Origin: a virus
Length of the DNA: 59,112 nt
Direction: 5' to 3' (one strand)
Virus record (IMG/VR): IMGVR_UViG_3300047564_002154
Location: 1 to 59,112 of that record
The notes beneath the pieces are model-generated. The model saw nothing but the letters and a program-made list of their open reading frames with translations. It ran no database searches and was not told where the DNA came from. Every line of letters starts with the position of its first letter. Position 1 is the first letter of the stretch. Shown here piece by piece: positions 1 through 59,112 of the stretch. The translations under genes and the position numbers were made by a program.

Positions 1-26
1 GACGTATAAAGTTGAGAAGGAATTTT

Positions 27-227
27 ATGAATCAGAATATTGGTCTACTCACCATTCAAGAAGTGAATGCTGAACTCGCAAACCTTGCTGCTTTCGAACG
101 CGATACGCAAACGGATAATCTTTTTGAAGAACTTATGGAAGATAATGAGTTGTTGAGACAACATGAAGCTATGAGTTATTCTCAACAACTAGAAGATTTT
201 TCTCCATTTGATACATTTAATTCTTGA
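27..227 (+). CDS. small acidic hypothetical protein
   Basis: 66-aa acidic protein, start chosen at ATG 27 because AAGG lies 6 bases upstream; an in-frame TTG at 12 has no ribosome binding site. Rich in Glu, Asp, Asn and Gln with no Cys and no membrane segment. First of a run of same-strand small genes. I do not recognise a family. Confidence 0.6.
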   Translation: MNQNIGLLTIQEVNAELANLAAFERDTQTDNLFEELMEDNELLRQHEAMSYSQQLEDFSPFDTFNS

Positions 228-236
228 GGGTTTTAT

Positions 237-470
237 ATGATTCAGATAGACAACCTCACGCCATATCAAGCGGAAATGCTAGATCATATGTGGACATTGC
301 AAACTGATGAAGAGTATTCTGATTGGTATAATTTACTGGATGAGGAAGACCAGAAACTTGCAGACACATTGCAAGAATTGGTAATTCTGGCGACGATGGA
401 TGAAATCGTAGAACTAGAAGATTTAAAAGATGCAAAAGACGTATTAAAGAAATTTGACCAACGACAGTGA
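237..470 (+). CDS. small acidic hypothetical protein
   Basis: 77-aa protein behind a GAGGG ribosome binding site formed around the stop of the previous gene, so the two are probably cotranscribed. Very acidic (many DEE clusters), predicted mostly helical, with a basic C-terminal end. No recognised domain. Confidence 0.65.
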   Translation: MIQIDNLTPYQAEMLDHMWTLQTDEEYSDWYNLLDEEDQKLADTLQELVILATMDEIVELEDLKDAKDVLKKFDQRQ

Positions 471-473
471 ATC

Positions 474-617
474 ATGTATAATAAGGATTCAAAACCTAGA
501 AATCTTGTTGCAAAAGATCTTCGAACTCCCAAATATCGAATGCGTATAGTTGAGAGTAAGATTAAATACATTCGTAATCCGAAACACAAAAAGGAATCTT
601 ATGGCCAGCACATATGA
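474..617 (+). CDS. 47-aa conserved phage microprotein
   Basis: Short reading frame beginning 3 bases after the previous stop. The core NLVAKDLRTPKYRMR and a Lys/His-rich tail match, from memory, a small basic protein found in many tailed phages. The 3' end overlaps the next gene by 17 bases. Function unknown; the strong basic character would suit nucleic acid binding, which is inference only. Confidence 0.65.
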   Translation: MYNKDSKPRNLVAKDLRTPKYRMRIVESKIKYIRNPKHKKESYGQHI

Positions 618-849
618 ATTTGGACATGACGGTGGTTTAACTGCATTTAAAATCAAGGATCATTGTTATGATGTTGTTGAATTTACAATTATTAAATACC
701 TTGATGATAAACGCGGCAAGAGAAATATTAATAGTAGATGCACTACATTTTTCACTAAACAGGAATTTAAACAATTTTTTACGCCTTTGATTAATGATTT
801 GAAAGTAAGATTTGATAATGAAGACAATACAAGCGAACCAAACACCTGA
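601..849 (+). CDS. hypothetical protein
   Basis: 82-aa protein. Start placed at ATG 601 behind AAAAAGGA; the longer frame upstream reads through the neighbouring microprotein gene. The sequence looks like a small alpha/beta fold with a basic middle. It overlaps the next gene by about 30 bases. No family recognised. Confidence 0.65.
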   Translation: MASTYEFGHDGGLTAFKIKDHCYDVVEFTIIKYLDDKRGKRNINSRCTTFFTKQEFKQFFTPLINDLKVRFDNEDNTSEPNT

Positions 850-1117
850 ATTTAAAACATGGCTCAAGGGAGTTTTGCACGATGATGCTACAAAAAATCT
901 GTGCGTTGTGTTTACCAAGAAAGATGGTACAGAACGAGAACTATTCTGCACTCTTTCAGAGAACAGAATTCCGAATGACAAACAACCAAAACAGACGGAA
1001 AGTGGCTCTACTGCTCGATCCCTCAGCGAAGATGCGTTTCGAGTATTCGACACAGAAAAACAAGAGTGGAGATCTTTCCGCTGGGACTCGTTGAAACAAG
1101 TTAGGATTGAACTATGA
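818..1117 (+). CDS. WYL_2/Sm-like SH3 beta-barrel phage protein
   Basis: 99-aa protein with the pattern of the phage WYL_2 (DUF2693) family: a VVFTKKDGTEREL strand pair, a CTL turn, then VFDTEKQEWRSFRWDSL near the C-terminus. Family members are small beta-barrel proteins in T4-like and other phages, proposed to bind nucleic acid or ligand; no function is established. ATG 818 chosen over TTG 812. It ends in an ATGA overlap with the next gene. Confidence 0.65.
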   Translation: MKTIQANQTPEFKTWLKGVLHDDATKNLCVVFTKKDGTERELFCTLSENRIPNDKQPKQTESGSTARSLSEDAFRVFDTEKQEWRSFRWDSLKQVRIEL

Positions 1118-1308
1118 GTGAGTACAATAAAATTATCATCTTGTCTATGATTATCGTCGGAGGGATCATTATCGGACCACTCCTAACGATTTGGGCACTG
1201 AACAGCCTATTTCCAACTATACTAATCCCATACACCATCAAGACATGGTTTGCGGTTATTCTGCTTGGCGCTTTTCTCCGCGCAAATGTTTCCGTGAAAG
1301 GTAAATAA
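1114..1308 (+). CDS. small membrane protein, two TM helices
   Basis: 64 aa with two hydrophobic segments, residues about 6-30 and 38-56, joined by a short loop, ending in a Lys-rich tail (VSVKGK). Its start overlaps the stop of the preceding gene (ATGA). Probably an inner-membrane protein; no function can be read from it. Confidence 0.65.
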   Translation: MSEYNKIIILSMIIVGGIIIGPLLTIWALNSLFPTILIPYTIKTWFAVILLGAFLRANVSVKGK

Positions 1309-1553
1309 TGAATTTGACCCCAGAGCAAAAGAAAGAACTGCAAGGTGCTGTTCGTGAAATCAGCGCGTCGATGACGAGAACAGAAGCCGAACGTGATCTG
1401 ATTCGTGAAATTGTGAAAGACCAATCCCAAAAACATTCTATCCCCAAAAAAATCATTAGTAAAATTGCTAAGACTTATCATAAGCAAAATCTAACGCAAG
1501 AAATTGCAGACCACGAAGAATTCGTGGAGATTTACGATACAGTCACGAAATAA
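1308..1553 (+). CDS. dsbA: DsbA-like dsDNA-binding late transcription protein
   Basis: 81-aa helical protein. The C-terminal half aligns by eye with T4 DsbA: a RDLIREIVKD helix, a basic KIIAKTYHKQN-like segment and a closing EFVEIYDTVTK, as in T4's EEVVELYDTVF. T4 DsbA binds double-stranded DNA near late promoters and helps late transcription. A TAATG overlap couples it to the membrane protein gene upstream. Family call fairly confident, role by homology. Confidence 0.72.
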   Translation: MNLTPEQKKELQGAVREISASMTRTEAERDLIREIVKDQSQKHSIPKKIISKIAKTYHKQNLTQEIADHEEFVEIYDTVTK

Positions 1554-1582
1554 ACCTACATGTAGAGTGTCGCAAAAAACAC

Positions 1583-1611
1583 TTGCCTTTAAATGCGATT
1601 TGATGTATAAT
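1583..1611 (+). promoter_or_regulatory. sigma70-type promoter
   Basis: TTGCCT at 1583 and a perfect TATAAT at 1606 with a 17-base spacer, in the intergenic space before the 370-aa gene. The spacer begins TTAAATGC, close to the repeated promoters at 22.8-31.1 kb. Confidence 0.8.
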
Positions 1612-1639
1612 ACATATTATTAATGGAGGTTTTACACCT

Positions 1640-2752
1640 ATGAGCACATCAAAAAGTCGAGTTAAAGGTCATGTAATTTTGCAATCACGCAAGGAATTGT
1701 TGGCTAATGAACCATCAGTGACCCTGGAAAATTACAACACCAGTCTTAATTCCGCGCTATCGTGGTATAGTGAACATGCTAACGAGAAAATCCTTCGCAA
1801 GTATGCGTTAGAGTATTTTGCAAAATTCAACAAAAAACATGAAGTGTTGGCTATCAATAAAGCCACCGATGCAGAAATTCGACAGTTGGCGATTATCTGT
1901 CGGTTGAAAACACGCGAACAGTATTTGACTGAGAAACACATCAATTTTATTAGTGACACTGTCGCGAAACTTGTCAAAAAATATAAGATCATCAAAGAAA
2001 AGAAACCAGCAGAATCGCCCACTTCTAACGTCATTTCCATTCAAGAACGAATGGAAGAAAAGGCGAGAGAACTCGCTGGCGAGATTGAGGGAGCTATTGA
2101 TGATTTTGTATCCAACAACGGCAAGACGACTTTTTCTGCCAAGAATTATCTTCTAGCGAACTCAGTGGCAGCACCGATTGCAAAGCGAATCGGAGACAAA
2201 TTCGTTAAACTCTACAACGAACTTGATGCTGTGGTCAACGGAGAAGATGATCAGCTTGTTGAGGGATATTCAAATTTCAGCAAGCGAGAGCTAAAGGCAT
2301 TCCATAAATTTGTTGGAGAAATTGTTGCCGATTGCCATCAGATGGTGCAGACTGCCAAGGCTACTAGAGCACCGCGCAAACGCAAGGCTACTCCACCAAG
2401 CAAAGTTGTTGGCAAACTGAAGTACATGAAAGAATTCGCCGAACTCAATCTTAAATCTTGTAAACCAGAAGACATTCTCACTGCGAGTGAGTTGTGGGTA
2501 TATAATACGAAGTACCGTAAGGTTCAGGTATACAGAGCAGACATGAGTACGCTTAGTGTTAAAGGTACGACGATTATCGGGTTCAGTATTAAGGAATCTA
2601 TTTCAGTGACGCTACGCAAACCGGAGCAATTCTTCAAGGGATTGTCAATGGGTAAGAGAGCATTGACTGCTGCATTTAAGAAATTGACGACTAAACCTAC
2701 TACACCGAATGGTAGGATAAATCAGGATTGTATTCTTCTTGGAGCGTTTTAA
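1640..2752 (+). CDS. conserved T4-like phage protein, unknown function
   Basis: 370-aa protein with its own promoter and a GGAGG ribosome binding site. The N-terminal 230 residues are helical and charged. A basic linker (RAPRKRK, about 245-252) leads to a conserved C-terminal domain with the motifs ELWVYNTKYRKVQVY, LSVKGTTIIGF, LRKPEQFFKG and GRINQDCILL. I recall this C-terminal domain from many T4-like and aquatic phages, where it is unannotated. The basic linker suggests nucleic acid contact (inference). Confidence 0.7.
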   Translation: MSTSKSRVKGHVILQSRKELLANEPSVTLENYNTSLNSALSWYSEHANEKILRKYALEYFAKFNKKHEVLAINKATDAEIRQLAIICRLKTREQYLTEKHINFISDTVAKLVKKYKIIKEKKPAESPTSNVISIQERMEEKARELAGEIEGAIDDFVSNNGKTTFSAKNYLLANSVAAPIAKRIGDKFVKLYNELDAVVNGEDDQLVEGYSNFSKRELKAFHKFVGEIVADCHQMVQTAKATRAPRKRKATPPSKVVGKLKYMKEFAELNLKSCKPEDILTASELWVYNTKYRKVQVYRADMSTLSVKGTTIIGFSIKESISVTLRKPEQFFKGLSMGKRALTAAFKKLTTKPTTPNGRINQDCILLGAF

Positions 2753-3165
2753 TGATGCGGCGAATTAATGTCAACGAACTGACAGACGTTGCTCTCGTTT
2801 GGGCAGTTGCTACGTGTGAAGGGTACACCGACTATTGCCCCGAGACTGAAAAGATGCTGCCGCCGCATAAGACTCATGGCTTCGTGCAATTGTGCGACCT
2901 GATGTTCACAACCGACTGGGCGCAAGGTGGGATAATCATCGAGCGAGAGATAAATGTAATAGAGAAACGGGATGGGTACTGGTACGCATGGAGAGCAAAA
3001 CGAAAAGATGGGTACGTCACTTCAGACTTCAAAACCGTACCAGCTTCTAAAGAAGCATGGGCTTATGGTTCCACGCCCCTTATCGCAGCTATGCGCTGCT
3101 ACGTAAAAAGTAAAATGGGGGAAGAAGTTGAAGTGCCAGAAACATTATTATTGGTTGCACATTGA
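2752..3165 (+). CDS. ninX: NinX-like DUF2591 protein
   Basis: 137-aa protein with the DUF2591 layout: a Leu/Ala helix with DVALVWAVATCEG, a central WAQGGIIIERE strand after a proline-rich loop, and a C-terminal TPLIAAMRCYVKSKMGEEVEVP motif. NinX in lambdoid phages has no firm function. It starts in the TAATG of the previous gene; a second Met follows at once. A paralogue lies at 25603. Confidence 0.75.
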   Translation: MMRRINVNELTDVALVWAVATCEGYTDYCPETEKMLPPHKTHGFVQLCDLMFTTDWAQGGIIIEREINVIEKRDGYWYAWRAKRKDGYVTSDFKTVPASKEAWAYGSTPLIAAMRCYVKSKMGEEVEVPETLLLVAH

Positions 3166-3180
3166 TTAGGGAGAATTAAA

Positions 3181-4086
3181 ATTATACTCGTAGACTACTC
3201 TCAGGTAGCACTTGCTGCCATTCTCACCTTTCAGCGAGAACTCAAGGGTGACGAATCAGAAGTGAAGAATCTGATTCGTCACGTGACTCTATCTACACTC
3301 AAGTCGCACAAGAAAAAGTATGGTAAAGAATATGGTGAACTGATCATCTGTTGCGACGGTCGTAACTATTGGCGCAGAGAAGTGTTTGAACATTACAAAG
3401 CGTCTCGTAAGAAGAATCGCGAAGCAAGTGACCTTGATTGGCGTCTGATTTTTGACACGCTCAATGAAATGAGGCAAGATATTGCTGAACATTTTCCATG
3501 GCGAGTTATTCACGTCGACCGCGCAGAGGCAGACGACGTTATTGCAGTCATGACTGAGTGGGCACAGACTAATGATCTGATTGTAGAGGGGTTGGTTGAG
3601 GAACCGCAGAAGGTTCTTATTCTTTCTTCTGACAAAGATTTCAAGCAACTGCAGCTGGAGCCATTTTCTTCAGGTAATGTGCGTCAATGGTCGCCGATGC
3701 AGAAGAAATTTATTCAAGCATCAAAGCAAGAAATAATTGACTTTACGGTAGAACACATCGTTAAAGGTGATGCTGGCGACGGTATTCCTAACATTCTATC
3801 TAAAGATGATGTTTTTGTTTCTGGAGATAGGCAGAAGCCAGTGAGCGCAAAACGACTTGCAGAATTTATAGAAAAGGGTGTAGCAGCGTGTCGCACTGAT
3901 GAAGAAAAACGGAATTGGCACCGTAACGCAGTATTGGTTGCGTTCGACAACATCCCCAAAGAAGTTAAACAATCTATCATCAATGCACACCTAAGTAATA
4001 AGCCGAAAGCCGATAAAATGTCTGTTATGAATTATCTCATAGCAAACAAATGTCGTTTACTTCTTGATGAACTAGAAGATTTCTAA
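3181..4086 (+). CDS. rnh: T4-type RNase H (5' to 3' flap exonuclease)
   Basis: 301 aa if translation begins at ATT 3181, which lies 7 bases after GGGAG. That start restores the first catalytic segment ILVDYSQVAL, matching LIDFSQIAL of T4 RNase H; the first conventional start, GTG 3262, would remove this Asp. Other acidic metal-ligand motifs are CCDGRNYWRR, RAEADDVIAV, LSSDKDFKQL and KGDAGDGIPN. T4 RNase H removes RNA primers and flaps from lagging-strand fragments. Family call strong; the AUU start is inferred. Confidence 0.88.
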   Translation: MILVDYSQVALAAILTFQRELKGDESEVKNLIRHVTLSTLKSHKKKYGKEYGELIICCDGRNYWRREVFEHYKASRKKNREASDLDWRLIFDTLNEMRQDIAEHFPWRVIHVDRAEADDVIAVMTEWAQTNDLIVEGLVEEPQKVLILSSDKDFKQLQLEPFSSGNVRQWSPMQKKFIQASKQEIIDFTVEHIVKGDAGDGIPNILSKDDVFVSGDRQKPVSAKRLAEFIEKGVAACRTDEEKRNWHRNAVLVAFDNIPKEVKQSIINAHLSNKPKADKMSVMNYLIANKCRLLLDELEDF

Positions 4087-4102
4087 AAATTAGAGGGTTT
4101 TA

Positions 4103-4546
4103 ATGAAACAATATTTAACTGAAATGCTCAAGAGCATCAATGATGATCCCAAGTCAATTACCAAATATAAAGATGAATTTCTTTTAAAGGTCATTTTCGC
4201 GCATGCATTTCTACCATCTTATAAGTTTCAATTGCCAGAGGGTGAGCCGCCATTTAAACCTGCGGATCAACCAATGGGGATGACAGACACTAATCTTTAT
4301 GTTGAGTGTAAAAGATTCTATAATGTTTTCTGTAAACCAGAAGTGAAACCTATCCGCAGAGAAGCATTGTTTATTGGATTGTTGGAAGGTATTCATCCAG
4401 AAGAAGCGAAAGTTTTGATTGCAGTTAAAGATCAACAGTTGACCAAACTGTACCCAAAAATTACACATAAACTCGTGAGCGACGCAGGAATCATCCCCGC
4501 ACCAGAAAAGAAAGAAACGAAGAAACCTGTTGACAATAATACCTAA
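4103..4546 (+). CDS. conserved T4-like phage protein (DUF6433-like)
   Basis: 147-aa protein just after rnh with a GAGGG ribosome binding site. Motifs: YKDEFLLKVIFAHAF near the N-terminus, then LLEGIHPEEAKVLIAVKDQQL and a Lys/Pro-rich tail. I recall a similar protein beside rnh or gp32 in aquatic T4-like phages, sometimes called DUF6433. Function unknown; context suggests the replication region. Confidence 0.6.
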   Translation: MKQYLTEMLKSINDDPKSITKYKDEFLLKVIFAHAFLPSYKFQLPEGEPPFKPADQPMGMTDTNLYVECKRFYNVFCKPEVKPIRREALFIGLLEGIHPEEAKVLIAVKDQQLTKLYPKITHKLVSDAGIIPAPEKKETKKPVDNNT

Positions 4547-4559
4547 TTAGGCTATAGTT

Positions 4560-4994
4560 ATGAAACAGAAGTGGGTTGACGCATTTATGGACACTGCCGA
4601 GAGATTCGCGCAGTTGTCCACTGCAAAACGATTGCAGGTTGGTGCTGTTGTTGTGAAAGACAATCGTATCATCTCGATCGGATATAATGGCATGCCTGCT
4701 GGATGGACAAACGAATGTGAGGAAACGATTCATGGAGAAGATGACACAGTTTATACAAAAACAAAAGATGAAGTTATACACGCAGAAGCAAATTCAATAC
4801 TCAAGTTGGCTAGGGATGGTGAACGAGCAGATGGTTCCAGTCTTTTCTGCACTCACGCTCCTTGTATACAGTGCGCTAAGATGATTTATGGTGCTGGTAT
4901 CTCCAAAGTGTATTACAGAGAAGCATACCGTGACGACCTTGGTGTGCAGTTTTTGAAAAAATGTGGTGTGGAAGTTGAAAATCTTGAAAAATAA
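4560..4994 (+). CDS. cd: dCMP deaminase
   Basis: 144-aa deoxycytidylate deaminase, converting dCMP to dUMP for dTTP synthesis. Zinc site: HAEAN (residues 74-78, with the catalytic Glu) and PCIQC (about 101-105). NGMPAGW and HAPCIQCAKMIY are typical of the phage and bacterial enzyme. Followed directly by a pair of promoters, so it probably ends its transcription unit. Confidence 0.93.
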   Translation: MKQKWVDAFMDTAERFAQLSTAKRLQVGAVVVKDNRIISIGYNGMPAGWTNECEETIHGEDDTVYTKTKDEVIHAEANSILKLARDGERADGSSLFCTHAPCIQCAKMIYGAGISKVYYREAYRDDLGVQFLKKCGVEVENLEK

Positions 4995-4995
4995 C

Positions 4996-5024
4996 TTGAC
5001 TAATAATCATTTTTAAGGTATAAT
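4996..5024 (+). promoter_or_regulatory. sigma70-type promoter, first of a tandem pair
   Basis: TTGACT (4996) and TATAAT (5019) with a 17-base spacer. The whole box, spacer included, recurs at 5081 with one change in the -10, so it is a duplicated promoter. A T4-late-like TATAAATA lies just downstream at 5029-5036. Confidence 0.82.
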
Positions 5025-5028
5025 TGTT

Positions 5029-5036
5029 TATAAATA
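5029..5036 (+). promoter_or_regulatory. T4-late-like promoter box TATAAATA
   Basis: Exact TATAAATA octamer in non-coding DNA ahead of the ncRNA and tRNA region. T4 late promoters consist of this -10 element alone. Listed because a DsbA-like gene is nearby and the same box precedes other genes in the window. Confidence 0.4.
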
Positions 5037-5080
5037 GATGTTGAGCATCCCTACTTTATGTAGAACTTTTCAGAAAACGC

Positions 5081-5109
5081 TTGACTAATAATCATTTTTA
5101 AGGCATAAT
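5081..5109 (+). promoter_or_regulatory. sigma70-type promoter, second of a tandem pair
   Basis: TTGACT (5081) and CATAAT (5104) with a 17-base spacer almost identical to that of the promoter at 4996. Predicted start of RNA near 5116, so it drives the putative ncRNA that ends at the terminator at 5260. Confidence 0.78.
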
Positions 5110-5115
5110 TCTTTC

Positions 5116-5291
5116 TACTATGAAATTAAGAGCAATATCCATGTTAGAGCAGAGTCGACCACTATTAAGTAGCTGGACAGGTTCACTCTCACAGGTTGGA
5201 TATGAGATTAATAATAGTAATGGGGTGGCGAGTAGATAAAAGTATCTATATACTCACCAAAACCCCTGAGATACTCCAGGGGTTTTTTGTT
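5116..5291 (+). ncRNA. putative small structured RNA (about 175 nt)
   Basis: A free-standing unit: promoter at 5081, no convincing gene, and a strong intrinsic terminator. Internal pairing includes TAGATA-AAAG-TATCTA (about 5232-5247), extendable by a GAGTA/TACTC stem. The only frame is 39 codons (ATG 5120), with no ribosome binding site and starting almost at the predicted RNA 5' end, so I favour RNA as the product. T4 has two stable RNAs of unknown function (C and D) in its tRNA cluster, a useful precedent. Confidence 0.55.
5260..5291 (+). terminator. intrinsic terminator
   Basis: ACCCCTG and CAGGGGT (7 bp, extended by A-T pairs) around an 8-base loop, followed by TTTTTTGTTTTT. Confidence 0.85.
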
Positions 5292-5299
5292 TTTAGGGG

Positions 5300-5326
5300 T
5301 TGACGAAACAGTCAACATGAGATAAT
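5300..5326 (+). promoter_or_regulatory. probable promoter for the tRNA array
   Basis: TTGACG (5300) and GATAAT (5321) with a 15-base spacer, shorter than the 17 bases elsewhere. It lies just after the ncRNA terminator and about 40 bases before the first tRNA. Confidence 0.55.
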
Positions 5327-5363
5327 ATTCTCTCCCATTCTTTAAAAATTCGGGACTTTTTGT

Positions 5364-5439
5364 ACCCTCTTAGCCAAGTTGGTAAGGCATCGGATTTTGA
5401 TTCCGACATGCGGTGGTTCGAATCCATCAGGGGGTGCCA
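5364..5439 (+). tRNA. tRNA-Gln(TTG)
   Basis: Complete cloverleaf, 76 nt with encoded CCA: acceptor ACCCTCT/AGGGGGT, anticodon stem TCGGA/TCCGA with loop TTTTGAT, T-loop TTCGAAT. Its CCA is also the first three bases of the stem-loop element at 5437. Confidence 0.93.
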
Positions 5440-5545
5440 TATTGAAGCGCATTAAAGGAAAGACAGAGTGGCGACTGTTCGGTGCACAGCTAGCGCACCG
5501 CAAGCACAAATGAGCTAACATGTGTATTAGTGTGTTTCAATATGG
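5437..5545 (+). ncRNA. structured RNA element with long closing stem, copy 1
   Basis: 109-nt element closed by CCATATTGAA and TTCAATATGG (10 perfect pairs), extended to about 16 bp by GCGCAT with GTGTGT using G-T pairs. Inside is CGGTGC-loop-GCACCG. The closing stem recurs almost unchanged in the element at 5645, while the interiors have diverged. The first three bases are the CCA of tRNA-Gln, so tRNA maturation and this fold compete. No reading frame of note. Confidence 0.55.
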
Positions 5546-5644
5546 TAGATAGTCAGTTCTAAAAATGGGTACTCAGAATATCCGTTCTCGAAAGGTGCAA
5601 ATCCTGGTTAAGCATAGTAGCCGAGTGAAAAGAGGGCAGACTAG
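5546..5644 (+). other. tRNA-array spacer, possible degenerate tRNA
   Basis: About 100 bases between the two stem-loop elements with no gene. It contains GGGTA-CTCAGAA-TATCC, a perfect 5-bp stem with a 7-base loop like a CAG (Leu) anticodon arm, followed by a T-arm-like AGG-TGCAAAT-CCT, but I find no matching acceptor stem. Possibly a decayed tRNA or part of a larger RNA. Confidence 0.3.
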
Positions 5645-5734
5645 CCATATTGAAGCGCATTGCGCGAGCCGGACAATCTCAGTTCGCTGCCTAGCACGAT
5701 CAGGAGAGGACGAAGCCAGTGTGTTTCAATATGG
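5645..5734 (+). ncRNA. structured RNA element with long closing stem, copy 2
   Basis: 90-nt element with the same 16-bp closing stem as copy 1 (CCATATTGAAGCGCAT pairing with GTGTGTTTCAATATGG). The interior differs but keeps a related core, GTTCGCTGCCTAGCAC here against GTTCGGTGC...CTAGCGCAC in copy 1. Its 3' GG is shared with the acceptor of the tRNA-like sequence at 5733. Confidence 0.55.
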
Positions 5735-5803
5735 GTCAAAATAGTTCGGCATTACCAGTGCGCCGCAGTGTTGGTAGCGGTTCGATTCCGCTTTGATCCA
5801 CCA
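5733..5803 (+). tRNA. tRNA-like element without a standard D or anticodon arm
   Basis: Good acceptor stem GGGTCAA/TTGATCC plus ACCA, and a perfect T-arm AGCGG-TTCGATT-CCGCT. Between them are only 35 bases: no normal D-arm, and an 8-bp hairpin (ACCAGTGC/GTGTTGGT, loop GCCGCA) instead of a 5-bp anticodon stem. At 71 nt it is short. It could be a decayed tRNA or a tRNA-mimic substrate for CCA or T-arm enzymes. Confidence 0.45.
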
Positions 5804-5810
5804 AATTTTT

Positions 5811-5885
5811 GCCGATGTAGCTCAGTGGAAGAGCAGTGTCTTGATAAGGCATTGGTCAGTGGTTCAATCCCACTCATCGGTACCA
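5811..5885 (+). tRNA. tRNA-Ile(GAT)
   Basis: Acceptor GCCGATG/CATCGGT, anticodon loop TTGATAA (GAT), T-arm CAGTG-GTTCAAT-like, encoded ACCA. 75 nt. Confidence 0.9.
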
Positions 5886-5892
5886 AGTTTAT

Positions 5893-5930
5893 GGAAGCGT
5901 GGTAGAGTTGGTTTATTACTACAGTTCGTG
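5893..5930 (+). pseudogene. 5' fragment of a tRNA-Ser-like gene
   Basis: GGAAGCGTGGTAGAGTTGG resembles the first third of the intact tRNA-Ser at 6586 (GGAAGTGTGGCTGAGTGG), with the same TTTAT before it. No anticodon arm or 3' half follows; instead an HNH endonuclease gene begins 40 bases later. Read as a tRNA remnant left by duplication or endonuclease insertion. Confidence 0.45.
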
Positions 5931-5971
5931 TAAAAGATGCTTTTGACTAAATAATAGTAGGAGGTACTACT

Positions 5972-6418
5972 ATGAATTGTCAATTTTGCGGTAAACAGAT
6001 AAACAATGCTGGTTCTTTAAAGGCGCACGAAAATGTGTGTAAACAAAACCCAAACGCGGTTAAGAAAGTTAGAAGTCCATTAGCTGGTGCCAAAAAAGGA
6101 CACGTGGCTTGGAACAAAGGTAAGAAAACTGGAAGAATCCAGTACTGGAAAGATCGATATCCTCTTGAAGAGGTTATGGTAGAAAATTCTAGTTATACAA
6201 GACACTCTCTTAAAGCCAGAATACTCGAAGAGAATTTGATTGAGTATCGTTGTGCTTGTTGCGGTATTGGTCCAGAATGGAACGGCAATCCTATGCCACT
6301 GATTCTTGATCACATCAACGGAATTAACAACGATAATCGTTTAGTGAATTTAAGATTTGTTTGTAGTAATTGTGATACACAGTTACCAACGTACAAAGCA
6401 AAGAACAAAGGAAGATAG
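5972..6418 (+). CDS. HNH homing endonuclease
   Basis: 148 aa. N-terminal C2HC zinc finger (Cys3, Cys6, His19, Cys23), a basic linker with AWNKGKKTG, and an HNH domain with Cys pairs around LDHINGINNDNRLVNLRFVCSNC. Strong ribosome binding site AGGAGGT. The gene sits inside the tRNA array and its last 9 bases, stop codon included, are also the first 9 bases of tRNA-Ser(TGA). A late-promoter-like ACTAAATA precedes it at 5946. HNH enzymes of this type spread themselves between phages. Confidence 0.85.
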   Translation: MNCQFCGKQINNAGSLKAHENVCKQNPNAVKKVRSPLAGAKKGHVAWNKGKKTGRIQYWKDRYPLEEVMVENSSYTRHSLKARILEENLIEYRCACCGIGPEWNGNPMPLILDHINGINNDNRLVNLRFVCSNCDTQLPTYKAKNKGR

Positions 6419-6496
6419 GGTGCATGGTGCGCAAATGGTCTTGAAAACCATCCTACTGCGAGAGCGGTAACAGTTCGATTCCGTTATCTTCCTCCA
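6410..6496 (+). tRNA. tRNA-Ser(TGA)
   Basis: Acceptor GGAAGAT/ATCTTCC, anticodon stem ATGGT/ACCAT with loop CTTGAAA (TGA), long variable arm typical of class II tRNA, encoded CCA. Its 5' end overlaps the 3' end of the HNH gene. Confidence 0.88.
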
Positions 6497-6502
6497 ATAT
6501 AT

Positions 6503-6578
6503 GCACGTTTAATTCAGTGGTTAGAAGGCAATCCTTACAAGATTGAGGTCGGTGGTTCGAATCCATCAACGTGCACCA
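6503..6578 (+). tRNA. tRNA-Val(TAC)
   Basis: Acceptor GCACGTT/AACGTGC, anticodon stem CAATC/GATTG with loop CTTACAA, T-loop TTCGAAT, encoded ACCA. Confidence 0.93.
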
Positions 6579-6585
6579 AGTTTAT

Positions 6586-6675
6586 GGAAGTGTGGCTGAG
6601 TGGTCTAAGGCAGCTGCCTAGAAAGCAGTCGAGTCTTCATTGGCTCCGTGGGTTCGAATCCTACCACTTCCGCCA
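6586..6675 (+). tRNA. tRNA-Ser(AGA)
   Basis: Class II tRNA, 90 nt, acceptor GGAAGTG/CACTTCC with GCCA. The anticodon stem GCTGC/GCAGT and loop CTAGAAA give AGA. An A at position 34 is rare in bacterial serine tRNAs, which normally use GGA or TGA for these codons. Confidence 0.82.
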
Positions 6676-6695
6676 TTTTAATTAAGGAGCGTATC

Positions 6696-6887
6696 ATGGG
6701 TTACAATACAAGACACTTCGACCGTGAAGCCCACTACGCTTCTAAGTCAATAAAAGAACTTCAGCAATATCTGAAAAAAGCTGAACAGTTTTCACAGAAA
6801 TATCCGCAGTTCAAAGATGGATGGCATAATGAGTACATTCATGACCTTCGTCGTAGAATTGCAGAACGTATTGGAAAGAAAGGATAA
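6696..6887 (+). CDS. small basic hypothetical protein
   Basis: 63 aa, helical, with a Lys/Arg-rich end (DLRRRIAERIGKKG). Start at ATG 6696 behind AAGGAG. It lies between tRNA-Ser and the broken metallophosphoesterase start and was probably cotranscribed with the latter. Confidence 0.65.
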   Translation: MGYNTRHFDREAHYASKSIKELQQYLKKAEQFSQKYPQFKDGWHNEYIHDLRRRIAERIGKKG

Positions 6888-6891
6888 GCAT

Positions 6892-6942
6892 ATGCCGCGT
6901 GTATTCTTAGTGAGTGATACACACTTTGGTCTTAACTTCTGA
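6892..6942 (+). pseudogene. orphan 5' end of the metallophosphoesterase gene
   Basis: ATG CCG CGT ... encodes MPRVFLVSDTHFGLNF then stops. MPxVFLVSDTHF is the first metal-binding motif of the calcineurin-like family and is repeated at 7778 as MPSVFLVSDTHF, on the other side of the HNH gene. This is the original start of the gene, cut off by the insertion. Confidence 0.75.
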
Positions 6943-6946
6943 AAAT

Positions 6947-6954
6947 TATAAATA
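6947..6954 (+). promoter_or_regulatory. T4-late-like promoter box TATAAATA
   Basis: Exact octamer 25 bases before the start of the second HNH gene. T4 homing endonuclease genes are often expressed from late promoters. Confidence 0.5.
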
Positions 6955-6978
6955 GTTGTGTACTGAAAAGGAACGACT

Positions 6979-7803
6979 ATGAAACAAAAACCAATAAAGA
7001 TATGTCCAGTGTGTTCAACTGAGTATACCACTACAGCAAAGACATGCAGCAGAAAGTGCTCTGGTGTATACCATAGCGGAGAGAATAATCCAAACTATGG
7101 TAAAACGTGGTCAGACGAACAAAAAACTAAACAGAGTGATCTTGTCAAATCTAAAGTTGATGATGTTTATCGACAAAAGGCTGGGTCTGCTAATAAGGGA
7201 GTGAAATTCTCTAAAGACCGAATAGAGTCAATGCACGGTCATAGAAATTCAGAATCATATTCAAGACCACATTCTGAGGATACCAAAAAGATAATTGGTA
7301 TTAAGTCTAGAGAGAAGTTCACCGATGAATATAAACAACGACAGAGAGAAAATTTTGTTGACCTTGGTTACTGGGTTTCTGATGATGATAAAGATGATTA
7401 TGAAATATATGTTGAGCATAGTGAGTGGATACAATCTATGTGGAATTATGCGGATAAATCGTTGTTAGAAACTGTTGGTATATTCAACGTCAAAACCAAT
7501 AGAAATGGACTCGTTAGAGATCACATTTTATCTAGAAAGTTTGGATTTGATGTTGGGGTATTTCCAGAAATTCTTAGACATCCTTGCAACTGTAATATTA
7601 TTACGCATAGTGAAAACTCTTCCAAGAGAGAAAAGTCTGGGATGACTTTTAATGAGTTGTGTAGTAAAATAGAATCATATGATATGGTTTGGGAAGAACA
7701 AGAATTGGTTCTTTCTTTGATTAACAAATGGAGAAACGGTGAACGATTCTCCGCTAACGATTATAGGAGGAAGTCACATGCCATCAGTATTTCTGGTATC
7801 TGA
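6979..7803 (+). CDS. HNH homing endonuclease with NUMOD-type DNA-binding repeats
   Basis: 274 aa. N-terminal zinc-binding Cys pairs (CPVCSTEY, CSRKCSG), a NUMOD3-like NPNYGKTWSDEQKTKQS motif, helical repeats, then an HNH-like domain with VRDHILSRKFGFD and HPCNCNIITHSENSSKREKSG. AAGGAACG precedes the ATG. Its 3' end overlaps the restored start of the metallophosphoesterase gene by 26 bases, so the element interrupted that gene and supplied a new 5' end for it. Confidence 0.85.
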   Translation: MKQKPIKICPVCSTEYTTTAKTCSRKCSGVYHSGENNPNYGKTWSDEQKTKQSDLVKSKVDDVYRQKAGSANKGVKFSKDRIESMHGHRNSESYSRPHSEDTKKIIGIKSREKFTDEYKQRQRENFVDLGYWVSDDDKDDYEIYVEHSEWIQSMWNYADKSLLETVGIFNVKTNRNGLVRDHILSRKFGFDVGVFPEILRHPCNCNIITHSENSSKREKSGMTFNELCSKIESYDMVWEEQELVLSLINKWRNGERFSANDYRRKSHAISISGI

Positions 7804-8357
7804 CACACACTTTCGGTCACGCTGGCGTATGCAGATTTACTCGTGATGATGGTGTAACAAAATTAAGACCATGGACAGATCCAGATGAGATGGATGAATA
7901 CATGGTAAAAGTTTGGAACGAAACCGTGAAGCCGAATGACAAAGTTTATCACTTGGGTGATGTAGTGATTAACCGTAAAGCATTGGGTGTCATGAAACGT
8001 TTGAACGGTGATAAAGTTTTAATTCGCGGTAACCATGACATCTTTAAAGACGATGAATATCGTGAATACTTTAGAGAACTTCGCGCATATCATGTGATGA
8101 ATGGTATGATTCTTTCTCACATACCGTTGCATCCAGATTCTCTTGGTCGTTTTGGTGTCAATATTCATGGACACTTACACTATCAAAGAGTCATGAAAGA
8201 CGACGGTTATGGTGGTCATGTTATTGATACTAGATATCATTGCGTCTGCGTTGAACAAACTGATTATCGACCAATTATTTTTGAAGACGTTCTTAAACGA
8301 ATCAAAGACGAAGGTGGAGAAGTTGGATTCCGTAACGGTAATGGTCCAGCGATGTGA
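7778..8357 (+). pseudogene. calcineurin-like metallophosphoesterase, frameshifted near the start
   Basis: All five metallophosphoesterase motifs are present: SDTHF(G)HAG, YHLGDVV, IRGNHDIF, LSHIPLH and NIHGHLH. The ATG at 7778 has an excellent AGGAGG site, but after CAC TTT the frame reads CGG; skipping one C gives GGT CAC and the rest of the domain (about 190 aa). So the 5' part needs a +1 shift at about 7814. It may be a real lesion left by the HNH insertion, programmed frameshifting, or a one-base sequence error. Confidence 0.75.
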
Positions 8358-8361
8358 TTTA

Positions 8362-8405
8362 GGAGAGTGGGCAGGATGGTAATGCAGCGGATTCATTTTT
8401 AGAAG
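8362..8405 (+). pseudogene. 5' half of a tRNA-Met-like gene
   Basis: GGAGAGT acceptor-like start, a good D-arm (GCAGGATGGTAATGC) and GCGGA-TTCATTT, an anticodon loop with CAT, but the 3' anticodon stem, T-arm and acceptor are missing. Intact tRNA-Ser(GCT) begins 11 bases later. Confidence 0.45.
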
Positions 8406-8415
8406 AAAAGAAATT

Positions 8416-8508
8416 GGTGAGTTGGATGAGTGGCTGAAATCGGCACCCTGCTAAGGTGTTAGTCATCTAAACAATGGCTCGTGGGTTCGAATCCCACACT
8501 CACCGCCA
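8416..8508 (+). tRNA. tRNA-Ser(GCT)
   Basis: Class II, 93 nt; acceptor GGTGAGT/ACTCACC with GCCA, anticodon stem GCACC/GGTGT with loop CTGCTAA. Confidence 0.9.
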
Positions 8509-8570
8509 GTTGCAAACGCTCGCATAATTTAATATAACGAGTGTGTGAATAATTATTTTATTGGAGCGCC

Positions 8571-9326
8571 ATGAATATACGCAAAGCCTGGGGTGAGATT
8601 ATATTCTCAGAATATAGATTGTACATGATACAGTTGCAATGGCCATCTGATGGATGGGATGAATACTGTGTTAGATTAGTATTCGCTTTTTGGCGATTCT
8701 ATATTTCCATTAATCTATGGAGAACCAAACCATGGAAAGATTTTGAAACACAAGCGCCGCGTTACGGTGTATCATTTCATGATTCTATTATTTGGCTATC
8801 GTATGGTGCTGACCGATCATTTAATATTAATATGCCATGGAAATGGGAGATCGTAAGGCATGATCTGTTATATCCAAACGGTGAGGTTTATCATAGAAAT
8901 AAATATCCGATGCGCACACCAGCACAAAAGAAACGCGAGATAACCTGGTATGATGTGTTTGAAAAACACAGTAATCGTCAAGATGAAGTTCAAGTTCTTG
9001 TTGCAAAATTTATCACTCTGACGCGGCACACTAAAGATGGTAGAAAACAGATTGCCAAAATTCGTTTGACTGGAGAAGAACGAGAGTGGAGATGGAGATG
9101 GTTTAAATGGTTACCTTGGCCAAACCTAAAGCAACGTGTCGTAAATTGTGATTCTGATGTTGAACTGGGAGAAAGAGCCGGTAGCTGGAAGGGTGGTATG
9201 ATGGGTTGGAGTATTCCATGGGAAGTCTGGGGAAGGGGTATACTCGATCCCAGTATTCCATGGGAAACTGATGACACCATGCAAAGAGCCTTTTGGAAAT
9301 GGTATAAAACATGGGATGGTAATTAA
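8571..9326 (+). CDS. conserved Trp-rich phage protein
   Basis: 251 aa with an unusual Trp content, including EWRWRWFKWLPWP and repeated WSIPWEVW/PSIPWE motifs, and a C-terminal GERAGSWKGG signature seen in a family found in several large phages. GGAGCG precedes the ATG. No enzyme motif, signal peptide or membrane helix. It sits as cargo within the tRNA array; function unknown. Confidence 0.65.
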   Translation: MNIRKAWGEIIFSEYRLYMIQLQWPSDGWDEYCVRLVFAFWRFYISINLWRTKPWKDFETQAPRYGVSFHDSIIWLSYGADRSFNINMPWKWEIVRHDLLYPNGEVYHRNKYPMRTPAQKKREITWYDVFEKHSNRQDEVQVLVAKFITLTRHTKDGRKQIAKIRLTGEEREWRWRWFKWLPWPNLKQRVVNCDSDVELGERAGSWKGGMMGWSIPWEVWGRGILDPSIPWETDDTMQRAFWKWYKTWDGN

Positions 9327-9364
9327 TATAATTCATCCTTGAACGTCTGTTGTGAAAATATTTG

Positions 9365-9393
9365 TTGACATGCAAGAATAAATGTGGTATAAT
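9365..9393 (+). promoter_or_regulatory. consensus sigma70 promoter
   Basis: Perfect TTGACA (9365), 17-base spacer, perfect TATAAT (9388). It starts RNA just before tRNA-Leu(TAA) and restarts the tRNA operon. Confidence 0.9.
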
Positions 9394-9402
9394 AGTTTAG
9401 AC

Positions 9403-9486
9403 GCGAGTGTGGTGGAACGGTATACACAGCAGACTTAAAATCTGCCGCCGCAAGGCTTGAGGGTTCGAGTCCCTCCACTCGCACCA
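9403..9486 (+). tRNA. tRNA-Leu(TAA)
   Basis: Class II; acceptor GCGAGTG/CACTCGC, anticodon stem GCAGA/TCTGC with loop CTTAAAA, encoded ACCA. Confidence 0.92.
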
Positions 9487-9508
9487 GTTAAAGAAAGTGA
9501 TAGCGAAT

Positions 9509-9877
9509 ATGAAATTGACTTTTGTATACAAAATTCTTCCTGCGCTAGTGCACTATACAGATAATATTAAAAATGGATTCGGTGGAATCGTGAATGGACC
9601 TTATGTTCGCATTCGTCCGAAATATGAAGGTGTGGACGAAGGATTGTTTCAGCATGAATTGACGCACGTCAAGCAGTGGTATAGAACTCTCGGAACGCAC
9701 GGAATTTGGTATATGTGTTCTGAGACATATAGGTTAAACTGCGAGATAGAAGCATATAAGGTTCAAGCATCTTACTATAATTATGATGCGTTTCCTTGGA
9801 TGGCGAAGATGATTGCTTCTAAGTATAATATAACGAAATATTCTGAAAACCAAATTTTAGATATGTTGCGGCATTGA
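9509..9877 (+). CDS. putative HExxH metalloprotein
   Basis: 122 aa with QHELTHVKQWY at about residues 48-58, an HExxH zinc-protease motif, followed by CEIEAYKVQ at about 78-86, which could give the third ligand. This layout occurs in small phage proteins annotated as metallopeptidase-like. ATG 9509 preferred to GTG 9497, though the ribosome binding site is weak. The target is unknown. Confidence 0.6.
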   Translation: MKLTFVYKILPALVHYTDNIKNGFGGIVNGPYVRIRPKYEGVDEGLFQHELTHVKQWYRTLGTHGIWYMCSETYRLNCEIEAYKVQASYYNYDAFPWMAKMIASKYNITKYSENQILDMLRH

Positions 9878-9916
9878 TTCCTGTTGAAGTTATATTAAAT
9901 CCAGCAAAAATAATGC

Positions 9917-9945
9917 TTGACTTATATACATAATTGAAGTATAAT
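9917..9945 (+). promoter_or_regulatory. sigma70-type promoter
   Basis: TTGACT (9917), 17-base spacer, TATAAT (9940), driving the 64-aa gene at 10005 and the tRNAs after it. Confidence 0.85.
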
Positions 9946-10004
9946 ATGTCTTATGATAGTTAATCAAAACACGTTATAACTAGATACACGCAAAGGAGTT
10001 CGCG

Positions 10005-10199
10005 ATGGAAAAGTTCACAGCACACATTCGACTGGCGACTACCGCATACCCTAAGTTCGTAGTTATTGTGCGCGAACTAAAGTTCGACACTATACGTCAA
10101 AGTGAATGCTATGTGACAACAATTGTGCGAGAATATAGCTATCGGCGATCCGCTGAGAAATTTGCTGAACAGTATGGATGGAAACCAGAACAACCTTGA
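10005..10199 (+). CDS. small hypothetical protein
   Basis: 64 aa with an AAGGAG ribosome binding site. Probably a compact alpha/beta domain with a C-terminal helix (SAEKFAEQYGW). No match recognised. Confidence 0.6.
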   Translation: MEKFTAHIRLATTAYPKFVVIVRELKFDTIRQSECYVTTIVREYSYRRSAEKFAEQYGWKPEQP

Positions 10200-10214
10200 T
10201 GCGGTATTGAATAT

Positions 10215-10290
10215 ACGGCTGTAGCTCAGTGGACAGAGCAGTTGGCTTCTACCCAATAGGTCGGGAGTTCGAATCTCTCCAGCCGTGCCA
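10215..10290 (+). tRNA. tRNA-Arg(TCT)
   Basis: Acceptor ACGGCTG/CAGCCGT with GCCA, anticodon stem GTTGG/CCAAT, loop CTTCTAC. Confidence 0.92.
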
Positions 10291-10305
10291 GTTATGATAT
10301 GAATT

Positions 10306-10380
10306 GCGCCGATAGCTTAATGGTAAAGCGAAGAACTCATAATTCTGGGAGTGTAGGTTCAATTCCTACTCGGCGCACCA
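10306..10380 (+). tRNA. tRNA-Met(CAT), elongator or Ile2
   Basis: Acceptor GCGCCGA/TCGGCGC with ACCA, loop CTCATAA. The 1:72 pair is intact, so it is not an initiator; a CAT anticodon could also be Ile with lysidine. Confidence 0.88.
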
Positions 10381-10386
10381 AGATAT

Positions 10387-10461
10387 GCACAGATGACAGA
10401 ATGGTAATGTCGCAGTCTGCAAAACTGTTGTTCGCGAGTTCGATTCTCGCTCTGTGCTCCA
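10387..10461 (+). tRNA. tRNA-Cys(GCA)
   Basis: Acceptor GCACAGA/TCTGTGC with TCCA, anticodon stem GCAGT/ACTGT, loop CTGCAAA. Confidence 0.92.
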
Positions 10462-10469
10462 GAAAGTTG

Positions 10470-10498
10470 TTGACTTAATTGTATGCTTCGTGTATAAT
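10470..10498 (+). promoter_or_regulatory. sigma70-type promoter
   Basis: TTGACT (10470), 17-base spacer, TATAAT (10493). The next 160 bases hold no gene but strong hairpins, so its first product is the structured RNA at 10505. Confidence 0.88.
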
Positions 10499-10504
10499 TA
10501 TGTT

Positions 10505-10660
10505 TGTTAGGTTGTTTGAAGTTTTTGTTTATCTCATAAGACCACTCTAAGTCGGCAGTCGAATCTGACGCGTGTGGCATAAACAAGTGGCATTGAAGAA
10601 TACGCGCAGTTGTGTTCTTCCCACTAATGAGTTTGGCAGATACTCTAAAAACAACTGCCC
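10505..10660 (+). ncRNA. structured RNA between tRNA-Cys and tRNA-Tyr
   Basis: Non-coding stretch with its own promoter. Two nested folds are visible: GTTTAT/ATAAAC enclosing CCAC/GTGG and GTCGG-CAGTCGAAT-CTGAC (10530-10587), then AGTGG/CCACT enclosing a 9-bp GAAGAATAC/GTGTTCTTC hairpin (10589-10625). A GTTGTTT/AAACAAC pair can close the whole region. It is neither a tRNA nor an ORF. Confidence 0.5.
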
Positions 10661-10667
10661 CTTTTTC

Positions 10668-10752
10668 GGAGATGCGGCTAAGTTGGAGGGTGGCGGCTGA
10701 CTGTAAATCAGTTTCTTAGGACTAATAGGTTCGAATCCTATCATCTCCACCA
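10668..10752 (+). tRNA. tRNA-Tyr(GTA)
   Basis: Class II; acceptor GGAGATG/CATCTCC, anticodon stem GCTGA/TCAGT with loop CTGTAAA, ACCA. Confidence 0.92.
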
Positions 10753-10758
10753 ATTTAT

Positions 10759-10833
10759 GGCTTGGTCGTATAAAGGTTATTACTTCGGATTGTCTATCCG
10801 ATTATCGGGGTTCGATTCCCCGCCAGGTCGCCA
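10759..10833 (+). tRNA. tRNA-Asp(GTC)
   Basis: Acceptor GGCTTGG/CCAGGTC with GCCA, anticodon stem TCGGA/TCCGA, loop TTGTCTA. Confidence 0.92.
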
Positions 10834-10906
10834 AGTTTTTAGGGTTCTTTCAGCAATTTAAAAATTTTCACTGTTATTGAAAACATAGCGAATCTTGTTT
10901 AGTATT

Positions 10907-10980
10907 GCCCTTTTAGTTAAATGGTATAACAGTTGACTTGTAATCATCAATCGTTGGTTCGATTCCATCAAGGGGCACCA
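10907..10980 (+). tRNA. tRNA-Thr(TGT), copy 1
   Basis: Acceptor GCCCTTT/AAGGGGC with ACCA, loop CTTGTAA, one mismatch in the anticodon stem. The 74-nt gene is repeated without change at 11660. Confidence 0.9.
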
Positions 10981-10999
10981 AGTTTATTGAAAGGAAATT

Positions 11000-11359
11000 A
11001 TGTACTGGGGATACCACTTAATGCTTGATTGTTCTGAGTGTGATGTTGACTCAATGAAAGACAAGCAAAACATTTATAATTTCGTTAAAGTGCTGATTCA
11101 AAGAATCGATATGGTTGCGCATGGTGAACCTATCATTGAATTTTTATGCCCAGGCGATGAAGGTAAAGAAGGGTATAGTTTGATGCAATTGATTACTACA
11201 TCATGTATAACAGGACATTTTATTGATCATCATGGGCACATATATATTGATGTGTTTAGTTGTAAAGAGTTTGAAGCTGATGTAGTGAAACGAACAGTAC
11301 AAGAATTTTTTGGTGCTAAAAAGATGAGAATGAATTTTATCACCAGAAATGCAGATTGA
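11000..11359 (+). CDS. speD: AdoMet decarboxylase-like protein (SpeD family)
   Basis: 119 aa matching the small prokaryotic SpeD fold: MYWGYHLMLDCS start, GYSLMQLITTSCITGHF with the serine (about 68) expected to give the pyruvoyl group on self-cleavage and the following His (73), and IYIDVFSCKEF with the Cys (88). SpeD makes decarboxylated AdoMet for spermidine synthesis; some phage homologues have changed substrate to arginine or ornithine, so activity is uncertain. AAGGA lies before the ATG. The gene lies between tRNAs. Confidence 0.82.
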   Translation: MYWGYHLMLDCSECDVDSMKDKQNIYNFVKVLIQRIDMVAHGEPIIEFLCPGDEGKEGYSLMQLITTSCITGHFIDHHGHIYIDVFSCKEFEADVVKRTVQEFFGAKKMRMNFITRNAD

Positions 11360-11360
11360 T

Positions 11361-11434
11361 AGCGGGGTAGAGAAACGGTATCTCAGAAGTTTCATATGCT
11401 TCAGTTGGTGGTTCGACTCCGCCCTCCGCAACCA
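11361..11434 (+). tRNA. tRNA-Met(CAT) with unpaired 1:72, possible initiator
   Basis: AGCGGGG pairs with CTCCGCA except A1:A72; loop TTCATAT, anticodon stem GAAGT/GCTTC, ACCA. An unpaired 1:72 position marks bacterial initiator tRNA, but the three G-C pairs of an initiator anticodon stem are absent. It starts 2 bases after the speD stop codon. Confidence 0.8.
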
Positions 11435-11439
11435 AAATT

Positions 11440-11655
11440 AGTCCCGCGATGGCTATGACTGATCATCCCTATTCAGTTATCCACACTTCCGCGAGGTAGG
11501 TGAAAGCCCTATCATTAAAAATATGCGAGTGATGGTGGACTTCGCATACGGACTTCTAGACCTGAGGATCGTCGTCCAATATTAAAAAGACACAATATTC
11601 TCTGTTTAGGGACAGAGAGCATTGTTGAGAATATTATAACAGTATTTTCAATAAT
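11440..11655 (+). ncRNA. structured non-coding spacer between tRNA-Met and tRNA-Thr
   Basis: 215 bases with no credible gene but many hairpins: GACTGA/TCAGTT, TATGCGAG/TTCGCATA (about 11522-11549), GGAC/GTCC, and AATATTCTC/GAGAATATT enclosing CTCTGT-TTAGGG-ACAGAG. It may hold one or two small RNAs or decayed tRNAs; boundaries uncertain. Confidence 0.42.
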
Positions 11656-11659
11656 GATT

Positions 11660-11733
11660 GCCCTTTTAGTTAAATGGTATAACAGTTGACTTGTAATCAT
11701 CAATCGTTGGTTCGATTCCATCAAGGGGCACCA
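11660..11733 (+). tRNA. tRNA-Thr(TGT), copy 2
   Basis: Base-for-base identical to the copy at 10907, including ACCAAGTTT after the gene. A recent duplication. Confidence 0.9.
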
Positions 11734-11741
11734 AGTTTTCT

Positions 11742-11818
11742 CGGAGTATAGCACAGCCTGGTAGTGCGCATGGTTTGGGACCATGAGGTCGTAGGTTCGA
11801 TCCCTACTACTCCGACCA
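11742..11818 (+). tRNA. tRNA-Pro(TGG)
   Basis: Acceptor CGGAGTA/TACTCCG with ACCA, anticodon stem CATGG/CCATG, loop TTTGGGA. Confidence 0.93.
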
Positions 11819-11857
11819 TTGAATGATAAATGTTTTATAAGTAGTAGACAGTTTAGC

Positions 11858-11942
11858 GCGGATGTGGCGTAATTGGTAGCCGCACTGGATTTAGGTTCCA
11901 GCGAGTAAAATCGTGTGAGTTCGAGTCTCACCATCCGCACCA
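11858..11942 (+). tRNA. tRNA-Leu(TAG)
   Basis: Class II; acceptor GCGGATG/CATCCGC with ACCA, anticodon stem CTGGA/TCCAG, loop TTTAGGT. Confidence 0.93.
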
Positions 11943-11949
11943 GATTTAT

Positions 11950-12024
11950 TCCGAGATAGCACAGCGGTAGTGCAGAAGACTGTTAATCTTTTGGTCGTAG
12001 GTTCGATCCCTACTCTCGGAGCCA
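11950..12024 (+). tRNA. tRNA-Asn(GTT)
   Basis: Acceptor TCCGAGA/TCTCGGA with GCCA, anticodon stem GAAGA/TCTTT, loop CTGTTAA. Confidence 0.92.
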
Positions 12025-12030
12025 TATTAT

Positions 12031-12104
12031 GGGGGATTAGTATAATGGGATTACGGCAGCTTTGCAAGCTGTTTATGAGAGTTCGATTCTCTCATCCTCC
12101 ACCA
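12031..12104 (+). tRNA. tRNA-Ala(TGC)
   Basis: Acceptor GGGGGAT/ATCCTCC with ACCA, anticodon stem GCAGC/GCTGT, loop TTTGCAA. Confidence 0.92.
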
Positions 12105-12114
12105 AGTTTAGTTT

Positions 12115-12188
12115 GCCCATATAGTTAAATGGTATAACATCGGTTTAGTAATCCGAAATTTGCAGTTCGATTCTGTGTATGGGCACCA
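12115..12188 (+). tRNA. tRNA-Thr(AGT)
   Basis: Acceptor GCCCATA/TATGGGC with ACCA; loop TTAGTAA gives AGT, with one mismatch closing the anticodon stem. It is the second tRNA here with A at the wobble position. Confidence 0.8.
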
Positions 12189-12239
12189 GTATTTCGTTAG
12201 TGTATGTTGGCAACACCATTGTCACGAGATGTAGAATAC

Positions 12240-12314
12240 GCGGGTAAGGTGTTTATGGATACATTCGAGTCTTCCAAACTTGAGTAGTCGGATCGTTACC
12301 GACTACCCGCTCCA
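12240..12314 (+). tRNA. tRNA-Gly(TCC) with unusual T-loop
   Basis: Perfect acceptor GCGGGTA/TACCCGC with TCCA, anticodon stem CGAGT/ACTTG with loop CTTCCAA, T-stem GTCGG/CCGAC. The T-loop is ATCGTTA instead of TTCRANT, so automatic finders may score it low. Confidence 0.75.
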
Positions 12315-12330
12315 ACTTTATGGTATAATC

Positions 12331-12579
12331 ATGAAAAATACAGCACAGTTCCAACTAATTCAACAGACAGCTCCACATATTGCAGAAAAGATGGAATTGT
12401 TTTGGGGTACGCAATATTTTAGTGAATATGTCAATATATTGATGGTCAACACTGGAAATGGTAGAGAAAAATTGGACCAGAATGTTTTTAACGCAATTTA
12501 CGAATTGTTAAAACAACATGAAAAACTACACCCACGCGATGTTAAAACAAATGTGTGGGATGGTTATTATAAGTGGTAA
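12331..12579 (+). CDS. conserved small phage protein
   Basis: 82 aa; helical, with KMELFWGTQYFSEYVNILM and a C-terminal NVWDGYYKW. I recall a family of this pattern in many tailed phages, function unknown. There is no clear ribosome binding site; TATAATC lies directly before the ATG, but no -35 is seen, so how it is expressed is unclear. Confidence 0.65.
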   Translation: MKNTAQFQLIQQTAPHIAEKMELFWGTQYFSEYVNILMVNTGNGREKLDQNVFNAIYELLKQHEKLHPRDVKTNVWDGYYKW

Positions 12580-12590
12580 TAAAGAATAAT

Positions 12591-12663
12591 ATCTCTCTGG
12601 TGTAATGGCAGCACTGCATTCTCCAAAACTGTAAGTGGGGGTCGAGTCCCTCGAGGGATGCCA
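12591..12663 (+). tRNA. tRNA-Trp(CCA)
   Basis: Acceptor ATCTCTC/GAGGGAT with GCCA, loop CTCCAAA, one mismatch in each of the anticodon and T stems, G in place of T54. Confidence 0.82.
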
Positions 12664-12764
12664 AGAACATGCAAAAGAAGGCAAGAGCATGTCCCGTCTG
12701 AACAACGGAACTAAGGGTGTGTGACTACCGAACCCCGGAAACTAAAATGGTCGGTGCCGAATAT
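12664..12764 (+). ncRNA. structured spacer between tRNA-Trp and tRNA-Gly
   Basis: About 100 bases with no gene: ACATGC/GCATGT hairpin (12666-12691), CCGT-CTGAACA-ACGG, and a longer ACCG...CGGT pairing. Similar in kind to the other non-tRNA RNAs of the array, but without shared sequence that I can see. Confidence 0.38.
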
Positions 12765-12839
12765 GCGGGTGTGGTGCTAATGGTAACACATATCCTTGCC
12801 AAGGACAAGTTGCGGGTTCGATTCCCGCCACCCGCTCCA
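12765..12839 (+). tRNA. tRNA-Gly(GCC)
   Basis: Acceptor GCGGGTG/CACCCGC with TCCA, T-arm GCGGG-TTCGATT-CCCGC, loop TTGCCAA, one mismatch in the anticodon stem. Last tRNA of the array. Confidence 0.9.
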
Positions 12840-12869
12840 TAATTTTCAATGAGGTACTAGGGTGTAATC

Positions 12870-13355
12870 ATGAAACAAATCAATATTGATGAAGTAAAAA
12901 CGTTCATTGAAGCGCAAAGTCCCGAAACCAAAATCTACATCGGTGCAGACTCTGAACGATTTCTTATCGGTGATGACTGGTATGCGGATTACACTCTAGC
13001 TGTTGTAGTACACATTGATGGTAAGCATGGATGCAAAATCTTTGGTGAAGTCCAAAGAGAGCGTGACTGGGATCAAAAGAAAAATCGTCCACGTATGCGC
13101 CTTATGAATGAAACAATGAAGATCGCAGAATTATATTTGAAATTGCATGATGTGTTGGAAAACAGAGATGTGCAGATTCATCTGGATATATCACCAGATC
13201 AATCTAAGGGTTCTTCATGCGTGATTCAAGAAGCCACTGGATATATTCGTGGCACGTGTAATGTTATACCAATCGTTAAACCCAACGCTTGGGCAGCAAG
13301 TTACGCAGCGGACAGACTAAAGTTTGTTTTAGATAACCAAAAGAAGGTTGTTTGA
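12870..13355 (+). CDS. RNase H-like protein, YkuK/DUF458 family
   Basis: 161 aa. Acidic metal-site pattern of DUF458 (predicted RNase H fold): YIGADSERF near residue 25, RMRLMNE with an Asp/Glu, IHLDISPD at about 109, and a late KPNAWAASYAADRLKF. Bacillus YkuK is the reference member; activity is untested to my knowledge. Placed after the tRNA array, so RNA is a plausible substrate. Confidence 0.75.
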   Translation: MKQINIDEVKTFIEAQSPETKIYIGADSERFLIGDDWYADYTLAVVVHIDGKHGCKIFGEVQRERDWDQKKNRPRMRLMNETMKIAELYLKLHDVLENRDVQIHLDISPDQSKGSSCVIQEATGYIRGTCNVIPIVKPNAWAASYAADRLKFVLDNQKKVV

Positions 13356-13386
13356 GATAAGGGTTGATGTCTGAGTGCTTTGTTAT

Positions 13387-13394
13387 TATAAATA
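13387..13394 (+). promoter_or_regulatory. T4-late-like promoter box TATAAATA
   Basis: Exact octamer 16 bases before the GIY-YIG endonuclease start, with an AAAGGAGG ribosome binding site in between. Third TATAAATA in the first 14 kb. Confidence 0.48.
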
Positions 13395-13409
13395 ATAAAA
13401 GGAGGAATT

Positions 13410-14132
13410 ATGTACTTTTATGTTTATAGAATAACCTGCACCGACGAACGATCTACAGAGAAATACTATTATGGGTATCGCTCTTGTAAATGTCACCCAT
13501 CAAAAGACACTTACATGTCTAGCAGTAAATATGTTAACGCGGCGATTGATGCCTATGGGATAGATAAATTCAATAAAAAGATTTTATTTATCTTCAATTC
13601 TCGTGAGCAGGCATTAAAGATGGAAATGCGATTACATGAAAAGTTCAATGTTGCGAACAATCCCTTATTTTTCAACAGATGTAATGCTACGGAATTTGGG
13701 TTTTTAGTTGGTTCATTATACACTAAGGGTAAGACGTATGAAGACATGTATGGCGAAAATCTAGCGCGAGAATTGAAACAGAGACGTTCAGAAGCGATGA
13801 AATCTCACTCCAAAATCAGAAATTATGATAAAGAAAATAATCCTAACTTCGGCAATAAGTGGAGCGATGAACAGAAAAAACAACTGTCTGAAAAACTTGG
13901 CGGCGATCGCTCTAAGATAAAGGGTTCATTTTGGGTAACTGATGGGAATACTAACATTAAGCTCAAAAAAGGTTCTCAAATACCAGAAGGTATGTATAGA
14001 GGTAGGGTTGTGAATAATAACCCACCAAATCATAAAGGGATGAAATGGTACAACAATGGAGTCATTAACATCGTGTGTGCGCCAGAAGTAGTTCTAGACG
14101 GGTTTGTTGTTGGGAAATTAAATAATATTTGA
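13410..14132 (+). CDS. GIY-YIG homing endonuclease, T4 Seg-like
   Basis: 240 aa. The N-terminal catalytic domain starts FYVYRITC and continues YYYGYRSC (the GIY-YIG pair), KDTYMSSSKYV and SREQALKMEMRLHEKF, with the catalytic Glu in the last. A NUMOD3 segment NPNFGNKWSDEQKKQLSE and two modified NUMOD repeats (FWVTDGNTNIKLKKG, GMKWYNNGVINI) make the DNA-binding tail. Strong AGGAGG site. It lies between the RNase H-like gene and RNA ligase and looks like a free-standing selfish gene. Confidence 0.88.
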   Translation: MYFYVYRITCTDERSTEKYYYGYRSCKCHPSKDTYMSSSKYVNAAIDAYGIDKFNKKILFIFNSREQALKMEMRLHEKFNVANNPLFFNRCNATEFGFLVGSLYTKGKTYEDMYGENLARELKQRRSEAMKSHSKIRNYDKENNPNFGNKWSDEQKKQLSEKLGGDRSKIKGSFWVTDGNTNIKLKKGSQIPEGMYRGRVVNNNPPNHKGMKWYNNGVINIVCAPEVVLDGFVVGKLNNI

Positions 14133-14157
14133 CTATTATACCTAGTTATGGTATAAT
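14129..14157 (+). promoter_or_regulatory. sigma70-type promoter
   Basis: TTGACT (14129) and TATAAT (14152) with 17 bases between; the -35 overlaps the stop of the homing endonuclease. Drives the RNA ligase gene. Confidence 0.85.
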
Positions 14158-14183
14158 ACCTGTATTAATTCAGGAGATTTGTG

Positions 14184-15260
14184 ATGCGTAAACTTGCTAG
14201 TGTTCGAAAAATTGATGCAATTGTAGCCATCGAGGGCGCAGACGCGATTGAAGTCGCGATTGTCGGTGGATGGAAAGTTGTTGTCAAGAAGAATGAATTT
14301 GCAGTCGGTGATCTCGCTGTATATTTCGAGATCGATAGCTGGATTCCTACTGAGTTGGTTCCATTCCTGAGCAGAGGTAAAGAGCCACGAGAATACTACG
14401 GTGTTAAAGGTGAGCGTCTGCGCACTGTTAAGCTGCGCGGTCAACTAAGTCAAGGTCTGCTGATGGCGGGGACTATATGTCCCACTGGACTGATGGTACA
14501 CAGACCAGACTCTATGGCTCATATATTCCAAGAAGGTGATGATGTTTCAGAGTGGTTGAATATCCAAAAGTGGGAAGCTCCAGTGTCTGCCCAGCTAGCT
14601 GGGCAAGCCAAAGGTAATTTCCCTACTGTAATTCCTAAAACTGACCAAGAGCGTTGCCAAAATCTTGTACAAGAGATTAATGACGCAGTCGCGCTGGGAT
14701 TGGCTTTTGAAGTCACAGAGAAGTTGGAAGGTAGCAGCATGACTTGCTATCTGATTGATGGTGAGTTTGGAGTGTGCAGCCGCAATATTGACCTAAAGGA
14801 AACTGATGGTAATGCTTTCTGGGCAGCTGCGCGCAAGGAAGGTATTGAAGAAAAAATGCGCGCATGTTTCACGTCACGTGACTTCGCTACCAAGGGTGAC
14901 TTCGCTATTCAGGGTGAACTGATTGGTCCAGGGATACAGGGTAACATTTACAATCTGAAGGAAACAGAGTTCCGAGTTTTTGATGTTTACAACATCTCTG
15001 GCGGTTTCTACATGATGCCTGCTATTCGTCGTCATTTGATTGATGCAATGGGCTTGAAGCATGTTCCTGTTCTTGCTGCGGAAGCAAAACTATACGACAC
15101 TCTCGGCATTCAAGGCGTTGACGGGCTGTTAAAGTTCGCTGAAGGTAAGAGTGTTATAGGTCTTAAAGGTTGCGAGAGAGAAGGCGTTGTGTTTAAAGAG
15201 TGCAGTGATGCTATAACGTTCAAATGCGTGAGTAACCGATATTTAATGTCAGAGAAATAA
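14184..15260 (+). CDS. RNA ligase, DraRnl (Rnl5) type
   Basis: 358 aa. N-terminal OB-like domain (about 1-110, with FAVGDLAVYFEIDSWIP) as in Deinococcus DraRnl, then a nucleotidyltransferase domain with the KLEGSS motif (Lys180 expected to carry AMP), FGVCSRNIDL, FAIQGELIGPGIQ, EFRVFDVY and the closing EGVVFK and ITFKCVSNRYL motifs. It seals RNA ends. Next to a tRNA array, tRNA repair after host anticodon-nuclease attack is a reasonable inference. CAGGAG site; ATG 14184 preferred over GTG 14181. Confidence 0.88.
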   Translation: MRKLASVRKIDAIVAIEGADAIEVAIVGGWKVVVKKNEFAVGDLAVYFEIDSWIPTELVPFLSRGKEPREYYGVKGERLRTVKLRGQLSQGLLMAGTICPTGLMVHRPDSMAHIFQEGDDVSEWLNIQKWEAPVSAQLAGQAKGNFPTVIPKTDQERCQNLVQEINDAVALGLAFEVTEKLEGSSMTCYLIDGEFGVCSRNIDLKETDGNAFWAAARKEGIEEKMRACFTSRDFATKGDFAIQGELIGPGIQGNIYNLKETEFRVFDVYNISGGFYMMPAIRRHLIDAMGLKHVPVLAAEAKLYDTLGIQGVDGLLKFAEGKSVIGLKGCEREGVVFKECSDAITFKCVSNRYLMSEK

Positions 15261-15274
15261 TAAGGGTATAAAAC

Positions 15275-15461
15275 CCATGCAAGGGTGTAGGACAGCGTAG
15301 CATGTACGGAGTTGCGGAGGCTTCCGCGTAAATCTCCCGAGGGCAGGGATTCGCTGGGCTAGTAAACACTAGCCACCATTTTCAAGCATATTCTTTGAGG
15401 TCTTGGTCGTTACCAGCGTGGCAAAAACGGCGACAGAGTATGCTTCAATGTGGTAAAATAT
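15275..15461 (+). ncRNA. structured RNA region after RNA ligase
   Basis: No gene for 310 bases here. The 5' part has GCGGA-GGCT-TCCGC and GGCTAG-TAAACA-CTAGCC (about 15355-15372) and ends CTAGCCA. The 3' part is a 90-base element closed by a 19-position stem, AAGCATATTCT with AGAGTATGCTT plus CCA/TGG ends, and a T-rich run follows. The end sequence TTCAATGTGG resembles TTCAATATGG of the elements at 5437 and 5645. Two RNAs or one composite RNA are possible. Confidence 0.5.
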
Positions 15462-15508
15462 TTTTTTCAAAAAAACACGAGAATTTTATGGTTCTGAAGA
15501 TTTTTTTG

Positions 15509-15516
15509 ACTAAATA
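15509..15516 (+). promoter_or_regulatory. late-promoter-like box ACTAAATA
   Basis: ACTAAATA after a T-run, 60 bases before the acidic 85-aa gene. The same GACTAAATA occurs before the first HNH gene (5945), and CACTAAATA before the ncRNA at 17620. Late variant proposed, low certainty. Confidence 0.35.
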
Positions 15517-15576
15517 CTATTAGGGTCTCACAGAAGATCCATTCCCAATAATAATAAAAACAAAGAGGAATTCAAT

Positions 15577-15834
15577 ATGCGCAAGCGCGTCAAAACAATC
15601 ACAGAAGTAACCCATGAACATGGTGTTGTTTCACTAGATATCCCACTGTATGAAACTCTTTTAGAACACGTCGGTCATGAGTCCGTCACGGACAAACACA
15701 TCGATATGTTAATCGAAAAGACTATCAAGATCACAGAGGAAGAAGAAGGTGATGCATTAACCCATGAACATCTACCAGCTTTAACTGCTGGGCAACCAAT
15801 GACTCCAGCATTGGCTGAAGTAACTTCTTCTTAA
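15577..15834 (+). CDS. acidic hypothetical protein
   Basis: 85 aa behind AGAGGAA. Acidic (run EEEEGD) with two THEHxxx segments, residues about 12-16 and 62-66. It precedes the Gly-rich protein and fibre genes, so a virion role is possible. No family recognised. Confidence 0.6.
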   Translation: MRKRVKTITEVTHEHGVVSLDIPLYETLLEHVGHESVTDKHIDMLIEKTIKITEEEEGDALTHEHLPALTAGQPMTPALAEVTSS

Positions 15835-15855
15835 AATAAAAAGAATTTGGTTAAT

Positions 15856-15885
15856 ACCAAGTCGCTTGGTGATGGCGTTCATCAC
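15856..15885 (+). other. two overlapping intergenic hairpins
   Basis: ACCAAG-TCG-CTTGGT and GTGATG-GCGTT-CATCAC overlap by two bases between two genes, with no T-run. They could form alternative folds that set mRNA decay or translation of the next gene. Confidence 0.4.
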
Positions 15886-15925
15886 TTTAAACTCTCGACA
15901 ATAAAAACAATAAAGGAGAATCAAT

Positions 15926-16681
15926 ATGGATTCAAGTTTAAGTACAGGTGGTGGTGATTTCCTAGGTGGTGGTTTTGGAGGAGGCGGTCTAATCGGCGGT
16001 CTTATCCTAGGCTCACTGCTACGCAACAACGGAAATCTGTTTGGTGGTGGTGCAGATGGTATTAATGGCGCAGTTCTTCGTAACCCACCAGAGCAGAATC
16101 AAGCCAACATGGATTTGATGGCAGCAATCGGTGCTGTTGACAAAGCCACTGCGGTTGCAACTGCTGCTATGGAAGCAAGCCAAGCAAACCAAACTATCGG
16201 TATCACTTCTCAATTCAACAACACCACAGCGTCTCTTGCTGCACGTGTTGATGGAGTAAAAGAGGCAGTGAATGCAGGTACAATGGTTCTTGCTCAACAG
16301 TTGAATGGTCTTCAACAACAAGTAATGGAAAATCGTTATGAGTTGTCCAAAGACGTTCAGAACGATGGTGACAAGACTCGTTCTTTAATCACTCAACAAT
16401 ATGAAATGAACTTGCAGCGTCAGCTAGCTGACGCAAATGCTGCAATTATTGAGTTACGTAATCGTGAGCATTCAGCCCTTGCTGCTCGAGGCGTTGAAGT
16501 CACCACGACAAATAACATCAATCAAATGCAACAGCAACAACAGAGCCAAGCACAATATGGTCAGTTGGCAAATCTTATCTGGGGTCTTGGACAACAGATT
16601 CGTTCAACTAACGAAGCCATTAATGTTGGTTCTGGTACACTAACGGCTAACCCAGCTAACACCAACACAAACATTAGATAA
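15926..16681 (+). CDS. Gly-rich and coiled-coil protein, putative structural
   Basis: 251 aa behind AAGGAGA. Residues 1-45 are Gly-rich with a hydrophobic stretch ([14 protein letters not shown]). A long Ala/Gln helical middle with coiled-coil character follows (about 55-185), then a QQQQ stretch and an Asn/Thr-rich tail. It resembles phage proteins of unknown role with an N-terminal Gly patch and a Gln-rich coil. Next to the fibre gene, so a head or fibre accessory role is inferred. Confidence 0.6.
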
Positions 16682-16695
16682 TAATGGGGGCTCAT

Positions 16696-17283
16696 ATGAT
16701 TATGCCATATTATGCCCCATGTTGGATACCACCACTACAGTCTATCAGCGATAATGATACTGCAGTATTAATTGCTGGTGGTGCTGGAATTCCTGGACCA
16801 GCTGGTCCAGCTGGACCGAAAGGAGATCAAGGTGAGAAGGGGCAGACGGGAGAGAAAGGCGCTACGGGAGAAGTTGGACCACAAGGGGAACCTGGATTGC
16901 ATGGTGAACCTGGAGTGCAAGGGGAACCTGGACCAAGAGGTGAACCTGGACCACAAGGGGAACCTGGACCAAGAGGTGAACCTGGACCAACGGACGGAGT
17001 TGTTAATACAGTTCTTACGGGATCCGCATATTATGCGACAACGAGTGATTGCTACATTGGAGTCGATAGTAAAGAACCAACAACAATACATCTCCCAGCA
17101 GATGCAGAAGATGGAAAAATCTATATTATTAAAGCAGAAATGAAACCACCACTTGGTAATCGTAAGATCACCATTGTTGGAGCAGGTGCAGAATTGATAG
17201 ATGGTTATCAAGACTACACTATTTCTGTATCAAATGAATCTGTCACTGTAATATTCCGTGGAGGAAATTGGCATATCATTTGA
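16696..17283 (+). CDS. collagen-like phage fibre protein
   Basis: 195 aa. A short N-terminal segment is followed by about 24 Gly-X-Y triplets ([11 protein letters not shown], then repeated GEPGP units) and a 95-aa beta-rich C-terminal domain with [18 protein letters not shown], like the trimerising tips of head or tail fibres. Start at ATG 16696 because GGGGG lies 5 bases upstream; ATG 16684 has no site. Fibre or head decoration inferred. A terminator follows. Confidence 0.78.
16786..16995 (+). repeat. Gly-X-Y coding tandem repeat
   Basis: Collagen triplets with a repeated 9- to 18-base DNA unit of the type GGTGAACCTGGACCA; the last six units are nearly identical and so prone to length change. 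Confidence 0.85.
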
Positions 17284-17308
17284 CATGATGTGTTTTATGT
17301 GTATTAAT

Positions 17309-17350
17309 ACAGGGCTGAAAAACAGCCCTGTATTATTTTATTTTTTTTAT
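17309..17350 (+). terminator. intrinsic terminator after the fibre gene
   Basis: ACAGGGCTG-AAAAA-CAGCCCTGT, a perfect 9-bp stem, followed by a long T-rich tract. Confidence 0.93.
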
Positions 17351-17367
17351 TTTTTGCGAGGTATATA

Positions 17368-17616
17368 ATGTACGGTATAAGAGAAATTATTGAAATACGT
17401 AAAATAGAACGCGAACGCCCAAAGGTTAAAGAAGTTTGGTGTAGCGCACAAGTGGAAGATTTTGAAAGAATGATTCAAATGGTGGAAGAACTTATTGCCA
17501 CTGCGGTCACATCAAATAATTCTTCTCACCAGTATTCAATTTTGCAGGAATCCAGGGAAAATTTTATTCATGAATTTTTGACAATGGCAGAGAAGTACCG
17601 AATTGTTGATCACTAA
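17368..17616 (+). CDS. small hypothetical protein
   Basis: 82 aa behind GCGAGG. N-terminal basic and acidic stretch (IRKIERERPKVKE), then an all-helical domain. Placed between a terminator and an ncRNA, it lacks an obvious promoter other than read-through. No family recognised. Confidence 0.6.
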   Translation: MYGIREIIEIRKIERERPKVKEVWCSAQVEDFERMIQMVEELIATAVTSNNSSHQYSILQESRENFIHEFLTMAEKYRIVDH

Positions 17617-17619
17617 ATA

Positions 17620-17780
17620 AACTTATGTAGTGGTTTAGGTGTTTGGAGCGTGATTTCCCAGCAGCACCGAGGTTCCCTAAGCCGATGCAAGGAACCACCC
17701 ACCTGAAAGGGTCTAGCTAAGTCTAGGTAAGAGGGGTCGGACCGCAGTACTGTTCGAGCCATCTTCGGATGGCTTTTTTT
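17620..17780 (+). ncRNA. stand-alone structured ncRNA gene (about 150 nt)
   Basis: No reading frame of use, but dense pairing and a textbook terminator. GGTTTAGG/CCTAAGCC (8 bp with a G-T), GGTTCC/GGAACC, and AGGTG/CACCT can form; the first two share bases, so a pseudoknot or a switch is possible. CACTAAATA at 17611 could be a late-type promoter. Conserved-looking blocks GGGTCTAGCTAAGTCTAGG and GAGGGGTCGG lie before the terminator. I cannot match it to a known RNA family. Confidence 0.6.
17757..17780 (+). terminator. intrinsic terminator with UUCG tetraloop
   Basis: AGCCATC-TTCG-GATGGCT followed by TTTTTTT; the 3' end of the ncRNA gene. Confidence 0.95.
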
Positions 17781-17782
17781 AT

Positions 17783-17811
17783 TTGCTTTGCAATTATTAC
17801 TGTAGTAAAAT
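17783..17811 (+). promoter_or_regulatory. probable sigma70-type promoter
   Basis: TTGCTT (17783), 17-base spacer, TAAAAT (17806), right after the terminator and ahead of the small-gene operon at 17842. Confidence 0.6.
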
Positions 17812-17841
17812 AGTTACAATATCTACGCTAATGGAGAAAAT

Positions 17842-18105
17842 ATGGAACAGCTAAATGAAGTCAAACAGCCCGGTGAAATCGAGCAGCCCGTTGAAGTCGA
17901 ACAGCAAGATGAAGTCAAACAGCCATCTGCATTCAAACTTGAATGGGAAGCGAAGAAGTTACTGAAAAGATCCAAGAAAAAAGCAAAGAAACAGCTAGTG
18001 CACAGAGGTCATACTCCATCTGAAGCCACTGGTATGATCAAACAAGCATTCAAAAGCATCGCCAACAATAAACCAGAAAAACGCGCAGCTGGACGAGGTA
18101 AGTGA
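17842..18105 (+). CDS. small protein with acidic repeat and basic tail
   Basis: 87 aa. The N-terminal 30 residues are made of degenerate repeats (EVKQPGE, EIEQPVE, EVEQQDE), followed by a strongly basic helical part (KKLLKRSKKKAKKQL) and RAAGRGK at the end. GGAG site. Possibly nucleic-acid binding by charge; no family recognised. Confidence 0.6.
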   Translation: MEQLNEVKQPGEIEQPVEVEQQDEVKQPSAFKLEWEAKKLLKRSKKKAKKQLVHRGHTPSEATGMIKQAFKSIANNKPEKRAAGRGK

Positions 18106-18108
18106 TTT

Positions 18109-18318
18109 ATGGATATAAAAAATTATCAACAGCTACCCAAGAAACCTATGACGTTTGAAGAATGGAAAGGTAATCTTGCGCCACGGTGGTCTGATGAACA
18201 GGCAAAGTCTTTGTCTAGGTTACACGATATCGATTCCAAAAAACAATTCGAAGAAATGATGAAAAGTGAGTATCAAGAATATTTGGACAATTTGAATGGT
18301 GATTGGCTTTTACGATAG
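18109..18318 (+). CDS. small hypothetical protein
   Basis: 69 aa; MTFEEWKGNLAPRWSDEQAKSLSRLH is the distinctive segment. Starts 3 bases after the preceding stop, so cotranslated. No family recognised. Confidence 0.6.
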   Translation: MDIKNYQQLPKKPMTFEEWKGNLAPRWSDEQAKSLSRLHDIDSKKQFEEMMKSEYQEYLDNLNGDWLLR

Positions 18319-18361
18319 ACAGTAAACATCTCGATCATTTATCCTTTTATTTGGAGTGCGC

Positions 18362-18538
18362 ATGATAGTAGAAGAAACACTCAAGCAGAAAATTGTTAAT
18401 TTGGAAGAAAGGCTGCAAACTCTAAACGAAGACGTTATCGAGGCATATATGCAAGGTAGCGATATTCTTTGGGATCGTCTTAAAAAGATGAAAGCGAGAG
18501 TTAAAACAGATCTCGCTTTCTGCAGAAAAATCCTTTAA
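18362..18538 (+). CDS. small coiled-coil protein
   Basis: 58 aa, almost wholly helical with heptad-like Leu spacing (LEERLQTLNEDVIEAY). ATG 18362 chosen since GGAG lies 7 bases before it. Function unknown. Confidence 0.6.
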   Translation: MIVEETLKQKIVNLEERLQTLNEDVIEAYMQGSDILWDRLKKMKARVKTDLAFCRKIL

Positions 18539-18557
18539 CGACTGCACGAGACGACCG

Positions 18558-18755
18558 ATGCGCAAATCAGATAAATTCTTCCTAATAGGAATCATGATAT
18601 TCACTATCGTGCTTTTCGCTATTGTCCTGGTAGCTTCTCTGCTATCAATAGACGATAAGAACAAAACGTGCGAACAGAAGGGTGGTGTTTTAGTGAAAGC
18701 ACCTTCCGGAGTTTTGTGTGTAGACAAACGTGTCACCGCACAACATGGGAAGTGA
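18558..18755 (+). CDS. small single-TM protein with exported Cys pair
   Basis: 65 aa: basic start, one TM helix (about 8-30), then a short domain CEQKGGVLVKAPSGVLCVDK whose two Cys could form a disulfide outside the membrane. This layout is common in phage small membrane proteins; function unknown. Confidence 0.65.
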   Translation: MRKSDKFFLIGIMIFTIVLFAIVLVASLLSIDDKNKTCEQKGGVLVKAPSGVLCVDKRVTAQHGK

Positions 18756-18791
18756 TGATTCTTTAATCAAGAGTACAATCTGAGATGTATA

Positions 18792-18980
18792 ATGTTTAAA
18801 CTGGTCTTATTGTTTCCGCTGTTTGTTTTTCTTATCACAGGCATTCTCGACGCTGCTCGAGAATTTTGGTCTACATTTCAAGATGAAAAGCGTCAACCAT
18901 TCTGTAAAGTGGCAGTAAAAACATTAATCATTTCTACCTGTTTGACATCAATCATTTTCGCCATTGCATTTTTATCGTGA
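18792..18980 (+). CDS. small membrane protein, two TM helices
   Basis: 62 aa with hydrophobic segments at about 2-20 and 42-61 and a charged loop (WSTFQDEKRQPF). The ribosome binding site is poor. Neighbour of another membrane protein gene. Confidence 0.6.
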   Translation: MFKLVLLFPLFVFLITGILDAAREFWSTFQDEKRQPFCKVAVKTLIISTCLTSIIFAIAFLS

Positions 18981-18986
18981 GTCAAA

Positions 18987-19193
18987 ATGAAACTATATCA
19001 AATACACTATCCCGATGAACATAATAATCCAATAACTGAGATTCTCACTGAAGAAGAAATACTAGCGGAATATTGGGAATATTGGAAAGGGAAAATGGAA
19101 TCGGTCGGTAAGTTTGATTTAATCACTAAAGAAAATTGTTTAGACGACTGGATGATTTTACACTGGGCATCTGTTATAAAAATTCCCGAATGA
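18987..19193 (+). CDS. conserved small phage protein
   Basis: 68 aa with MKLYQIHYPDEHNNPITEIL, EEEILAEYWEYWKGKM and LDDWMILHWA. I recall the same pattern in several T4-like phages, unannotated. The site before the ATG is weak, but it follows the previous gene by 6 bases. Confidence 0.65.
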   Translation: MKLYQIHYPDEHNNPITEILTEEEILAEYWEYWKGKMESVGKFDLITKENCLDDWMILHWASVIKIPE

Positions 19194-19201
19194 GGCAATC
19201 T

Positions 19202-19420
19202 ATGAGAACTAGAGAACAAATCATCACATCCATGTGCTATACGTATAGACACGACTATGGGATCGACAAAGGAATTAGAGAATTCGCAGGAAACATCACT
19301 CTTTCTCATCACCTATCTTCAGGCATGTATCAAGAAGAACGAGAGTCTCTCTGGAATACTATGGCTCAAATATTCGATAATGATATTGCTCCGTATATGG
19401 AAATGAAGGATAACATATGA
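19202..19420 (+). CDS. small hypothetical protein
   Basis: 72 aa; ATG 19202 follows GAGGCA. Helical, one His pair (LSHHLSS). Ends in an ATGA overlap with the next membrane protein gene. Confidence 0.6.
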   Translation: MRTREQIITSMCYTYRHDYGIDKGIREFAGNITLSHHLSSGMYQEERESLWNTMAQIFDNDIAPYMEMKDNI

Positions 19421-19593
19421 AGGCATTCTTTAAACTACCACTAACGGTACAGATAGCAACTCTACTAATTGCCATACCGTTAATAACCCTAGTTGTTATA
19501 GGGTTATTCACAGAACCACGCGTTGCGATACCGGCTGTGATGGTAACGTGTGGATTAATACGTATTATAATTTACGATGTTTATAAAAAATGA
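19417..19593 (+). CDS. small membrane protein, two TM helices
   Basis: 58 aa reading frame coupled by ATGA to the gene before it. Two hydrophobic segments (about 9-31 and 36-54) and a basic end (DVYKK). Confidence 0.6.
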   Translation: MKAFFKLPLTVQIATLLIAIPLITLVVIGLFTEPRVAIPAVMVTCGLIRIIIYDVYKK

Positions 19594-19664
19594 CCGATAA
19601 CGCTAAACTTGATAATCAAGTATTGGATCAATATAAACCAATGATGATATGGAAAAGATCATGA
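19590..19664 (+). pseudogene. 24-aa remnant duplicating the start of the gene at 19846
   Basis: ATGACCGATAACGCTAAACTT is repeated exactly at 19846, after which the sequences differ; this copy stops after 24 codons. Probably a leftover of a small duplication or recombination. Confidence 0.5.
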
Positions 19665-19849
19665 AACGACTAATAAACGATACAATCACTGGAAAACCAT
19701 ATATTGGTGTAGAGATAGACGATAAGATGCTAAATTTTGTTCTATTGAAACATCCAACTCATGAGAAACACTGGATTGCACATATCGATAAGAGAGCAAT
19801 ACCCCAGTTGATCGAGATCTTGCAAGAAAGTATGAAGGAGGAAAAATGA
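19649..19849 (+). CDS. small hypothetical protein
   Basis: 66 aa; ATG 19649 or 19661 both possible (GAAAAGATC before the second). Small alpha/beta protein with KPYIGVEIDDKMLNFVLL. Overlaps the next gene by ATGA. Confidence 0.6.
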   Translation: MEKIMKRLINDTITGKPYIGVEIDDKMLNFVLLKHPTHEKHWIAHIDKRAIPQLIEILQESMKEEK

Positions 19850-20070
19850 CCGATAACGCTAAACTTATCATCATCTCTGATCTACTGGACACAAAGATAC
19901 GGAAGGAAAAAGAACTGGCATTCTATAATGATCAGCTGAAGGAACTGCAATCCAAGATGTTCTGGGTAAAGAAGGAAATCGATCTGACCACGAATATTAT
20001 CGACATGATCGAAAAGGAAAAGATGATGGATCTGCAGAAATGGATGACGGAAAGAGATGCCAAATTATAA
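19846..20070 (+). CDS. small coiled-coil protein
   Basis: 74 aa, charged and helical throughout (KEKELAFYNDQLKELQSKMFWVKKEIDL). AAGGAGG site. The 3' end overlaps the next gene by 14 bases. Phage coiled-coil protein of unknown role. Confidence 0.65.
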   Translation: MTDNAKLIIISDLLDTKIRKEKELAFYNDQLKELQSKMFWVKKEIDLTTNIIDMIEKEKMMDLQKWMTERDAKL

Positions 20071-20338
20071 ACACCACTGCAAAGAGTGGGGTTTCCTAGA
20101 GATAGACGAAGATTCACCAGAGTATGAATCCTGCAGGTGTGCTATAGACTCTGATGGTAATAGTCCAAAATTCTTACCAAACGATCGAGTCTATGTCCAT
20201 CCAATACGTATGGAAGCCACTGTAATAAAACAATTCCTACACTATGATGGACCTGAATCCTTCTGGGGAAACGTCCATGTACAATACGATGATGGAATCA
20301 AAGGTACATGCAATTCCTGGCAAATGGAGAAAATATGA
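20057..20338 (+). CDS. hypothetical protein with Cys/His motif
   Basis: 93 aa. HHCKEWGFLEIDEDSPEYESCRC contains a possible metal site; the rest reads like an SH3-type beta barrel (LPNDRVYVHP, HVQYDDGIKGTC). Linked by overlaps to both neighbours. Function unknown. Confidence 0.6.
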   Translation: MPNYKHHCKEWGFLEIDEDSPEYESCRCAIDSDGNSPKFLPNDRVYVHPIRMEATVIKQFLHYDGPESFWGNVHVQYDDGIKGTCNSWQMEKI

Positions 20339-20709
20339 AAATAACTGAAGACCAATTTAGATATGAGTGGTTTAGTGGAACAGGCAGTGGTGGTCAGCAT
20401 CGTAATAAACATCAGAACTGCTGTCGATGCATTCATGAACCAACTGGAATCCAAGCGAATGGAACTAACTCTCGCTCTCGCGAGGACAATAAACGCGCAG
20501 CATACATTACCTGTTTGTCCAGAGTTCAATCACGCTTCCATAAGGATACAGAGAGATTCCAAGCAGGTACAGAACGAATTCGAACTTATCACGAGCCAGA
20601 TAATCGAGTGACCGATCACGCTTCCGGATTCCAGGACACATATGTCAATATCGTCATCAAAGGAAACATGGAAGACGTGATTGAAGCCAGAGCGAAAGCA
20701 ATGAGATAA
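20335..20709 (+). CDS. GGQ-motif release-factor-like protein (RF-1 domain)
   Basis: 124 aa. EWFSGTGSGGQHRNKHQN (GGQ at 19-21) followed by IHEPTGIQA and a basic RVQSR segment is the peptidyl-tRNA hydrolysis domain of class I release factors. No stop-codon recognition domain is present, so it is nearer to ArfB/YaeJ or PrfH in size, although the C-terminus lacks the long basic tail of ArfB. It could release stalled or hibernating ribosomes during infection (inference). Coupled to the gene before it by ATGA. Confidence 0.8.
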   Translation: MKITEDQFRYEWFSGTGSGGQHRNKHQNCCRCIHEPTGIQANGTNSRSREDNKRAAYITCLSRVQSRFHKDTERFQAGTERIRTYHEPDNRVTDHASGFQDTYVNIVIKGNMEDVIEARAKAMR

Positions 20710-20732
20710 TACGTATTAATATGGGGTAATCT

Positions 20733-21029
20733 ATGAATAAAGTGACACTACAAAGAGATGACGTAGAAGCAATCCTGGAATTTATCAAAAAGTACCCAGA
20801 TTCAGATTTTGTTACCATTACAGTAGACTCTGAATCAGTCGTCACAGCATCACTCCCAACAGTGATTAATGGTGACATGGTTACGACTAGTATCAGTCTC
20901 GCTGGGTATTGCACACCCGAGGGGCGACTACTAATCTCCAAAACCAGCGTGGAAGAATCAAATGACACCACATGCGGTATGCGTAATGCACTAAAGCAAT
21001 GGCAACCTGGGGTGATGACGTATATATGA
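20733..21029 (+). CDS. conserved phage protein, paralogue of 21520
   Basis: 98 aa. Helix EDVxAILEFIKKYPD, then strands with FVTITVDS and TASLPTVINGDMVTTSIS. The same plan occurs in the gene at 21520 (ILTATVPVMQGDRLGEWTTTIT) and in a widespread phage family of unknown function. GGGGT site. Confidence 0.62.
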   Translation: MNKVTLQRDDVEAILEFIKKYPDSDFVTITVDSESVVTASLPTVINGDMVTTSISLAGYCTPEGRLLISKTSVEESNDTTCGMRNALKQWQPGVMTYI

Positions 21030-21310
21030 AACTCTTCATAATAGCTGGAACTGCCGAGGAAGCTATGCAGTGGATGAAAAATGACTATCAAAAGAGAATA
21101 AACGCAGGAGACACGCTCACAACCCTATCAAACACTAGCTATGTTCATGTTACCAGTGTAGATATGCTACGAGGAGTTAAAAACCCACACGGTGTATTCA
21201 TAGGTTCATGGAGAGAACGACCAGACATCTACGGTATTGTATGGACCCTGCAAGTACAGTCTGATTTCAACAACCAAGCAATAGCACAAATATACAATTC
21301 TTTAAAGTAA
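21026..21310 (+). CDS. conserved phage protein
   Basis: 94 aa, ATGA overlap with the previous gene. Distinctive segment DMLRGVKNPHGVFIGSWRERPDI. I recall similar proteins in T4-like phages, unannotated. Alpha/beta, no catalytic motif. Confidence 0.62.
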   Translation: MKLFIIAGTAEEAMQWMKNDYQKRINAGDTLTTLSNTSYVHVTSVDMLRGVKNPHGVFIGSWRERPDIYGIVWTLQVQSDFNNQAIAQIYNSLK

Positions 21311-21322
21311 AGGATATACATT

Positions 21323-21523
21323 ATGACTCAACAATCGGAATACGATCGCATGTTCAACATTGATAAACTAAGAGAAATGGTAAAAACCCAAGAACAGGTT
21401 TGCGATTGGAATGGCACTCCCTATATGCTAGGTCTGTATTATGGTCTAGAATTAGCTCTGTCCATTATGGAGAAACGAGAACCAGTCTTTAAAGAACTTA
21501 CTAACTTTAAGAGAACACCATGA
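21323..21523 (+). CDS. conserved small phage protein
   Basis: 66 aa behind AAAGGA. The pattern PYMLGLYYGLELALSIMEKREPVF occurs in a common phage family without known function. ATGA overlap with the next gene. Confidence 0.65.
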   Translation: MTQQSEYDRMFNIDKLREMVKTQEQVCDWNGTPYMLGLYYGLELALSIMEKREPVFKELTNFKRTP

Positions 21524-21741
21524 AAGAAATTACATTAACACATAGAGAACTAAAAGAACTACTAGAGATAGTAGAAACCATTAATCCTCCCGATAGAACG
21601 ACAATACTTGCTGGTACAGTAAAACTCTCTTTGGATAACTCTAGTGGCATTGGTCATATCCTTACTGCAACTGTTCCTGTAATGCAGGGAGATCGCTTGG
21701 GTGAATGGACTACTACGATTACTGATGCTAGGTTCTGGTGA
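21520..21741 (+). CDS. conserved phage protein, paralogue of 20733
   Basis: 73 aa with TLTHRELKELLEIVETINP and GIGHILTATVPVMQGDRLGEWTTTITDARFW. Shares its fold plan with the protein at 20733; both probably arose by duplication within this operon. Confidence 0.62.
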   Translation: MKEITLTHRELKELLEIVETINPPDRTTILAGTVKLSLDNSSGIGHILTATVPVMQGDRLGEWTTTITDARFW

Positions 21742-21742
21742 A

Positions 21743-21949
21743 ATGATTAGTCTAACAAGTGAACAAATATCCGATGTAGTACTACAGGAGATCGAATTCC
21801 AACTAACAATAATGAAGCAATATCTCTCTGTAGAACAAACGAAAGCATATCTGCTACTGTTAGAGCGGTATGGAACAATAGTACAGAGAGATGCAATCCT
21901 AGAGAAGTATAGGAAAGCATGGGGTGATACGTTAGATGTGCGTATTTAG
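21743..21949 (+). CDS. small hypothetical protein
   Basis: 68 aa, helical (LTSEQISDVVLQEIEFQLTI). ATG 21743 lies just after the preceding stop; ribosome binding site weak (GGTGAA), so coupling is likely. Confidence 0.6.
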   Translation: MISLTSEQISDVVLQEIEFQLTIMKQYLSVEQTKAYLLLLERYGTIVQRDAILEKYRKAWGDTLDVRI

Positions 21950-22016
21950 GTGTCGCTCTAGGATGGTGTTCGCAGTAGAGGTAAAATCGAGTTTAGAGCT
22001 TATATTGTAAAAAGAG

Positions 22017-22307
22017 ATGCCATACAAAGAAAAAACTTGCCCTAAGTGCGCTGTTAAACATAAAAAGCGTGGACCATTCTGTTCTCGGTCATGCGGTAAT
22101 AAACGCGCTTTGTCCGAACAGCACAAAGAATCCATTGCTGCTGCTAAGAGAGAATGGCATGCCACTAGTGATATTGCTGCTGTAGCTGCGCATAACTACG
22201 TGTCTAAGCGTATTAATGGTGAACCAGACCCTGTGCCACCTATTAGTCCGACTCCAGTGCGTAATAATCAGTTCGTACAGGATGGTGACCTGTGGGAAGA
22301 GTGTTAG
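22017..22307 (+). CDS. small zinc-finger phage protein
   Basis: 96 aa. N-terminal TCPKCAVKHKKRGPFCSRSCGNKR has two Cys pairs in a treble-clef-like layout seen in many T4-like phage proteins and homing endonuclease leader domains. Then a helical part and a Pro-rich tail (PDPVPPISPTPV). AAAGAGA site. Function unknown; DNA binding plausible. Confidence 0.68.
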   Translation: MPYKEKTCPKCAVKHKKRGPFCSRSCGNKRALSEQHKESIAAAKREWHATSDIAAVAAHNYVSKRINGEPDPVPPISPTPVRNNQFVQDGDLWEEC

Positions 22308-22490
22308 TGCGTCATTAGTCCAAGCCTCTATGTCCGATTTTAGTGCATTCTTAGTGCGCTTCCTGTGCGAACCGCTATGTGCGCTATGTGCGAATTTGTG
22401 TGTGCGTTGCCTGTGCGATCCATGTGCGTTACGAGTGCGCGCCTAATGCGTTACGAGTCCGTTATATGTGCGTAGTGTGTGCAATGTGCG
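22293..22490 (+). repeat. low-complexity GTGCG-rich tract
   Basis: About eleven GTGCG pentamers in under 200 bases, with the longer unit TGCGTTACGAGT present twice. No gene; the open frame here is an artefact of the repeated bases. Confidence 0.7.
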
Positions 22491-22649
22491 CTCTCGAGAG
22501 AGTTACAAAGTAAATTTGATTTATATTTGACTCGGGAGTAGAATAACGGTGTCCCTGGATGATCGAGATCAGCTGTTAAACACCATCATATCTAATTAAT
22601 AACAGTAATTTCTGTTCTACCCAGTGATTATTTCAGTCAATCACGCTCA

Positions 22650-22812
22650 AAATCCTCATTAAGAATTGCAATCGACGACGATAGATTGCATTTATCAATC
22701 GAAATTCCAGTTTTCATTGGAAAAATCAATCCTTTTTCGTCTCTCTCCACGAAAAACCAGACAGGTGCTCTCGCCGTCCATCCCGAGTATCGCTCTTCGA
22801 ATCGATAAGACT
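22650..22812 (-). ncRNA. possible leftward structured transcript
   Basis: Downstream, on the minus strand, of the inverted promoter at 22813. The region folds into successive hairpins: TTTTTCGT/ACGAAAAA, TTCCA/TGGAA and GCAATC/GATTGC. A 28-codon frame beginning MDGESTCLVF is present, with a poor start site. Either a small RNA or a short leader transcript; none of the rightward genes explains it. The rest of the gap (22490-22650) holds only weak hairpins. Confidence 0.4.
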
Positions 22813-22841
22813 ATTATCTCACACCTTGCAATTAAAGCCAA
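22813..22841 (-). promoter_or_regulatory. inverted copy of the repeated promoter
   Basis: On the minus strand: TTGGCT, spacer TTAATTGCAAGGTGTGA (17 bases), GATAAT, then AGTCTTA. Same core as the rightward array promoters but facing left, giving a divergent pair with the promoter at 22907. Confidence 0.75.
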
Positions 22842-22906
22842 GGCATTTTTGATTGTATTTTTCAATTAATTTGTGGTTTTCGATTGAAAAGTTTTTTGCA
22901 AAGTTG

Positions 22907-22935
22907 TTGCCTTAAATTGCAAAAAGTGAGATAAT
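22907..22935 (+). promoter_or_regulatory. array promoter
   Basis: TTGCCT-17-GATAAT with spacer core TAAATTGCAAA; first rightward member of the promoter array, class 1 leader (GATGAATGAGAAAGGAAAC). Confidence 0.85.
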
Positions 22936-22965
22936 AGTTTCACGATGAATGAGAAAGGAAACGAA

Positions 22966-23169
22966 ATGAAAAGCCAGCAAATTAAAAACAAAGTTTATTT
23001 GGCTCAAGAATACCTGGAAAAAGCCAATCAATTAATCATTAGCGCGTTCGCCGAAAATAAAGAATCACTGGCTATTGAATATTCAATCTACGAAATAATT
23101 GATCGGCTGGATACTCATGTGGCTGAAGTTTGTGCTACCCTTTACGCCGAAGATTTTCCGTCGGAATAA
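22966..23169 (+). CDS. small helical hypothetical protein
   Basis: 67 aa. ATG 22966 follows GAAAGGAAACGAA; the in-frame ATG at 22945 is almost at the predicted RNA start and is part of the shared leader. Helical, acidic (IYEIIDRLDTHVAEV). No family recognised. Confidence 0.62.
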   Translation: MKSQQIKNKVYLAQEYLEKANQLIISAFAENKESLAIEYSIYEIIDRLDTHVAEVCATLYAEDFPSE

Positions 23170-23174
23170 ACTTG

Positions 23175-23203
23175 TTGCCTTTAATTGCAAACTCAGGCAT
23201 AAT
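23175..23203 (+). promoter_or_regulatory. array promoter
   Basis: TTGCCT-17-CATAAT with the TTAATTGCAAA core; begins 5 bases after the previous stop codon. Confidence 0.85.
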
Positions 23204-23239
23204 AGTGGTTATGATGAATGATAAACGAAAGGGAACGAA

Positions 23240-23467
23240 ATGATTACTCGTGAATTTCTGAAATCCGTGAATTTTCGTGTTATGAATGAGTTTGACCGGC
23301 AGGGATTCTCTGGCGCTATGAGCCCAGTTGCTTTGATCGGTGAAATCGACGACTATCTCGTGATCGTTGATGGTCCGTATTGCGAAGTTTATGGTCCAGC
23401 CACCGACGACGATGATGTGTCAGAGCCGATTGATACCTGCGACGATATCCGTGACCTGCCGTTTTGA
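23240..23467 (+). CDS. small acidic hypothetical protein
   Basis: 75 aa behind AAAGGGAACGAA. Acidic C-terminus (ATDDDDVSEPIDTCDD) and a central beta stretch (YLVIVDGPYCEVYG). Sole gene of its cassette. No family recognised. Confidence 0.6.
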   Translation: MITREFLKSVNFRVMNEFDRQGFSGAMSPVALIGEIDDYLVIVDGPYCEVYGPATDDDDVSEPIDTCDDIRDLPF

Positions 23468-23480
23468 ACGTAGAAAGTTG

Positions 23481-23509
23481 TTGCCTTAAATTGCAAAAAG
23501 CGGGATAAT
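23481..23509 (+). promoter_or_regulatory. array promoter
   Basis: TTGCCT-17-GATAAT, spacer TAAATTGCAAAAAGCGG. Confidence 0.85.
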
Positions 23510-23533
23510 AGCTGTACTTGATAGGAGAACACG

Positions 23534-23704
23534 ATGAACGACGTTGAACTGTTTTCACTCAAAAATCCGCTTTTTCGGGAAGTTTTTATCGATATCCTAA
23601 AAAACCTCAGCCTGGACGGAGAAACTGCTGAAATATCTATTGCTGCGTTAAAACTTCAAGTGGCGATTCAACATTTTGAAAGATCAAAAACTTGTTGTCT
23701 TTAA
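23534..23704 (+). CDS. 56-aa hypothetical protein
   Basis: Starts MNDVELFSLK behind GGAG; helical. Its last codons and TAA stop are read from the -35 and spacer of the next array promoter (CTTTAA of TTGTCTTTAATT), so gene end and promoter are fused. Confidence 0.6.
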   Translation: MNDVELFSLKNPLFREVFIDILKNLSLDGETAEISIAALKLQVAIQHFERSKTCCL

Positions 23705-23723
23705 TTGCAAAGTACGCGATAAT
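23695..23723 (+). promoter_or_regulatory. array promoter
   Basis: TTGTCT-17-GATAAT with spacer TTAATTGCAAAGTACGC; overlaps the end of the 56-aa gene. Confidence 0.83.
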
Positions 23724-23754
23724 TAGTCTACACTGAATCGAAAAAGGAAACAAA

Positions 23755-23952
23755 ATGAACTACCCAAATATGTCCTACTGCATGTGTGAAAACACTGTTT
23801 TGGCTCTGCGTCAAGTGATGAGCGCGATGGAAGAATCTGGTTCATTTACTGAGTTTGTTGCCGAGATGAGTCGGTCGGAAAAGCTAGCATTCCAGGAATT
23901 GTTTAACCTTTGCGAGTCTTTTATTAATCTGACTGAGGACATGGACGAATGA
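23755..23952 (+). CDS. small hypothetical protein
   Basis: 65 aa behind AAAAAGGAAACAAA. Helical and acidic (MSAMEESGSFTEFVAEMSRSE), with two Cys near the N-terminus. ATGA overlap with the next gene. Confidence 0.6.
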   Translation: MNYPNMSYCMCENTVLALRQVMSAMEESGSFTEFVAEMSRSEKLAFQELFNLCESFINLTEDMDE

Positions 23953-24176
23953 TTCGCAGAGTGAAGAAATATGAAGGTACTGTCTACTACTCCAGTACTG
24001 GATCGAGTCACACTAAACTATATGAATTCACCCAAGAACAGGCTGATACAGTGGGTGGAGTGTTGCACGAAGATGGGTTGAGCATCGTGTTGGCTGAAAA
24101 ACTATGTGAAAAGTGGAATCGTAGAGGACAGCACGTGGGTATCCGATACACTTACAGAATTCCTTTTGACGTGTAG
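23949..24176 (+). CDS. small basic hypothetical protein
   Basis: 75 aa, second gene of its cassette. KYEGTVYYSSTG and YEFTQEQADTVGG suggest a small alpha/beta fold. No family recognised. Confidence 0.6.
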   Translation: MIRRVKKYEGTVYYSSTGSSHTKLYEFTQEQADTVGGVLHEDGLSIVLAEKLCEKWNRRGQHVGIRYTYRIPFDV

Positions 24177-24193
24177 GAATAACCACAAACTTG

Positions 24194-24222
24194 TTGCCTT
24201 TAATTGCAAAGTACGCGATAAT
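24194..24222 (+). promoter_or_regulatory. array promoter
   Basis: TTGCCT-17-GATAAT, spacer TTAATTGCAAAGTACGC, class 1 leader. Confidence 0.87.
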
Positions 24223-24252
24223 AGTCTCACGATGAATGAGAAAGGAAACAAA

Positions 24253-24468
24253 ATGGACGATCGAATCCGAGAGCTTGCTTTGCAATATGGTGGGAAAACC
24301 GGCAATTCTGTTTTAATGAATGCTGAATTGTTTGAAGAATTTGCCGAGTTGATTGTTCAGCGCTGCGGATACTATGCTGATGTGTTTGAATCGTTGGGGT
24401 GCCCCATGGATATGGACCCGACTGAAACTAAACCAAGCGATTACATCAAGAAAATGCTAGAGAGATGA
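24253..24468 (+). CDS. FAELIVREC-family protein, member 1
   Basis: 71 aa: MDDRIRELALQYG, a variable middle, FEEFAELIVQRCGYYADVFESLG and a C-terminal TKPSDYIKKMLER. It belongs to the ten-member family in this window, and its YYADxFExLG insertion is shared only with the member at 35798. Function unknown. AAAGGAAACAAA leader. Confidence 0.68.
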   Translation: MDDRIRELALQYGGKTGNSVLMNAELFEEFAELIVQRCGYYADVFESLGCPMDMDPTETKPSDYIKKMLER

Positions 24469-24608
24469 CCAAATATTACATCCACGTCCCAGGTTGGACA
24501 CACTCCATGACTGCCTACGGTATGGACAAACGCGATGCGCTGAATCGTTTCAAACACCAGCACGGCATATCCCGCATGCCTCGTGGATACGGGATCTGGG
24601 TAGGCTAA
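24465..24608 (+). CDS. 47-aa conserved phage microprotein
   Basis: ATGA-coupled to the gene before. MTKYYIHVPGWTHSMTAYGM then DALNRFKHQHGISRMPRGYG; I recall this GM..RxALNRF...RLPR pattern as a recurrent phage microprotein. Function unknown. Confidence 0.6.
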   Translation: MTKYYIHVPGWTHSMTAYGMDKRDALNRFKHQHGISRMPRGYGIWVG

Positions 24609-24625
24609 ACAACACGAGAACCTTG

Positions 24626-24654
24626 TTGCCTTTAATTGCAAACTGCGCGATAAT
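24626..24654 (+). promoter_or_regulatory. array promoter
   Basis: TTGCCT-17-GATAAT, spacer TTAATTGCAAACTGCGC, class 2 leader (GTCTCATACGATAAGG). Confidence 0.87.
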
Positions 24655-24683
24655 AGTCTCATACGATAAGGAAAGGTGCTGAT

Positions 24684-25406
24684 ATGAAACTCTTGAGCGC
24701 TGGCAATCCGAAGGTGATGAAAGGTGAGAAGAAAGGTTACCTGTCTTTCGTTCTCCACTTGGCACCTGCTGACCTGTCTGGTAAGAATACCTGCCCGAAA
24801 GCCACCGAAGGGTGCAAGAAAGCATGCCTGAACACTGCCGGACGTGGTGGCATGTTCAAGAAAGGTGAGACGACAAACACGATCCAGCAAGCACGTATCC
24901 GCAAGACTAAATACTTTTTCGAGAATCGCGAGCAATTCCTTGCAGACCTTGAAAACGACATCCGTCTCGGCAGCAAGCAAGCGCAGAAGAAGGGAATGAT
25001 CCCTGCGTTCCGTCTGAATGGCACTTCGGACATCTCTTGGGAGAAGTATGGGATCATTGAGAAGTTTCCTGACGTGCAATTCTACGACTATACCAAAATT
25101 CTAGGTCGTAAAGTGGCGCATCTCCCTAACTACCACCTGACCTTCTCCGCTGCTGATGGTAATGATGCTGACGTTGCAGCTGCACTCCAAGCCGGAATGA
25201 ATGTGGCGACTGTGTTTGGTCTGAAAAAGAGTGAGCCAATGCCTGAAACATACAATGGACGCGCTGTTTTTAATGGAGATGAGAGCGACCTGCGATTCTT
25301 AGACCCCAAAGGCGTGGTAGTTGGACTCTACGCCAAAGGAAAAGCCAAGAAAGACACATCAGGATTCGTCAAGTATCCTACTATTTCAATCAAATTGGCA
25401 GCGTGA
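24684..25406 (+). CDS. GP88-family phage protein
   Basis: 240 aa. CPKATEGCKKACLNTAGRG (three Cys) near residues 35-54, then KTKYFFENREQFL, PAFRLNGTSDISWE, FYDYTKILGRK and GLYAKGKAK. This is the pattern of the GP88 family (named for mycobacteriophage L5 gene 88), found in many phages. The Cys cluster suggests metal or Fe-S binding; no activity is established. Own array promoter. Confidence 0.78.
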   Translation: MKLLSAGNPKVMKGEKKGYLSFVLHLAPADLSGKNTCPKATEGCKKACLNTAGRGGMFKKGETTNTIQQARIRKTKYFFENREQFLADLENDIRLGSKQAQKKGMIPAFRLNGTSDISWEKYGIIEKFPDVQFYDYTKILGRKVAHLPNYHLTFSAADGNDADVAAALQAGMNVATVFGLKKSEPMPETYNGRAVFNGDESDLRFLDPKGVVVGLYAKGKAKKDTSGFVKYPTISIKLAA

Positions 25407-25428
25407 TTGCCAGAAATTGAAATATTTG

Positions 25429-25457
25429 TTGCCTTTAATTGCAAATTCCGGGATAAT
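25429..25457 (+). promoter_or_regulatory. array promoter
   Basis: TTGCCT-17-GATAAT, spacer TTAATTGCAAATTCCGG, leader related to class 1. Confidence 0.86.
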
Positions 25458-25486
25458 AGTCTCATGATGAATCGGAGGGCAACAAA

Positions 25487-25606
25487 ATGGAATTTAAGAC
25501 TCTCTCGACTACTGTGCTCTGCCCACTATGTGGTGAGAAACACAGTCTGGCTAAGTGCCCAAGATGGAACTGGGAAACAAAATACACTGCTTGGAGGCTA
25601 AAATGA
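25487..25606 (+). CDS. 39-aa zinc-knuckle-like microprotein
   Basis: Behind CGGAGGG. LCPLCGEKHSLAKCPRWNW has the spacing of a zinc knuckle (C-x2-C-x3-H-x4-C). Overlaps the NinX-like start by 4 bases. Probably binds nucleic acid; inferred from the motif only. Confidence 0.6.
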   Translation: MEFKTLSTTVLCPLCGEKHSLAKCPRWNWETKYTAWRLK

Positions 25607-25974
25607 GAGTCAAGACTTCCAATTTGTCTGGTCGTGCGTTGGATTGGGCAGTAGCATACGCTTATTATGGTGATGGAGTCGTGAAACTGGACCACGGTTT
25701 CTTGATTATGCAGCCATCGCGGTATATCGGGCGCAATCCGATACATTCTAGAATGTATTCTCCATCTGCGCGGTGGACCCAGGGTGGACCGATCATCGAA
25801 TCAGAAAGAATTGACGTATTTTCCACTGCAGATGGCACTAGGTGGTGCGCTCAATCAGACAGACGTGTTTTTACTGCGTATGGAAACTCTCCACTTGTTG
25901 CCGCCATGCGCTGTTACGTCGCCTCTCGCCTGGGCGATGAAATGGAAGTGCCAGACGAACTGTTAGCCGCTTAA
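25603..25974 (+). CDS. NinX-like DUF2591 protein, second copy
   Basis: 123 aa. ALDWAVAYAYY, RWTQGGPIIESERIDVF and SPLVAAMRCYVASRLGDEMEVPDELL match the NinX family and the copy at 2752. TTGGAGG site just before the ATG. Confidence 0.75.
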   Translation: MRVKTSNLSGRALDWAVAYAYYGDGVVKLDHGFLIMQPSRYIGRNPIHSRMYSPSARWTQGGPIIESERIDVFSTADGTRWCAQSDRRVFTAYGNSPLVAAMRCYVASRLGDEMEVPDELLAA

Positions 25975-25991
25975 AATCATAAGGAACTATC

Positions 25992-26315
25992 ATGGCAAAT
26001 TCTCCTCGCCTCCCTGATTTTGATACTCTAGCCAGACTGTATCGTGAAGACCCTGAAGCATTCGAAACCTTCCGTACCACTTTCCTCCAAGAAGTAGTGG
26101 AATCCTCTCCAGAGGAATATCGCCCTGGATTGCGCCTATTGCTGCAGCGTATTGAGGAACAGCGTAGCACGGCAGAAACACCAATGGAGGCATTGATCTT
26201 CGCCATGAGAATGATGCGCGAATCCCTCCGGCAGCTGCGAGAAGGATGGCAAGATGCCCACTACGCTGTCGCCGGTCTACAGACAACTATCCTCATCGAG
26301 AAACTGAAACACTGA
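25992..26315 (+). CDS. DUF3135-family protein
   Basis: 107 aa with LPDFDTLARLYREDPEAFE, RPGLRLLLQRIEEQR and TPMEALIFAMRMM, the signature of DUF3135, a small helical family usually found in gammaproteobacterial chromosomes. AAGGAA site. Its presence suggests capture from a host of that kind; role unknown. Confidence 0.75.
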   Translation: MANSPRLPDFDTLARLYREDPEAFETFRTTFLQEVVESSPEEYRPGLRLLLQRIEEQRSTAETPMEALIFAMRMMRESLRQLREGWQDAHYAVAGLQTTILIEKLKH

Positions 26316-26340
26316 CATAGAATCTCCTCGCAGAAACTTG

Positions 26341-26369
26341 TTGTCTTTAATTGCAAACTCAGGCATAAT
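26341..26369 (+). promoter_or_regulatory. array promoter
   Basis: TTGTCT-17-CATAAT, spacer TTAATTGCAAACTCAGG. Confidence 0.84.
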
Positions 26370-26401
26370 AGCTGTATTGAGTTGATGCCGAGGAGATTCT
26401 G

Positions 26402-26551
26402 ATGCCGTATACACTTATCACTTCCGCAGGAAAGGTGATGACTTTCTACATTCTGGGTCTTGCCGAGACGTATCGGACGATCCATGGTGGTGTCATAGTG
26501 GATAAGACCATCCTCCAAAAAGATTCTCTTCAAGAATCTGCTTGCCTTTAA
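26402..26551 (+). CDS. 49-aa hypothetical protein
   Basis: MPYTLITSAGKVMTFYILGL start behind GAGGAG. As at 23534 and 30718, the stop TAA is provided by the spacer of the next array promoter. No family recognised. Confidence 0.58.
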   Translation: MPYTLITSAGKVMTFYILGLAETYRTIHGGVIVDKTILQKDSLQESACL

Positions 26552-26570
26552 TTGCAAATTACGCGATAAT
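26542..26570 (+). promoter_or_regulatory. array promoter
   Basis: TTGCCT-17-GATAAT, spacer TTAATTGCAAATTACGC; overlaps the 49-aa gene end and drives the AAA ATPase gene. Confidence 0.86.
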
Positions 26571-26591
26571 ATACGTATTGGTGATGAGGAG

Positions 26592-27497
26592 ATGATGATG
26601 ACACAAGTGACTTCTATTTCGTTCGACGCAAAAACCGGCAACTATTTCGCTAAAGTCGGTACCAAAACGATTAAGTCTTATGATAAGAAATATGTCGAGC
26701 GTAAGCTAAAATCAATGGTAGGTGATATCGAGACTGCCGTCGCTGCTGCCACCGAAAAGAGTAACCGTTACGGCATCAATGACCGTTTCGGCTTTGTTGA
26801 GAAACTGGTAACCATGGTTGCTAGTGGCGTGCAACCATCTGCCGTGATCACTGGCGAGGGTGGACTTGGCAAGACTTATACTGTTACCAAGACCCTGGAA
26901 GCTAACGGCTACAAAGACATTAGCGACTTGGCTGACTTCCAAGTTGGTGCTGTCATCAATACTCGCAAGTGTTTCACGATGGTGAAAGGTTTCTCTACTG
27001 CCAAAGGTTTGTATCGCACTCTCTTCGAAAACAACAAGTCGATCATTGTGTTCGATGACTGCGATGCCGTGCTCAAGGATCCCGTTGCTCTCAACCTGCT
27101 GAAAGGCGCTCTCGATTCCTACGGCAAACGTATCATCAGCTGGAATGCTGACATGCGTGATGAAGACCTGCCGCGTTCCTTTAACTTCGAAGGTCGTGTC
27201 ATCTTCATCTCCAACATGGATCAAGATAAAATCGACCAAGCCATCCGTTCACGTTCAATGATGATCGATCTCAGCATGTCGTTCACTCAAAAGATCGACC
27301 GTATGGAATTTATCGCCACTTCGGATGAATTCCTCCCTGAGTATGACCTGCAGGCTAAAAAAGACGCTCTGAACCTGATTCGTGAGGTTGGTTCTGACGC
27401 GAAGGAAATCTCTCTCCGCACCTTGATCTCTATCACCAAGATCCGCGCTGCGAACAAAGATTGGCGCGATCTGGCTGAATACATGCTGACGAATTAA
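26592..27497 (+). CDS. AAA+ ATPase, phage type
   Basis: About 300 aa. Walker A GEGGLGKT (residues 88-95), Walker B SIIVFDDCDAV (about 147-157), sensor 1 VIFISNMD and an arginine-bearing AIRSRSMMIDL. The N-terminal 80 residues are a charged partner-binding region. Three ATG codons in a row follow GAGGAG; the third (26598) is best spaced. A lone AAA protein in an accessory cassette; its remodelling target is unknown. Confidence 0.82.
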   Translation: MMMTQVTSISFDAKTGNYFAKVGTKTIKSYDKKYVERKLKSMVGDIETAVAAATEKSNRYGINDRFGFVEKLVTMVASGVQPSAVITGEGGLGKTYTVTKTLEANGYKDISDLADFQVGAVINTRKCFTMVKGFSTAKGLYRTLFENNKSIIVFDDCDAVLKDPVALNLLKGALDSYGKRIISWNADMRDEDLPRSFNFEGRVIFISNMDQDKIDQAIRSRSMMIDLSMSFTQKIDRMEFIATSDEFLPEYDLQAKKDALNLIREVGSDAKEISLRTLISITKIRAANKDWRDLAEYMLTN

Positions 27498-27519
27498 TTT
27501 CGGCTCATCCAAATACTTG

Positions 27520-27548
27520 TTGCCTTTAATTGCAAACCCAGGCATAAT
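27520..27548 (+). promoter_or_regulatory. array promoter
   Basis: TTGCCT-17-CATAAT, spacer TTAATTGCAAACCCAGG, class 2 leader. Confidence 0.87.
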
Positions 27549-27573
27549 AGTCTCATACGATAGGGAGATGATT

Positions 27574-27744
27574 ATGTATGATGTTTACCTTTACGATGGA
27601 GATACTGGCGAATTGGTCAAAATTGACCGTGGTCATAACAAGTATAAAGGTATTGCCATGGACTGGCACAATCAGGGATTTTCAGTAAAAGTTGTTGATA
27701 CTTTCGATGGCGTGATTGTCTATACTCTGGAGTGTCCACCTTGA
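27574..27744 (+). CDS. 56-aa hypothetical protein
   Basis: MYDVYLYDGDTGELVKIDRG at the start, beta-rich, behind AGGGAGATGATT. Sole gene of its cassette. No family recognised. Confidence 0.6.
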   Translation: MYDVYLYDGDTGELVKIDRGHNKYKGIAMDWHNQGFSVKVVDTFDGVIVYTLECPP

Positions 27745-27758
27745 CGCACAGAAACTTG

Positions 27759-27787
27759 TTGCCTTTAATTGCAAAGTACGCGATAAT
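27759..27787 (+). promoter_or_regulatory. array promoter
   Basis: TTGCCT-17-GATAAT, spacer TTAATTGCAAAGTACGC, class 2 leader. Confidence 0.87.
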
Positions 27788-27812
27788 AGTCTCATACGAT
27801 AAGGAGATGATT

Positions 27813-28001
27813 ATGAAAGCACGGGTTGATGGTGGTTTTGTTAGTGTTGGTGATTCAGTGTGCTTCAAAAGTGGTTACGAACAATGTGGTCGAGTAGTGA
27901 AAATCAAACGTTCGAATTTCGGTGGTGGGTTTGACTTGGTGATTGAAAATCGTTCTGGTGACCTCATCTTACGACCTGCCAGCGAGTGCTGGTTGGAATA
28001 A
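27813..28001 (+). CDS. 62-aa hypothetical protein
   Basis: Behind AAGGAGATGATT. Reads like a small SH3/KOW-type barrel (GGFVSVGDSVCFKSG, CGRVVKIKRSNFGGG). Sole gene of its cassette. Confidence 0.6.
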   Translation: MKARVDGGFVSVGDSVCFKSGYEQCGRVVKIKRSNFGGGFDLVIENRSGDLILRPASECWLE

Positions 28002-28015
28002 CCATACGAAACTTG

Positions 28016-28044
28016 TTGCCTTTAATTGCAAAGTACGCGATAAT
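28016..28044 (+). promoter_or_regulatory. array promoter
   Basis: TTGCCT-17-GATAAT, spacer TTAATTGCAAAGTACGC, class 1 leader. Confidence 0.87.
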
Positions 28045-28074
28045 AGTCTCATGATGAATGAGAAAGGAAACAAA

Positions 28075-28215
28075 ATGACCTTTACTTTTTACACTTATGA
28101 TCGTTCTGGTAGAGACATTATCGTTAAAATCGACGCGGAGGATGAAGATCAGGCATGGGATAAATTCGAAAAATATTACCCACTACATTATGTAGACCAA
28201 ATGATTCGCGGATAA
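28075..28215 (+). CDS. 46-aa protein, paralogue of 30718
   Basis: MTFTFYTYDRSGRDIIVKID, then AEDEDQAWDKFEKYYP. The gene at 30718 has the same plan (KEVVVNVDAEDVDQAWELFEEKYP), so these are paralogues in separate cassettes. Function unknown. Confidence 0.62.
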   Translation: MTFTFYTYDRSGRDIIVKIDAEDEDQAWDKFEKYYPLHYVDQMIRG

Positions 28216-28227
28216 GAAATAAACTTG

Positions 28228-28256
28228 TTGCCTTTAATTGCAAATTAAGCGATAAT
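28228..28256 (+). promoter_or_regulatory. array promoter
   Basis: TTGCCT-17-GATAAT, spacer TTAATTGCAAATTAAGC, class 1 leader. Confidence 0.87.
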
Positions 28257-28286
28257 AGTCTCATGATGAATGAGAAAGGAAACAAA

Positions 28287-28469
28287 ATGAATGCTCGCGA
28301 CTCTCTGAAGACTCTGGTGAAAACCCTCCGAGAATCTAATGATGCTGCATTTACTCTCGGATACCTAGAATCGATGACTGCAGGTATTATTGAGGGTCTG
28401 CCGAAGACTCAACAAAAACGAATCATCTCTGAAATTGAATCCCACATCAATACGCGTAAAGGTAAATGA
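28287..28469 (+). CDS. conserved small phage protein
   Basis: 60 aa with LRESNDAAFTLGYLESMTAGIIEGLP, a helical pattern I recall from many phages. AAAGGAAACAAA leader. ATGA overlap with the next gene. Confidence 0.65.
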   Translation: MNARDSLKTLVKTLRESNDAAFTLGYLESMTAGIIEGLPKTQQKRIISEIESHINTRKGK

Positions 28470-28672
28470 TCATGACTAACGAACAAGCAAAACGTATCTC
28501 CATCATTTATAACAAGTCGCCCGTAGCCAAGTCTGTCGTCCGGGCAGAGTCTGAATCCCAAGTCACTCTGTTTCTTAAGACAGGTGGAGTTATCCAAGAA
28601 TGCAAACCTTCGCGTAGGAAGAATCGTCCGACCATGTCGTCCAAGGTTACTCGCGTCACTAGAGTTTCATAA
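28466..28672 (+). CDS. small basic hypothetical protein
   Basis: 68 aa; a second Met at 28472 may be the start. Helix, beta stretch (SQVTLFLKTGGVIQECK) and a basic Ser/Arg-rich tail. No family recognised. Confidence 0.58.
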   Translation: MIMTNEQAKRISIIYNKSPVAKSVVRAESESQVTLFLKTGGVIQECKPSRRKNRPTMSSKVTRVTRVS

Positions 28673-28679
28673 AAACTTG

Positions 28680-28708
28680 TTGCCTTTAATTGCAAACTCA
28701 GGCATAAT
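28680..28708 (+). promoter_or_regulatory. array promoter
   Basis: TTGCCT-17-CATAAT, spacer TTAATTGCAAACTCAGG, class 3 leader (TACTACAGTTGATTGAGAT). Confidence 0.87.
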
Positions 28709-28742
28709 TACTACAGTTGATTGAGATTATAGGAGAAATGTG

Positions 28743-28922
28743 ATGATCAAAGTGATGACGAACAGTAACGGATCTGGTGATTGGATCCATATTAAGGAAG
28801 GCGATCTAACCATTTTCGAAGGTCACCGAGTTGGAGTACATGATCTAGTATTTCTCCTAGAGCGATACGCCAATGTCATGCTGATAGAACTAACTGATGA
28901 AGAAATGGAAGTATGGTCATGA
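28743..28922 (+). CDS. conserved small phage protein
   Basis: 59 aa; ATG 28743 sits 7 bases after AGGAGAAA. Segments WIHIKEGDLTIFEGHRVG and LTDEEMEVW. ATGA overlap with the next gene. Confidence 0.6.
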   Translation: MIKVMTNSNGSGDWIHIKEGDLTIFEGHRVGVHDLVFLLERYANVMLIELTDEEMEVWS

Positions 28923-29062
28923 TGGACCAGTTTAGAGTTTGTTATATTCCTGGTGGTATGGGATTGAGCCATAGTGCGTGGTGGTTATGCGAAAGAAAAG
29001 TGGTTCAAGGTGTATGGATGGATTGGCGAATCAAACAATTGAGAGTGAGTGATTATAAATGA
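28919..29062 (+). CDS. 47-aa hypothetical protein
   Basis: Starts MMDQFRVCYIPGGMG; Trp-rich (SAWWLCERK, VWMDWRIKQL). Coupled by ATGA on both sides. No family recognised. Confidence 0.55.
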   Translation: MMDQFRVCYIPGGMGLSHSAWWLCERKVVQGVWMDWRIKQLRVSDYK

Positions 29063-29226
29063 AAGGTTTGATCCGGTTCTTCGTAGGTCTGGTTATGATT
29101 ATGGGTATAGCTGGCGGGATAGATTCGTCTACAGATATGGAGTTGATAACCTTAATTGGATGTGCTGCAGTTGCTCTGATGATACTGGTATCTGGAATTA
29201 ACGCGATGAGGAAAGAAAATGAATAG
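29059..29226 (+). CDS. small membrane protein, two TM helices
   Basis: 55 aa with hydrophobic segments at about 3-20 and 28-47. ATGA coupled to the gene before and overlapping the next by 8 bases. Confidence 0.58.
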   Translation: MKGLIRFFVGLVMIMGIAGGIDSSTDMELITLIGCAAVALMILVSGINAMRKENE

Positions 29227-29458
29227 AGACGACATTCTCCGCATGGCGCGGGAACAGGGACTTCCAGAAACTGAAGTTGAAGGTGTATTCATAGTTAATT
29301 CCGACGATCTGGGGCGATTGCTCGCCGCCGAGCGCGCCGAGCGCGAATGGGTCAGCCTGACGGATGAAGAAACTGACTATTGGATTGGTAGCAATAGCAC
29401 AAAGAAAGCATTATGCAGAGCCATTGGAGCTGCACTGAAGGAGAAGAATAATGGATGA
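29219..29458 (+). CDS. LTDEE...EKN family protein, member 1
   Basis: 79 aa: variable N-terminus, then REWVSLTDEETDYWIG and ALCRAIGAALKEKNNG. This WxSLTDEE...RAIxAxLKEKN plan is common in phages and prophages, with unknown function. GAGGAAAG site. Members 2 and 3 follow directly. Confidence 0.65.
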   Translation: MNRDDILRMAREQGLPETEVEGVFIVNSDDLGRLLAAERAEREWVSLTDEETDYWIGSNSTKKALCRAIGAALKEKNNG

Positions 29459-29663
29459 CCGAATTCTTGTCGACGCTAATGGACGCAAGTACATCATGAG
29501 AGAACCACAACTCCATCCACATCTACGCGAATGGATCAGCCTGACGGATGAGGATATCGCGCAGGCTTGTGGTTTTGGCGAACACACAACTACCTCACTT
29601 CAACACATGTTGATCGCAATTGCTCGTGCCATCGAAGCAAAGTGTAAGGACAAGAACACATGA
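29451..29663 (+). CDS. LTDEE...EKN family protein, member 2
   Basis: 70 aa: REWISLTDEDIAQACGFG and IARAIEAKCKDKNT. Overlaps both neighbours by 4-8 bases; part of a local duplication. Confidence 0.65.
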   Translation: MDDRILVDANGRKYIMREPQLHPHLREWISLTDEDIAQACGFGEHTTTSLQHMLIAIARAIEAKCKDKNT

Positions 29664-29962
29664 TTAATGAGAAAGAAAATTCTGTGCTTCTCATCGCTGG
29701 GTTCACGCAACGAGAGATCAATACACAGAAGCAAAAATTTCACAACTTGTTTCGGATTGAGCCGTGGCTTGTGCCCATGCGTAGGCATGGAGAATGTGTT
29801 GGGCTGACGGATGATGATATTGAGGACGAATGGGAGCGGATTACAGGGCATAGCATATATGGCGGCAGTCGTAGCGAAGGACGAACTATGTATTTGTCTC
29901 CAGATGAAGTATTTGAATTCGCCCGAGCCATCGAAGCCAAGAGCAAGGAAAAGAACACATAA
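29660..29962 (+). CDS. LTDEE...EKN family protein, member 3
   Basis: 100 aa; longer N-terminus, then CVGLTDDDIEDEWERITGHSI and FARAIEAKSKEKNT. The spacer between the two motifs is lengthened. Confidence 0.65.
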   Translation: MINEKENSVLLIAGFTQREINTQKQKFHNLFRIEPWLVPMRRHGECVGLTDDDIEDEWERITGHSIYGGSRSEGRTMYLSPDEVFEFARAIEAKSKEKNT

Positions 29963-29979
29963 ACAAGATAACATAGTTG

Positions 29980-30008
29980 TTGCCTTTAATTGCAATCACA
30001 TGTATAAT
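29980..30008 (+). promoter_or_regulatory. array promoter
   Basis: TTGCCT-17-TATAAT, spacer TTAATTGCAATCACATG, class 3 leader. Confidence 0.88.
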
Positions 30009-30042
30009 TACTACAGTTGATTGAGATTATGAGGAGAACGAA

Positions 30043-30378
30043 ATGACTGACCGCGAACTACTAGAACTGGCTGCTAAGGCAATCGGGATTGATGGTCTAC
30101 CATTCCTTGACAACCAGTATTGTCAAGGTGCATTGAGGTGCGGATATTGGGATGATCTGAACGAATCCTGCTGGAACCCACTCACCGATGACGGCGATGC
30201 GTTTCGGCTGGCAGTGAAGTTGAATATGGAGCTTGTTGTTCCAGGGAGTGGGAAGGACGTATACGCCGGTCGGCTTTTGCTGGATGCTTTTGAGCCAGTT
30301 AACGGCGACCCCTACGCAGCCACTCGCCGCGCCATCGTTAGAGCCGCTGCCCAGATTGGAAAGGAAAAGAACCAATGA
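30043..30378 (+). CDS. conserved phage protein with WNPLTDDGDA motif
   Basis: 111 aa: LLELAAKAIGIDG, WNPLTDDGDAFRLAVKLNM and TRRAIVRAAAQIGKEKN. A very common family in enterobacterial prophages and large phages; function unknown. Distantly like the LTDEE family in its first and last motifs. AGGAGAACGAA site. Confidence 0.72.
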   Translation: MTDRELLELAAKAIGIDGLPFLDNQYCQGALRCGYWDDLNESCWNPLTDDGDAFRLAVKLNMELVVPGSGKDVYAGRLLLDAFEPVNGDPYAATRRAIVRAAAQIGKEKNQ

Positions 30379-30635
30379 ACCACGACACTATTATGCAACT
30401 AGCACGTGATGCAGCCGGAGGCATGCTCTCGCACGATGCAGAAGGATTCTGTAGCCTGACTGGACCAGAAATTGTTCGCTTCGCCGAGTTGCTCGTCAAG
30501 AAATGCATTAAAGTGATTGATGACTCTACTCCTCTCTATTCTGCAGAGGATCAACAAGAAGATTTCTGTCAAGGAAAGCTGAATGGATATCAAGAAGCCA
30601 TTCTAGGTGTGAAAGAACACTTCGGAGTTGAATAA
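30375..30635 (+). CDS. FAELIVREC-family protein, member 2
   Basis: 86 aa: NHDTIMQLARDAAGG, VRFAELLVKKCIKVID, C-terminal VKEHFGVE. ATGA coupled to the previous gene. Confidence 0.68.
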   Translation: MNHDTIMQLARDAAGGMLSHDAEGFCSLTGPEIVRFAELLVKKCIKVIDDSTPLYSAEDQQEDFCQGKLNGYQEAILGVKEHFGVE

Positions 30636-30654
30636 AAATATTTGCAAATACTTG

Positions 30655-30683
30655 TTGCCCTTAATCGCAATCACAGGCATAAT
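30655..30683 (+). promoter_or_regulatory. array promoter
   Basis: TTGCCC-17-CATAAT, spacer TTAATCGCAATCACAGG, class 3 leader; slightly diverged. Confidence 0.82.
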
Positions 30684-30717
30684 TACTACAGTTGATTAAG
30701 ATTATGAGGAGAACGAA

Positions 30718-30885
30718 ATGACTGAACTGACTTTTACCTTTAATGCCCTTAATTCCCTCGGTAAAGAAGTTGTTGTTAACGTTGACGCCGAAGATGTTGA
30801 TCAGGCATGGGAGCTTTTCGAAGAAAAGTATCCGAAGCTAGTGTGGTCGGCTCGGTTGAACACTCCAAATACTTCTTGGCTTTAA
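30718..30885 (+). CDS. 55-aa protein, paralogue of 28075
   Basis: TFTFNALNSLGKEVVVNVD then EDVDQAWELFEEKYPK, as in the 46-aa protein at 28075, with a longer tail. Its TAA stop lies in the spacer of the next promoter. GGAGAACGAA site. Confidence 0.62.
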   Translation: MTELTFTFNALNSLGKEVVVNVDAEDVDQAWELFEEKYPKLVWSARLNTPNTSWL

Positions 30886-30904
30886 TTGCAATTTCCGTCA
30901 TAAT
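30876..30904 (+). promoter_or_regulatory. array promoter
   Basis: TTGGCT-17-CATAAT, spacer TTAATTGCAATTTCCGT, class 3 leader; last close copy of the array. Confidence 0.82.
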
Positions 30905-30938
30905 TACTACAGTTGATTAAGATTATGAGGAGAATGAA

Positions 30939-31139
30939 ATGAAAGTTTATTCTGTGTTGCGCGCTGTTCCATACTCTGGTGATGAGTTGCTGGGAGTGTT
31001 TGGAGATCGTGAGCAAGCCGTTGAGTTTATCCAGAAGTTTGAAGATGAATTCCATTACTACGACTTCGGCGTGTTGGCTTCTGAGTTGGGAGAACAAATA
31101 GTAGACGTCTACTCACAGACAGAATGGATTGTACAATAA
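30939..31139 (+). CDS. small hypothetical protein
   Basis: 66 aa: MKVYSVLRAVPYSGDELLGV, then a helix DREQAVEFIQKFED, as in small phage proteins of the YSVxxxxxxGxEELxGVF type. GGAGAATGAA site. Confidence 0.6.
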   Translation: MKVYSVLRAVPYSGDELLGVFGDREQAVEFIQKFEDEFHYYDFGVLASELGEQIVDVYSQTEWIVQ

Positions 31140-31140
31140 A

Positions 31141-31446
31141 ATGAACAAACATACACCTGGACCGTTGCAGTATGCCATGATCGTCGGTGGCACTACGGCA
31201 TTCATCATGGAAGATGACGGCACGACCGTCGCAGAGATCAGCACTGTAGAGAATTCGACAGGACATAGCCAACTAGAAGCCAACGTTCGATTGTTCGCCG
31301 CTGCTCCCGATCTTCTGGAGGCACTCAATCGCGTTATGTCTTGGATCGACAATTGGTCGCCTGAATTCACCTACGACAATGAGTGGCCACAAGACAGAGA
31401 CGCTACCAGAGCAGCCATCGCCAAAGCAACAAGGGACATACAGTAA
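31141..31446 (+). CDS. HTPGP-family phage protein
   Basis: 101 aa: NKHTPGPLQYAMIVGG at the N-terminus, EANVRLFAAAPDLLEALNRV in the middle. This HTPGPW...ARLIAAAPELLEAL family is among the commonest accessory proteins of phages; function unknown. ATG 31141 is two bases after the previous stop. Confidence 0.75.
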   Translation: MNKHTPGPLQYAMIVGGTTAFIMEDDGTTVAEISTVENSTGHSQLEANVRLFAAAPDLLEALNRVMSWIDNWSPEFTYDNEWPQDRDATRAAIAKATRDIQ

Positions 31447-31455
31447 GGTACAGAT

Positions 31456-31836
31456 ATGGGCACTAATTACTACGTAGCAGAGAACCACTGCAAATGTTGT
31501 GACCGATACGACGAGACATACCACATCGGTAAGTCTTCTTATGGATGGTCATTCTCGTTTCAAGGATATAAACTAGAGGAACTAGTATCCTGGCAGGCAT
31601 GGAAAGACTTCCTCAAAGACAAGATGATTAAGGACGAGCATGGTATTACTATTCCATATGATGAATTCGTCACTCTCATAGAAGGTGTTAAATCGCCATC
31701 ATTCGTAAGAGCAGATGGACATAAGAACCTACAGCATAACGAACAGGGTAGCCTCGATAAGCAAGGATGGTTTGATCCCGAGTATGACTGGGATGATGGA
31801 GAAGGCTACTCGTTTACGTCTTGGGAGTTTAGTTAA
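31456..31836 (+). CDS. conserved phage protein, MGTNYY family
   Basis: 126 aa: MGTNYYVAENHCKCCDRYDE with a CxCC cluster and His residues, then HIGKSSYGWSFSFQGY. Known from many phages and some bacteria; the Cys/His set suggests metal binding. Function unknown. Confidence 0.7.
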   Translation: MGTNYYVAENHCKCCDRYDETYHIGKSSYGWSFSFQGYKLEELVSWQAWKDFLKDKMIKDEHGITIPYDEFVTLIEGVKSPSFVRADGHKNLQHNEQGSLDKQGWFDPEYDWDDGEGYSFTSWEFS

Positions 31837-31870
31837 TAATTAGATATCAAATCTATAGAGGGTTAGGGGA

Positions 31871-31961
31871 CTTAATCTATAATTAAGGGACTCCTACCCT
31901 TAATCCTAAGACCGACCTTCCAGCCCACACATAACAGTCTCTCTCCGCATAACAGTCTCTC
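31871..31961 (+). repeat. intergenic hairpin and 14-bp direct repeat
   Basis: The gap 31837-31988 holds CTTAAT-CTATA-ATTAAG (31871-31887) and CATAACAGTCTCTC twice (31930 and 31948). No gene. Confidence 0.55.
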
Positions 31962-31988
31962 CACAGTATTCCCCTCTCCATATATCTC

Positions 31989-32017
31989 TTGCCTTATATT
32001 CATATTTACGGTATAAT
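31989..32017 (+). promoter_or_regulatory. sigma70-type promoter, distant array relative
   Basis: TTGCCT-17-TATAAT; the spacer has lost the TTAATTGCAA core. Drives the gene run from 32096. Confidence 0.85.
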
Positions 32018-32095
32018 ATCTCTATAGGGTTAGATGATTGCAAACGGTTTGTCTGCAAAAAATTTCCCCGGAAAAAATTTCACCCTAAAGGTTGC

Positions 32096-32203
32096 ATGAT
32101 GGATTCTGATATAGCATTCTTTGGTACTATTTTGGCTATGTTTGCTTTGTTTACAGGTAATCCTGTTACTGCTGTAATTATCTTTGTTATTAGTATTTTA
32201 TAA
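32096..32203 (+). CDS. 35-aa membrane microprotein
   Basis: MMDSDIAFFG followed by a nearly unbroken hydrophobic stretch to the end. AAAGG lies 6 bases before the ATG. Likely a single or hairpin TM peptide. Confidence 0.55.
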   Translation: MMDSDIAFFGTILAMFALFTGNPVTAVIIFVISIL

Positions 32204-32212
32204 GTGATTGCC

Positions 32213-32440
32213 ATGAATAATAACCTACTTAAACAAATAGCAGTAGAAGCTGGATTTATTGCGTCAGCACCTACGCTTAGCCCAACCCTTGAAAAGTTTG
32301 CCGAGTTGCTTGTTAGAGAATGTGCTAGATCGTTAGAAGAATTGCCAAGATATTATAAACAGGAAGATGCTAAACTGGTTGAGGAATATACAATTTTTGA
32401 TTGTGTGAGAGCGATTAAAGAACATTTCGGAGTTAAATGA
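32213..32440 (+). CDS. FAELIVREC-family protein, member 3
   Basis: 75 aa: NNLLKQIAVEAGF, EKFAELLVRECARSLEELP, AIKEHFGVK. ATG 32213 preferred over GTG 32204. First of the dense family block. Confidence 0.7.
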   Translation: MNNNLLKQIAVEAGFIASAPTLSPTLEKFAELLVRECARSLEELPRYYKQEDAKLVEEYTIFDCVRAIKEHFGVK

Positions 32441-32694
32441 TGAACGAACGAATTAAAAAACTAGCCGAACAATGTACCACACAATATCGTGATGGCCATG
32501 GTGGACACATTGATCAGGTCGATACAGAAAAGTTCGCCGAGTTGATTGTTCGAGAGTGTGAGGTTATTCTGTCTAAAGAATCTGAACGATTGTATGGTTT
32601 ATCTTCTCATGGCAGTGATGACTATGATATTTGTGCAGACAAGTGCCGCGAGAACATTAAAGCAATCAAAGAACATTTCGGAGTTGAAGAATGA
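32437..32694 (+). CDS. FAELIVREC-family protein, member 4
   Basis: 85 aa: MNERIKKLAEQC, EKFAELIVRECEVIL, NIKAIKEHFGVEE. Two ATG codons at the ATGA overlap. Middle region unlike the other members. Confidence 0.7.
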   Translation: MMNERIKKLAEQCTTQYRDGHGGHIDQVDTEKFAELIVRECEVILSKESERLYGLSSHGSDDYDICADKCRENIKAIKEHFGVEE

Positions 32695-32912
32695 ATGAAC
32701 GTATTCGTGAACTTGCTATAGAAGCCGGAGCAGGAAAATGGGACGACGATCTTTGCCTACCGATGATGGATATTGAAAAGTTCGCGCAGTTGATTGTTCG
32801 AGAATGCTGTGACTGGATTGATGGTGCTCCCACTACTGAAGAAGGATCGGTAATTCTCACTAAACAATTTATTATCGCTAACCTAAAAGAACATTTCAGA
32901 ATAAAATCGTGA
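32691..32912 (+). CDS. FAELIVREC-family protein, member 5
   Basis: 73 aa: MNERIRELAIEAGAG, EKFAQLIVRECCDWID, LKEHFRIKS. The usual HFGV end has become HFRI. Confidence 0.7.
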   Translation: MNERIRELAIEAGAGKWDDDLCLPMMDIEKFAQLIVRECCDWIDGAPTTEEGSVILTKQFIIANLKEHFRIKS

Positions 32913-32920
32913 GAGATCTC

Positions 32921-33136
32921 ATGAAAGATGAATTTTTAAAAGAATTTAAAGCACTTTTGGAAAAGTATGATGTTTCCATTAGCTTCTCTGTCGGCGCGGG
33001 TTCTGACACCCATGGGTTATATGATGAGAAAATGGTGATTGATCATAGGATTGATAAAAATTCTTTCAAAGAAGAAACTTGGCTTGAATTGAATGGTTGG
33101 TGTATTAGTTCTTATGAACTAAAGGATATATCATGA
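32921..33136 (+). CDS. conserved small phage protein
   Basis: 71 aa: EFLKEFKALLEKYDVSISFS, SDTHGLYDEKMVIDHR, EETWLELNGW. I recall this family from T4-like and T5-like phages. ATG 32921 uses the GAGAG within the overlapping GTG start region. Function unknown. Confidence 0.66.
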   Translation: MKDEFLKEFKALLEKYDVSISFSVGAGSDTHGLYDEKMVIDHRIDKNSFKEETWLELNGWCISSYELKDIS

Positions 33137-33369
33137 TGCCTGAACGAATTCGTGAACTTGCTGAACAGGCTAGTAAAGACAATAGTGATGGATATCCAGT
33201 TACGCTTGAATATTCTAATCGATTTGCTGAAAAGTTCCTCGAGTTGATTGTCAAGGAGTGTGCTGGTATTAGTGAATCGGATGCTGTTGGTGATGATCCT
33301 GCCTGTTGCACCAATACTGCAGATAGAATTGCTAGACAGATTAAGAAACATTTTGGAGTCGAAGCATGA
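33133..33369 (+). CDS. FAELIVREC-family protein, member 6
   Basis: 78 aa: MPERIRELAEQASKD, EKFLELIVKECAGI, ARQIKKHFGVEA. ATGATG at the overlap with the gene before. Confidence 0.7.
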   Translation: MMPERIRELAEQASKDNSDGYPVTLEYSNRFAEKFLELIVKECAGISESDAVGDDPACCTNTADRIARQIKKHFGVEA

Positions 33370-33569
33370 CATTTCCTTATCTATACTTTCGTAAAACTCA
33401 CATAGAGACTAATGTTTCTTTCGACGCACCATTCAGCGGCAAGAATTGTCCTGGTTGGTATCAAACACCATTTAATGAGTTAGAGGCAAAAGCAGAGGCT
33501 AGGATTTCCTATTGGAATCAAATGCTAAGCCCTTGGCACTATGAAATTTTGGAGTGGAGAGTTGAATAA
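33366..33569 (+). CDS. small hypothetical protein
   Basis: 67 aa, unrelated to the family genes on both sides: FPYLYFRKTHIETNVSFDAP and an aromatic C-terminus (PWHYEILEWRVE). ATGA coupled. Confidence 0.6.
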   Translation: MTFPYLYFRKTHIETNVSFDAPFSGKNCPGWYQTPFNELEAKAEARISYWNQMLSPWHYEILEWRVE

Positions 33570-33751
33570 TGAACGAACGAATTCGACAACTTGCTGAAGA
33601 GATTTATGGTTCGGCATACTATGACGATTTTAGGTTCGCCGAGTTGATTGTGTTAGAATGTGCTCGGGCGGCAGATGAAGGTATGTCCCAAGTGACTATG
33701 AGAGTTGAATGGCCAAGTTATCATATTAAAAAACATTTCGGAGTTGAATAA
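33569..33751 (+). CDS. FAELIVREC-family protein, member 7
   Basis: 60 aa: MNERIRQLAEEIYGSAYYDD, FRFAELIVLECARAADEG, IKKHFGVE. The first 80 bases are nearly the same as those of member 9 (34145), so a recent copy. Confidence 0.72.
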   Translation: MNERIRQLAEEIYGSAYYDDFRFAELIVLECARAADEGMSQVTMRVEWPSYHIKKHFGVE

Positions 33752-33957
33752 TGAACGAACGAATTCGAGAACTTGCGTCACAGGCTTTTGTGATTACAAC
33801 AGATGGTAAGATTAGCTATGTCAGTGATTATATGGTGGAAAAGTTCGCCGAGTCGCTTGTGAAGGAGTGTGCTGAAGTTACCCAAGATTTTGTTGACCAT
33901 AGGTTCCCTGCAAGTGAGTATCCCATTCGTTTGAAGCGTTATTTTGGAATTGCATGA
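33751..33957 (+). CDS. FAELIVREC-family protein, member 8
   Basis: 68 aa: MNERIRELASQAF, EKFAESLVKECAEVTQDF, LKRYFGIA. TAATG coupled to member 7. Confidence 0.7.
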   Translation: MNERIRELASQAFVITTDGKISYVSDYMVEKFAESLVKECAEVTQDFVDHRFPASEYPIRLKRYFGIA

Positions 33958-34148
33958 TGAAGCGTATGGAATATAGAGACTGCTTGGATTTAAGCCAAAC
34001 GGTATTTGGTATTGATGAAATTAATAATGAAAATCTTCGTTTTAAGATTAGCGACGCGGGTGCCACTCTTTATTTTGATGTAAAAGATTGGAACCGTATT
34101 AAGAAATTTGTTGAAGCTGCACTAGCAGCACAAAAGGAAAAGTCGTGA
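33954..34148 (+). CDS. small hypothetical protein
   Basis: 64 aa: MEYRDCLDLSQTVFGIDE and a C-terminal AALAAQKEKS helix. Interrupts the family block. ATGATG start; no family recognised. Confidence 0.6.
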   Translation: MMKRMEYRDCLDLSQTVFGIDEINNENLRFKISDAGATLYFDVKDWNRIKKFVEAALAAQKEKS

Positions 34149-34336
34149 ACGAACGAATTCGACAACTTGCTGAAGAGATTTATGGTTCGGCACACCATGA
34201 CGATTTTAGGTTCGCCGAGTTGATCGTGCAGGAATGTCTTGATGTTGGATCACAATGGGCAGATGGATTGATTGACCCAAAGCATTATGACTTTGTGAAT
34301 AAAAGGATCAAAAAATATTTCGGAGTTGATGTATGA
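34145..34336 (+). CDS. FAELIVREC-family protein, member 9 (GTG start)
   Basis: 63 aa: MNERIRQLAEEIYGSAHHDD, FRFAELIVQECLDVG, IKKYFGVDV. Start codon GTG overlaps the previous stop (GTGA). Near-identical 5' DNA to member 7. Confidence 0.72.
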   Translation: MNERIRQLAEEIYGSAHHDDFRFAELIVQECLDVGSQWADGLIDPKHYDFVNKRIKKYFGVDV

Positions 34337-34623
34337 AATTTAAACAGAAAGCCAAACGTCCATACCGAGATCAATTGTGGGGTATGAGTCCGAGCCAGTT
34401 TAAGACCATGTTGAAGAAACGCGGTTATCGAGTTCGTCGTGACTTTTTTAAAATGGGCTCAATTGCTCAGTATAAAGGGCGCATGTATCGATTCCGTTGG
34501 TGGGGTGCGGTGGGCGAGTTCTTTGTAGATATGAGTTGCCCTATTGTAGAATTTGATCGTTGGGCTAATTCAACCGATAGCGTGATTACATTTTATAATT
34601 GGAATGAGATGAAAGATGAATAA
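34333..34623 (+). CDS. basic hypothetical protein
   Basis: 96 aa: KFKQKAKRPYRDQLWGMSPSQ, KKRGYRVRRDFFKMG, MYRFRWWGAVGEFFVDM. Basic and aromatic N-terminal two thirds; possible RNA or DNA binding by charge. No family recognised. Confidence 0.62.
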   Translation: MKFKQKAKRPYRDQLWGMSPSQFKTMLKKRGYRVRRDFFKMGSIAQYKGRMYRFRWWGAVGEFFVDMSCPIVEFDRWANSTDSVITFYNWNEMKDE

Positions 34624-34894
34624 CCATATTCGCGAATTATTTGAAACACATACTTATCCTAACTTTGCTGAATATCATGGTCTTCGTCGTGAATCGAACG
34701 GCGAATATTCTAGTGTTTTGTTGGAAGATCATTGGCAGACGTTTCAAGAAGGGTTTGAGATTGCTGTAAAACGTACACTTGAAGAATTTTGTATACAGCT
34801 GCAAAAACACGGTATCGACCATTCAAACCATCCGGCATTCTATAAAGCTATAGAAAAGACGGAGCAACAACTGGGAGTTAGTCATGTCAAATGA
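34616..34894 (+). CDS. hypothetical protein
   Basis: 92 aa: NNHIRELFETHTYPNFAEYHGL and a helical region FEIAVKRTLEEFCIQLQKHG. The start looks like a diverged NERIREL motif, so it may be an outlying relative of the family around it. Overlaps both neighbours. Confidence 0.6.
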   Translation: MNNHIRELFETHTYPNFAEYHGLRRESNGEYSSVLLEDHWQTFQEGFEIAVKRTLEEFCIQLQKHGIDHSNHPAFYKAIEKTEQQLGVSHVK

Positions 34895-35126
34895 ATATGC
34901 TTGGAAAACCATTAATGAGAAACTTGTCTATTTGAACACAAAGACAGGTAAGGTTGTTGGTTCTGTTTTAAAACAAAACGATCCTGATTCATTGTATGCG
35001 TTCATTTATATTGACGACCTTACAAATGTGGTAGAAGATGAAAGAAACATGGGAAACTTCAAAGATTTGAATTCTGCCATGCATGCGGTAGAATACTTCT
35101 GGGAAGTTGAATACAGATTTTTCTAA
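34884..35126 (+). CDS. hypothetical protein
   Basis: 80 aa: AWKTINEKLVYLNTKTGKVVG, YAFIYIDDLTNVVED, SAMHAVEYFWE. Small alpha/beta protein; overlap of 11 bases with the gene before. Confidence 0.6.
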   Translation: MSNEYAWKTINEKLVYLNTKTGKVVGSVLKQNDPDSLYAFIYIDDLTNVVEDERNMGNFKDLNSAMHAVEYFWEVEYRFF

Positions 35127-35146
35127 AATATAATGATAGAGGTTCA

Positions 35147-35323
35147 ATGATGGACGAGCGTATGTGGACTATTAAAATTTGGGATGGTTGGAGTAATCAA
35201 GAATTTGAACGATATGGCACATACGAACAAATTCGGGGTATTATGGTAGGATACCCACCCTCGTATATTTGGAGCATAACATGCGCGGAAAGTGATGATC
35301 CATCAAGTTCAGTGAATCAATGA
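35147..35323 (+). CDS. 58-aa hypothetical protein
   Basis: MMDERMWTIKIWDGW start behind AGAGG; Trp/Tyr-rich, with a Ser/Asp tail. No family recognised. Confidence 0.55.
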   Translation: MMDERMWTIKIWDGWSNQEFERYGTYEQIRGIMVGYPPSYIWSITCAESDDPSSSVNQ

Positions 35324-35333
35324 AAGATTAATT

Positions 35334-35498
35334 ATGTTGGGACAGGCACTTTTTAGTTTAGTTGTAATGTTAATTGGAATCGGTTCATTCCCAGAACTTT
35401 GGATATTTTGGGTGATTATCGCGGCGGGTATTTGGTTACCCGCAAGTATAGTCATTGGTGGAATTATATTGGGATTGGCTGCATTAATAATCTTATAA
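35334..35498 (+). CDS. 54-aa membrane protein
   Basis: Two long hydrophobic segments (about 3-19 and 22-54) with Gly-rich second half. GAAAGATTAATT before the ATG; likely inner-membrane peptide. Confidence 0.55.
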   Translation: MLGQALFSLVVMLIGIGSFPELWIFWVIIAAGIWLPASIVIGGIILGLAALIIL

Positions 35499-35530
35499 CG
35501 TATAAAACGACCCAGAAAGGTGTTTTAGAT

Positions 35531-35692
35531 ATGCGCAATATTGTTATTTCTCGTATAACAGATTATCTCACAAAATATGTATATCTTCAGCGCGAGTTTG
35601 ATATCACCCCTGATGAGTTGGATACATTATCCAACGAAGAATTGCTAGACTTATATACAGACATTTTAGTGGAGTGCGATTATGTCATATAG
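35531..35692 (+). CDS. 53-aa hypothetical protein
   Basis: Start ATG 35531 with AAAGGTG upstream. Helical and acidic: ITPDELDTLSNEELLDLYTDIL. Overlaps the next gene by 11 bases. Confidence 0.58.
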   Translation: MRNIVISRITDYLTKYVYLQREFDITPDELDTLSNEELLDLYTDILVECDYVI

Positions 35693-35798
35693 AAAACATT
35701 ATTGGAAGAAAACCAAGGAACAAGCATATTATACCTGGTATGTCTTTTGGCACGGGGTTGTGTTGAATAAAGGGCATCATTCTAAATGGAGACCGTAA
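35682..35798 (+). CDS. 38-aa basic microprotein
   Basis: MSYRKHYWKKTKEQAYYTWY; aromatic and basic. GGAGTG site within the previous gene. Joined to the next gene by TAATG. Confidence 0.5.
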   Translation: MSYRKHYWKKTKEQAYYTWYVFWHGVVLNKGHHSKWRP

Positions 35799-36037
35799 TG
35801 AACGAACGGATTAGAGAATTATCTAACATTGCTTACAAAAATCATCTGGCGAGGAATCCTAATTCTTCCTTTTCCGTCAGACAAGATTATATGGAGGAAT
35901 TTGCTGACCTGCTTATTCGACAGTGCGCATACTATGCAGATTTATTCGAAGCATTGGGCTGCGCGCCAGATTTATCGCCCAATGAGATCAAACCCAGCGA
36001 TTATATTAAGAACCAGTTCGGTCTAAACAATGTTTAG
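35798..36037 (+). CDS. FAELIVREC-family protein, member 10
   Basis: 79 aa: MNERIRELSNIAYKN, EEFADLLIRQCAYYADLFEALG, KPSDYIKNQFGLNNV. Shares the YYADxFExLG insertion and KPSDYIK end with member 1 at 24253, 11.5 kb away. Confidence 0.7.
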   Translation: MNERIRELSNIAYKNHLARNPNSSFSVRQDYMEEFADLLIRQCAYYADLFEALGCAPDLSPNEIKPSDYIKNQFGLNNV

Positions 36038-36071
36038 ATTCATCTTTGCGTAAAATAGATACGGAGATATT

Positions 36072-36278
36072 ATGAAAGATTTTCGCAAAGGATTCTATTC
36101 TTATACCCCATACACAGTTATATCTTTTAAAGTGAACGGGGTTAATTATATTATCGTGAAAAATACGAGCACGTATTTGCCAACGGAAGAAGCGTGTGTA
36201 GAAATAGAACAGCAACTTACTGTATCTGATCACAAAGAAGCGAAAGAGGTAATAACATGTCTGATGAAGAAGTTGTAA
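36072..36278 (+). CDS. small hypothetical protein
   Basis: 68 aa behind GGAGAT. SYTPYTVISFKVNGVNYIIV beta part followed by a helix with CxxIEQQL. Overlaps the next gene by 22 bases. Confidence 0.6.
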   Translation: MKDFRKGFYSYTPYTVISFKVNGVNYIIVKNTSTYLPTEEACVEIEQQLTVSDHKEAKEVITCLMKKL

Positions 36279-36412
36279 AATTTTATGATGAGTTGAAGGA
36301 GTACTACGGCGACGCTCTCACCGACTTCGAACATTATCCGATAACATTTTCACATCAAATAAAAATTTATCGGTATTACAAAGAAAAGGGATTGACTTTT
36401 AAAGAAACATAA
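36257..36412 (+). CDS. 51-aa conserved phage protein
   Basis: VVKFYDELKEYYGDALTDFE then HYPITFSHQIKIYRYYKEK; I recall this pattern in T4-like phages. AAGAGG site. The next promoter's -35 lies inside its 3' end. Confidence 0.62.
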   Translation: MSDEEVVKFYDELKEYYGDALTDFEHYPITFSHQIKIYRYYKEKGLTFKET

Positions 36413-36420
36413 GGTATACT
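36392..36420 (+). promoter_or_regulatory. sigma70-type promoter
   Basis: TTGACT (36392), 17-base spacer, TATACT (36415), overlapping the end of the 51-aa gene; drives the metallophosphoesterase gene. Confidence 0.8.
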
Positions 36421-36442
36421 ATACGTATACACTAGGAATATT

Positions 36443-37360
36443 ATGAAAATCGCACTTGCATCTGATCTACATTTAGAATACGGAACGCTATCTGTTAAAA
36501 ACCCAGGAGACGTTGAGGTACTTATTCTCAGTGGGGATATTCTTGTTGAACGCGATCTTAATGAATTGCAATCGACAGAAGTCGACCCTGAATCTATTTC
36601 AGAAGAATATCACGCATTCTTTAAAGAATGCTCTAAAGAATTCCCACATGTAGTTTATGTTGCAGGTAATCATGAGCATTACCATGGCGATTTTAAGCAC
36701 ACCATTTCCGGCTTGAAAACCAAGTTGGCATATCTCACTAATGTACACATTCTTGATAAAGAAGTGTTCAAACTTGGAGATTACACGTTCGTGGGGTCTA
36801 CTCTGTGGACTGATATGAATAGAGAAGATCCGCTGACGTTGCATCACATGAAAAAAAGAATGAATGATTTTAAAATTATCAAGAATTCTAATCGTGAGTT
36901 GTTTCGCTGGGTGCCTGTCTATGAGTATGATGAAGAAGGTAACGTGAAACTTGATGATCTAGGACGTTACGTGCAAATTGGCACAAAACGGAAATCAGAG
37001 CCGGCATTTTTTTCTCCTGAAGACGTTGTTGAGGAGAATAAAAGATGTATTGATTACATAAAACAAGTTGTCTCTCAAGCTACAGAAGGAGAGAAGATTG
37101 TCGTAGTCGGTCATCACACACCCTCTCATCAATCTTGTTCGCCATACTATAAAGATGATTATATTTTGAATGGAGCTTACCATAATAGTTATGAAGAATA
37201 CATTATGGATCATCCCCAAATTGTGTTGTGGACACATGGACACACGCATGAAAGATATGATTATCTAATTGGGGATACAAGAATCGCGTGCAATCCGCGT
37301 GGATATATTGGGTACGAGAATATTGCTGATAATTTTGACTTGATGGTGATGGAAATATGA
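36443..37360 (+). CDS. calcineurin-like metallophosphoesterase
   Basis: 305 aa with the full motif set: ALASDLHLEYG, LILSGDIL, VVYVAGNHEHYHGD, VVVGHHTP and WTHGHTHERYDY, binding two metal ions. Enzymes of this group act as phosphodiesterases or phosphatases; substrate here unknown. Different subfamily from the broken gene at 7778. Own promoter at 36392. Confidence 0.85.
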   Translation: MKIALASDLHLEYGTLSVKNPGDVEVLILSGDILVERDLNELQSTEVDPESISEEYHAFFKECSKEFPHVVYVAGNHEHYHGDFKHTISGLKTKLAYLTNVHILDKEVFKLGDYTFVGSTLWTDMNREDPLTLHHMKKRMNDFKIIKNSNRELFRWVPVYEYDEEGNVKLDDLGRYVQIGTKRKSEPAFFSPEDVVEENKRCIDYIKQVVSQATEGEKIVVVGHHTPSHQSCSPYYKDDYILNGAYHNSYEEYIMDHPQIVLWTHGHTHERYDYLIGDTRIACNPRGYIGYENIADNFDLMVMEI

Positions 37361-37689
37361 ACACATATACACCTGATAAATGGCTAATTATTAAAATAAC
37401 ACAAGACGAGGCAATCCACTATCGTGTTTTTGGATGCTGGTTTGGTGGGTTCGCTGGTAGAGACAGTTGGAAAATGAATTCTGGCGTCACTAAGGTGAGT
37501 TTTGACGACAACTTTTATAAATTTGAAGGTTCTAGCGGATCTGTCTATATGTGTCACAAAGATACTTACGGAGCGAATATGTATGGTCGCGGTGTGATTA
37601 ATGATATGATTCACGCTGCATCAAAACAGGGTGTGATTATTGAAATTCTGGAAGAAGACACTAATTTTTTGAGTCTACATTATGAATGA
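37357..37689 (+). CDS. conserved phage protein
   Basis: 110 aa: YTPDKWLIIKITQDEAIHYR, GCWFGGFAGRDSWKMNSGV and FEGSSGSVYMCH. This pattern is known to me from T4-like phages, unannotated. Beta-rich. ATGA coupled to the gene before. Confidence 0.66.
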   Translation: MNTYTPDKWLIIKITQDEAIHYRVFGCWFGGFAGRDSWKMNSGVTKVSFDDNFYKFEGSSGSVYMCHKDTYGANMYGRGVINDMIHAASKQGVIIEILEEDTNFLSLHYE

Positions 37690-37870
37690 CTGGACTGTTT
37701 GGTTGGAAGAGGATGCAGAAACGGGGGATCTGGTGATGCCGATTCCCCCGGAACTATTGGCACAGCTTGGATGGAACGTTGGAGAAACGCTAATTTGGCA
37801 ACCCATGAAAGATGGTACATTTATATTGAGGAAAAAACAAAATGGAACACCTGAAAATTCCACTGAGTGA
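37682..37870 (+). CDS. AbrB/MazE-like small protein
   Basis: 62 aa: GDLVMPIPPELLAQLGWNVGETLIW, the swapped-hairpin layout of SpoVT/AbrB-type DNA-binding domains, with a short tail. Could be a transcription regulator or antitoxin relative; no toxin gene is adjacent. Confidence 0.62.
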   Translation: MNDWTVWLEEDAETGDLVMPIPPELLAQLGWNVGETLIWQPMKDGTFILRKKQNGTPENSTE

Positions 37871-37985
37871 TGCTGAAGAAGCCGTGTTACAGCTTCTGAC
37901 GCTGGTTAAGCGTCTAGAGGCTGAAAATGCGACGTTGAGAGAAGAAGTTAGATTACTACGATGGGCAAGCGAGGAGCATGACTAA
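37842..37985 (+). CDS. 47-aa coiled-coil protein
   Basis: LSDAEEAVLQLLTLVKRLEAENATLREEVRLL in two parts forms one leucine-zipper-like helix. Overlaps the previous gene by 29 bases and the next by one (TAATG). Confidence 0.58.
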   Translation: MEHLKIPLSDAEEAVLQLLTLVKRLEAENATLREEVRLLRWASEEHD

Positions 37986-38359
37986 TGACTAAAGTATTTA
38001 CTGATGTTAGCGTTTTTCTACGAGCAGTAGGACAAGAAATCCCACCATTTAACGCAACTGAATCTGCACAGTCTAAACTTTACGCGAAATTAATTGCGGA
38101 GGAATACGCAGAATTCATGCAGGCAGTCATTGACAATGATGATGCTGAGAAAGCTGATGCGTGTTTTGATATGATTTGGGTTATTGTCGGATATATGAAA
38201 TCTCGAGGTTGGGATTGTGAAGAGATTTGGGAAGAAGGTGCAAAATCCAATCTCTCCAAGATTGACGCAACCAGTGGTAAAGTTATTCGTCGGGAAGACG
38301 GTAAAATTCTCAAACCAGAGGGATGGACTCCACCTAATTTTGCAAAACTGGTTAAATAA
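37985..38359 (+). CDS. MazG-like nucleoside triphosphate pyrophosphohydrolase
   Basis: 124 aa. All-alpha NTP-PPase pattern: LIAEEYAEFMQAV (EExxE-type), KADACFDMIWVIVGYM (second metal motif), RGWDCEEIWEEGAKSNLSKI. Hydrolyses NTPs or dNTPs to monophosphates; phage versions may clean nucleotide pools or lower (p)ppGpp-type signals. Sits next to a nucleotidase gene. Confidence 0.8.
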   Translation: MTKVFTDVSVFLRAVGQEIPPFNATESAQSKLYAKLIAEEYAEFMQAVIDNDDAEKADACFDMIWVIVGYMKSRGWDCEEIWEEGAKSNLSKIDATSGKVIRREDGKILKPEGWTPPNFAKLVK

Positions 38360-38362
38360 ATG

Positions 38363-38391
38363 TTGCCTTTTATTAATTAATGGTGTATAAT
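38363..38391 (+). promoter_or_regulatory. sigma70-type promoter abutting a start codon
   Basis: TTGCCT (38363), 17-base spacer, TATAAT (38386). The ATG of the nucleotidase is 7 bases after the -10, so the RNA may begin at the start codon. Confidence 0.83.
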
Positions 38392-38397
38392 AAGGTT

Positions 38398-38904
38398 ATG
38401 AAACCAATCACATTGTATCTCGACATGGACGGCGTTCTTGCGAACTTCGATAAGAAGTATCACGCGCTAGAGTCTGACTTACCAGATCGTGAAAAATTTC
38501 GTGATGCTGTGTTGATTCACAAAATATTTGAAGATCTGGAATTTATGCCAGATGCTCCAGAATTGCTAAATCATGTTTCCAAGCTCGCCGGTATAAATAT
38601 CGAAATTCTCACTTCGGTAGGAACATTTGATCCGCTGCGAGGTCAACAAGCGATGATTCAGAAATCGCATTGGTTAAAACAGAAAAACATTTCATACAAA
38701 ACCAATTTCGTTCGATCAAAACTTGAGAAAGCACAATATGCTCATGATCATGCTATTTTGATCGACGATTCCATCGGTTGTATTTCTCCATTTAATGAAG
38801 CAGGTGGGCATGGTATTCTACACGTCAACGCGAGTGACACGATTAAAGTTTTAGACAGCACACTTTTGCAAATCCGAGCATTAGACGCGATGAGAATGCT
38901 ATGA
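38398..38904 (+). CDS. 5'(3')-deoxyribonucleotidase-like HAD phosphatase
   Basis: 168 aa: LYLDMDGVLANFD (HAD motif I), ILTSVG (motif II), Lys in SKLEKAQYA and ILIDDSIGCI (motif IV), as in the NT5C family (dephosphorylates dNMPs). ATG 38398; only AAGG before it, or leaderless. Fits with the MazG-like gene and dCMP deaminase in nucleotide turnover. Confidence 0.78.
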   Translation: MKPITLYLDMDGVLANFDKKYHALESDLPDREKFRDAVLIHKIFEDLEFMPDAPELLNHVSKLAGINIEILTSVGTFDPLRGQQAMIQKSHWLKQKNISYKTNFVRSKLEKAQYAHDHAILIDDSIGCISPFNEAGGHGILHVNASDTIKVLDSTLLQIRALDAMRML

Positions 38905-39185
38905 TAGATATTTTTAAACCTACTTTAAAATGGATTCGCGACGATTGGAATAGCAATAGGTTACGTTTTATTGTTGAGTTGTTTGCTTGGGCTATTAGTA
39001 TTGGGTGTTCTATTACTATGGCAATCACCGTCCCACATCCCCCTTTGCTTACACTGTATCCTATTTGGATTTTCGGCTGTGCTTTATACGCTTGGGCTGC
39101 TTACACTCGCAAATCATTTGGTATGCTTGCTAACTACATGCTTTTGGTAACAATTGATATTATTGGTTTAATTAGGATGTTATGA
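38901..39185 (+). CDS. conserved membrane protein, three TM helices
   Basis: 94 aa: basic amphipathic start, TM segments at about 23-42, 50-67 and 72-92. ATGA overlaps on both sides. I recall similar proteins in aquatic T4-like phages; function unknown. Confidence 0.62.
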   Translation: MIDIFKPTLKWIRDDWNSNRLRFIVELFAWAISIGCSITMAITVPHPPLLTLYPIWIFGCALYAWAAYTRKSFGMLANYMLLVTIDIIGLIRML

Positions 39186-39730
39186 ACATTTTTTATATTC
39201 ATCATGATGCTGCGATTTGCGCCCAACAACACGTCGACAAACATGTTGTGAAAATGATTTTGGAATATGCGCAACTTCTTTCTACGGCACATCGCGTTCT
39301 CGATGGTGTTGAGACTGATGGTTTTTCCAAATCTGGGCGAAAAGCAAAACGATGGGTTCTTCCTGATGAACGAGAAGATATTCTCTACAAAGCATCACAC
39401 ATCAATCACCCTTCTGCTAAGTGGTGCCGCCATTCTCTCGCCAACTATGAATTCCTGTTTAAATTGTGGATTGAGTTGATGCGAGAGTATCATTATCGAT
39501 ATGGTAAAGTGCATTCAGCAATGCGTCTTGCCAGATATCTAAAAGTTCCTCCGACTAAAATTTGCGTTCTTGAAAAATTCTCTGCTCCATGGCGCGCCAT
39601 GCCAGATGAATTCAAAGTAGATCGTTCAGAATCTGAATATACGGTTAAGTCGTATCGTAATTACTATAACGGCGCTAAAACAAGTATGTTTAAATGGAAA
39701 AATCGTCCGACTCCCGACTGGATCGTATAA
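39182..39730 (+). CDS. conserved T4-like phage protein
   Basis: 182 aa: AAICAQQHVDKHVVKMILEYAQLLSTAHRVLDG at the N-terminus, HPSAKWCRHSLANYEFL in the middle, YRNYYNGAKTSMFKWKNRP at the end. A well conserved family in cyanophages and relatives, sometimes labelled pyrimidine dimer glycosylase-like. I cannot confirm an enzyme; His, Lys and Cys in the first motifs could be functional. Confidence 0.65.
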   Translation: MNIFYIHHDAAICAQQHVDKHVVKMILEYAQLLSTAHRVLDGVETDGFSKSGRKAKRWVLPDEREDILYKASHINHPSAKWCRHSLANYEFLFKLWIELMREYHYRYGKVHSAMRLARYLKVPPTKICVLEKFSAPWRAMPDEFKVDRSESEYTVKSYRNYYNGAKTSMFKWKNRPTPDWIV

Positions 39731-39733
39731 ATA
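39726..39733 (+). promoter_or_regulatory. T4-late-like promoter box TATAAATA
   Basis: Exact octamer overlapping the stop of the 182-aa gene, 18 bases before the next start with AAGGAGA in between. Confidence 0.5.
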
Positions 39734-39751
39734 CAGATGTAAGGAGATAAT

Positions 39752-39994
39752 ATGCCGACATATGAATTTCGTAACAAACAGACTGGTGAAGTAACAGAAC
39801 ATGTTATGCGCATCGCTGACTTAGATGCATTTAAACAAGCCAACCCTCACCTAGAACGCGCTATCACGCAAGCCCCAGCATTCGCTGGAGATCACATAAC
39901 CATTAAAAAAGATACAGGGTTTAAGGAGGTGCTACAAAAAATTCATGAAAGAACTCCAGGAAGTCAATTAGATAAAACATCATCGCAATTATAA
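39752..39994 (+). CDS. FmdB-like small phage protein
   Basis: 80 aa: MPTYEFRNKQTGEVTEHVMR as in FmdB-type zinc ribbons but without the Cys pairs, then GFKEVLQKIHERTPGSQLDK. The version without zinc ligands is usual in T4-like phages. Function unknown. Confidence 0.68.
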   Translation: MPTYEFRNKQTGEVTEHVMRIADLDAFKQANPHLERAITQAPAFAGDHITIKKDTGFKEVLQKIHERTPGSQLDKTSSQL

Positions 39995-40004
39995 GGAAAC
40001 TTTA

Positions 40005-40772
40005 ATGGCGCGTCTACCAAAACCAGTAAAGATACTAGATAATGAGCAGAGTGAGCCAAAAAATTTGGCAAAACCAAATAATCATCTGAAACTTCGTATA
40101 GATGATTTAAAAACATTTGACCCACTAACTGCGAATCAAAAATTATTTTTTGACGCGTATAAAAGAGGAGATTATTTCTTAGCGCTGCACGGCGTGGCTG
40201 GTACAGGCAAAACTTTCATCGCTTTGTATAAAGCATTAGAAGAAGTGTTGGACAAAAGCAACCCATTCAATAAAATCATTATCGTTCGTTCAGCAGTTCC
40301 ATCTCGCGAAGTAGGGCATTTACCCGGAGACTTAAATGAAAAAACAGAAATCTACAGACAACCATATCAGCAAATCTGTACCATTCTGTTTGGACGCCCT
40401 GACGCATATCAAAGGTTGGAAGAACAACACCACATTGAATTTATATCTACATCGTTCATTCGCGGGATGTCCTTCGATGATGCTATCATCATCGTTGACG
40501 AAATGCAAAATCTTACCTACGAAGAAATAGATACAGTGATGACGCGAGTCGGATATCGTTCTAAGATTATTTGGTGCGGCGATTATCGTCAAACCGATTT
40601 AAATAAGAAAAAGAACGACATGACTGGTATCTTAAAATTCTTTGATATCGCACAGCACATGTCTGCATTCACTCGTATCGAATTCACCCCGGACGATATT
40701 GTTAGGTCTAGTCTCGTGAAAGATTATATTTTGGCTAAGTTGCGATATGAAGACCATATTGAAGGAAAATAG
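40005..40772 (+). CDS. phoH: PhoH-like ATPase
   Basis: 255 aa. Walker A GVAGTGKT (63-70), RSAVPSREVGHLPG, FIRGMSFDDAIIIVDEMQN (Walker B), and KIIWCGDYRQTD (sensor). PhoH proteins are ATP-binding, helicase-like proteins, probably acting on RNA; they are common in marine and aquatic phages. AAGGAAAC site. Confidence 0.9.
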   Translation: MARLPKPVKILDNEQSEPKNLAKPNNHLKLRIDDLKTFDPLTANQKLFFDAYKRGDYFLALHGVAGTGKTFIALYKALEEVLDKSNPFNKIIIVRSAVPSREVGHLPGDLNEKTEIYRQPYQQICTILFGRPDAYQRLEEQHHIEFISTSFIRGMSFDDAIIIVDEMQNLTYEEIDTVMTRVGYRSKIIWCGDYRQTDLNKKKNDMTGILKFFDIAQHMSAFTRIEFTPDDIVRSSLVKDYILAKLRYEDHIEGK

Positions 40773-40780
40773 GAACACCA

Positions 40781-41407
40781 ATGTCACACATCACGGCAGA
40801 ACAATTTAAAACATTATTCCCAAAAGCAAAAGATCCTGCAAATTGGGCAGATGCTATAAACGAAACTTGCGCCAAGTATAATATTAACACACCGAAACGT
40901 CTAGCAGCATTTTTGGCGCAATGTGGTCATGAGTCTGGTGGTTGGACAGTGTTTCAAGAAAACTTGAACTATTCTGCGCAAGGGTTGTGTACTACATTTA
41001 AGAAGTATTTTCCCACTCTTGAATCAGCACAACCTTATGCGCGCAACCCCCAGAAAATCGCAAATCGTGTTTATGCTAATCGCATGGGTAATGGTCTAGA
41101 ATCATCTAATGATGGGTGGACGTATCGCGGTCGTGGACCAATCCAGTTGACAGGTCGTTCAAACTACACACAGTTCGCTAAGGATATGTGTGATGACTGG
41201 GAGAACGTGGTTGCCAATCCTGATCAGGTCGCGACCGATCGCAAGTTTGCCCTTATGTCTGCTATTTGGTTCTGGAACAAAAATGGTTTAAATGCATTTG
41301 CCGACAGCGGCGACTTTGTTACATTAACTAAACGAATTAATGGTGGAATTAACGGTCTTGCCGACCGTCAACATCATTATGAAGATGCCCTTAAATTGCT
41401 GACGTAA
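40781..41407 (+). CDS. endolysin, glycoside hydrolase family 19
   Basis: 208 aa single-domain GH19 enzyme: FLAQCGHESGGW (catalytic Glu51), YRGRGPIQLTGRSNYT, MSAIWFWNKNGLN and ITKRINGG-type motifs. It cuts peptidoglycan or chitin-like glycans. No signal peptide, so it needs the holin (candidate at 50662). Related domain inside the spike protein at 55866. Confidence 0.88.
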   Translation: MSHITAEQFKTLFPKAKDPANWADAINETCAKYNINTPKRLAAFLAQCGHESGGWTVFQENLNYSAQGLCTTFKKYFPTLESAQPYARNPQKIANRVYANRMGNGLESSNDGWTYRGRGPIQLTGRSNYTQFAKDMCDDWENVVANPDQVATDRKFALMSAIWFWNKNGLNAFADSGDFVTLTKRINGGINGLADRQHHYEDALKLLT

Positions 41408-42060
41408 TGAAAACTTTTATACATCATGATTTGCCGAAACTTGAGCGCGACACAAAACCCGATGGGACTAGAGTTTACAAAACCCCATCGGGTAATTCTT
41501 ATCCATCTATAACTTCTGTCACTGGGCTTTATAATAAACAGTCCATGATGGAATGGCGAAAACGAGTTGGAGAAGAAGAAGCGAACAAGATATCTGCTCG
41601 CGCATCAAAACGAGGTACGGCTATTCATAGCCTTTGCGAAGACTACCTTAAGAATAAGGAAGTTTCCCCAGAATTAATTGATGTGGAGATGTGGAATTCT
41701 ATAAGACCAGTTCTAAAAAGTATAAATAACATACACGCTTTAGAATCTCCGCTGTATTCTGATCATTTGGAAGTAGCAGGAACTGTTGACTGTGTTGCAG
41801 AGTACGAAGGACGGTTGTCTATAATAGACTTTAAGACTTCGTCCCGAGTTAAAACTCGAGAACAAATTCATAATTATTTTATGCAATGTTCGGCATATGC
41901 TGTAGCGTTTGAAGAGCGGACGAAAATCCCCGTATCTCGACTGGTTATTATAATGGCAGTCGAAGACTCAGACCCTCTTTTATTTGTTGAGAAGCGAGAT
42001 ACCTGGATATCAGGCTTCCTACAACTAAGAGAGGAGTATCGTAAATGGAAAAATATCTAG
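41407..42060 (+). CDS. PD-(D/E)XK exonuclease
   Basis: 217 aa: YPSITSVTGLYNK, KRGTAIHSLCEDYL, then GTVDCVAEYEGRLSIIDFKTS giving the D...DxK active site, and YFMQCSAYAVAFEE. RecB-like family common in T4-like phages, probably acting in recombination or degradation of host DNA. Joined to the lysin gene by TAATG overlap. Confidence 0.8.
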   Translation: MKTFIHHDLPKLERDTKPDGTRVYKTPSGNSYPSITSVTGLYNKQSMMEWRKRVGEEEANKISARASKRGTAIHSLCEDYLKNKEVSPELIDVEMWNSIRPVLKSINNIHALESPLYSDHLEVAGTVDCVAEYEGRLSIIDFKTSSRVKTREQIHNYFMQCSAYAVAFEERTKIPVSRLVIIMAVEDSDPLLFVEKRDTWISGFLQLREEYRKWKNI

Positions 42061-42395
42061 CAGCACTTTTCCTCGCCGTTTCTTGCACCGCTATTGCCGA
42101 TAGCCCAACACAATTAATCCCCGACAATTGTGGTACTGAAAAAGAATTATTGATTGCGTTAGATCAATATGATGAATTGCCGTTTGTGTGGGGGACTAGA
42201 ACGAGAAAAACAACTGATGGTATCATACAAACTTCTATCATTATGTTTGTCAATGCAGAAAAAAACACATGGACCTTGGTAGAACATTACCCTAATGGTT
42301 TGTATTGCTTTCTCGCAGGTGGTGTAAATTTTGAACCAGTCCCTGCAGATACTGTAGATAATATGGTGAAGCAAAGACAAAGAAAAAAGATTTGA
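42045..42395 (+). CDS. exported hypothetical protein
   Basis: 116 aa with a clear signal peptide: MEKYLAALFLAVSCTAIADS, cleavage likely after CTAIA. Mature part has two Cys and IIMFVNAEKNTWTLVEHYPNG. Resembles exported proteins of aquatic phages with no known function. Starts inside the nuclease gene. Confidence 0.65.
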   Translation: MEKYLAALFLAVSCTAIADSPTQLIPDNCGTEKELLIALDQYDELPFVWGTRTRKTTDGIIQTSIIMFVNAEKNTWTLVEHYPNGLYCFLAGGVNFEPVPADTVDNMVKQRQRKKI

Positions 42396-42420
42396 TTTGC
42401 AATATTCTATGATGTATAAT
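42392..42420 (+). promoter_or_regulatory. sigma70-type promoter
   Basis: TTGATT (42392), 17-base spacer, TATAAT (42415), ahead of the gene at 42437. Confidence 0.75.
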
Positions 42421-42436
42421 TAATCCATGAAAACGA

Positions 42437-42943
42437 ATGATGAAAGCTGCAGTTCTTTGCAATGGTCCTAGCAGAGTTCTTTTTAACTCACCTGCTGAAT
42501 ATAGTTATCTGATTGGATGTAACATTCCTTGGAGACATGTAGACTCAACTGTGGTACTTGATATTGGTGTTGTTGGTAGCTGGCTAAAGAATAAAATCCC
42601 ACCAATACCAACATGGTTTAGCGAACATGCATGGCGAGAAACAAAATTCAAAGATAGAAATTATTTTATGAGTTCGTTTCTTGGTCTCGTCAAACCATTA
42701 CCAGAATATGATTCTTCAGGGCATGTTGCGTGCAGTAAAATGATAGAACTAGGATATGATGAGATTCATATATACGGATGTGATTCTTGGTTCACTAATG
42801 TTACGGATAGTTATACCCACCAATACAACGACACGCGACCGAATGACACTTCCAAACACGTCATTGGATGGAGAAATAGATGGAAATCTATTATCAACGA
42901 CCACCCAGAAATAAAGATAACATTTATCGGGGAACGTAAATGA
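42437..42943 (+). CDS. conserved phage protein, glycosyltransferase-like N-terminus
   Basis: 168 aa: MMKAAVLCNGPSRVLF, LIGCNIPWRHVDSTVVLDIGV, IHIYGCDSWF and GWRNRWKSII. Resembles a family in aquatic phages and some DUF115-type sugar-metabolism proteins. No ribosome binding site is seen; another ATG at 42427 opens only a 14-codon frame. Role uncertain. Confidence 0.6.
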   Translation: MMKAAVLCNGPSRVLFNSPAEYSYLIGCNIPWRHVDSTVVLDIGVVGSWLKNKIPPIPTWFSEHAWRETKFKDRNYFMSSFLGLVKPLPEYDSSGHVACSKMIELGYDEIHIYGCDSWFTNVTDSYTHQYNDTRPNDTSKHVIGWRNRWKSIINDHPEIKITFIGERK

Positions 42944-42969
42944 AGACCTGCTTCTTATAGCAGGTCTTC
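42942..42969 (+). terminator. strong hairpin without T-run
   Basis: GAAGACCTGC-TTCTTATA-GCAGGTCTTC, a perfect 10-bp stem starting at the stop codon of the gene before. No T-run follows, so it may be an mRNA 3' end stabiliser or weak terminator. Confidence 0.5.
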
Positions 42970-43007
42970 TGTGGCATTCTCTACCTACTTAAACCGAGGA
43001 GATAGTT

Positions 43008-43517
43008 ATTCGACTGCGAATATACATTGTAACATCGTTGTTTTTGACAAACCTTATAATAATCACATTCTCTGTACCAACATCCGATAAAATCATCGAT
43101 GTTCAGTATTCACAATTAACACCTGATGCCAAAAAACAAGTTGATTGTTTAACAGAAAACATTTATTTTGAAGCGAGAGGAGAACCAGAAGAAGGAAAGA
43201 CGGCAGTTGCTTTAGTCACATTAAATAGAACACAACACGAAAGATTCCCAGATGATATTTGTTCTGTAGTGAAGCAAAAGGTAAAAACAACATGCCAATT
43301 TTCATGGTATTGTCAAGGTAAAAAATATATCAGCGATCGAGCCGCGTATGAAGATGCGAGGCGAGTGGCGTTAGTTGTTTATGCAAACTATGAAAATCTG
43401 AAAGATAGCACGCAAGGTGCTTTATATTATCACGCTGATTATGTCAATCCGCGATGGAACTTGCAAAAAACCGTTGTTATCGGACGTCACATTTTTTACA
43501 AAGAGAAGGATTTTTGA
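43008..43517 (+). CDS. SleB-like cell wall hydrolase, exported
   Basis: 169 aa from ATT 43008, which lies 6 bases after GAGGAG. That start gives a signal-anchor of good form: RLR followed by a hydrophobic stretch to about residue 24. The domain is SleB/hydrolase_2: ENIYFEARGEPEEGKTAVA, TLNRTQHERFP, CSVVKQKVKTTCQFSWYCQG and GALYYHADYVNP. The first usual start (TTG 43038) would cut the signal and has no site. Cleaves peptidoglycan, probably in lysis. Confidence 0.83.
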   Translation: MRLRIYIVTSLFLTNLIIITFSVPTSDKIIDVQYSQLTPDAKKQVDCLTENIYFEARGEPEEGKTAVALVTLNRTQHERFPDDICSVVKQKVKTTCQFSWYCQGKKYISDRAAYEDARRVALVVYANYENLKDSTQGALYYHADYVNPRWNLQKTVVIGRHIFYKEKDF

Positions 43518-43519
43518 TA

Positions 43520-44079
43520 TGATGAACAAACTTAACATTCAACTGAACAATAAGGAAGACGCCGCGCATTCGTTTTTTTTGTTCATGGATGAGGTGTCGC
43601 TTCAATCAACCAAACCAGTAGTAGAGTGGATTTTTGAAGCAAATTTCGCTGAAGAAAGACCTGACGTACTGACGCTCATCATATGCTCTCCAGGAGGAGA
43701 TCTAAATGCAGCGTTTGCTCTTATTGATACGATGCGCGGATCTGCTATTCCAATTCGTACAATTGGTCTTGGAGAAATCGCTTCTGCTGGACTTATGATC
43801 TTTATTGCTGGTGAAAAAGGTACTCGTATTCTCACACCAAACACTTCTATCTTATCGCATCAGTATTCATGGGGAGCTTTTGGTAAAGAACACGAATTGT
43901 TTGCAACAGTGAAACAGTTTGACCTAACTACTAAAAAAATGGTCGCACATTATAAAAAGTGCACAGGATTAAACGAAAAAAGAATTCGTGAAATTCTACT
44001 GCCTCCGCAGGACATTTGGTTGGGACCGCAAGAAGCGCAAGACCTAGGAATTTGTGATCATGTTAAAGAATTATCTTAA
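43520..44079 (+). CDS. ClpP-like serine protease
   Basis: 186 aa. CSPGGDLNAAFALIDTMR, GEIASAGLMIFIAG (nucleophile Ser) and SILSHQYSWGAFG (His) match ClpP; an Asp lies near FDLTTKKM. No ClpX-type gene here. Phage ClpP homologues are often head maturation proteases, but the gene is not beside capsid genes, so a role in protein turnover is also possible. Confidence 0.82.
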
Positions 44080-44242
44080 ACATTCTGGTTTGTGTATTGG
44101 ATTAATTATTAATCCTTACCACTGGGAGAAAATTAGATTTAATATTACTGGACCAACTGAGCTTGATCCCTCTATGCATACATTTTTTATATCTCTTGGT
44201 CCAATCTGGATTAGGGGAGTGGTAGATAATGGAGATTGGTGA
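44060..44242 (+). CDS. conserved small phage protein
   Basis: 60 aa: LKNYLKHSGLCIGLIINPYHW and MHTFFISLGPIWIRGV; I recall this pattern in T4-like phages. Starts inside the protease gene. ATG 44060 or GTG 44054. Confidence 0.6.
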   Translation: MLKNYLKHSGLCIGLIINPYHWEKIRFNITGPTELDPSMHTFFISLGPIWIRGVVDNGDW

Positions 44243-44259
44243 ATTAAAAGGAGTTTATT

Positions 44260-44496
44260 ATGCATGATAATATTTTTACTATTAGTGTGTTGGTTGCAGT
44301 TGTTTCGTTGATTGTTTCTGTGACTTTTTATCAATATAACGAATTGCAGGTTATTAAATCTAACGTAGAATCTGCAATTAGTAAGGGGATTGATCCTATC
44401 GCAGTCCGATGCGCTTATGCAAACGAGCGCGATGTAGTTTGCGTGGCATATGGATCCAATAAAAAATCACAAGATGTCAAATTGACAACTAAATGA
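44260..44496 (+). CDS. single-TM protein
   Basis: 78 aa: TM helix at about 5-25, coiled helix, then a short domain CAYANERDVVCVAYG with two Cys, probably periplasmic. AAAGGAG site. Confidence 0.62.
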   Translation: MHDNIFTISVLVAVVSLIVSVTFYQYNELQVIKSNVESAISKGIDPIAVRCAYANERDVVCVAYGSNKKSQDVKLTTK

Positions 44497-44530
44497 TTGT
44501 GTAGAGAACATATTTCTATCATTTTCGCTA

Positions 44531-44559
44531 TTGACTTATATTTCAATTTAAGGTATAAT
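44531..44559 (+). promoter_or_regulatory. sigma70-type promoter, first of a pair
   Basis: TTGACT-17-TATAAT; the spacer resembles that of the next promoter (TATATTTCAATTTAAGG against TATATTTAAATTTGAGG), so the box was duplicated, as at 4996/5081. Confidence 0.85.
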
Positions 44560-44568
44560 TATATCAGG

Positions 44569-44597
44569 TTGACATATATTTAAATTTGAGGTATACT
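44569..44597 (+). promoter_or_regulatory. sigma70-type promoter, second of a pair
   Basis: TTGACA-17-TATACT; the ATG at 44604 follows 7 bases after the -10. Confidence 0.83.
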
Positions 44598-44603
44598 TAC
44601 ATC

Positions 44604-44942
44604 ATGCAAATGATCCACACATCCTTGGGAAAATCCAAAAAACGCAAACCTAACGCCAAACAGCGCCAGCTGCAGGCTGACTGGGAAACTCTACTTAAAA
44701 AATACGAACCTAAAAAACCTGTTACTAAACGTAAAGATAATTGGTCATACTCTCTGGGAATTCCCAGAGAGACACCCAACATCCCAAGTTTACCATTCAC
44801 TGGCGCACCATGCACCAAGAAAGACTCTCCTGTTTATACCGGCGACAAGATCAAGGGTATTGGTACGATGCATAAATCTAACGCTGTTCCAATTTTTACT
44901 GACGAACAGGCAGTTGAAATTGCTACTATGAGGAGAGGATGA
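44604..44942 (+). CDS. conserved basic phage protein
   Basis: 112 aa: KSKKRKPNAKQRQLQADWETLLKKY N-terminal basic helix, then RKDNWSYSLGIPRETPNIPSL and IKGIGTMHKSNAVPIF. I recall this family from aquatic T4-like phages. Probably leaderless from the 44569 promoter; with the 44531 promoter it would have a leader. Function unknown. Confidence 0.66.
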   Translation: MQMIHTSLGKSKKRKPNAKQRQLQADWETLLKKYEPKKPVTKRKDNWSYSLGIPRETPNIPSLPFTGAPCTKKDSPVYTGDKIKGIGTMHKSNAVPIFTDEQAVEIATMRRG

Positions 44943-45139
44943 TGACCAAAACGTTAGTTCGCTCCAACGATAGAACTGTATTTCCAATCGACCCAGTGAC
45001 GTTAGAAGCACTATCCACAGGTTATTATGACGCCTATTGCTACGCCGATCCAGAACCAGGCGTAGTGTATATCTCATTCAATGAATGGTGTCGATTGCGT
45101 AATGAACAATGGGATCTAAAGTATAGAATAAAGCAATAA
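44939..45139 (+). CDS. small hypothetical protein
   Basis: 66 aa behind GAGAGGATG; ATGATG start overlapping the previous gene. SFNEWCRLRNEQWDLKYR C-terminal helix. No family recognised. Confidence 0.58.
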   Translation: MMTKTLVRSNDRTVFPIDPVTLEALSTGYYDAYCYADPEPGVVYISFNEWCRLRNEQWDLKYRIKQ

Positions 45140-45163
45140 CCAAGAAGTGTAGATATTTCAAAC

Positions 45164-45192
45164 TTGATTTGCATCAAAACATAACGTATAAT
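45164..45192 (+). promoter_or_regulatory. sigma70-type promoter abutting a start codon
   Basis: TTGATT (45164), 17-base spacer, TATAAT (45187); the ATG is at 45200, so the RNA is predicted to start at or next to it. Confidence 0.78.
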
Positions 45193-45199
45193 ACATATT

Positions 45200-45418
45200 A
45201 TGACACATACTGAAAAATACAACCACCTACTCGTCCAAAAAATGAAATTGGATAAATTCTTCTCTTTGTTTCTTGACAAGTTTGAGAAGGATATGGATCC
45301 AGATAAAACTGACACGCCGATCTGGAAACTATACAAGGCTAAATTCAAAGAATATAACAAAATTAGTCAGGATCTTAAATCAGAGGAATATTGGATTAAT
45401 AAGGAAAATCATGTTTAA
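45200..45418 (+). CDS. small helical protein
   Basis: 72 aa, charged and helical: HLLVQKMKLDKFFSLFLDKF. No ribosome binding site, likely leaderless. Overlaps the gp33-like gene by 8 bases, so it may couple that gene's translation. Confidence 0.6.
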   Translation: MTHTEKYNHLLVQKMKLDKFFSLFLDKFEKDMDPDKTDTPIWKLYKAKFKEYNKISQDLKSEEYWINKENHV

Positions 45419-45626
45419 AACATCAAATGAATTTTCTCTACACATAGAACAGAGAGTTCGCGATAAAAAAATGTCTTATATGGATGCGGTTCTTGACTAC
45501 TGTAAAGAAAATTATCTTGAGCCAGAAGATGTGGTTTCTTTGATAAACAAGTCGCTCAAAGAAAAAATTGAGATGAACTTCCGAGAACTAAATTATTTAC
45601 CAAAACAGGCGCAGCTGGATGTGTGA
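45411..45626 (+). CDS. 33: gp33-like late transcription coactivator
   Basis: 71 aa: FKTSNEFSLHIEQRVRDKKMSYMDAVLDYC and EPEDVVSLINKSLKEKIEMNFRELNYL. This matches, from memory, the small gp33-type coactivators (Trans_coact family) of cyanophage-like T4 relatives. T4 gp33 links RNA polymerase to the sliding clamp for late transcription. AAGGAAAATC site. Its place just before gp59 and gp32 supports the call. Confidence 0.65.
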   Translation: MFKTSNEFSLHIEQRVRDKKMSYMDAVLDYCKENYLEPEDVVSLINKSLKEKIEMNFRELNYLPKQAQLDV

Positions 45627-46234
45627 TGGATGGATTTAAAGCATATCGATATTACTTAGCAATTAAACTGCATTTTACCACTGACAAATTTGATGTGTTT
45701 AAAAATCGTGGAAATGTCAAGGGAACCCGAGAAGCATTTAACGCTAGGAATGATAGATACATTTTTGAAAAGTTAGCTGCAAAAAGATCAGACGATAAAG
45801 ATCTTATTCAGTTTTTTGTCTCTAATTTTGCGTATGGCAAAGATGCTGCGATTTATGCTGGACAGGAAGCAGAAGATAATTATCTGATTTGGCAGAAACG
45901 TAAACAATCTATCACCAAGACGTTCATAGATGACTTGGCAACAATACTAACATATATTGAAGTTAATAAATTGGATCACTCGTCAATTTTTGAATTCATT
46001 GATAATGATTATCCAGTAGTGTTAAATTTATTCATTGGCGGTAAAATAACAATCGAATCTTTACGAATAATTGATGACTTTACCGGAGTTTTGGAAAACT
46101 GGAAAGTTCACCCATCGATAAAATACATATGGGATGATGAAATAAGGCGAGCAATAAAGTTGACTGGATTCGTAAAATACGATAAAATTAAGTTGTCTCA
46201 AATCTTTGATAAATTTAAGGAAGAAACTGTATAA
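45626..46234 (+). CDS. 59: gp59-like helicase loader
   Basis: 202 aa, all helical, matching T4 gp59 in layout: FKAYRYYLAIKLHFTTDKFDVFKNRG, RNDRYIFEKLA, LIQFFVSNFAYGKDAAIY, NLFIGGKITIESLRIIDDFTG. gp59 loads the gp41 helicase on gp32-coated forks. Its ATG overlaps the gp33-like stop; gp32 follows after one small gene. Confidence 0.82.
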   Translation: MDGFKAYRYYLAIKLHFTTDKFDVFKNRGNVKGTREAFNARNDRYIFEKLAAKRSDDKDLIQFFVSNFAYGKDAAIYAGQEAEDNYLIWQKRKQSITKTFIDDLATILTYIEVNKLDHSSIFEFIDNDYPVVLNLFIGGKITIESLRIIDDFTGVLENWKVHPSIKYIWDDEIRRAIKLTGFVKYDKIKLSQIFDKFKEETV

Positions 46235-46239
46235 TAATT

Positions 46240-46455
46240 ATGGGCAAGACTTATACGAAACACCATCATAATGATGAAGATCAATCCATATCAAAATATG
46301 GAAAACGAGCTAAACACTCTAATAATCGTAAAAGCGGTGGTATGAAGACGCTAAATAGTTATGTTGAAGAAGATATTGACTTCGATGACATCTTTGATGA
46401 TGTTGAAATGACTGATGATATCAATATTCAACACATACAAAACGATACTAACTAA
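46240..46455 (+). CDS. small acidic/basic hypothetical protein
   Basis: 71 aa with a His/Lys-rich first half (KHHHNDED, KYGKRAKHSNNRKSGG) and a very acidic second half (EEDIDFDDIFDDVEMTDD). TATAAT sits 4 bases before the ATG, with TTGATA at an 18-base spacing. Between gp59 and gp32; no family recognised. Confidence 0.58.
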   Translation: MGKTYTKHHHNDEDQSISKYGKRAKHSNNRKSGGMKTLNSYVEEDIDFDDIFDDVEMTDDINIQHIQNDTN

Positions 46456-46479
46456 ACACATTAATATAAAGGAAATACG

Positions 46480-47403
46480 ATGGATATTCAAAAACTCCGT
46501 GCTATGCGCAACTCTGATTTTGGTGCAATCGCCAATGCTTTCGAAAAAGTTGCGAATCCCCAAACTGAATCAAAGTCCTACGCTGATGACCGTTTCTGGC
46601 GTCTAGAAGGCGATAAAGCAGGCAATGGTACTGCTACTCTCCGATTCCTTCCTCGCGTTGAGGGTGATGAACTTCCTTGGGTTCGTCTATTCAGTCATGG
46701 GTTTCAAGGACCAACTGGTAAGTGGTATATTGAAAACTCACTGACCACTCTTGGCGAAAACGATCCTGTTGGTGAACTCAACACTCAATTGTGGAACTCT
46801 GGTTCCGAGGCGAGCAAAGAGATTGCTCGTAAACAAAAGCGTAAGCTAAGTTTCATCGCCAACGTTCTGGTTGTCTCTGACCCCAAGCACCCTGAAAATG
46901 AAGGTAAGGTATTCTTGTTCAAATTTGGAAAGAAAATCTTCGATAAAATCATGGACAAGGCTCGCCCGACTTTCGAAGACGAAAAGCCAGTCAATGTGTT
47001 TGACTTGTGGGAAGGCGCGAACTTTAAACTTCGCATGCGTAAGAAAGATGGTTATGCTAATTACGACGAATCAGTATTCACTGAACCTTGCGCAGTTTCT
47101 TCTGACGAAGAAGAACTTCTTCGTATTGTAAACTCTCAATACAAACTTGCTGAGTTTATCGATCGCAAGAATTTTAAGTCTTATGACGAATTGAAGAAGA
47201 AATTAAATGATGTTCTTTCTGGAGATTCTTTTGTAGGTAAATCTGCGGCAGAACTGGCTGAAGAAGAAGATCGACCTGTTCGCGCAGCACCCGAACAACG
47301 TTCTGCATCAGCACCTGTCGCTAAGAGCAAACCTGCTCCTTCTGACGATGATGATGACGACGATGTGATGTCTTATTTCGAGAAGATTGCTAAAGAAGAC
47401 TAA
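46480..47403 (+). CDS. 32: gp32-like ssDNA-binding protein
   Basis: 307 aa. Basic N-terminal segment (MDIQKLRAMRN), OB-fold core with FWRLEGDKAGNGTATLRFLPR, SHGFQGPTGKWYIENSLTTLG and FKLRMRKKDGYANYDESVF, then an acidic tail (run of D) ending MSYFEKIAKED, as in T4 gp32 where the tail binds partner proteins. Coats ssDNA at forks. Terminator after the gene. Confidence 0.92.
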   Translation: MDIQKLRAMRNSDFGAIANAFEKVANPQTESKSYADDRFWRLEGDKAGNGTATLRFLPRVEGDELPWVRLFSHGFQGPTGKWYIENSLTTLGENDPVGELNTQLWNSGSEASKEIARKQKRKLSFIANVLVVSDPKHPENEGKVFLFKFGKKIFDKIMDKARPTFEDEKPVNVFDLWEGANFKLRMRKKDGYANYDESVFTEPCAVSSDEEELLRIVNSQYKLAEFIDRKNFKSYDELKKKLNDVLSGDSFVGKSAAELAEEEDRPVRAAPEQRSASAPVAKSKPAPSDDDDDDDVMSYFEKIAKED

Positions 47404-47425
47404 CTGCTTATGTAGTATTAGTTGA

Positions 47426-47451
47426 GGGCTACCAGTTGGTAGCCCTTTTTG
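47426..47451 (+). terminator. intrinsic terminator between convergent genes
   Basis: GGGCTACC-AGTT-GGTAGCCC then TTTTTGTTTT. Ends the gp32 unit; the stem can also slow the leftward unit that ends at 47454. Confidence 0.92.
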
Positions 47452-47453
47452 TT

Positions 47454-49283
47454 TTAGATGATGCCGTATTTGTTATTAATGTATTTCGCCAGAGAAGATT
47501 CTTGATTGCGGATTTGTGGTTTAATAATATTCTGACTCACTGTCGTTACTGGAGCATTAACGACAGCAGTTGTTGATGATCCCGTCACTGGTTTCATGGC
47601 AAATATCTTTGCTTCTTCTGCGGCAGCAGATGCTAACGAAACTTGAGCAGCAGTTCTAGGTGATTCAACTGATTTTGCTACTGTTTGTACTGCTGATACA
47701 TTTGGCGTTACTGGCGCTATTTTTGCACCCATTTCACCAGTGACGGGTGCAGATGTTTCACCAGTGACGGGTGTTTTTTTGAAACCCAAAAAACCCGTTA
47801 TCTTACTCAGTGCGGACCCAGATGATACCGACTCTTTCGATATAGAACCAGCTGATACTGGACCAGCTGATAGTGGTTCTTTCGTTATGGACCCAGATGA
47901 TACCGACTCTTTCGATATAGAACCAGCTGATACTGGACCGGCTGCAGCTGATACTGGACCAGATGATAGTGGTTCTTTCGTTATGGATCCAACCGGATAT
48001 TTTTTTTGACTGTCAGTAGGGTTTAATGAAGCATTTTTATCGGCTTTATCATCACCAAAACCAAAGAAAGATTTAACTTTATCAAGTTTATCCGCGAACC
48101 ACTTAGAGATAGCAGAAGAAATTTCTGAAACTTGATTTGCGATGCTATCGATAACATCAGTGATAGACCAGTTATTCCACCAGTCAACAATACCATCTTT
48201 TAGTTTACCGAATCCAGAAACAACACTGCCTATTGATTCTGTGATAAATTCTGTGATAGAAGCCCACGTTTCATCCCAGTTAAAGGTATTCCACAACTCA
48301 ATGGCTTTATCTTTAATCCAAATAAATGGTTTAACTAATGTGTCAATTAACTCACTAAACATTTTCTCGAATGAAAATGACTCTAATACGGCTTTTGCCT
48401 TGTCAAAACCAAATACGCCAAGCACCCAAGCAGTGGCATTCTTTAGCATATCCAAAGGAGCAAAAATTAAAGAGTTGAAGAAACCTTTAACAGCACCAGC
48501 AACACCCTCGATAATTCCACCCTTTTCGAACCCCTCAATAAATCCTTTTACTGTATCCCATAGAGTCATGATTACAGTGAGAGGTATTGCTAGTTTGGAG
48601 AAAAGTTTTACTGCACCAGAGAATATCTTAGTGAACTCATTTCCCCACGCAGCGACTGTAGAGAAAAATGATTTAACTTTAGATATCATGTCTCCTAAAA
48701 AATTAACCCCGCGCATAACTGCAGCAGAGCCATCCTTAATCATTTCTATACCCTTTGCAATAGGAGCAAAGAACTTTGTTATACCTTGTTTTAATGCTGT
48801 GATAATTTTACCAATGGTAGAAGCATCATCAAAAACAAAAAGACTTTTAATTTTGGCAAATCCTCTAGTAATAAGATCTCCTATCTTATCAAAGAAGTCT
48901 ACGATAGCATCGAAACCATTTTTAATAGCAGCGATCCATTTTTCAGGCAGCAATACTTTAGCAAGTTTACCTAAAAGCGTCACGTAACCTTTTATGTAAC
49001 CTACAATAGCACCAAGACCTGCTGCCAAAGCAGCACCCAGAGCACCAATTCCAAATGTATCTTCGCCGGTTTGTTTTGTGCCAGATTTGGTAGCTGCTTT
49101 TAGTGCGTCAGCAGTATTCTTTTCGATCTTAACAAGAAGCTCAATCATCTTATCTTGACGACGCTGATTTTCAAGCTGATTTTCTTTAGATACTGCAGTA
49201 TCTGCATTTGATGTAGTGGGTTTGACATCATTTGCCGTGAACATTGATCTTTGTGATTGTAGAAGTGCTGCCATCTGCGCCAT
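47454..49283 (-). CDS. tail protein, probable tape measure-like
   Basis: 609 aa. MAALLQSQRSMFTANDVKP and SKENQLENQRRQDKMIELL at the N-terminus, then 400 residues of repeated hydrophobic/amphipathic segments (GIGALGAALAAGLGAIVGYI, GIIEGVAGAVKGFFN, WADKLDKVKSFFGFG) as in tape measure and membrane-active tail proteins, then a Ser/Gly/Val repeat region (about 425-505). It comes right after gp26/gp51, where a tape measure gene would be expected. Similar proteins of aquatic T4-like phages are called structural. Confidence 0.62.
   Translation of the reverse strand: MAQMAALLQSQRSMFTANDVKPTTSNADTAVSKENQLENQRRQDKMIELLVKIEKNTADALKAATKSGTKQTGEDTFGIGALGAALAAGLGAIVGYIKGYVTLLGKLAKVLLPEKWIAAIKNGFDAIVDFFDKIGDLITRGFAKIKSLFVFDDASTIGKIITALKQGITKFFAPIAKGIEMIKDGSAAVMRGVNFLGDMISKVKSFFSTVAAWGNEFTKIFSGAVKLFSKLAIPLTVIMTLWDTVKGFIEGFEKGGIIEGVAGAVKGFFNSLIFAPLDMLKNATAWVLGVFGFDKAKAVLESFSFEKMFSELIDTLVKPFIWIKDKAIELWNTFNWDETWASITEFITESIGSVVSGFGKLKDGIVDWWNNWSITDVIDSIANQVSEISSAISKWFADKLDKVKSFFGFGDDKADKNASLNPTDSQKKYPVGSITKEPLSSGPVSAAAGPVSAGSISKESVSSGSITKEPLSAGPVSAGSISKESVSSGSALSKITGFLGFKKTPVTGETSAPVTGEMGAKIAPVTPNVSAVQTVAKSVESPRTAAQVSLASAAAEEAKIFAMKPVTGSSTTAVVNAPVTTVSQNIIKPQIRNQESSLAKYINNKYGII
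47800..48000 (-). repeat. tandem repeat within the tail protein gene
   Basis: Repeated units encoding GSISKESVSSGS, GSITKEPLSSG and GPVSAG; blocks such as GATACCGACTCTTTCGATAT (plus strand) occur twice with only small changes. A likely length-variable linker. Confidence 0.75.
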
Positions 49284-49284
49284 A

Positions 49285-49461
49285 TTAGCGTTCCATTCTT
49301 TTCTTTTCTTCTTCTAAATGTCTAATCAGTAAGTAGATATAGACCTCTCTCTCAAATGGTATCATATTTTCAATGTCTTGTAGCGTATATTTATGGTATT
49401 GCATCAAAGAAAAATTCAACTCATAATAATTTGATAAACTGTCATGAGAGAGAGCTATTAA
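49285..49461 (-). CDS. 51: gp51-like segment, probable -1 frameshift extension of gp26
   Basis: 57-residue frame: LIALSHDSLSNYYELNFSLM, QYHKYTLQDIENMIPFERE and YLLIRHLEEEKKRMER, matching the small gp51 (hub assembly) proteins of cyanophage-like T4 relatives. It has no ATG, GTG or TTG with a ribosome binding site at its start, but lies in the -1 frame from gp26 and meets it at a run of eight T. So it is probably made as a gp26-gp51 fusion; an AUA start is a weaker option. Confidence 0.65.
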   Translation of the reverse strand, partial: LIALSHDSLSNYYELNFSLMQYHKYTLQDIENMIPFEREVYIYLLIRHLEEEKKRMER

Positions 49462-50186
49462 AAAAAACTGTCTAGACCCTCCACCTTAACTGAATTGTGT
49501 TTACCGCAAACTGGGCAGTTAAATTCTAACGTATGTGATAATTTTGGCATTGTTTCAAAAAACTTTTGTAGTCTTTCGAACTGCTCAGATGTTAGGTTGT
49601 CAATAAACTCTTTAACTTCTGCCTTACTTTGTTCTTTGATATGATAAATCTGTTCGTTATCGTAGATGTAGTCTATTGCCTCTGCAATAATCTCAAACAC
49701 TAATCCTGGGTCACTAGCTTTCACATTCTCAAACTTTGATAGCATTTCTAATGATGGATATTTCATAACGACGCCAACATCGTTAAATAAAGCAATTTTG
49801 TTGGTGTGTTCTGGTGACTGTTCAACTTTGATGTCGTCAATATTAATCTTTGCGATAAAAGATGCTTTTTTGTTTGCTTCTTCTGACCCGTGCTCTTCTG
49901 GACACACTAGTGTTAAATCAATTTCTTCTCCAACAGATTTAGCGCGAAGCTGTAGAAAAATATATTCAATATCAAACAGCGATAATGATTCTAAATTAAG
50001 TTTAGAAGTCACTGAAGATTTGATAATATTTTTCAGTGTATCCATCATCACGTTAACATTTTCGCTCTGTTGCGCGATTAAAAGTGCTTTTTGCTCTTTC
50101 ACTAAGAATGGGCGAAAGTTCACTGTTTCTTTAGTAGAAGGGACAGTCAACCTATAGATTGGTGTGTTATTTAATGGTAAAGCCAT
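49458..50186 (-). CDS. 26: gp26-like baseplate hub/assembly protein
   Basis: 242 aa of the T4_baseplate family: LPLNNTPIYRLTVPSTKETVNFRPFLVKEQKALL N-terminus, helical middle, C-terminal treble-clef-like FNCPVCGKHNSVKVEG. In T4, gp26 and gp51 are needed to build the baseplate hub. The last codons AGT TTT TTT TAA form a run of eight T. Confidence 0.78.
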   Translation of the reverse strand: MALPLNNTPIYRLTVPSTKETVNFRPFLVKEQKALLIAQQSENVNVMMDTLKNIIKSSVTSKLNLESLSLFDIEYIFLQLRAKSVGEEIDLTLVCPEEHGSEEANKKASFIAKINIDDIKVEQSPEHTNKIALFNDVGVVMKYPSLEMLSKFENVKASDPGLVFEIIAEAIDYIYDNEQIYHIKEQSKAEVKEFIDNLTSEQFERLQKFFETMPKLSHTLEFNCPVCGKHNSVKVEGLDSFF

Positions 50187-50602
50187 TATGCATCTCCTTT
50201 ATTCATGTTCTTTAACATCTTGTTCAATTCAGCGGTGCTACCTACAAAGATGGCATTGTTATTCGTCACTTCTTTTTTTGTTCCTTCTTTGGGCGCGTCT
50301 AGTTTTTGTTTTTGTTGATGTAAGTCTAGTAATTGTTGATTCACATCAGCCAACTGTTTCATCAAATTACCGACCACTTCAAAAGCGCGAGGGTGTTCAG
50401 ATTGATTAGCCACGTCCAAGGCTTTCATAAGAGCCTGTTGACCTTGTGACAAGATTAAACGCAGGTTGTTACGCGTCACCTCATAGTCATCTTCAATTTT
50501 GTTAGTTTTATCGTTAATTACGTCACCTTCTTTGGTGATGATCTCGGGATTATTCATCGGCTCAATACCAAATTCAGCAGACAATTTTTCATCAATTTTC
50601 AT
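50186..50602 (-). CDS. 16: gp16-like small terminase subunit
   Basis: 138 aa: DYEVTRNNLRLILSQGQQALMKALDVANQSEHPRAFEVVGNLMKQLADVN in the middle and NNNAIFVGSTAELNKMLK near the end, as in the small terminase of aquatic T4-like phages. It controls packaging start and stimulates the large subunit, which is outside the window. On the minus strand a CGATAAATAA late-like box lies at about 50650-50660. Confidence 0.8.
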   Translation of the reverse strand: MKIDEKLSAEFGIEPMNNPEIITKEGDVINDKTNKIEDDYEVTRNNLRLILSQGQQALMKALDVANQSEHPRAFEVVGNLMKQLADVNQQLLDLHQQKQKLDAPKEGTKKEVTNNNAIFVGSTAELNKMLKNMNKGDA

Positions 50603-50661
50603 TAGTCATTCCTATTATTACAAATGAGTGATCTTGCCGATCAGATGTTACGTCAAGTTTA

Positions 50662-50934
50662 TTATTTATCGCTTGGCGGTGCCATCCCTGCTATCTTTTC
50701 TTTACCGCGACTCCACGCAGCAATACCCAACACAGCACCCATTGCCATATGAAATAAACCAGCGCCTTGTAAGGTTAACGGCTCCCATGGTTTAACGGGG
50801 TTTACGCCGGTTAAATTTTGAAAAATCGCCCACAGAACTGGGTAGATAATGAAGTCTGTTATACAGACTACCATGTACATCCAACCCATGGCTGGACGCC
50901 ATTTACGATTCATCCATGATTCTTGATCGTTCAT
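50662..50934 (-). CDS. holin, GTA 3-TM type
   Basis: 90 aa: NRKWRPAMGWMYMVVCITDFI, FIIYPVLWAIFQ and GAGLFHMAMGAVLGIAAWSRG; N-terminal basic segment and two to three TM helices as in the GTA_holin_3TM family. It would make the membrane hole for the GH19 endolysin at 40781, which is 10 kb away. Coupled to the gene before by TAATG overlap. Confidence 0.8.
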   Translation of the reverse strand: MNDQESWMNRKWRPAMGWMYMVVCITDFIIYPVLWAIFQNLTGVNPVKPWEPLTLQGAGLFHMAMGAVLGIAAWSRGKEKIAGMAPPSDK

Positions 50935-51632
50935 TAGAATTTTAACACTCCAGGAAGATTAGATATATTATAAGTGGGGGCAGAACCAGTTACAAAATTT
51001 CCTGCTCTTACACCAAGCGTGTTGTTTAATGTTTCTTGAAAACCAGTAAAATTTGTCATCATAGTATCATACCAAATAATTGGAATTTTTTGTTTATCAG
51101 CCAATGCTGTTATCGGCTGAGAAGTCCAAAATTTGTACTGCATTCCAACAGAAAGTTTCATAATATCTTTGTTATTGTGATCTAATTGTATAGAGCCAAT
51201 ATTCTTCGGATAACATTCGTGGAGAGTCACCTCATAACGAGTTTTATCAGTTAAATCTTGAACCTCAATGGTCATGTTTGTTATGTATTTATTGTAATAA
51301 TTATAAGTTCTTGTTAATGGATTTGAAATAACATTTTGCCAATTGTCAAATAATCCCTTAACTTTCATCTCAGTGTCTACATAAAATGACATTGTAATAT
51401 TGTCGTAAAGTCTTTCGTACGGAACTTCGCGAAATTCTCCAAATGATCTGTTCTGAACCGTGGAAAAATTACAACCAGGAAGTTGAACTTGATCACAAAA
51501 AAGCATAATTTTTTGTAGAGAAGCCGGTGATACACCAACCGGTGGTCGGAACATAACTGCATATCTGTTTGTTCTGGCCAGACCTCCAGATTTAACCTGA
51601 GAAATAAACTCTTGTATAGATTTAAGTGCCAT
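50934..51632 (-). CDS. gp54/gp19-like tail tube or tube initiator protein
   Basis: 232 aa: GGLARTNRYAVMFRPP, FCDQVQLPGCNFSTVQ, GEFREVPYERLYDNITMSFY and NYYNKYITNMTIEVQDL; the tail-tube fold shared by gp19, gp48 and gp54. Near gp48 and gp53, and single, so gp54 (tail tube initiator) is the best guess; gp19 is not excluded. Confidence 0.68.
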   Translation of the reverse strand: MALKSIQEFISQVKSGGLARTNRYAVMFRPPVGVSPASLQKIMLFCDQVQLPGCNFSTVQNRSFGEFREVPYERLYDNITMSFYVDTEMKVKGLFDNWQNVISNPLTRTYNYYNKYITNMTIEVQDLTDKTRYEVTLHECYPKNIGSIQLDHNNKDIMKLSVGMQYKFWTSQPITALADKQKIPIIWYDTMMTNFTGFQETLNNTLGVRAGNFVTGSAPTYNISNLPGVLKF

Positions 51633-51633
51633 A

Positions 51634-52236
51634 TTATGTTCTTCTAATTATTTTCTGAGACTCTGCCCAGACTTCTTGTTTACTGGCTCCCACAAACTGT
51701 TCGACGGGGAGTAACATAGCAGTCGCCCAATCTGCCGAATCGATCTTGCGGAAGGGGGATCTAACGTGCCCAAGTAGATAGTGTTTCACGCACGGCTTTG
51801 CTGGCGCGAAACGGGAAATACCATCAATAATTTGCCATGAGTATTTTAACCTGGTCAACTCGTCCATACGATTGTTAGATTTAAACACCATAAGAGCATC
51901 CAGCAACTTAATCCTAAAATGGTATGGGAGATAATGCATATTTAACCCCATAAAACCATCTGGCGTTTTACTAAAAGGGAACACTAAAGGAAATCTGTCA
52001 TAATATGGCAATTCTTTTTTCATCTTAGGTTCATACATGAACATGTAACAATGTCCAGGCTGAATCCTAGTGACGTTGGAGCTAGTGTCACCAGACATCA
52101 CTTTATTTGGGGTGATGTTTTGTTTAGTTAGTAGAATGACCTGTTGCTCGAACCAACCTTTAGACTTTTTAACTGCTGTCGCCAAGTCGTATTTGTTTCG
52201 TTCGAACACTTCCAGCATTGTTTCTTTTTTAGCCAT
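51634..52236 (-). CDS. conserved T4-like structural protein
   Basis: 200 aa: GHCYMFMYEPKMKKELPYYDRFPLVFPF, GLNMHYLPYHFRIKLLDALM, RLKYSWQIIDGISRF and SPFRKIDSADWATAMLLPVE. Strongly conserved, from memory, in cyanophage-like T4 relatives, where it is called structural. I cannot assign a T4 gene number. Lies between the gp4-like and tube genes. Confidence 0.66.
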   Translation of the reverse strand: MAKKETMLEVFERNKYDLATAVKKSKGWFEQQVILLTKQNITPNKVMSGDTSSNVTRIQPGHCYMFMYEPKMKKELPYYDRFPLVFPFSKTPDGFMGLNMHYLPYHFRIKLLDALMVFKSNNRMDELTRLKYSWQIIDGISRFAPAKPCVKHYLLGHVRSPFRKIDSADWATAMLLPVEQFVGASKQEVWAESQKIIRRT

Positions 52237-52245
52237 ATTAGTTAT

Positions 52246-52674
52246 TTAGGACTTAATTCCCAATTCTCGTTCTGTGATAATTTTGAACTCCCAACCACGA
52301 TCTTTAGCGTATTCAGTTGCAGCCTTCCATTTAGCTTGGTTCTTCATGAATGTTAAAGATTCTGTTAGGTATCTTTTCGTCTTTTTTCCAGGATACACTG
52401 GCGGTTGAGTTTGATATTCAGGTTTAACTTCAACAAGATAGGTTTTACCTGTGGAAACTGTGATTTTAAAGTCTACAAAGTAACGATGAATATAATTATC
52501 CGTCGGGCATCTATATGGGATTATGGTTTCCTCTGAACTCCATCTCACAACGCTTGAATTCTTGTCGCACCAATTTGCAAACATAGTTTCCCATGACGAC
52601 CGCATAATGATATTAGTGGGGTCGCCAGCATATTTCTCTGGAAATGTAGGGATAAACTTTCTTTTATGGAGCAT
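52246..52674 (-). CDS. 4: gp4-like head completion nuclease
   Basis: 142 aa: KYAGDPTNIIMRSSWETMFANWCD, VVRWSSEETIIPYRC, RYFVDFKI and KTYLVEVKPEYQ: the E...D...ExK pattern of the TnsA-like nuclease fold of T4 gp4 (gp50), needed to complete heads. First gene of the leftward unit; CATAAATA boxes face both ways near 52675. Confidence 0.8.
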   Translation of the reverse strand: MLHKRKFIPTFPEKYAGDPTNIIMRSSWETMFANWCDKNSSVVRWSSEETIIPYRCPTDNYIHRYFVDFKITVSTGKTYLVEVKPEYQTQPPVYPGKKTKRYLTESLTFMKNQAKWKAATEYAKDRGWEFKIITERELGIKS

Positions 52675-52679
52675 AAATA
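52672..52679 (+). promoter_or_regulatory. late-promoter-like box CATAAATA
   Basis: In the divergent gap between gp4 and gp48. It differs from the T4 late consensus at one base and lies about 45 bases before the gp48 start, which has GGTAAGGG. Confidence 0.42.
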
Positions 52680-52724
52680 ACTAATTAGGAATAAAACCAC
52701 TCTTATTTAGGGTAAGGGATTAAA

Positions 52725-53861
52725 ATGTCAAGAATTTCAGATACGTGGGACTCGAATAAAACGGGTGCTTCTCAGACCATTAAAAATTGGTCAGAGACGT
52801 CTACGTTGAATAAAAATATTAGAGACGACGCTGTTTCGTACAAACAAGCAGACGGAAAATATGGCACAGGGCAGTACAAAGTTAGTAATCATTCATACCC
52901 TATAGATCTCATGTCATCAGATGGTCGTTATGGTGGAAACTATGTTATTTTTTATATTAATATTGCCATAGATTCTAAACTTAAAATACCAGAAGCAAAC
53001 TTAGTAGCAGTAAATGACGTTCCTGTTAGAGATCGTGGAGAATTAATCGCTCAAAATTTAAGCGAGTCTCAAACAGTAGTATCGCAAGCAGCTATAGGCG
53101 CTGGTGGAACAGTAGTTAGTAAATTTTTAGGAGTTGGTGGTCCAGGCGCAGGTTTAGCTGCGCTCGCTACAGTAGGCGCAGCAGCCGTGGCAAGCGTTGG
53201 TGCTTCTGCTTCTCGTCAACAAAGACGATTAAAAACTGCAATCGCGTTACACGTACCAAATCAACTTTCTATTCGTTATGGTATGCAATGGTCTGAGGAA
53301 GACACATTTGCTTTAGCATCCGCTAGTGCAGCATCATCTGAAATTGCTAAATCAGTTCAAAATAAAGACGTTAAAAATGTATCAGATTTAGCTAAAACTA
53401 TTGCGGCTCAAATAGCTCTGTCTAAAGGACCAATGGCTGGTGGCTTATCTGCTGCAACTGGTTTAGCGGCTAATCCTCGTAAAGAACAGGTGTTTAAGGG
53501 TGTTGATTTTAGAACGTTTCAGTTTGATTATCAATTTTTTCCACGCGATGTAGACGAAGCCAACAATGTATTGAGAATTATTGAAGAATTTAAGGTTCAT
53601 ATGCACCCAGAATTTAAGGACAACAATAATTTTCTTTATATCTATCCTTCTGAATTTGATATTTCATATTTTCAAGGCGGGACAGAAAACTTAAATCTAC
53701 ATCGCCACACATCGTGCGTGTTGACCGAAATGAACATTAATTACACACCGAATGGCGCATTCACGACTTTCCCGAATGGTATGCCTACTCAGATTAATGT
53801 TACAATGAACTTTAGAGAACTGGGTCTTCTTACAAAACAAAAAGTTATGGATGGTCTATAA
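52725..53861 (+). CDS. 48: gp48-like baseplate tail tube cap
   Basis: 378 aa. VIFYINIAIDSKLKIPE, an Ala/Gly-rich stretch (about 125-165), ALHVPNQLSIRYGMQWSEED, then FRTFQFDYQFFPRDVDEANNVLRIIEEFK, FLYIYPSEFDI and CVLTEMNINYTPNGAFTTF, the tube-fold C-terminus of gp48 in cyanophage-like relatives. It caps the baseplate where the tube starts. First gene of the rightward baseplate operon. Confidence 0.84.
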   Translation: MSRISDTWDSNKTGASQTIKNWSETSTLNKNIRDDAVSYKQADGKYGTGQYKVSNHSYPIDLMSSDGRYGGNYVIFYINIAIDSKLKIPEANLVAVNDVPVRDRGELIAQNLSESQTVVSQAAIGAGGTVVSKFLGVGGPGAGLAALATVGAAAVASVGASASRQQRRLKTAIALHVPNQLSIRYGMQWSEEDTFALASASAASSEIAKSVQNKDVKNVSDLAKTIAAQIALSKGPMAGGLSAATGLAANPRKEQVFKGVDFRTFQFDYQFFPRDVDEANNVLRIIEEFKVHMHPEFKDNNNFLYIYPSEFDISYFQGGTENLNLHRHTSCVLTEMNINYTPNGAFTTFPNGMPTQINVTMNFRELGLLTKQKVMDGL

Positions 53862-54592
53862 TGTACTTCAAAGAATTTCCAAAATTCTTATACGACTTCA
53901 AATACGGAGATCGTGACACAAGAACATCTGTTGTGACAGACATCACTCGAAATATTCGTGTTCGTAAAGAAATTTTAGAAAATATAACTCTTTATGACCA
54001 ATATGATATTGTTGATGGCGAAACTCCAGAAATTATTGCTGAAAAAATTTATGGTAATCCAGAGTATCACTGGATTATAATGATAGCTAATGGAAGATAT
54101 GACTATGTCTCTGATTTTCCATTAACAGATGATGTGCTTCAGCGGGTGTGTGTTGCTACATATAATAAAGAACTAACTGGTACGTGGTCATATTCTGGTA
54201 ATATTATCACCGTAACAAGTCCATACCACGGAATTCAAGTTTCTCCGACCACAACTGTTACTATAACTGGCGCTCTCGCTACAACAAACGCGCCAAATGG
54301 AACGTATATTGTATCTACAGTCGTCGACGAAAATACATTTCGATTCACGGTCAACAGTATTCCTACTGGAACAGCTAGTGGTTCGCTAAAAATAAAAACT
54401 AATGGTAAAGAAAATTATATCCATCATTATGAACGAGAAGATGGATTAAAAGTGAATTCAGATTACCCTGGAGCATTTCCTGTTACCAATTTAGTGTTTT
54501 CCCAGCTAGAAAATGAAAAGAAACGAAGAATAAAAATAATATCGCCGGATTTATTGTCAATCATTTTAAAACAATATAAAGATCTATTATAA
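53861..54592 (+). CDS. 53: gp53-like baseplate wedge protein with inserted domain
   Basis: 243 aa. N-terminus YFKEFPKFLYDFKYGDRDT, DQYDIVDGETPEIIAEKIYGNPEYHWIIMIAN (the LysM-like part of gp53). Residues about 105-180 are an inserted beta domain (GNIITVTSPYHGIQVSPTTT, NGTYIVSTVVDENTF) not found in T4. Then YPGAFPVTNLVFSQLENEKKRRIKI. TAATG coupled. Confidence 0.82.
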   Translation: MYFKEFPKFLYDFKYGDRDTRTSVVTDITRNIRVRKEILENITLYDQYDIVDGETPEIIAEKIYGNPEYHWIIMIANGRYDYVSDFPLTDDVLQRVCVATYNKELTGTWSYSGNIITVTSPYHGIQVSPTTTVTITGALATTNAPNGTYIVSTVVDENTFRFTVNSIPTGTASGSLKIKTNGKENYIHHYEREDGLKVNSDYPGAFPVTNLVFSQLENEKKRRIKIISPDLLSIILKQYKDLL

Positions 54593-55869
54593 TGCAGTCT
54601 AAAGAGCAGTTAAGATTTGCTGGAGATGTTAACATCGACCGGGTGCAGATAATTACCCAGAAAGGGTTTTATCAAGACGTCACCGCACAAATGTTAACTA
54701 TACAGTTTTATGAAGATTTATTCTCACCATTTATATCCGGCAGTATTATATTGAGAGAATCTTTGGACTTGGTTAATCTATTCCCACTTATTGGTGAGGA
54801 ATATATTAATGTAGACATTTCAACTCCAACGATAAAAGAATCTGCTATTAAAGGTAAATATTACATTTACAAGATGTCTGATAGAGAAATACTGGGCGAT
54901 CGAAATGTAGTCTATCAGTTGCATTTTATTTCCGTTGAGGCGATAACAGATCTGAATAAAAAGATTAGCAGAACATTTGGTAATAAAGTTTCCGAATTGG
55001 TTGAACCATTTATTAAAGATAAAACTCTAGGATTAGAATCTGAAAAATCAGTAGTAGTAGAAGCGACCAACAATAACATTAAATACATTTCAAATTATTG
55101 GTCGCCAGTTAAAAATTTATTGTTTTTAACTGAAAACGCGCTCAACACGAACGGAACTCCAAATTATGTTTTTTTTGAAAACCGTGATGGGTTTTATTTT
55201 GTTAGTTTAGAAACGCTATACCAAAATGGAGTCAAACAAGAGTTTGTTTATGACAAATTCGTTCGCGATAGAACAGCAGCGGGAGACGTTCGAAATATAC
55301 CTGAAGAATATAAAAGAATTTTAGAAATAAACATTCCAGTGGCATACGATTACATGGATAGAATTAGATCGGGTATGTTAGCGTCCAGACAGGTTTCTTA
55401 TGATGTAGTTAAGAAGACATATTCAGCTAAAAATTATAATGCTGTTGATAGGTTTGAAACACAAAAACACCTTAATACATATTCAATAAACTCAAACTCT
55501 GCAATATTCCGTGCAAATTCTTTAATCATTAATTTTCCAAAACATTATGGGAATTTTAATGGTTTTGGAGACGTTACCAATTCTAAATTTAATCAAGAAC
55601 GAATCTCTACTATGAAGTTGGCGGAATCTAATAAAATCAGTATAACAGTCCCTGGAAGAACTGATTACACTGTTGGGCAAAAGGTTAAAGTGGCATTAAA
55701 TAGAATGGAACCTATGTCTGAAAAAGATGATGACATGACTGATAAAATATTTTCAGGTAATTATTTAATTTCAGCTATTAATCATTATATTGATAAAGAA
55801 AAGCATGAGTGTTATATGGAATTGATTAAAGAATCTTCTATGATGGACATGAACAGAGGGAAAAAATGA
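54592..55869 (+). CDS. 27: gp27-like baseplate hub protein
   Basis: 425 aa. DVNIDRVQIITQKGFYQDVT, LFSPFISGSIILRES, IYKMSDREILGDRNVVYQLHF, TISVPGRTD-like KISITVPGRTDYTVGQKV and SAINHYIDKEKHECYMEL fit the hub (gpD/gp27) fold, a trimer that links tube and spike. The gp5-like gene overlaps by 4 bases, as hub and spike genes often do. Confidence 0.8.
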   Translation: MQSKEQLRFAGDVNIDRVQIITQKGFYQDVTAQMLTIQFYEDLFSPFISGSIILRESLDLVNLFPLIGEEYINVDISTPTIKESAIKGKYYIYKMSDREILGDRNVVYQLHFISVEAITDLNKKISRTFGNKVSELVEPFIKDKTLGLESEKSVVVEATNNNIKYISNYWSPVKNLLFLTENALNTNGTPNYVFFENRDGFYFVSLETLYQNGVKQEFVYDKFVRDRTAAGDVRNIPEEYKRILEINIPVAYDYMDRIRSGMLASRQVSYDVVKKTYSAKNYNAVDRFETQKHLNTYSINSNSAIFRANSLIINFPKHYGNFNGFGDVTNSKFNQERISTMKLAESNKISITVPGRTDYTVGQKVKVALNRMEPMSEKDDDMTDKIFSGNYLISAINHYIDKEKHECYMELIKESSMMDMNRGKK

Positions 55870-58800
55870 ATTTTTATTATGGCGTCGTAGAAAACAGACA
55901 AGACCCTCTACGACTCGGTCGCTGCCAAGTTCGCGTGGTGGGATTGCACACCCACGATAAATCTACGCTACCAACTGCAGATCTGCCATGGTCTATGCCA
56001 TTACAGCCAGTCACTTCTGCAGCAATGAATGGTATTGGATACGCTCCGCTTGGTCCAGTTGAAGGTACTACGGTAGTTATAATGTTTGCTGATGCAGATC
56101 AACAGCAACCAATTATGTTGGGAACAGTTGGTGGTATTCCAAATCAACCGGCTCCTATCGATTCAGATGATAATGCGCCAATACCTGTTTCTAGCAAAAC
56201 GTCCGACATAATATTAAGGACTGTTCCAGGACCAACGACTGGAAGAATTTTAACTTTTTATGACCCAGAAACAAATAAAACTAATTTAACTTCTGAGTTA
56301 AAGGCTAACATGCGAGTTATTGGGTTTGAATTGCCCAAAGAAACTTTCATCGTTTCCATTAACAGCGCAACACAAATAACCATTAGTAATGCAGTCACGA
56401 ATTATGGCGAGAATATATTAACGTTTGAAGACCCACCAACTAATTTAGAGTTTTTAAACTCAACGAAAAATAGATTAGTTGATAGTTCTGGTAATCCAGT
56501 AACATCAGGATCAGGGGAACCTATTGTTACTGATTCTGGTACATCTACCGTAAAATCTTCTCCTGCTAACGATTCTATCCCAACCAGCCCACCACCAAAA
56601 TCATCACCAAATGCAGCCAAATCAGAACAAGGTATTAAAGCATTAATCGCTGCTTGCGATAAAGTTGGTTTAAAGACTAAAGAACAGAAGTGTGCATTGT
56701 TGGGCATCGTAGGGGGAGAATGTCGCTGGATTCCGCAGTTAGAATCTTTTACTTATTCACCAGCCCGTTTAAAAGAAATATACTCTTTTGCAACGCCAGA
56801 AGATATTGAGAAATATTCGTACGCATCCCGCAAAGGTATTACTCGTGAACAATTTTTTTCTTGGGCATATGGCACAACCAAACGCGGCAAAGGTTTCTTA
56901 GGTAATCAATCAGACGCCGACGGTGGAAAATATTTTGGTCGTGGATTTATTCAGCTAACTGGTCGAGGAAATTATACTCGCTATCAGAAGCTAGCTAATC
57001 AGATGGGATTAAACATAGACATTGTGAATAATCCAGATTCTATTGATGATGATATAAATGTGTCTGCACTGATTGCAGCGTTATTTATCAAAGACCTAGT
57101 TAAAAAAGTTCCTGAATCTGCGCATCCTGCATATTTTCTGGCAGCTAAGAAAGCGGTCGGTGTCAATTCTGCAAATATCGCTGCATTAAAACAATCTTAT
57201 TATGAATATTTCTACGGAAAACCAGGAACTGGTGGAGAAGAAAAAGACGCAGCACCACCAGTTGCTGAACCCCCCAAAGATGGCGATATCAATATTCCAG
57301 GTCCATCTCAAAAATCTATTGAAACTGGATCGTTTACTACAGGGTTCCGAGATCCAAATAACAAATATCCATTAAAAGAATATATTGGTGAACCAGACAC
57401 TAATAGATTATCTCGTGGGGTCATTGAAGGGACCATCGTTAAAAAGAAGGACGCCAACCGCGCAAGGGCGATACCTAAAGCGTTGGATCTTGGTTCTTGG
57501 GATCAACCAGAAACGGTGTATGGAGCAAAATACCCATTTAATAAAGTTTTTGAAACAGAATCTGGGCACGTTCAAGAGTTTGATGACACTCCAGGATATG
57601 AAAGAATTAATACATATCATCGTTCTGGAACATTCACAGAAATTGATCCAAACGGCGTGCAGGTTAACTATATTGTCGGTGATAATTTTACTATTATAGA
57701 AAAGAACGGATGCATTAGCGTCAGGGGTGAATGTAACATCACCGTTGATGGTAATACTAACATTTACGCCAGAACAGACGCCAATATTCAAGTTGAACAG
57801 AATGCCACAATTAAAGTGGGTAACAATGCTGATGTTGGCATAGCAACTGACTTGACGCTGGCAGTCGGTGGAGATATGAAAGTAAAAGTTGCTGGTGAAT
57901 TGTCTATTGATGCTGGCGCTATTGGCATTAAATCTCAAGCTGGATTAGATATACAAGCTGCTGCGGGATTTTCTGCGAAAGGATCTACTATCAACGTGGA
58001 AGCAGAAGGTGAAGCAAATTATCTATCTGGCGCATCAACCAGAATGGATTATTCTGAGGGGCATTTTGGTAATGGCGCTGCTGGAGCGAATGCCGTTGAA
58101 GGTGTTCCATTAACACCGCCACCGGCAGGTAATCCTGTTAATCCTGTTGTTCCATACGCAGTTCCACCAGAAAGAGAGTTTGAAGAAAAAACTATTGCTG
58201 AAACTCCAGAAGATTTTGATACACCAGAAGGAAGACGCGCCACAGCTGAACAGATCAGAACAGAAGGTGTTATTGGCGCACCAGCGCCAGTTGCTGAAGA
58301 AGAAGCACCAAAACCAACTGGAGCAAAAGCTGCAACAGAAGTACCGGTAGATTGTAAAATTATCTACACGACTAAAGAGTTTACCCACGATTATCGTTTA
58401 TCCAAAAACTTTACTGTCGGCATGCTAATTAAAAATCACACATTACATAAATTAGTAGATCAGACGCTAAAAGAATCTGCTGCTGCTGGAGGTGGTACGC
58501 GCCTTTACACAGTTGGGGAAATTGTTTGTAATATGGCGCAGTTAGCGCAAAACTTACTAGAACCAGCATTGGAAGTTCTTCCTGGCGGTATCGGTGGATA
58601 TAAAAAGCAGTGGCAAATTAATTCTGGATATCGGTTGAGGGGTGCTATCGGCGCGATAGAGTCTGCCACATCAGATCATCCAAAGGGACGCGCAGTAGAT
58701 ATAGGAATTTTGCTGCCAGATAGAATTGGTAAAACGTATGAGTATATTCAAAAATTAGAAAAAATTATTCCATATGACCAATTAATTCTAGAGTATCGTT

Positions 58801-58937
58801 ACTCCTCATCTGTTTGGATCCATGCATCATATAACGCGAAAACATCGCGCAGAAGGGCGTTTACAATGGTTAACGATGCGCCATATAAACAATCAGGATT
58901 CGTTTTATTAAACAACATTCCTCCGAAAGCTGCATAA
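55866..58937 (+). CDS. 5: gp5-like tail spike with GH19 and M15 lytic domains
   Basis: 1023 aa. OB-fold (about 1-100: YGVVENRQDPLRLGRCQVRV, PLGPVEGTTVVIMF); linker; GH19 lysozyme-like domain (about 257-460: LLGIVGGECRW with the likely catalytic Glu, YFGRGFIQLTGRGNYT); gp5C-type triple beta-helix (about 595-730: alternating N, V, G repeats such as ITVDGNTNIY); Pro/Glu-rich linker; C-terminal M15 peptidase-like domain (about 850-1010: SGYRL, SDHPKGRAVDIG, WIHASYN). It would pierce the outer membrane and cut both sugar and peptide bonds. Confidence 0.86.
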   Translation: MNFYYGVVENRQDPLRLGRCQVRVVGLHTHDKSTLPTADLPWSMPLQPVTSAAMNGIGYAPLGPVEGTTVVIMFADADQQQPIMLGTVGGIPNQPAPIDSDDNAPIPVSSKTSDIILRTVPGPTTGRILTFYDPETNKTNLTSELKANMRVIGFELPKETFIVSINSATQITISNAVTNYGENILTFEDPPTNLEFLNSTKNRLVDSSGNPVTSGSGEPIVTDSGTSTVKSSPANDSIPTSPPPKSSPNAAKSEQGIKALIAACDKVGLKTKEQKCALLGIVGGECRWIPQLESFTYSPARLKEIYSFATPEDIEKYSYASRKGITREQFFSWAYGTTKRGKGFLGNQSDADGGKYFGRGFIQLTGRGNYTRYQKLANQMGLNIDIVNNPDSIDDDINVSALIAALFIKDLVKKVPESAHPAYFLAAKKAVGVNSANIAALKQSYYEYFYGKPGTGGEEKDAAPPVAEPPKDGDINIPGPSQKSIETGSFTTGFRDPNNKYPLKEYIGEPDTNRLSRGVIEGTIVKKKDANRARAIPKALDLGSWDQPETVYGAKYPFNKVFETESGHVQEFDDTPGYERINTYHRSGTFTEIDPNGVQVNYIVGDNFTIIEKNGCISVRGECNITVDGNTNIYARTDANIQVEQNATIKVGNNADVGIATDLTLAVGGDMKVKVAGELSIDAGAIGIKSQAGLDIQAAAGFSAKGSTINVEAEGEANYLSGASTRMDYSEGHFGNGAAGANAVEGVPLTPPPAGNPVNPVVPYAVPPEREFEEKTIAETPEDFDTPEGRRATAEQIRTEGVIGAPAPVAEEEAPKPTGAKAATEVPVDCKIIYTTKEFTHDYRLSKNFTVGMLIKNHTLHKLVDQTLKESAAAGGGTRLYTVGEIVCNMAQLAQNLLEPALEVLPGGIGGYKKQWQINSGYRLRGAIGAIESATSDHPKGRAVDIGILLPDRIGKTYEYIQKLEKIIPYDQLILEYRYSSSVWIHASYNAKTSRRRAFTMVNDAPYKQSGFVLLNNIPPKAA

Positions 58938-59112
58938 TGTGGAATCCTGATAATTCTTTATTGGCGACTACGGAGGAGCTACAAAATTTATTTTTTATAA
59001 TAGATTATACATCAGAAACTCCAGAAACCGTTGCTATAGTGACGGTGACAGCCAATCAACAATTTGAGGGGAACTTAGACACAACAGAAAACATTATTAG
59101 TGGATATTATTC
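58937..59112 (+). CDS. truncated gene at window end
   Basis: Starts at ATG 58937 in TAATG overlap with the spike gene and runs off the end (58 codons). MWNPDNSLLATTEELQNLFF; the next baseplate protein is expected here, but the part seen is too short to name. Confidence 0.5.
   Translation, partial: MWNPDNSLLATTEELQNLFFIIDYTSETPETVAIVTVTANQQFEGNLDTTENIISGYY

Follow-up and report, generated by a model that had tools for sequence, protein, structure and literature searches.

A probably shuffled array of predicted early promoters in the accessory region of a T4-superfamily phage fragment

A stretch of viral DNA of 59,112 nt, analysed as a whole and referred to here as the window, carries at 22.8-30.9 kb an array of near-identical promoter-like sequences of the form TTGCCTTTAATTGCAA-N7-[G/C]ATAAT, 17 of them forward and one divergent. 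The array is probably the early-transcription front of the hyperplastic (accessory) region of a T4-superfamily phage, made of portable promoter cassettes that are shuffled by recombination. The existence of a promoter set of this kind is well supported by the sequence, while the +1 positions and the timing of the promoters are predicted.

Gene content assigns the 59-kb window to a T4-superfamily phage, of which it is a fragment; the genomes of its relatives measure 160-171 kb. It encodes the T4-type markers gp32, gp59, late coactivator (gp33) and DsbA families, and the gp33 family was detected in all nine genomes tested. The searches turned up no close relative of the window, the island had no match in a DNA-level search against phages, and a close match to this uncultured lineage of T4-type phages was absent from the phage database searched. 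The Rfam search of the window returned tRNAs and nothing else.

A search for the 16-mer TTGCCTTTAATTGCAA with up to three mismatches gave 20 sites in the window, against 1.4 in shuffled sequence (100 shuffles, largest count 5); of these, 17 in forward orientation and one in reverse fall within 22826-30891. This bears out the initial annotation, which had described about 18 near-identical promoters, one per small-gene cassette. All forward copies carry NATAAT at a 17-nt spacing, the first base of the -10 being G in 10, C in 6 and T in 1. A similar, weaker site stands isolated at 1583 (two mismatches). A scan with the usual promoter consensus gave 46 promoter-like hits versus 38 in shuffles, so the signal of the array lies in the shared extended sequence and not in the quality of the sigma70 consensus. 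Exact copies occur in 19 other viral stretches of the collection, one or two in each. Among bacterial assemblies, L149 (a Natronincola MAG) has the one exact match, which looks incidental.

The distance from the upstream stop codon to the copy is 6-26 nt in 13 of the 17 cases; three copies overlap that stop, and the first copy (22907) follows the ORF assumed upstream by 42 nt. The cassettes had been described as groups of one to five small genes; small-gene cassettes they are, most with one or two genes, and the actual range is 1-6. The copies and the genes that they are predicted to drive are listed below.

22813-22841, minus strand: divergent promoter copy, TTGGCTTTAATTGCAA-GGTGTGA-GATAAT; no convincing gene behind it
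22907-22942, plus strand: array promoter 1, TTGCCTTAAATTGCAA, -10 GATAAT, predicted +1 A; 22966-23169
23175-23210, plus strand: array promoter 2; 23240-23467, gene A, with homologues in loci of 9 relatives
23481-23516, plus strand: array promoter 3; 23534-23704, whose stop is the TAA within promoter 4
23695-23730, plus strand: array promoter 4; 23755-23952 and 23949-24176
24194-24229, plus strand: array promoter 5; 24253-24468 and 24465-24608
24626-24661, plus strand: array promoter 6; GP88 gene, 24684-25406
25429-25464, plus strand: array promoter 7; 25487-25606 (39-aa CxxC protein), NinX 25603-25974 and DUF3135 25992-26315
26341-26376, plus strand: array promoter 8; 26402-26551, gene C, whose stop lies within promoter 9
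26521-26577 (box at 26542), plus strand: array promoter 9; AAA ATPase 26592-27497; directly upstream, the stem-loop AGATTC...GAATCT, the only clear promoter-adjacent one
27520-27555, plus strand: array promoter 10; 27574-27744
27759-27794, plus strand: array promoter 11; 27813-28001, gene E
28016-28051, plus strand: array promoter 12; 28075-28215
28228-28263, plus strand: array promoter 13; 28287-28469, gene F, and 28466-28672
28680-28715, plus strand: array promoter 14; six genes, 28743-29962, including a small hydrophobic-protein gene at 29059-29226 (TM)
29980-30015, plus strand: array promoter 15, the sole one with a TATAAT -10; 30043-30378 and 30375-30635
30655-30690, plus strand: array promoter 16, TTGCCCTTAATCGCAA; 30718-30885, whose stop lies within promoter 17
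30876-30911, plus strand: array promoter 17, TTGGCTTTAATTGCAA; 30939-31139, continuing to 31836
22966-31836, plus strand: the accessory island, whose small genes the array serves

Most genes of the island lack a homologue in the neighbourhoods of 62 relatives. Three of the four products named in the initial annotation were confirmed by Pfam, namely GP88 (E-value 1.6e-42), NinX (6.5e-19) and DUF3135 (2.2e-22), while the match to an AAA ATPase barely exceeded the cut-off. The view of the region as a phage accessory island is supported. Most of its products have no known function, and the host-takeover role initially suggested for them is putative.

The array copies look like T4-type early promoters, read by host sigma70. 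The T4-like early consensus combines an A-rich region at -40 to -44, G at -36 and conserved A-11 and T-7, and position -12 is variable in the early promoters of RB49 and Aeh1 (PMC1524935). All of these T4-type features, together with TTG at -35, were found in the array: the sequence is A-rich at -42/-40, with A at -42 in 17/17 copies, G-36 in 15/17 and TTG at -35 in 17/17, and positions -11 to -7 are invariant whereas -12 varies. The predicted start has a pyrimidine at -1 in all 17 copies and A at +1 in 16. By analogy with T4-type phages, the promoters are predicted to fire early. Several isolated promoter-like sites of the window come closer to the E. coli consensus than do their TTGCCT -35 and [GC]ATAAT -10. 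For a strong early promoter this is unexpected, and an activator might play a part.

An alternative is that the copies are T4-style middle promoters, in which the box of a MotA-like activator takes the place of the -35, and TTGCCTTTA, located near -30, superficially resembles the MotA box TGCTTTA. This reading is highly improbable, since the array retains both the -35 TTG and the 17-nt spacing, and the distance from the box to the -10 would be 14 nt here, against the 12+/-1 nt that a MotA box needs (PMC2988021). Moreover, MotA was absent from the window and from six relatives of 160-171 kb (T4 positive control, 7e-71), and AsiA was not found in a search run without a positive control.

Evidence for recombination came from gene order and from the promoters themselves. 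The order is A-GP88-AAA-TM in the window, A-AAA-GP88-TM in G004 and GP88-A-TM-AAA in L044. Promoters of the same type precede orthologous genes across diverged phages, lying directly upstream of AAA in 40/57 loci, of GP88 in 6/7 and of gene A in 7/9, compared with 9% of random positions. The relatives L069 and L048 differ in a single 258-bp cassette, and the crossover falls within the promoter: the sole promoter of L069 matches the upstream promoter of L048 on its left side (136/150) and the downstream one on its right (145/151), versus 37/150 and 31/151 for the alternative L048 promoters. The in-promoter crossover is thus demonstrated in relatives and not in the window, for which no close relative was found. 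Within the window, the sequences indicate that the copies are recombinant among themselves, as the same spacer types are paired with different leader types and a PHI-type test, which assumes that sites are otherwise exchangeable, gave p=0.0002. The gene at 28075-28215 and the gene of promoter 16 share a 74-nt stretch of 73% identity, and their leader types differ. Against the cassette reading, indel junctions among relatives fall mostly off recognised promoters; right edges lay at a promoter in both genomes in 16/245 cases (1.6% expected) and left edges in 6/245.

Gain, loss and shuffling of cassettes at promoter boundaries, as initially proposed, are supported by the permuted orders and the L069/L048 crossover. 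A fixed gene order in relatives, which had been named as counter-evidence, was not seen; the orders differ. Segment duplication fails as the source of promoter similarity because the flank upstream of -9 and the coding sequences are not alike, with a heterozygosity of 0.70 on both sides of the copies. General concerted evolution, with the box homogenised genome by genome, does not hold across the lineage: orthologous promoters of different genomes differ less in the box (3.27/10) than promoters within one genome (4.32/10), and the unusual uniformity is limited to the window array.

The similarity of the copies could be a mere recombination handle, or a trace of recent copying, with a box that has no function beyond homology. 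The mosaic window copies, the crossover in relatives and the three cassettes in which the TAA inside the box terminates the upstream gene agree with this, but the reading is very unlikely and largely refuted. Heterozygosity among window copies is 0.046 at positions 0-15 and 0.00 at -11 to -7, and reaches 0.52 at positions 16-20 (0.52-0.56 at 16-20 and 22-23, between the two invariant blocks). The near-random bases between them show that the copies are of some age and that both blocks are kept by selection for a function. The occurrence of one promoter type ahead of orthologous genes in diverged phages also argues against a bare handle, and the earlier suggestion of such a handle does not suffice as the whole explanation of the box.

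Pairwise differences in the -35-proximal spacer average 0.34/10 in the window versus 7.4/10 in T4 and RB49 with the same assay. The fixed spacer may reflect either RNA-polymerase optimisation or a dedicated regulator. In the latter case, the box would bind a putative phage or host regulator (an early shut-off repressor or an activator), the array would be one regulon and recombination a side effect; this is possible, though rather doubtful. The near-invariance of the box, set against the unconserved T4/RB49 early spacers, and the weak -35/-10 would suit it. The clade-specific distribution of TTGCA is also the pattern expected of a trans factor: spacers are enriched in G009 (14 vs 1.0 expected), G006 (10 vs 1.0), G008 (12 vs 1.6) and G003 (8 vs 1.0), and not in G033 (1 vs 1.2), G041 (2 vs 1.2), G044 (0) and G036 (0).

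In contrast, TTGC-N8-GCAA, initially proposed as an operator, did not hold as a conserved 16-bp inverted repeat. It is nearly fixed within the window, but its half-site spacing is not kept in related genomes, where GCAA lies at varying distance from the -35 TTG (TTGCA starting at position 5, 9, 10 or 12, among others) and is missing in several. In a small and crude phyletic comparison, ten families tracked TTGCA across the genomes compared; none was DNA-binding-like, and several are probably spurious ORFs. The window encodes an AbrB/MazE-like protein at 37682-37867. Its gene counts in favour of a regulator, but the protein is present in genomes with and without TTGCA and was rejected as the cognate factor, and a search for related loci with this protein returned nothing. 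The lack of MotA in relatives likewise speaks against a regulon. Sigma54 promoters and FNR/CRP-like sites require spacings that the box does not have, and both readings were discarded.

Two clade-specific spacer elements recur in relatives: some genomes have TTGCAA, a palindrome of 6 bp, and others TTAATT; the window spacer joins the two. A speculative extension, unlikely as it stands, is that these are separate recognition elements, one per clade, joined here and read by a putative undescribed phage or host factor that would switch the whole array on or off, replacing the MotA/AsiA logic that these phages seem to lack.

Under the preferred reading of portable promoter cassettes, each copy would combine a host-sigma70-type early promoter with a leader and a ribosome-binding site of its own and be joined to one small gene or a few, and this self-contained unit would be functional wherever inserted. 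Homologous recombination between copies would delete, insert and reorder cassettes and produce hybrid promoters, as documented in relatives and as suggested for the window by mosaic copies and permuted gene order. The constraint on TTAATTGCAA, the -35-proximal spacer, would come from a role in initiating transcription, in which it most likely serves as an additional element recognised by host RNA polymerase or by a host or phage factor that works alongside it. No terminators were detected between window cassettes: the best hairpins reached -4.1 versus -4.3 kcal/mol for random sequence (short stretches folded), and the window held 8 terminator-like sites versus 11.2 in shuffles. Transcript read-through is expected for this reason, and expression would add up along the array.

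These results add an uncultured T4-type phage lineage to the carriers of mobile promoter cassettes and resolve one in-promoter crossover at the level of a single cassette. They isolate the question of what holds the spacer constant here when in T4 and RB49 it can vary, and the further one of whether an unknown transcription factor stands behind the clade-specific elements TTGCAA and TTAATT. The promoter could also serve for sequence-only detection of accessory genes (candidate anti-defence or takeover functions) in such contigs.

The nearest known system comprises the PeSLs, promoter-early stem-loop mobile regulatory cassettes, which Arbiol in 2010 and Comeau in 2014 reportedly described in T4-like phages such as RB49 and phi1 and which later papers cite (PMC4503421, PMC5931544). 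The two systems share sigma70-like early promoters repeated across the accessory region of a T4-superfamily phage, small-gene modules shuffled via recombination between copies and, in many relatives of the window, the form of a promoter with a stem-loop terminator upstream. The window has many sigma70-like copies before small accessory genes, with early timing predicted, and recombination between copies alters gene content or order (L069/L048, permuted orders, PHI-type test). It differs in lacking the stem-loops, with one clear case adjoining a promoter among 17, and in a nearly invariant spacer, whereas aligned RB49 promoters show no spacer conservation. Compared with the T4-type early promoters of T4, RB49, RB43, Aeh1 and 44RR (PMC1524935, PMC2988021), the A-rich -40, G-36, TTG -35, conserved -11 and -7, variable -12 and a consensus drifting genome by genome are alike; the window differs in its fixed TTAATTGCAA after the -35, a -12 that is almost never T, and copies concentrated in one 8-kb island of the 59-kb fragment. 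The SAS/ESAS elements of Cluster K mycobacteriophages (PMC3203893) also stand ahead of many unrelated genes, with an imperfect inverted repeat in the ESAS and a consensus varying between phage subclusters, but the ESAS, 17 bp long, is an inverted repeat whose spacer varies and which adjoins the GGGATAGGAGCCC start-associated sequence, and both sequence and phages are unrelated to those of the window. Mobile promoter cassettes are a known strategy of T4-type phages, present here without the usual stop signals and with a frozen spacer.

Because the 59,112-base record carried no end repeats, the window is probably a fragment. On the basis of the gp32-, gp59-, late-coactivator- and DsbA-like proteins it encodes, together with 23 tRNAs, the phage belongs to the T4 superfamily. 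No near DNA match to the 24-kb island region was found among 50,697 phage records. With the AAA ATPase (26592-27497) as query, 62 related viral loci were recovered, several on contigs of 160-171 kb; homologues of most island genes were not found in the neighbourhoods examined for these 62 relatives. The window also encodes an Acb3-like CBASS inhibitor (8571-9326; Pfam E 1e-21), which a search of eight relatives with 160-171 kb genomes did not recover.

The 16-mer TTGCCTTTAATTGCAA, allowing up to 3 mismatches, occurred 20 times in the window, compared with 1.4 times in shuffles. The interval 22826-30891 contained 17 forward copies and one reverse copy, and all 17 forward copies were followed by NATAAT at 17-nt spacing. 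The array was located and described correctly in the initial annotation, except that cassettes hold one to six genes rather than one to five. For 13 copies, 6-26 nt separated the promoter start from the stop codon of the preceding gene; the first copy lay 42 nt downstream of the ORF assumed to precede the array. The box also supplies stop codons at cassette junctions, since the TAA of its CTTTAA terminates three of the preceding genes:

Stop codons inside the promoter box
23702-23704, stop codon of the upstream gene at a junction
26549-26551, stop codon of the upstream gene at a junction
30883-30885, stop codon of the upstream gene at a junction

Ten GTGCG motifs were clustered in about 140 nt at the array's left edge (22354-22490), with 37 on the same strand of the whole window; the equivalent position in the related genome G004 (L089 14850-15110) held nine. 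This cluster may represent origin-like iterons or another regulatory site. It is followed by about 400 nt (22500-22907) with TCAATCG-like repeats and no convincing gene, within which the leftward promoter copy (22841-22813) would produce a transcript.

The repeated unit comprised promoter and leader only, upstream flanks and coding sequences being dissimilar. With position 0 as the first T of TTGCCT, mean heterozygosity by column was 0.70 upstream of -9, 0.25 at -9 to -1, 0.046 at 0-15, 0.52 at 16-20, 0.11 at 21, 0.56 at 22-23, 0.00 at 24-28, 0.54 at 29-33 and 0.26 at 34-35. As bases free to vary sit between two invariant blocks, the invariance appears to be functional and not a sign of recent copying. 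In promoter numbering, the copies showed A-rich -42/-40, G-36, TTG at -35, G-14, ATAAT from -11 to -7 and, across -1/+1, a pyrimidine followed by A, a close match to T4-like early promoters, including the tolerance at -12 (PMC1524935). The first base of the -10 was G or C in 16/17 array copies; by contrast, several isolated promoter-like sites in other parts of the window had TATAAT.

Over its first ten bases, the spacer differed by 0.34 per pair in the window, 3.4-7.7 in relatives and 7.4 in T4 and RB49 promoters assayed identically. Two spacer elements recurred across relatives: TTAATT, immediately 3' of the -35 (enriched in genomes G033, G036, G041, G044, G004 and the window), and TTGCA, mostly starting at position 5 or 9-10 from the -35 start (G003, G006, G008, G009, G045, G004 and the window). 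Both occurred in the window and G004, overlapping as TTAATTGCAA. Since these elements are what recurs, the TTGC-N8-GCAA inverted repeat proposed earlier as a possible operator is not the conserved unit. A clade-specific spacer element hints at a trans factor. Among the relatives compared, no gene with a DNA-binding look and a matching distribution was found. MotA was absent from the window and from six relatives, with T4 as positive control. A 62-aa AbrB/MazE-like protein (37682-37870) with a DNA-binding fold is conserved throughout the lineage; as a candidate, the AbrB-like protein did not discriminate genomes by spacer element.

The proposed gain, loss and shuffling of cassettes at promoter boundaries was supported by permuted gene order, one promoter exchange and mosaic copies. 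Shared genes ran A-GP88-C-AAA-E-F-TM in the window, A-AAA-GP88-F-TM in G004, GP88-A-TM-AAA in locus L044 and E-A-GP88-AAA in L014. A promoter stood immediately 5' of AAA in 40/57 cases, GP88 in 6/7 and A in 7/9, compared with 9% of random positions. The clearest event among relatives involved locus L048, with two promoters around a 258-bp cassette, and L069, with a single promoter at the same place. The left flank of L069 matched the upstream copy of L048 (136/150 identical) and its right flank the downstream copy (145/151); exchange within the promoter therefore added or removed a cassette. Across all related pairs, right-hand indel edges fell at a promoter in both genomes in 16/245 cases versus 1.6% of random aligned positions, a fourfold excess; left-hand edges did so in 6/245, without clear excess, and the majority of edges were not at a promoter. 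The window copies themselves were mosaic (PHI-type test, p=0.0002), the GTACGC spacer type being paired with differing leader types, as was the CTCAGG/CCCAGG type. Two paralogue-like array genes (28075-28215 and 30718-30885) share a 74-nt stretch at 73% identity, and their promoters differ in leader type, a pattern that re-pairing of promoters with genes would produce.

An AACCC...GGGTT hairpin directly 5' of the promoter was frequent in relatives, the motif occurring upstream of AAA at 25/57 loci versus 1% of random positions. A strong hairpin also stood upstream of several of the RB49 promoters used as controls. In the window array, hairpin energies equalled random, terminator-like sites were no more frequent than in shuffles, and only the AAA promoter had a clear adjoining stem-loop; the array is therefore PeSL-like, minus the terminator half. 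Transcription would read through along it.

PeSLs are known as mobile early-type promoter cassettes in accessory regions of T4-like phages. From its sequence, the array appears to be of this known kind in a new form, differing from the PeSLs of T4-like phages in its missing terminators and frozen spacer.
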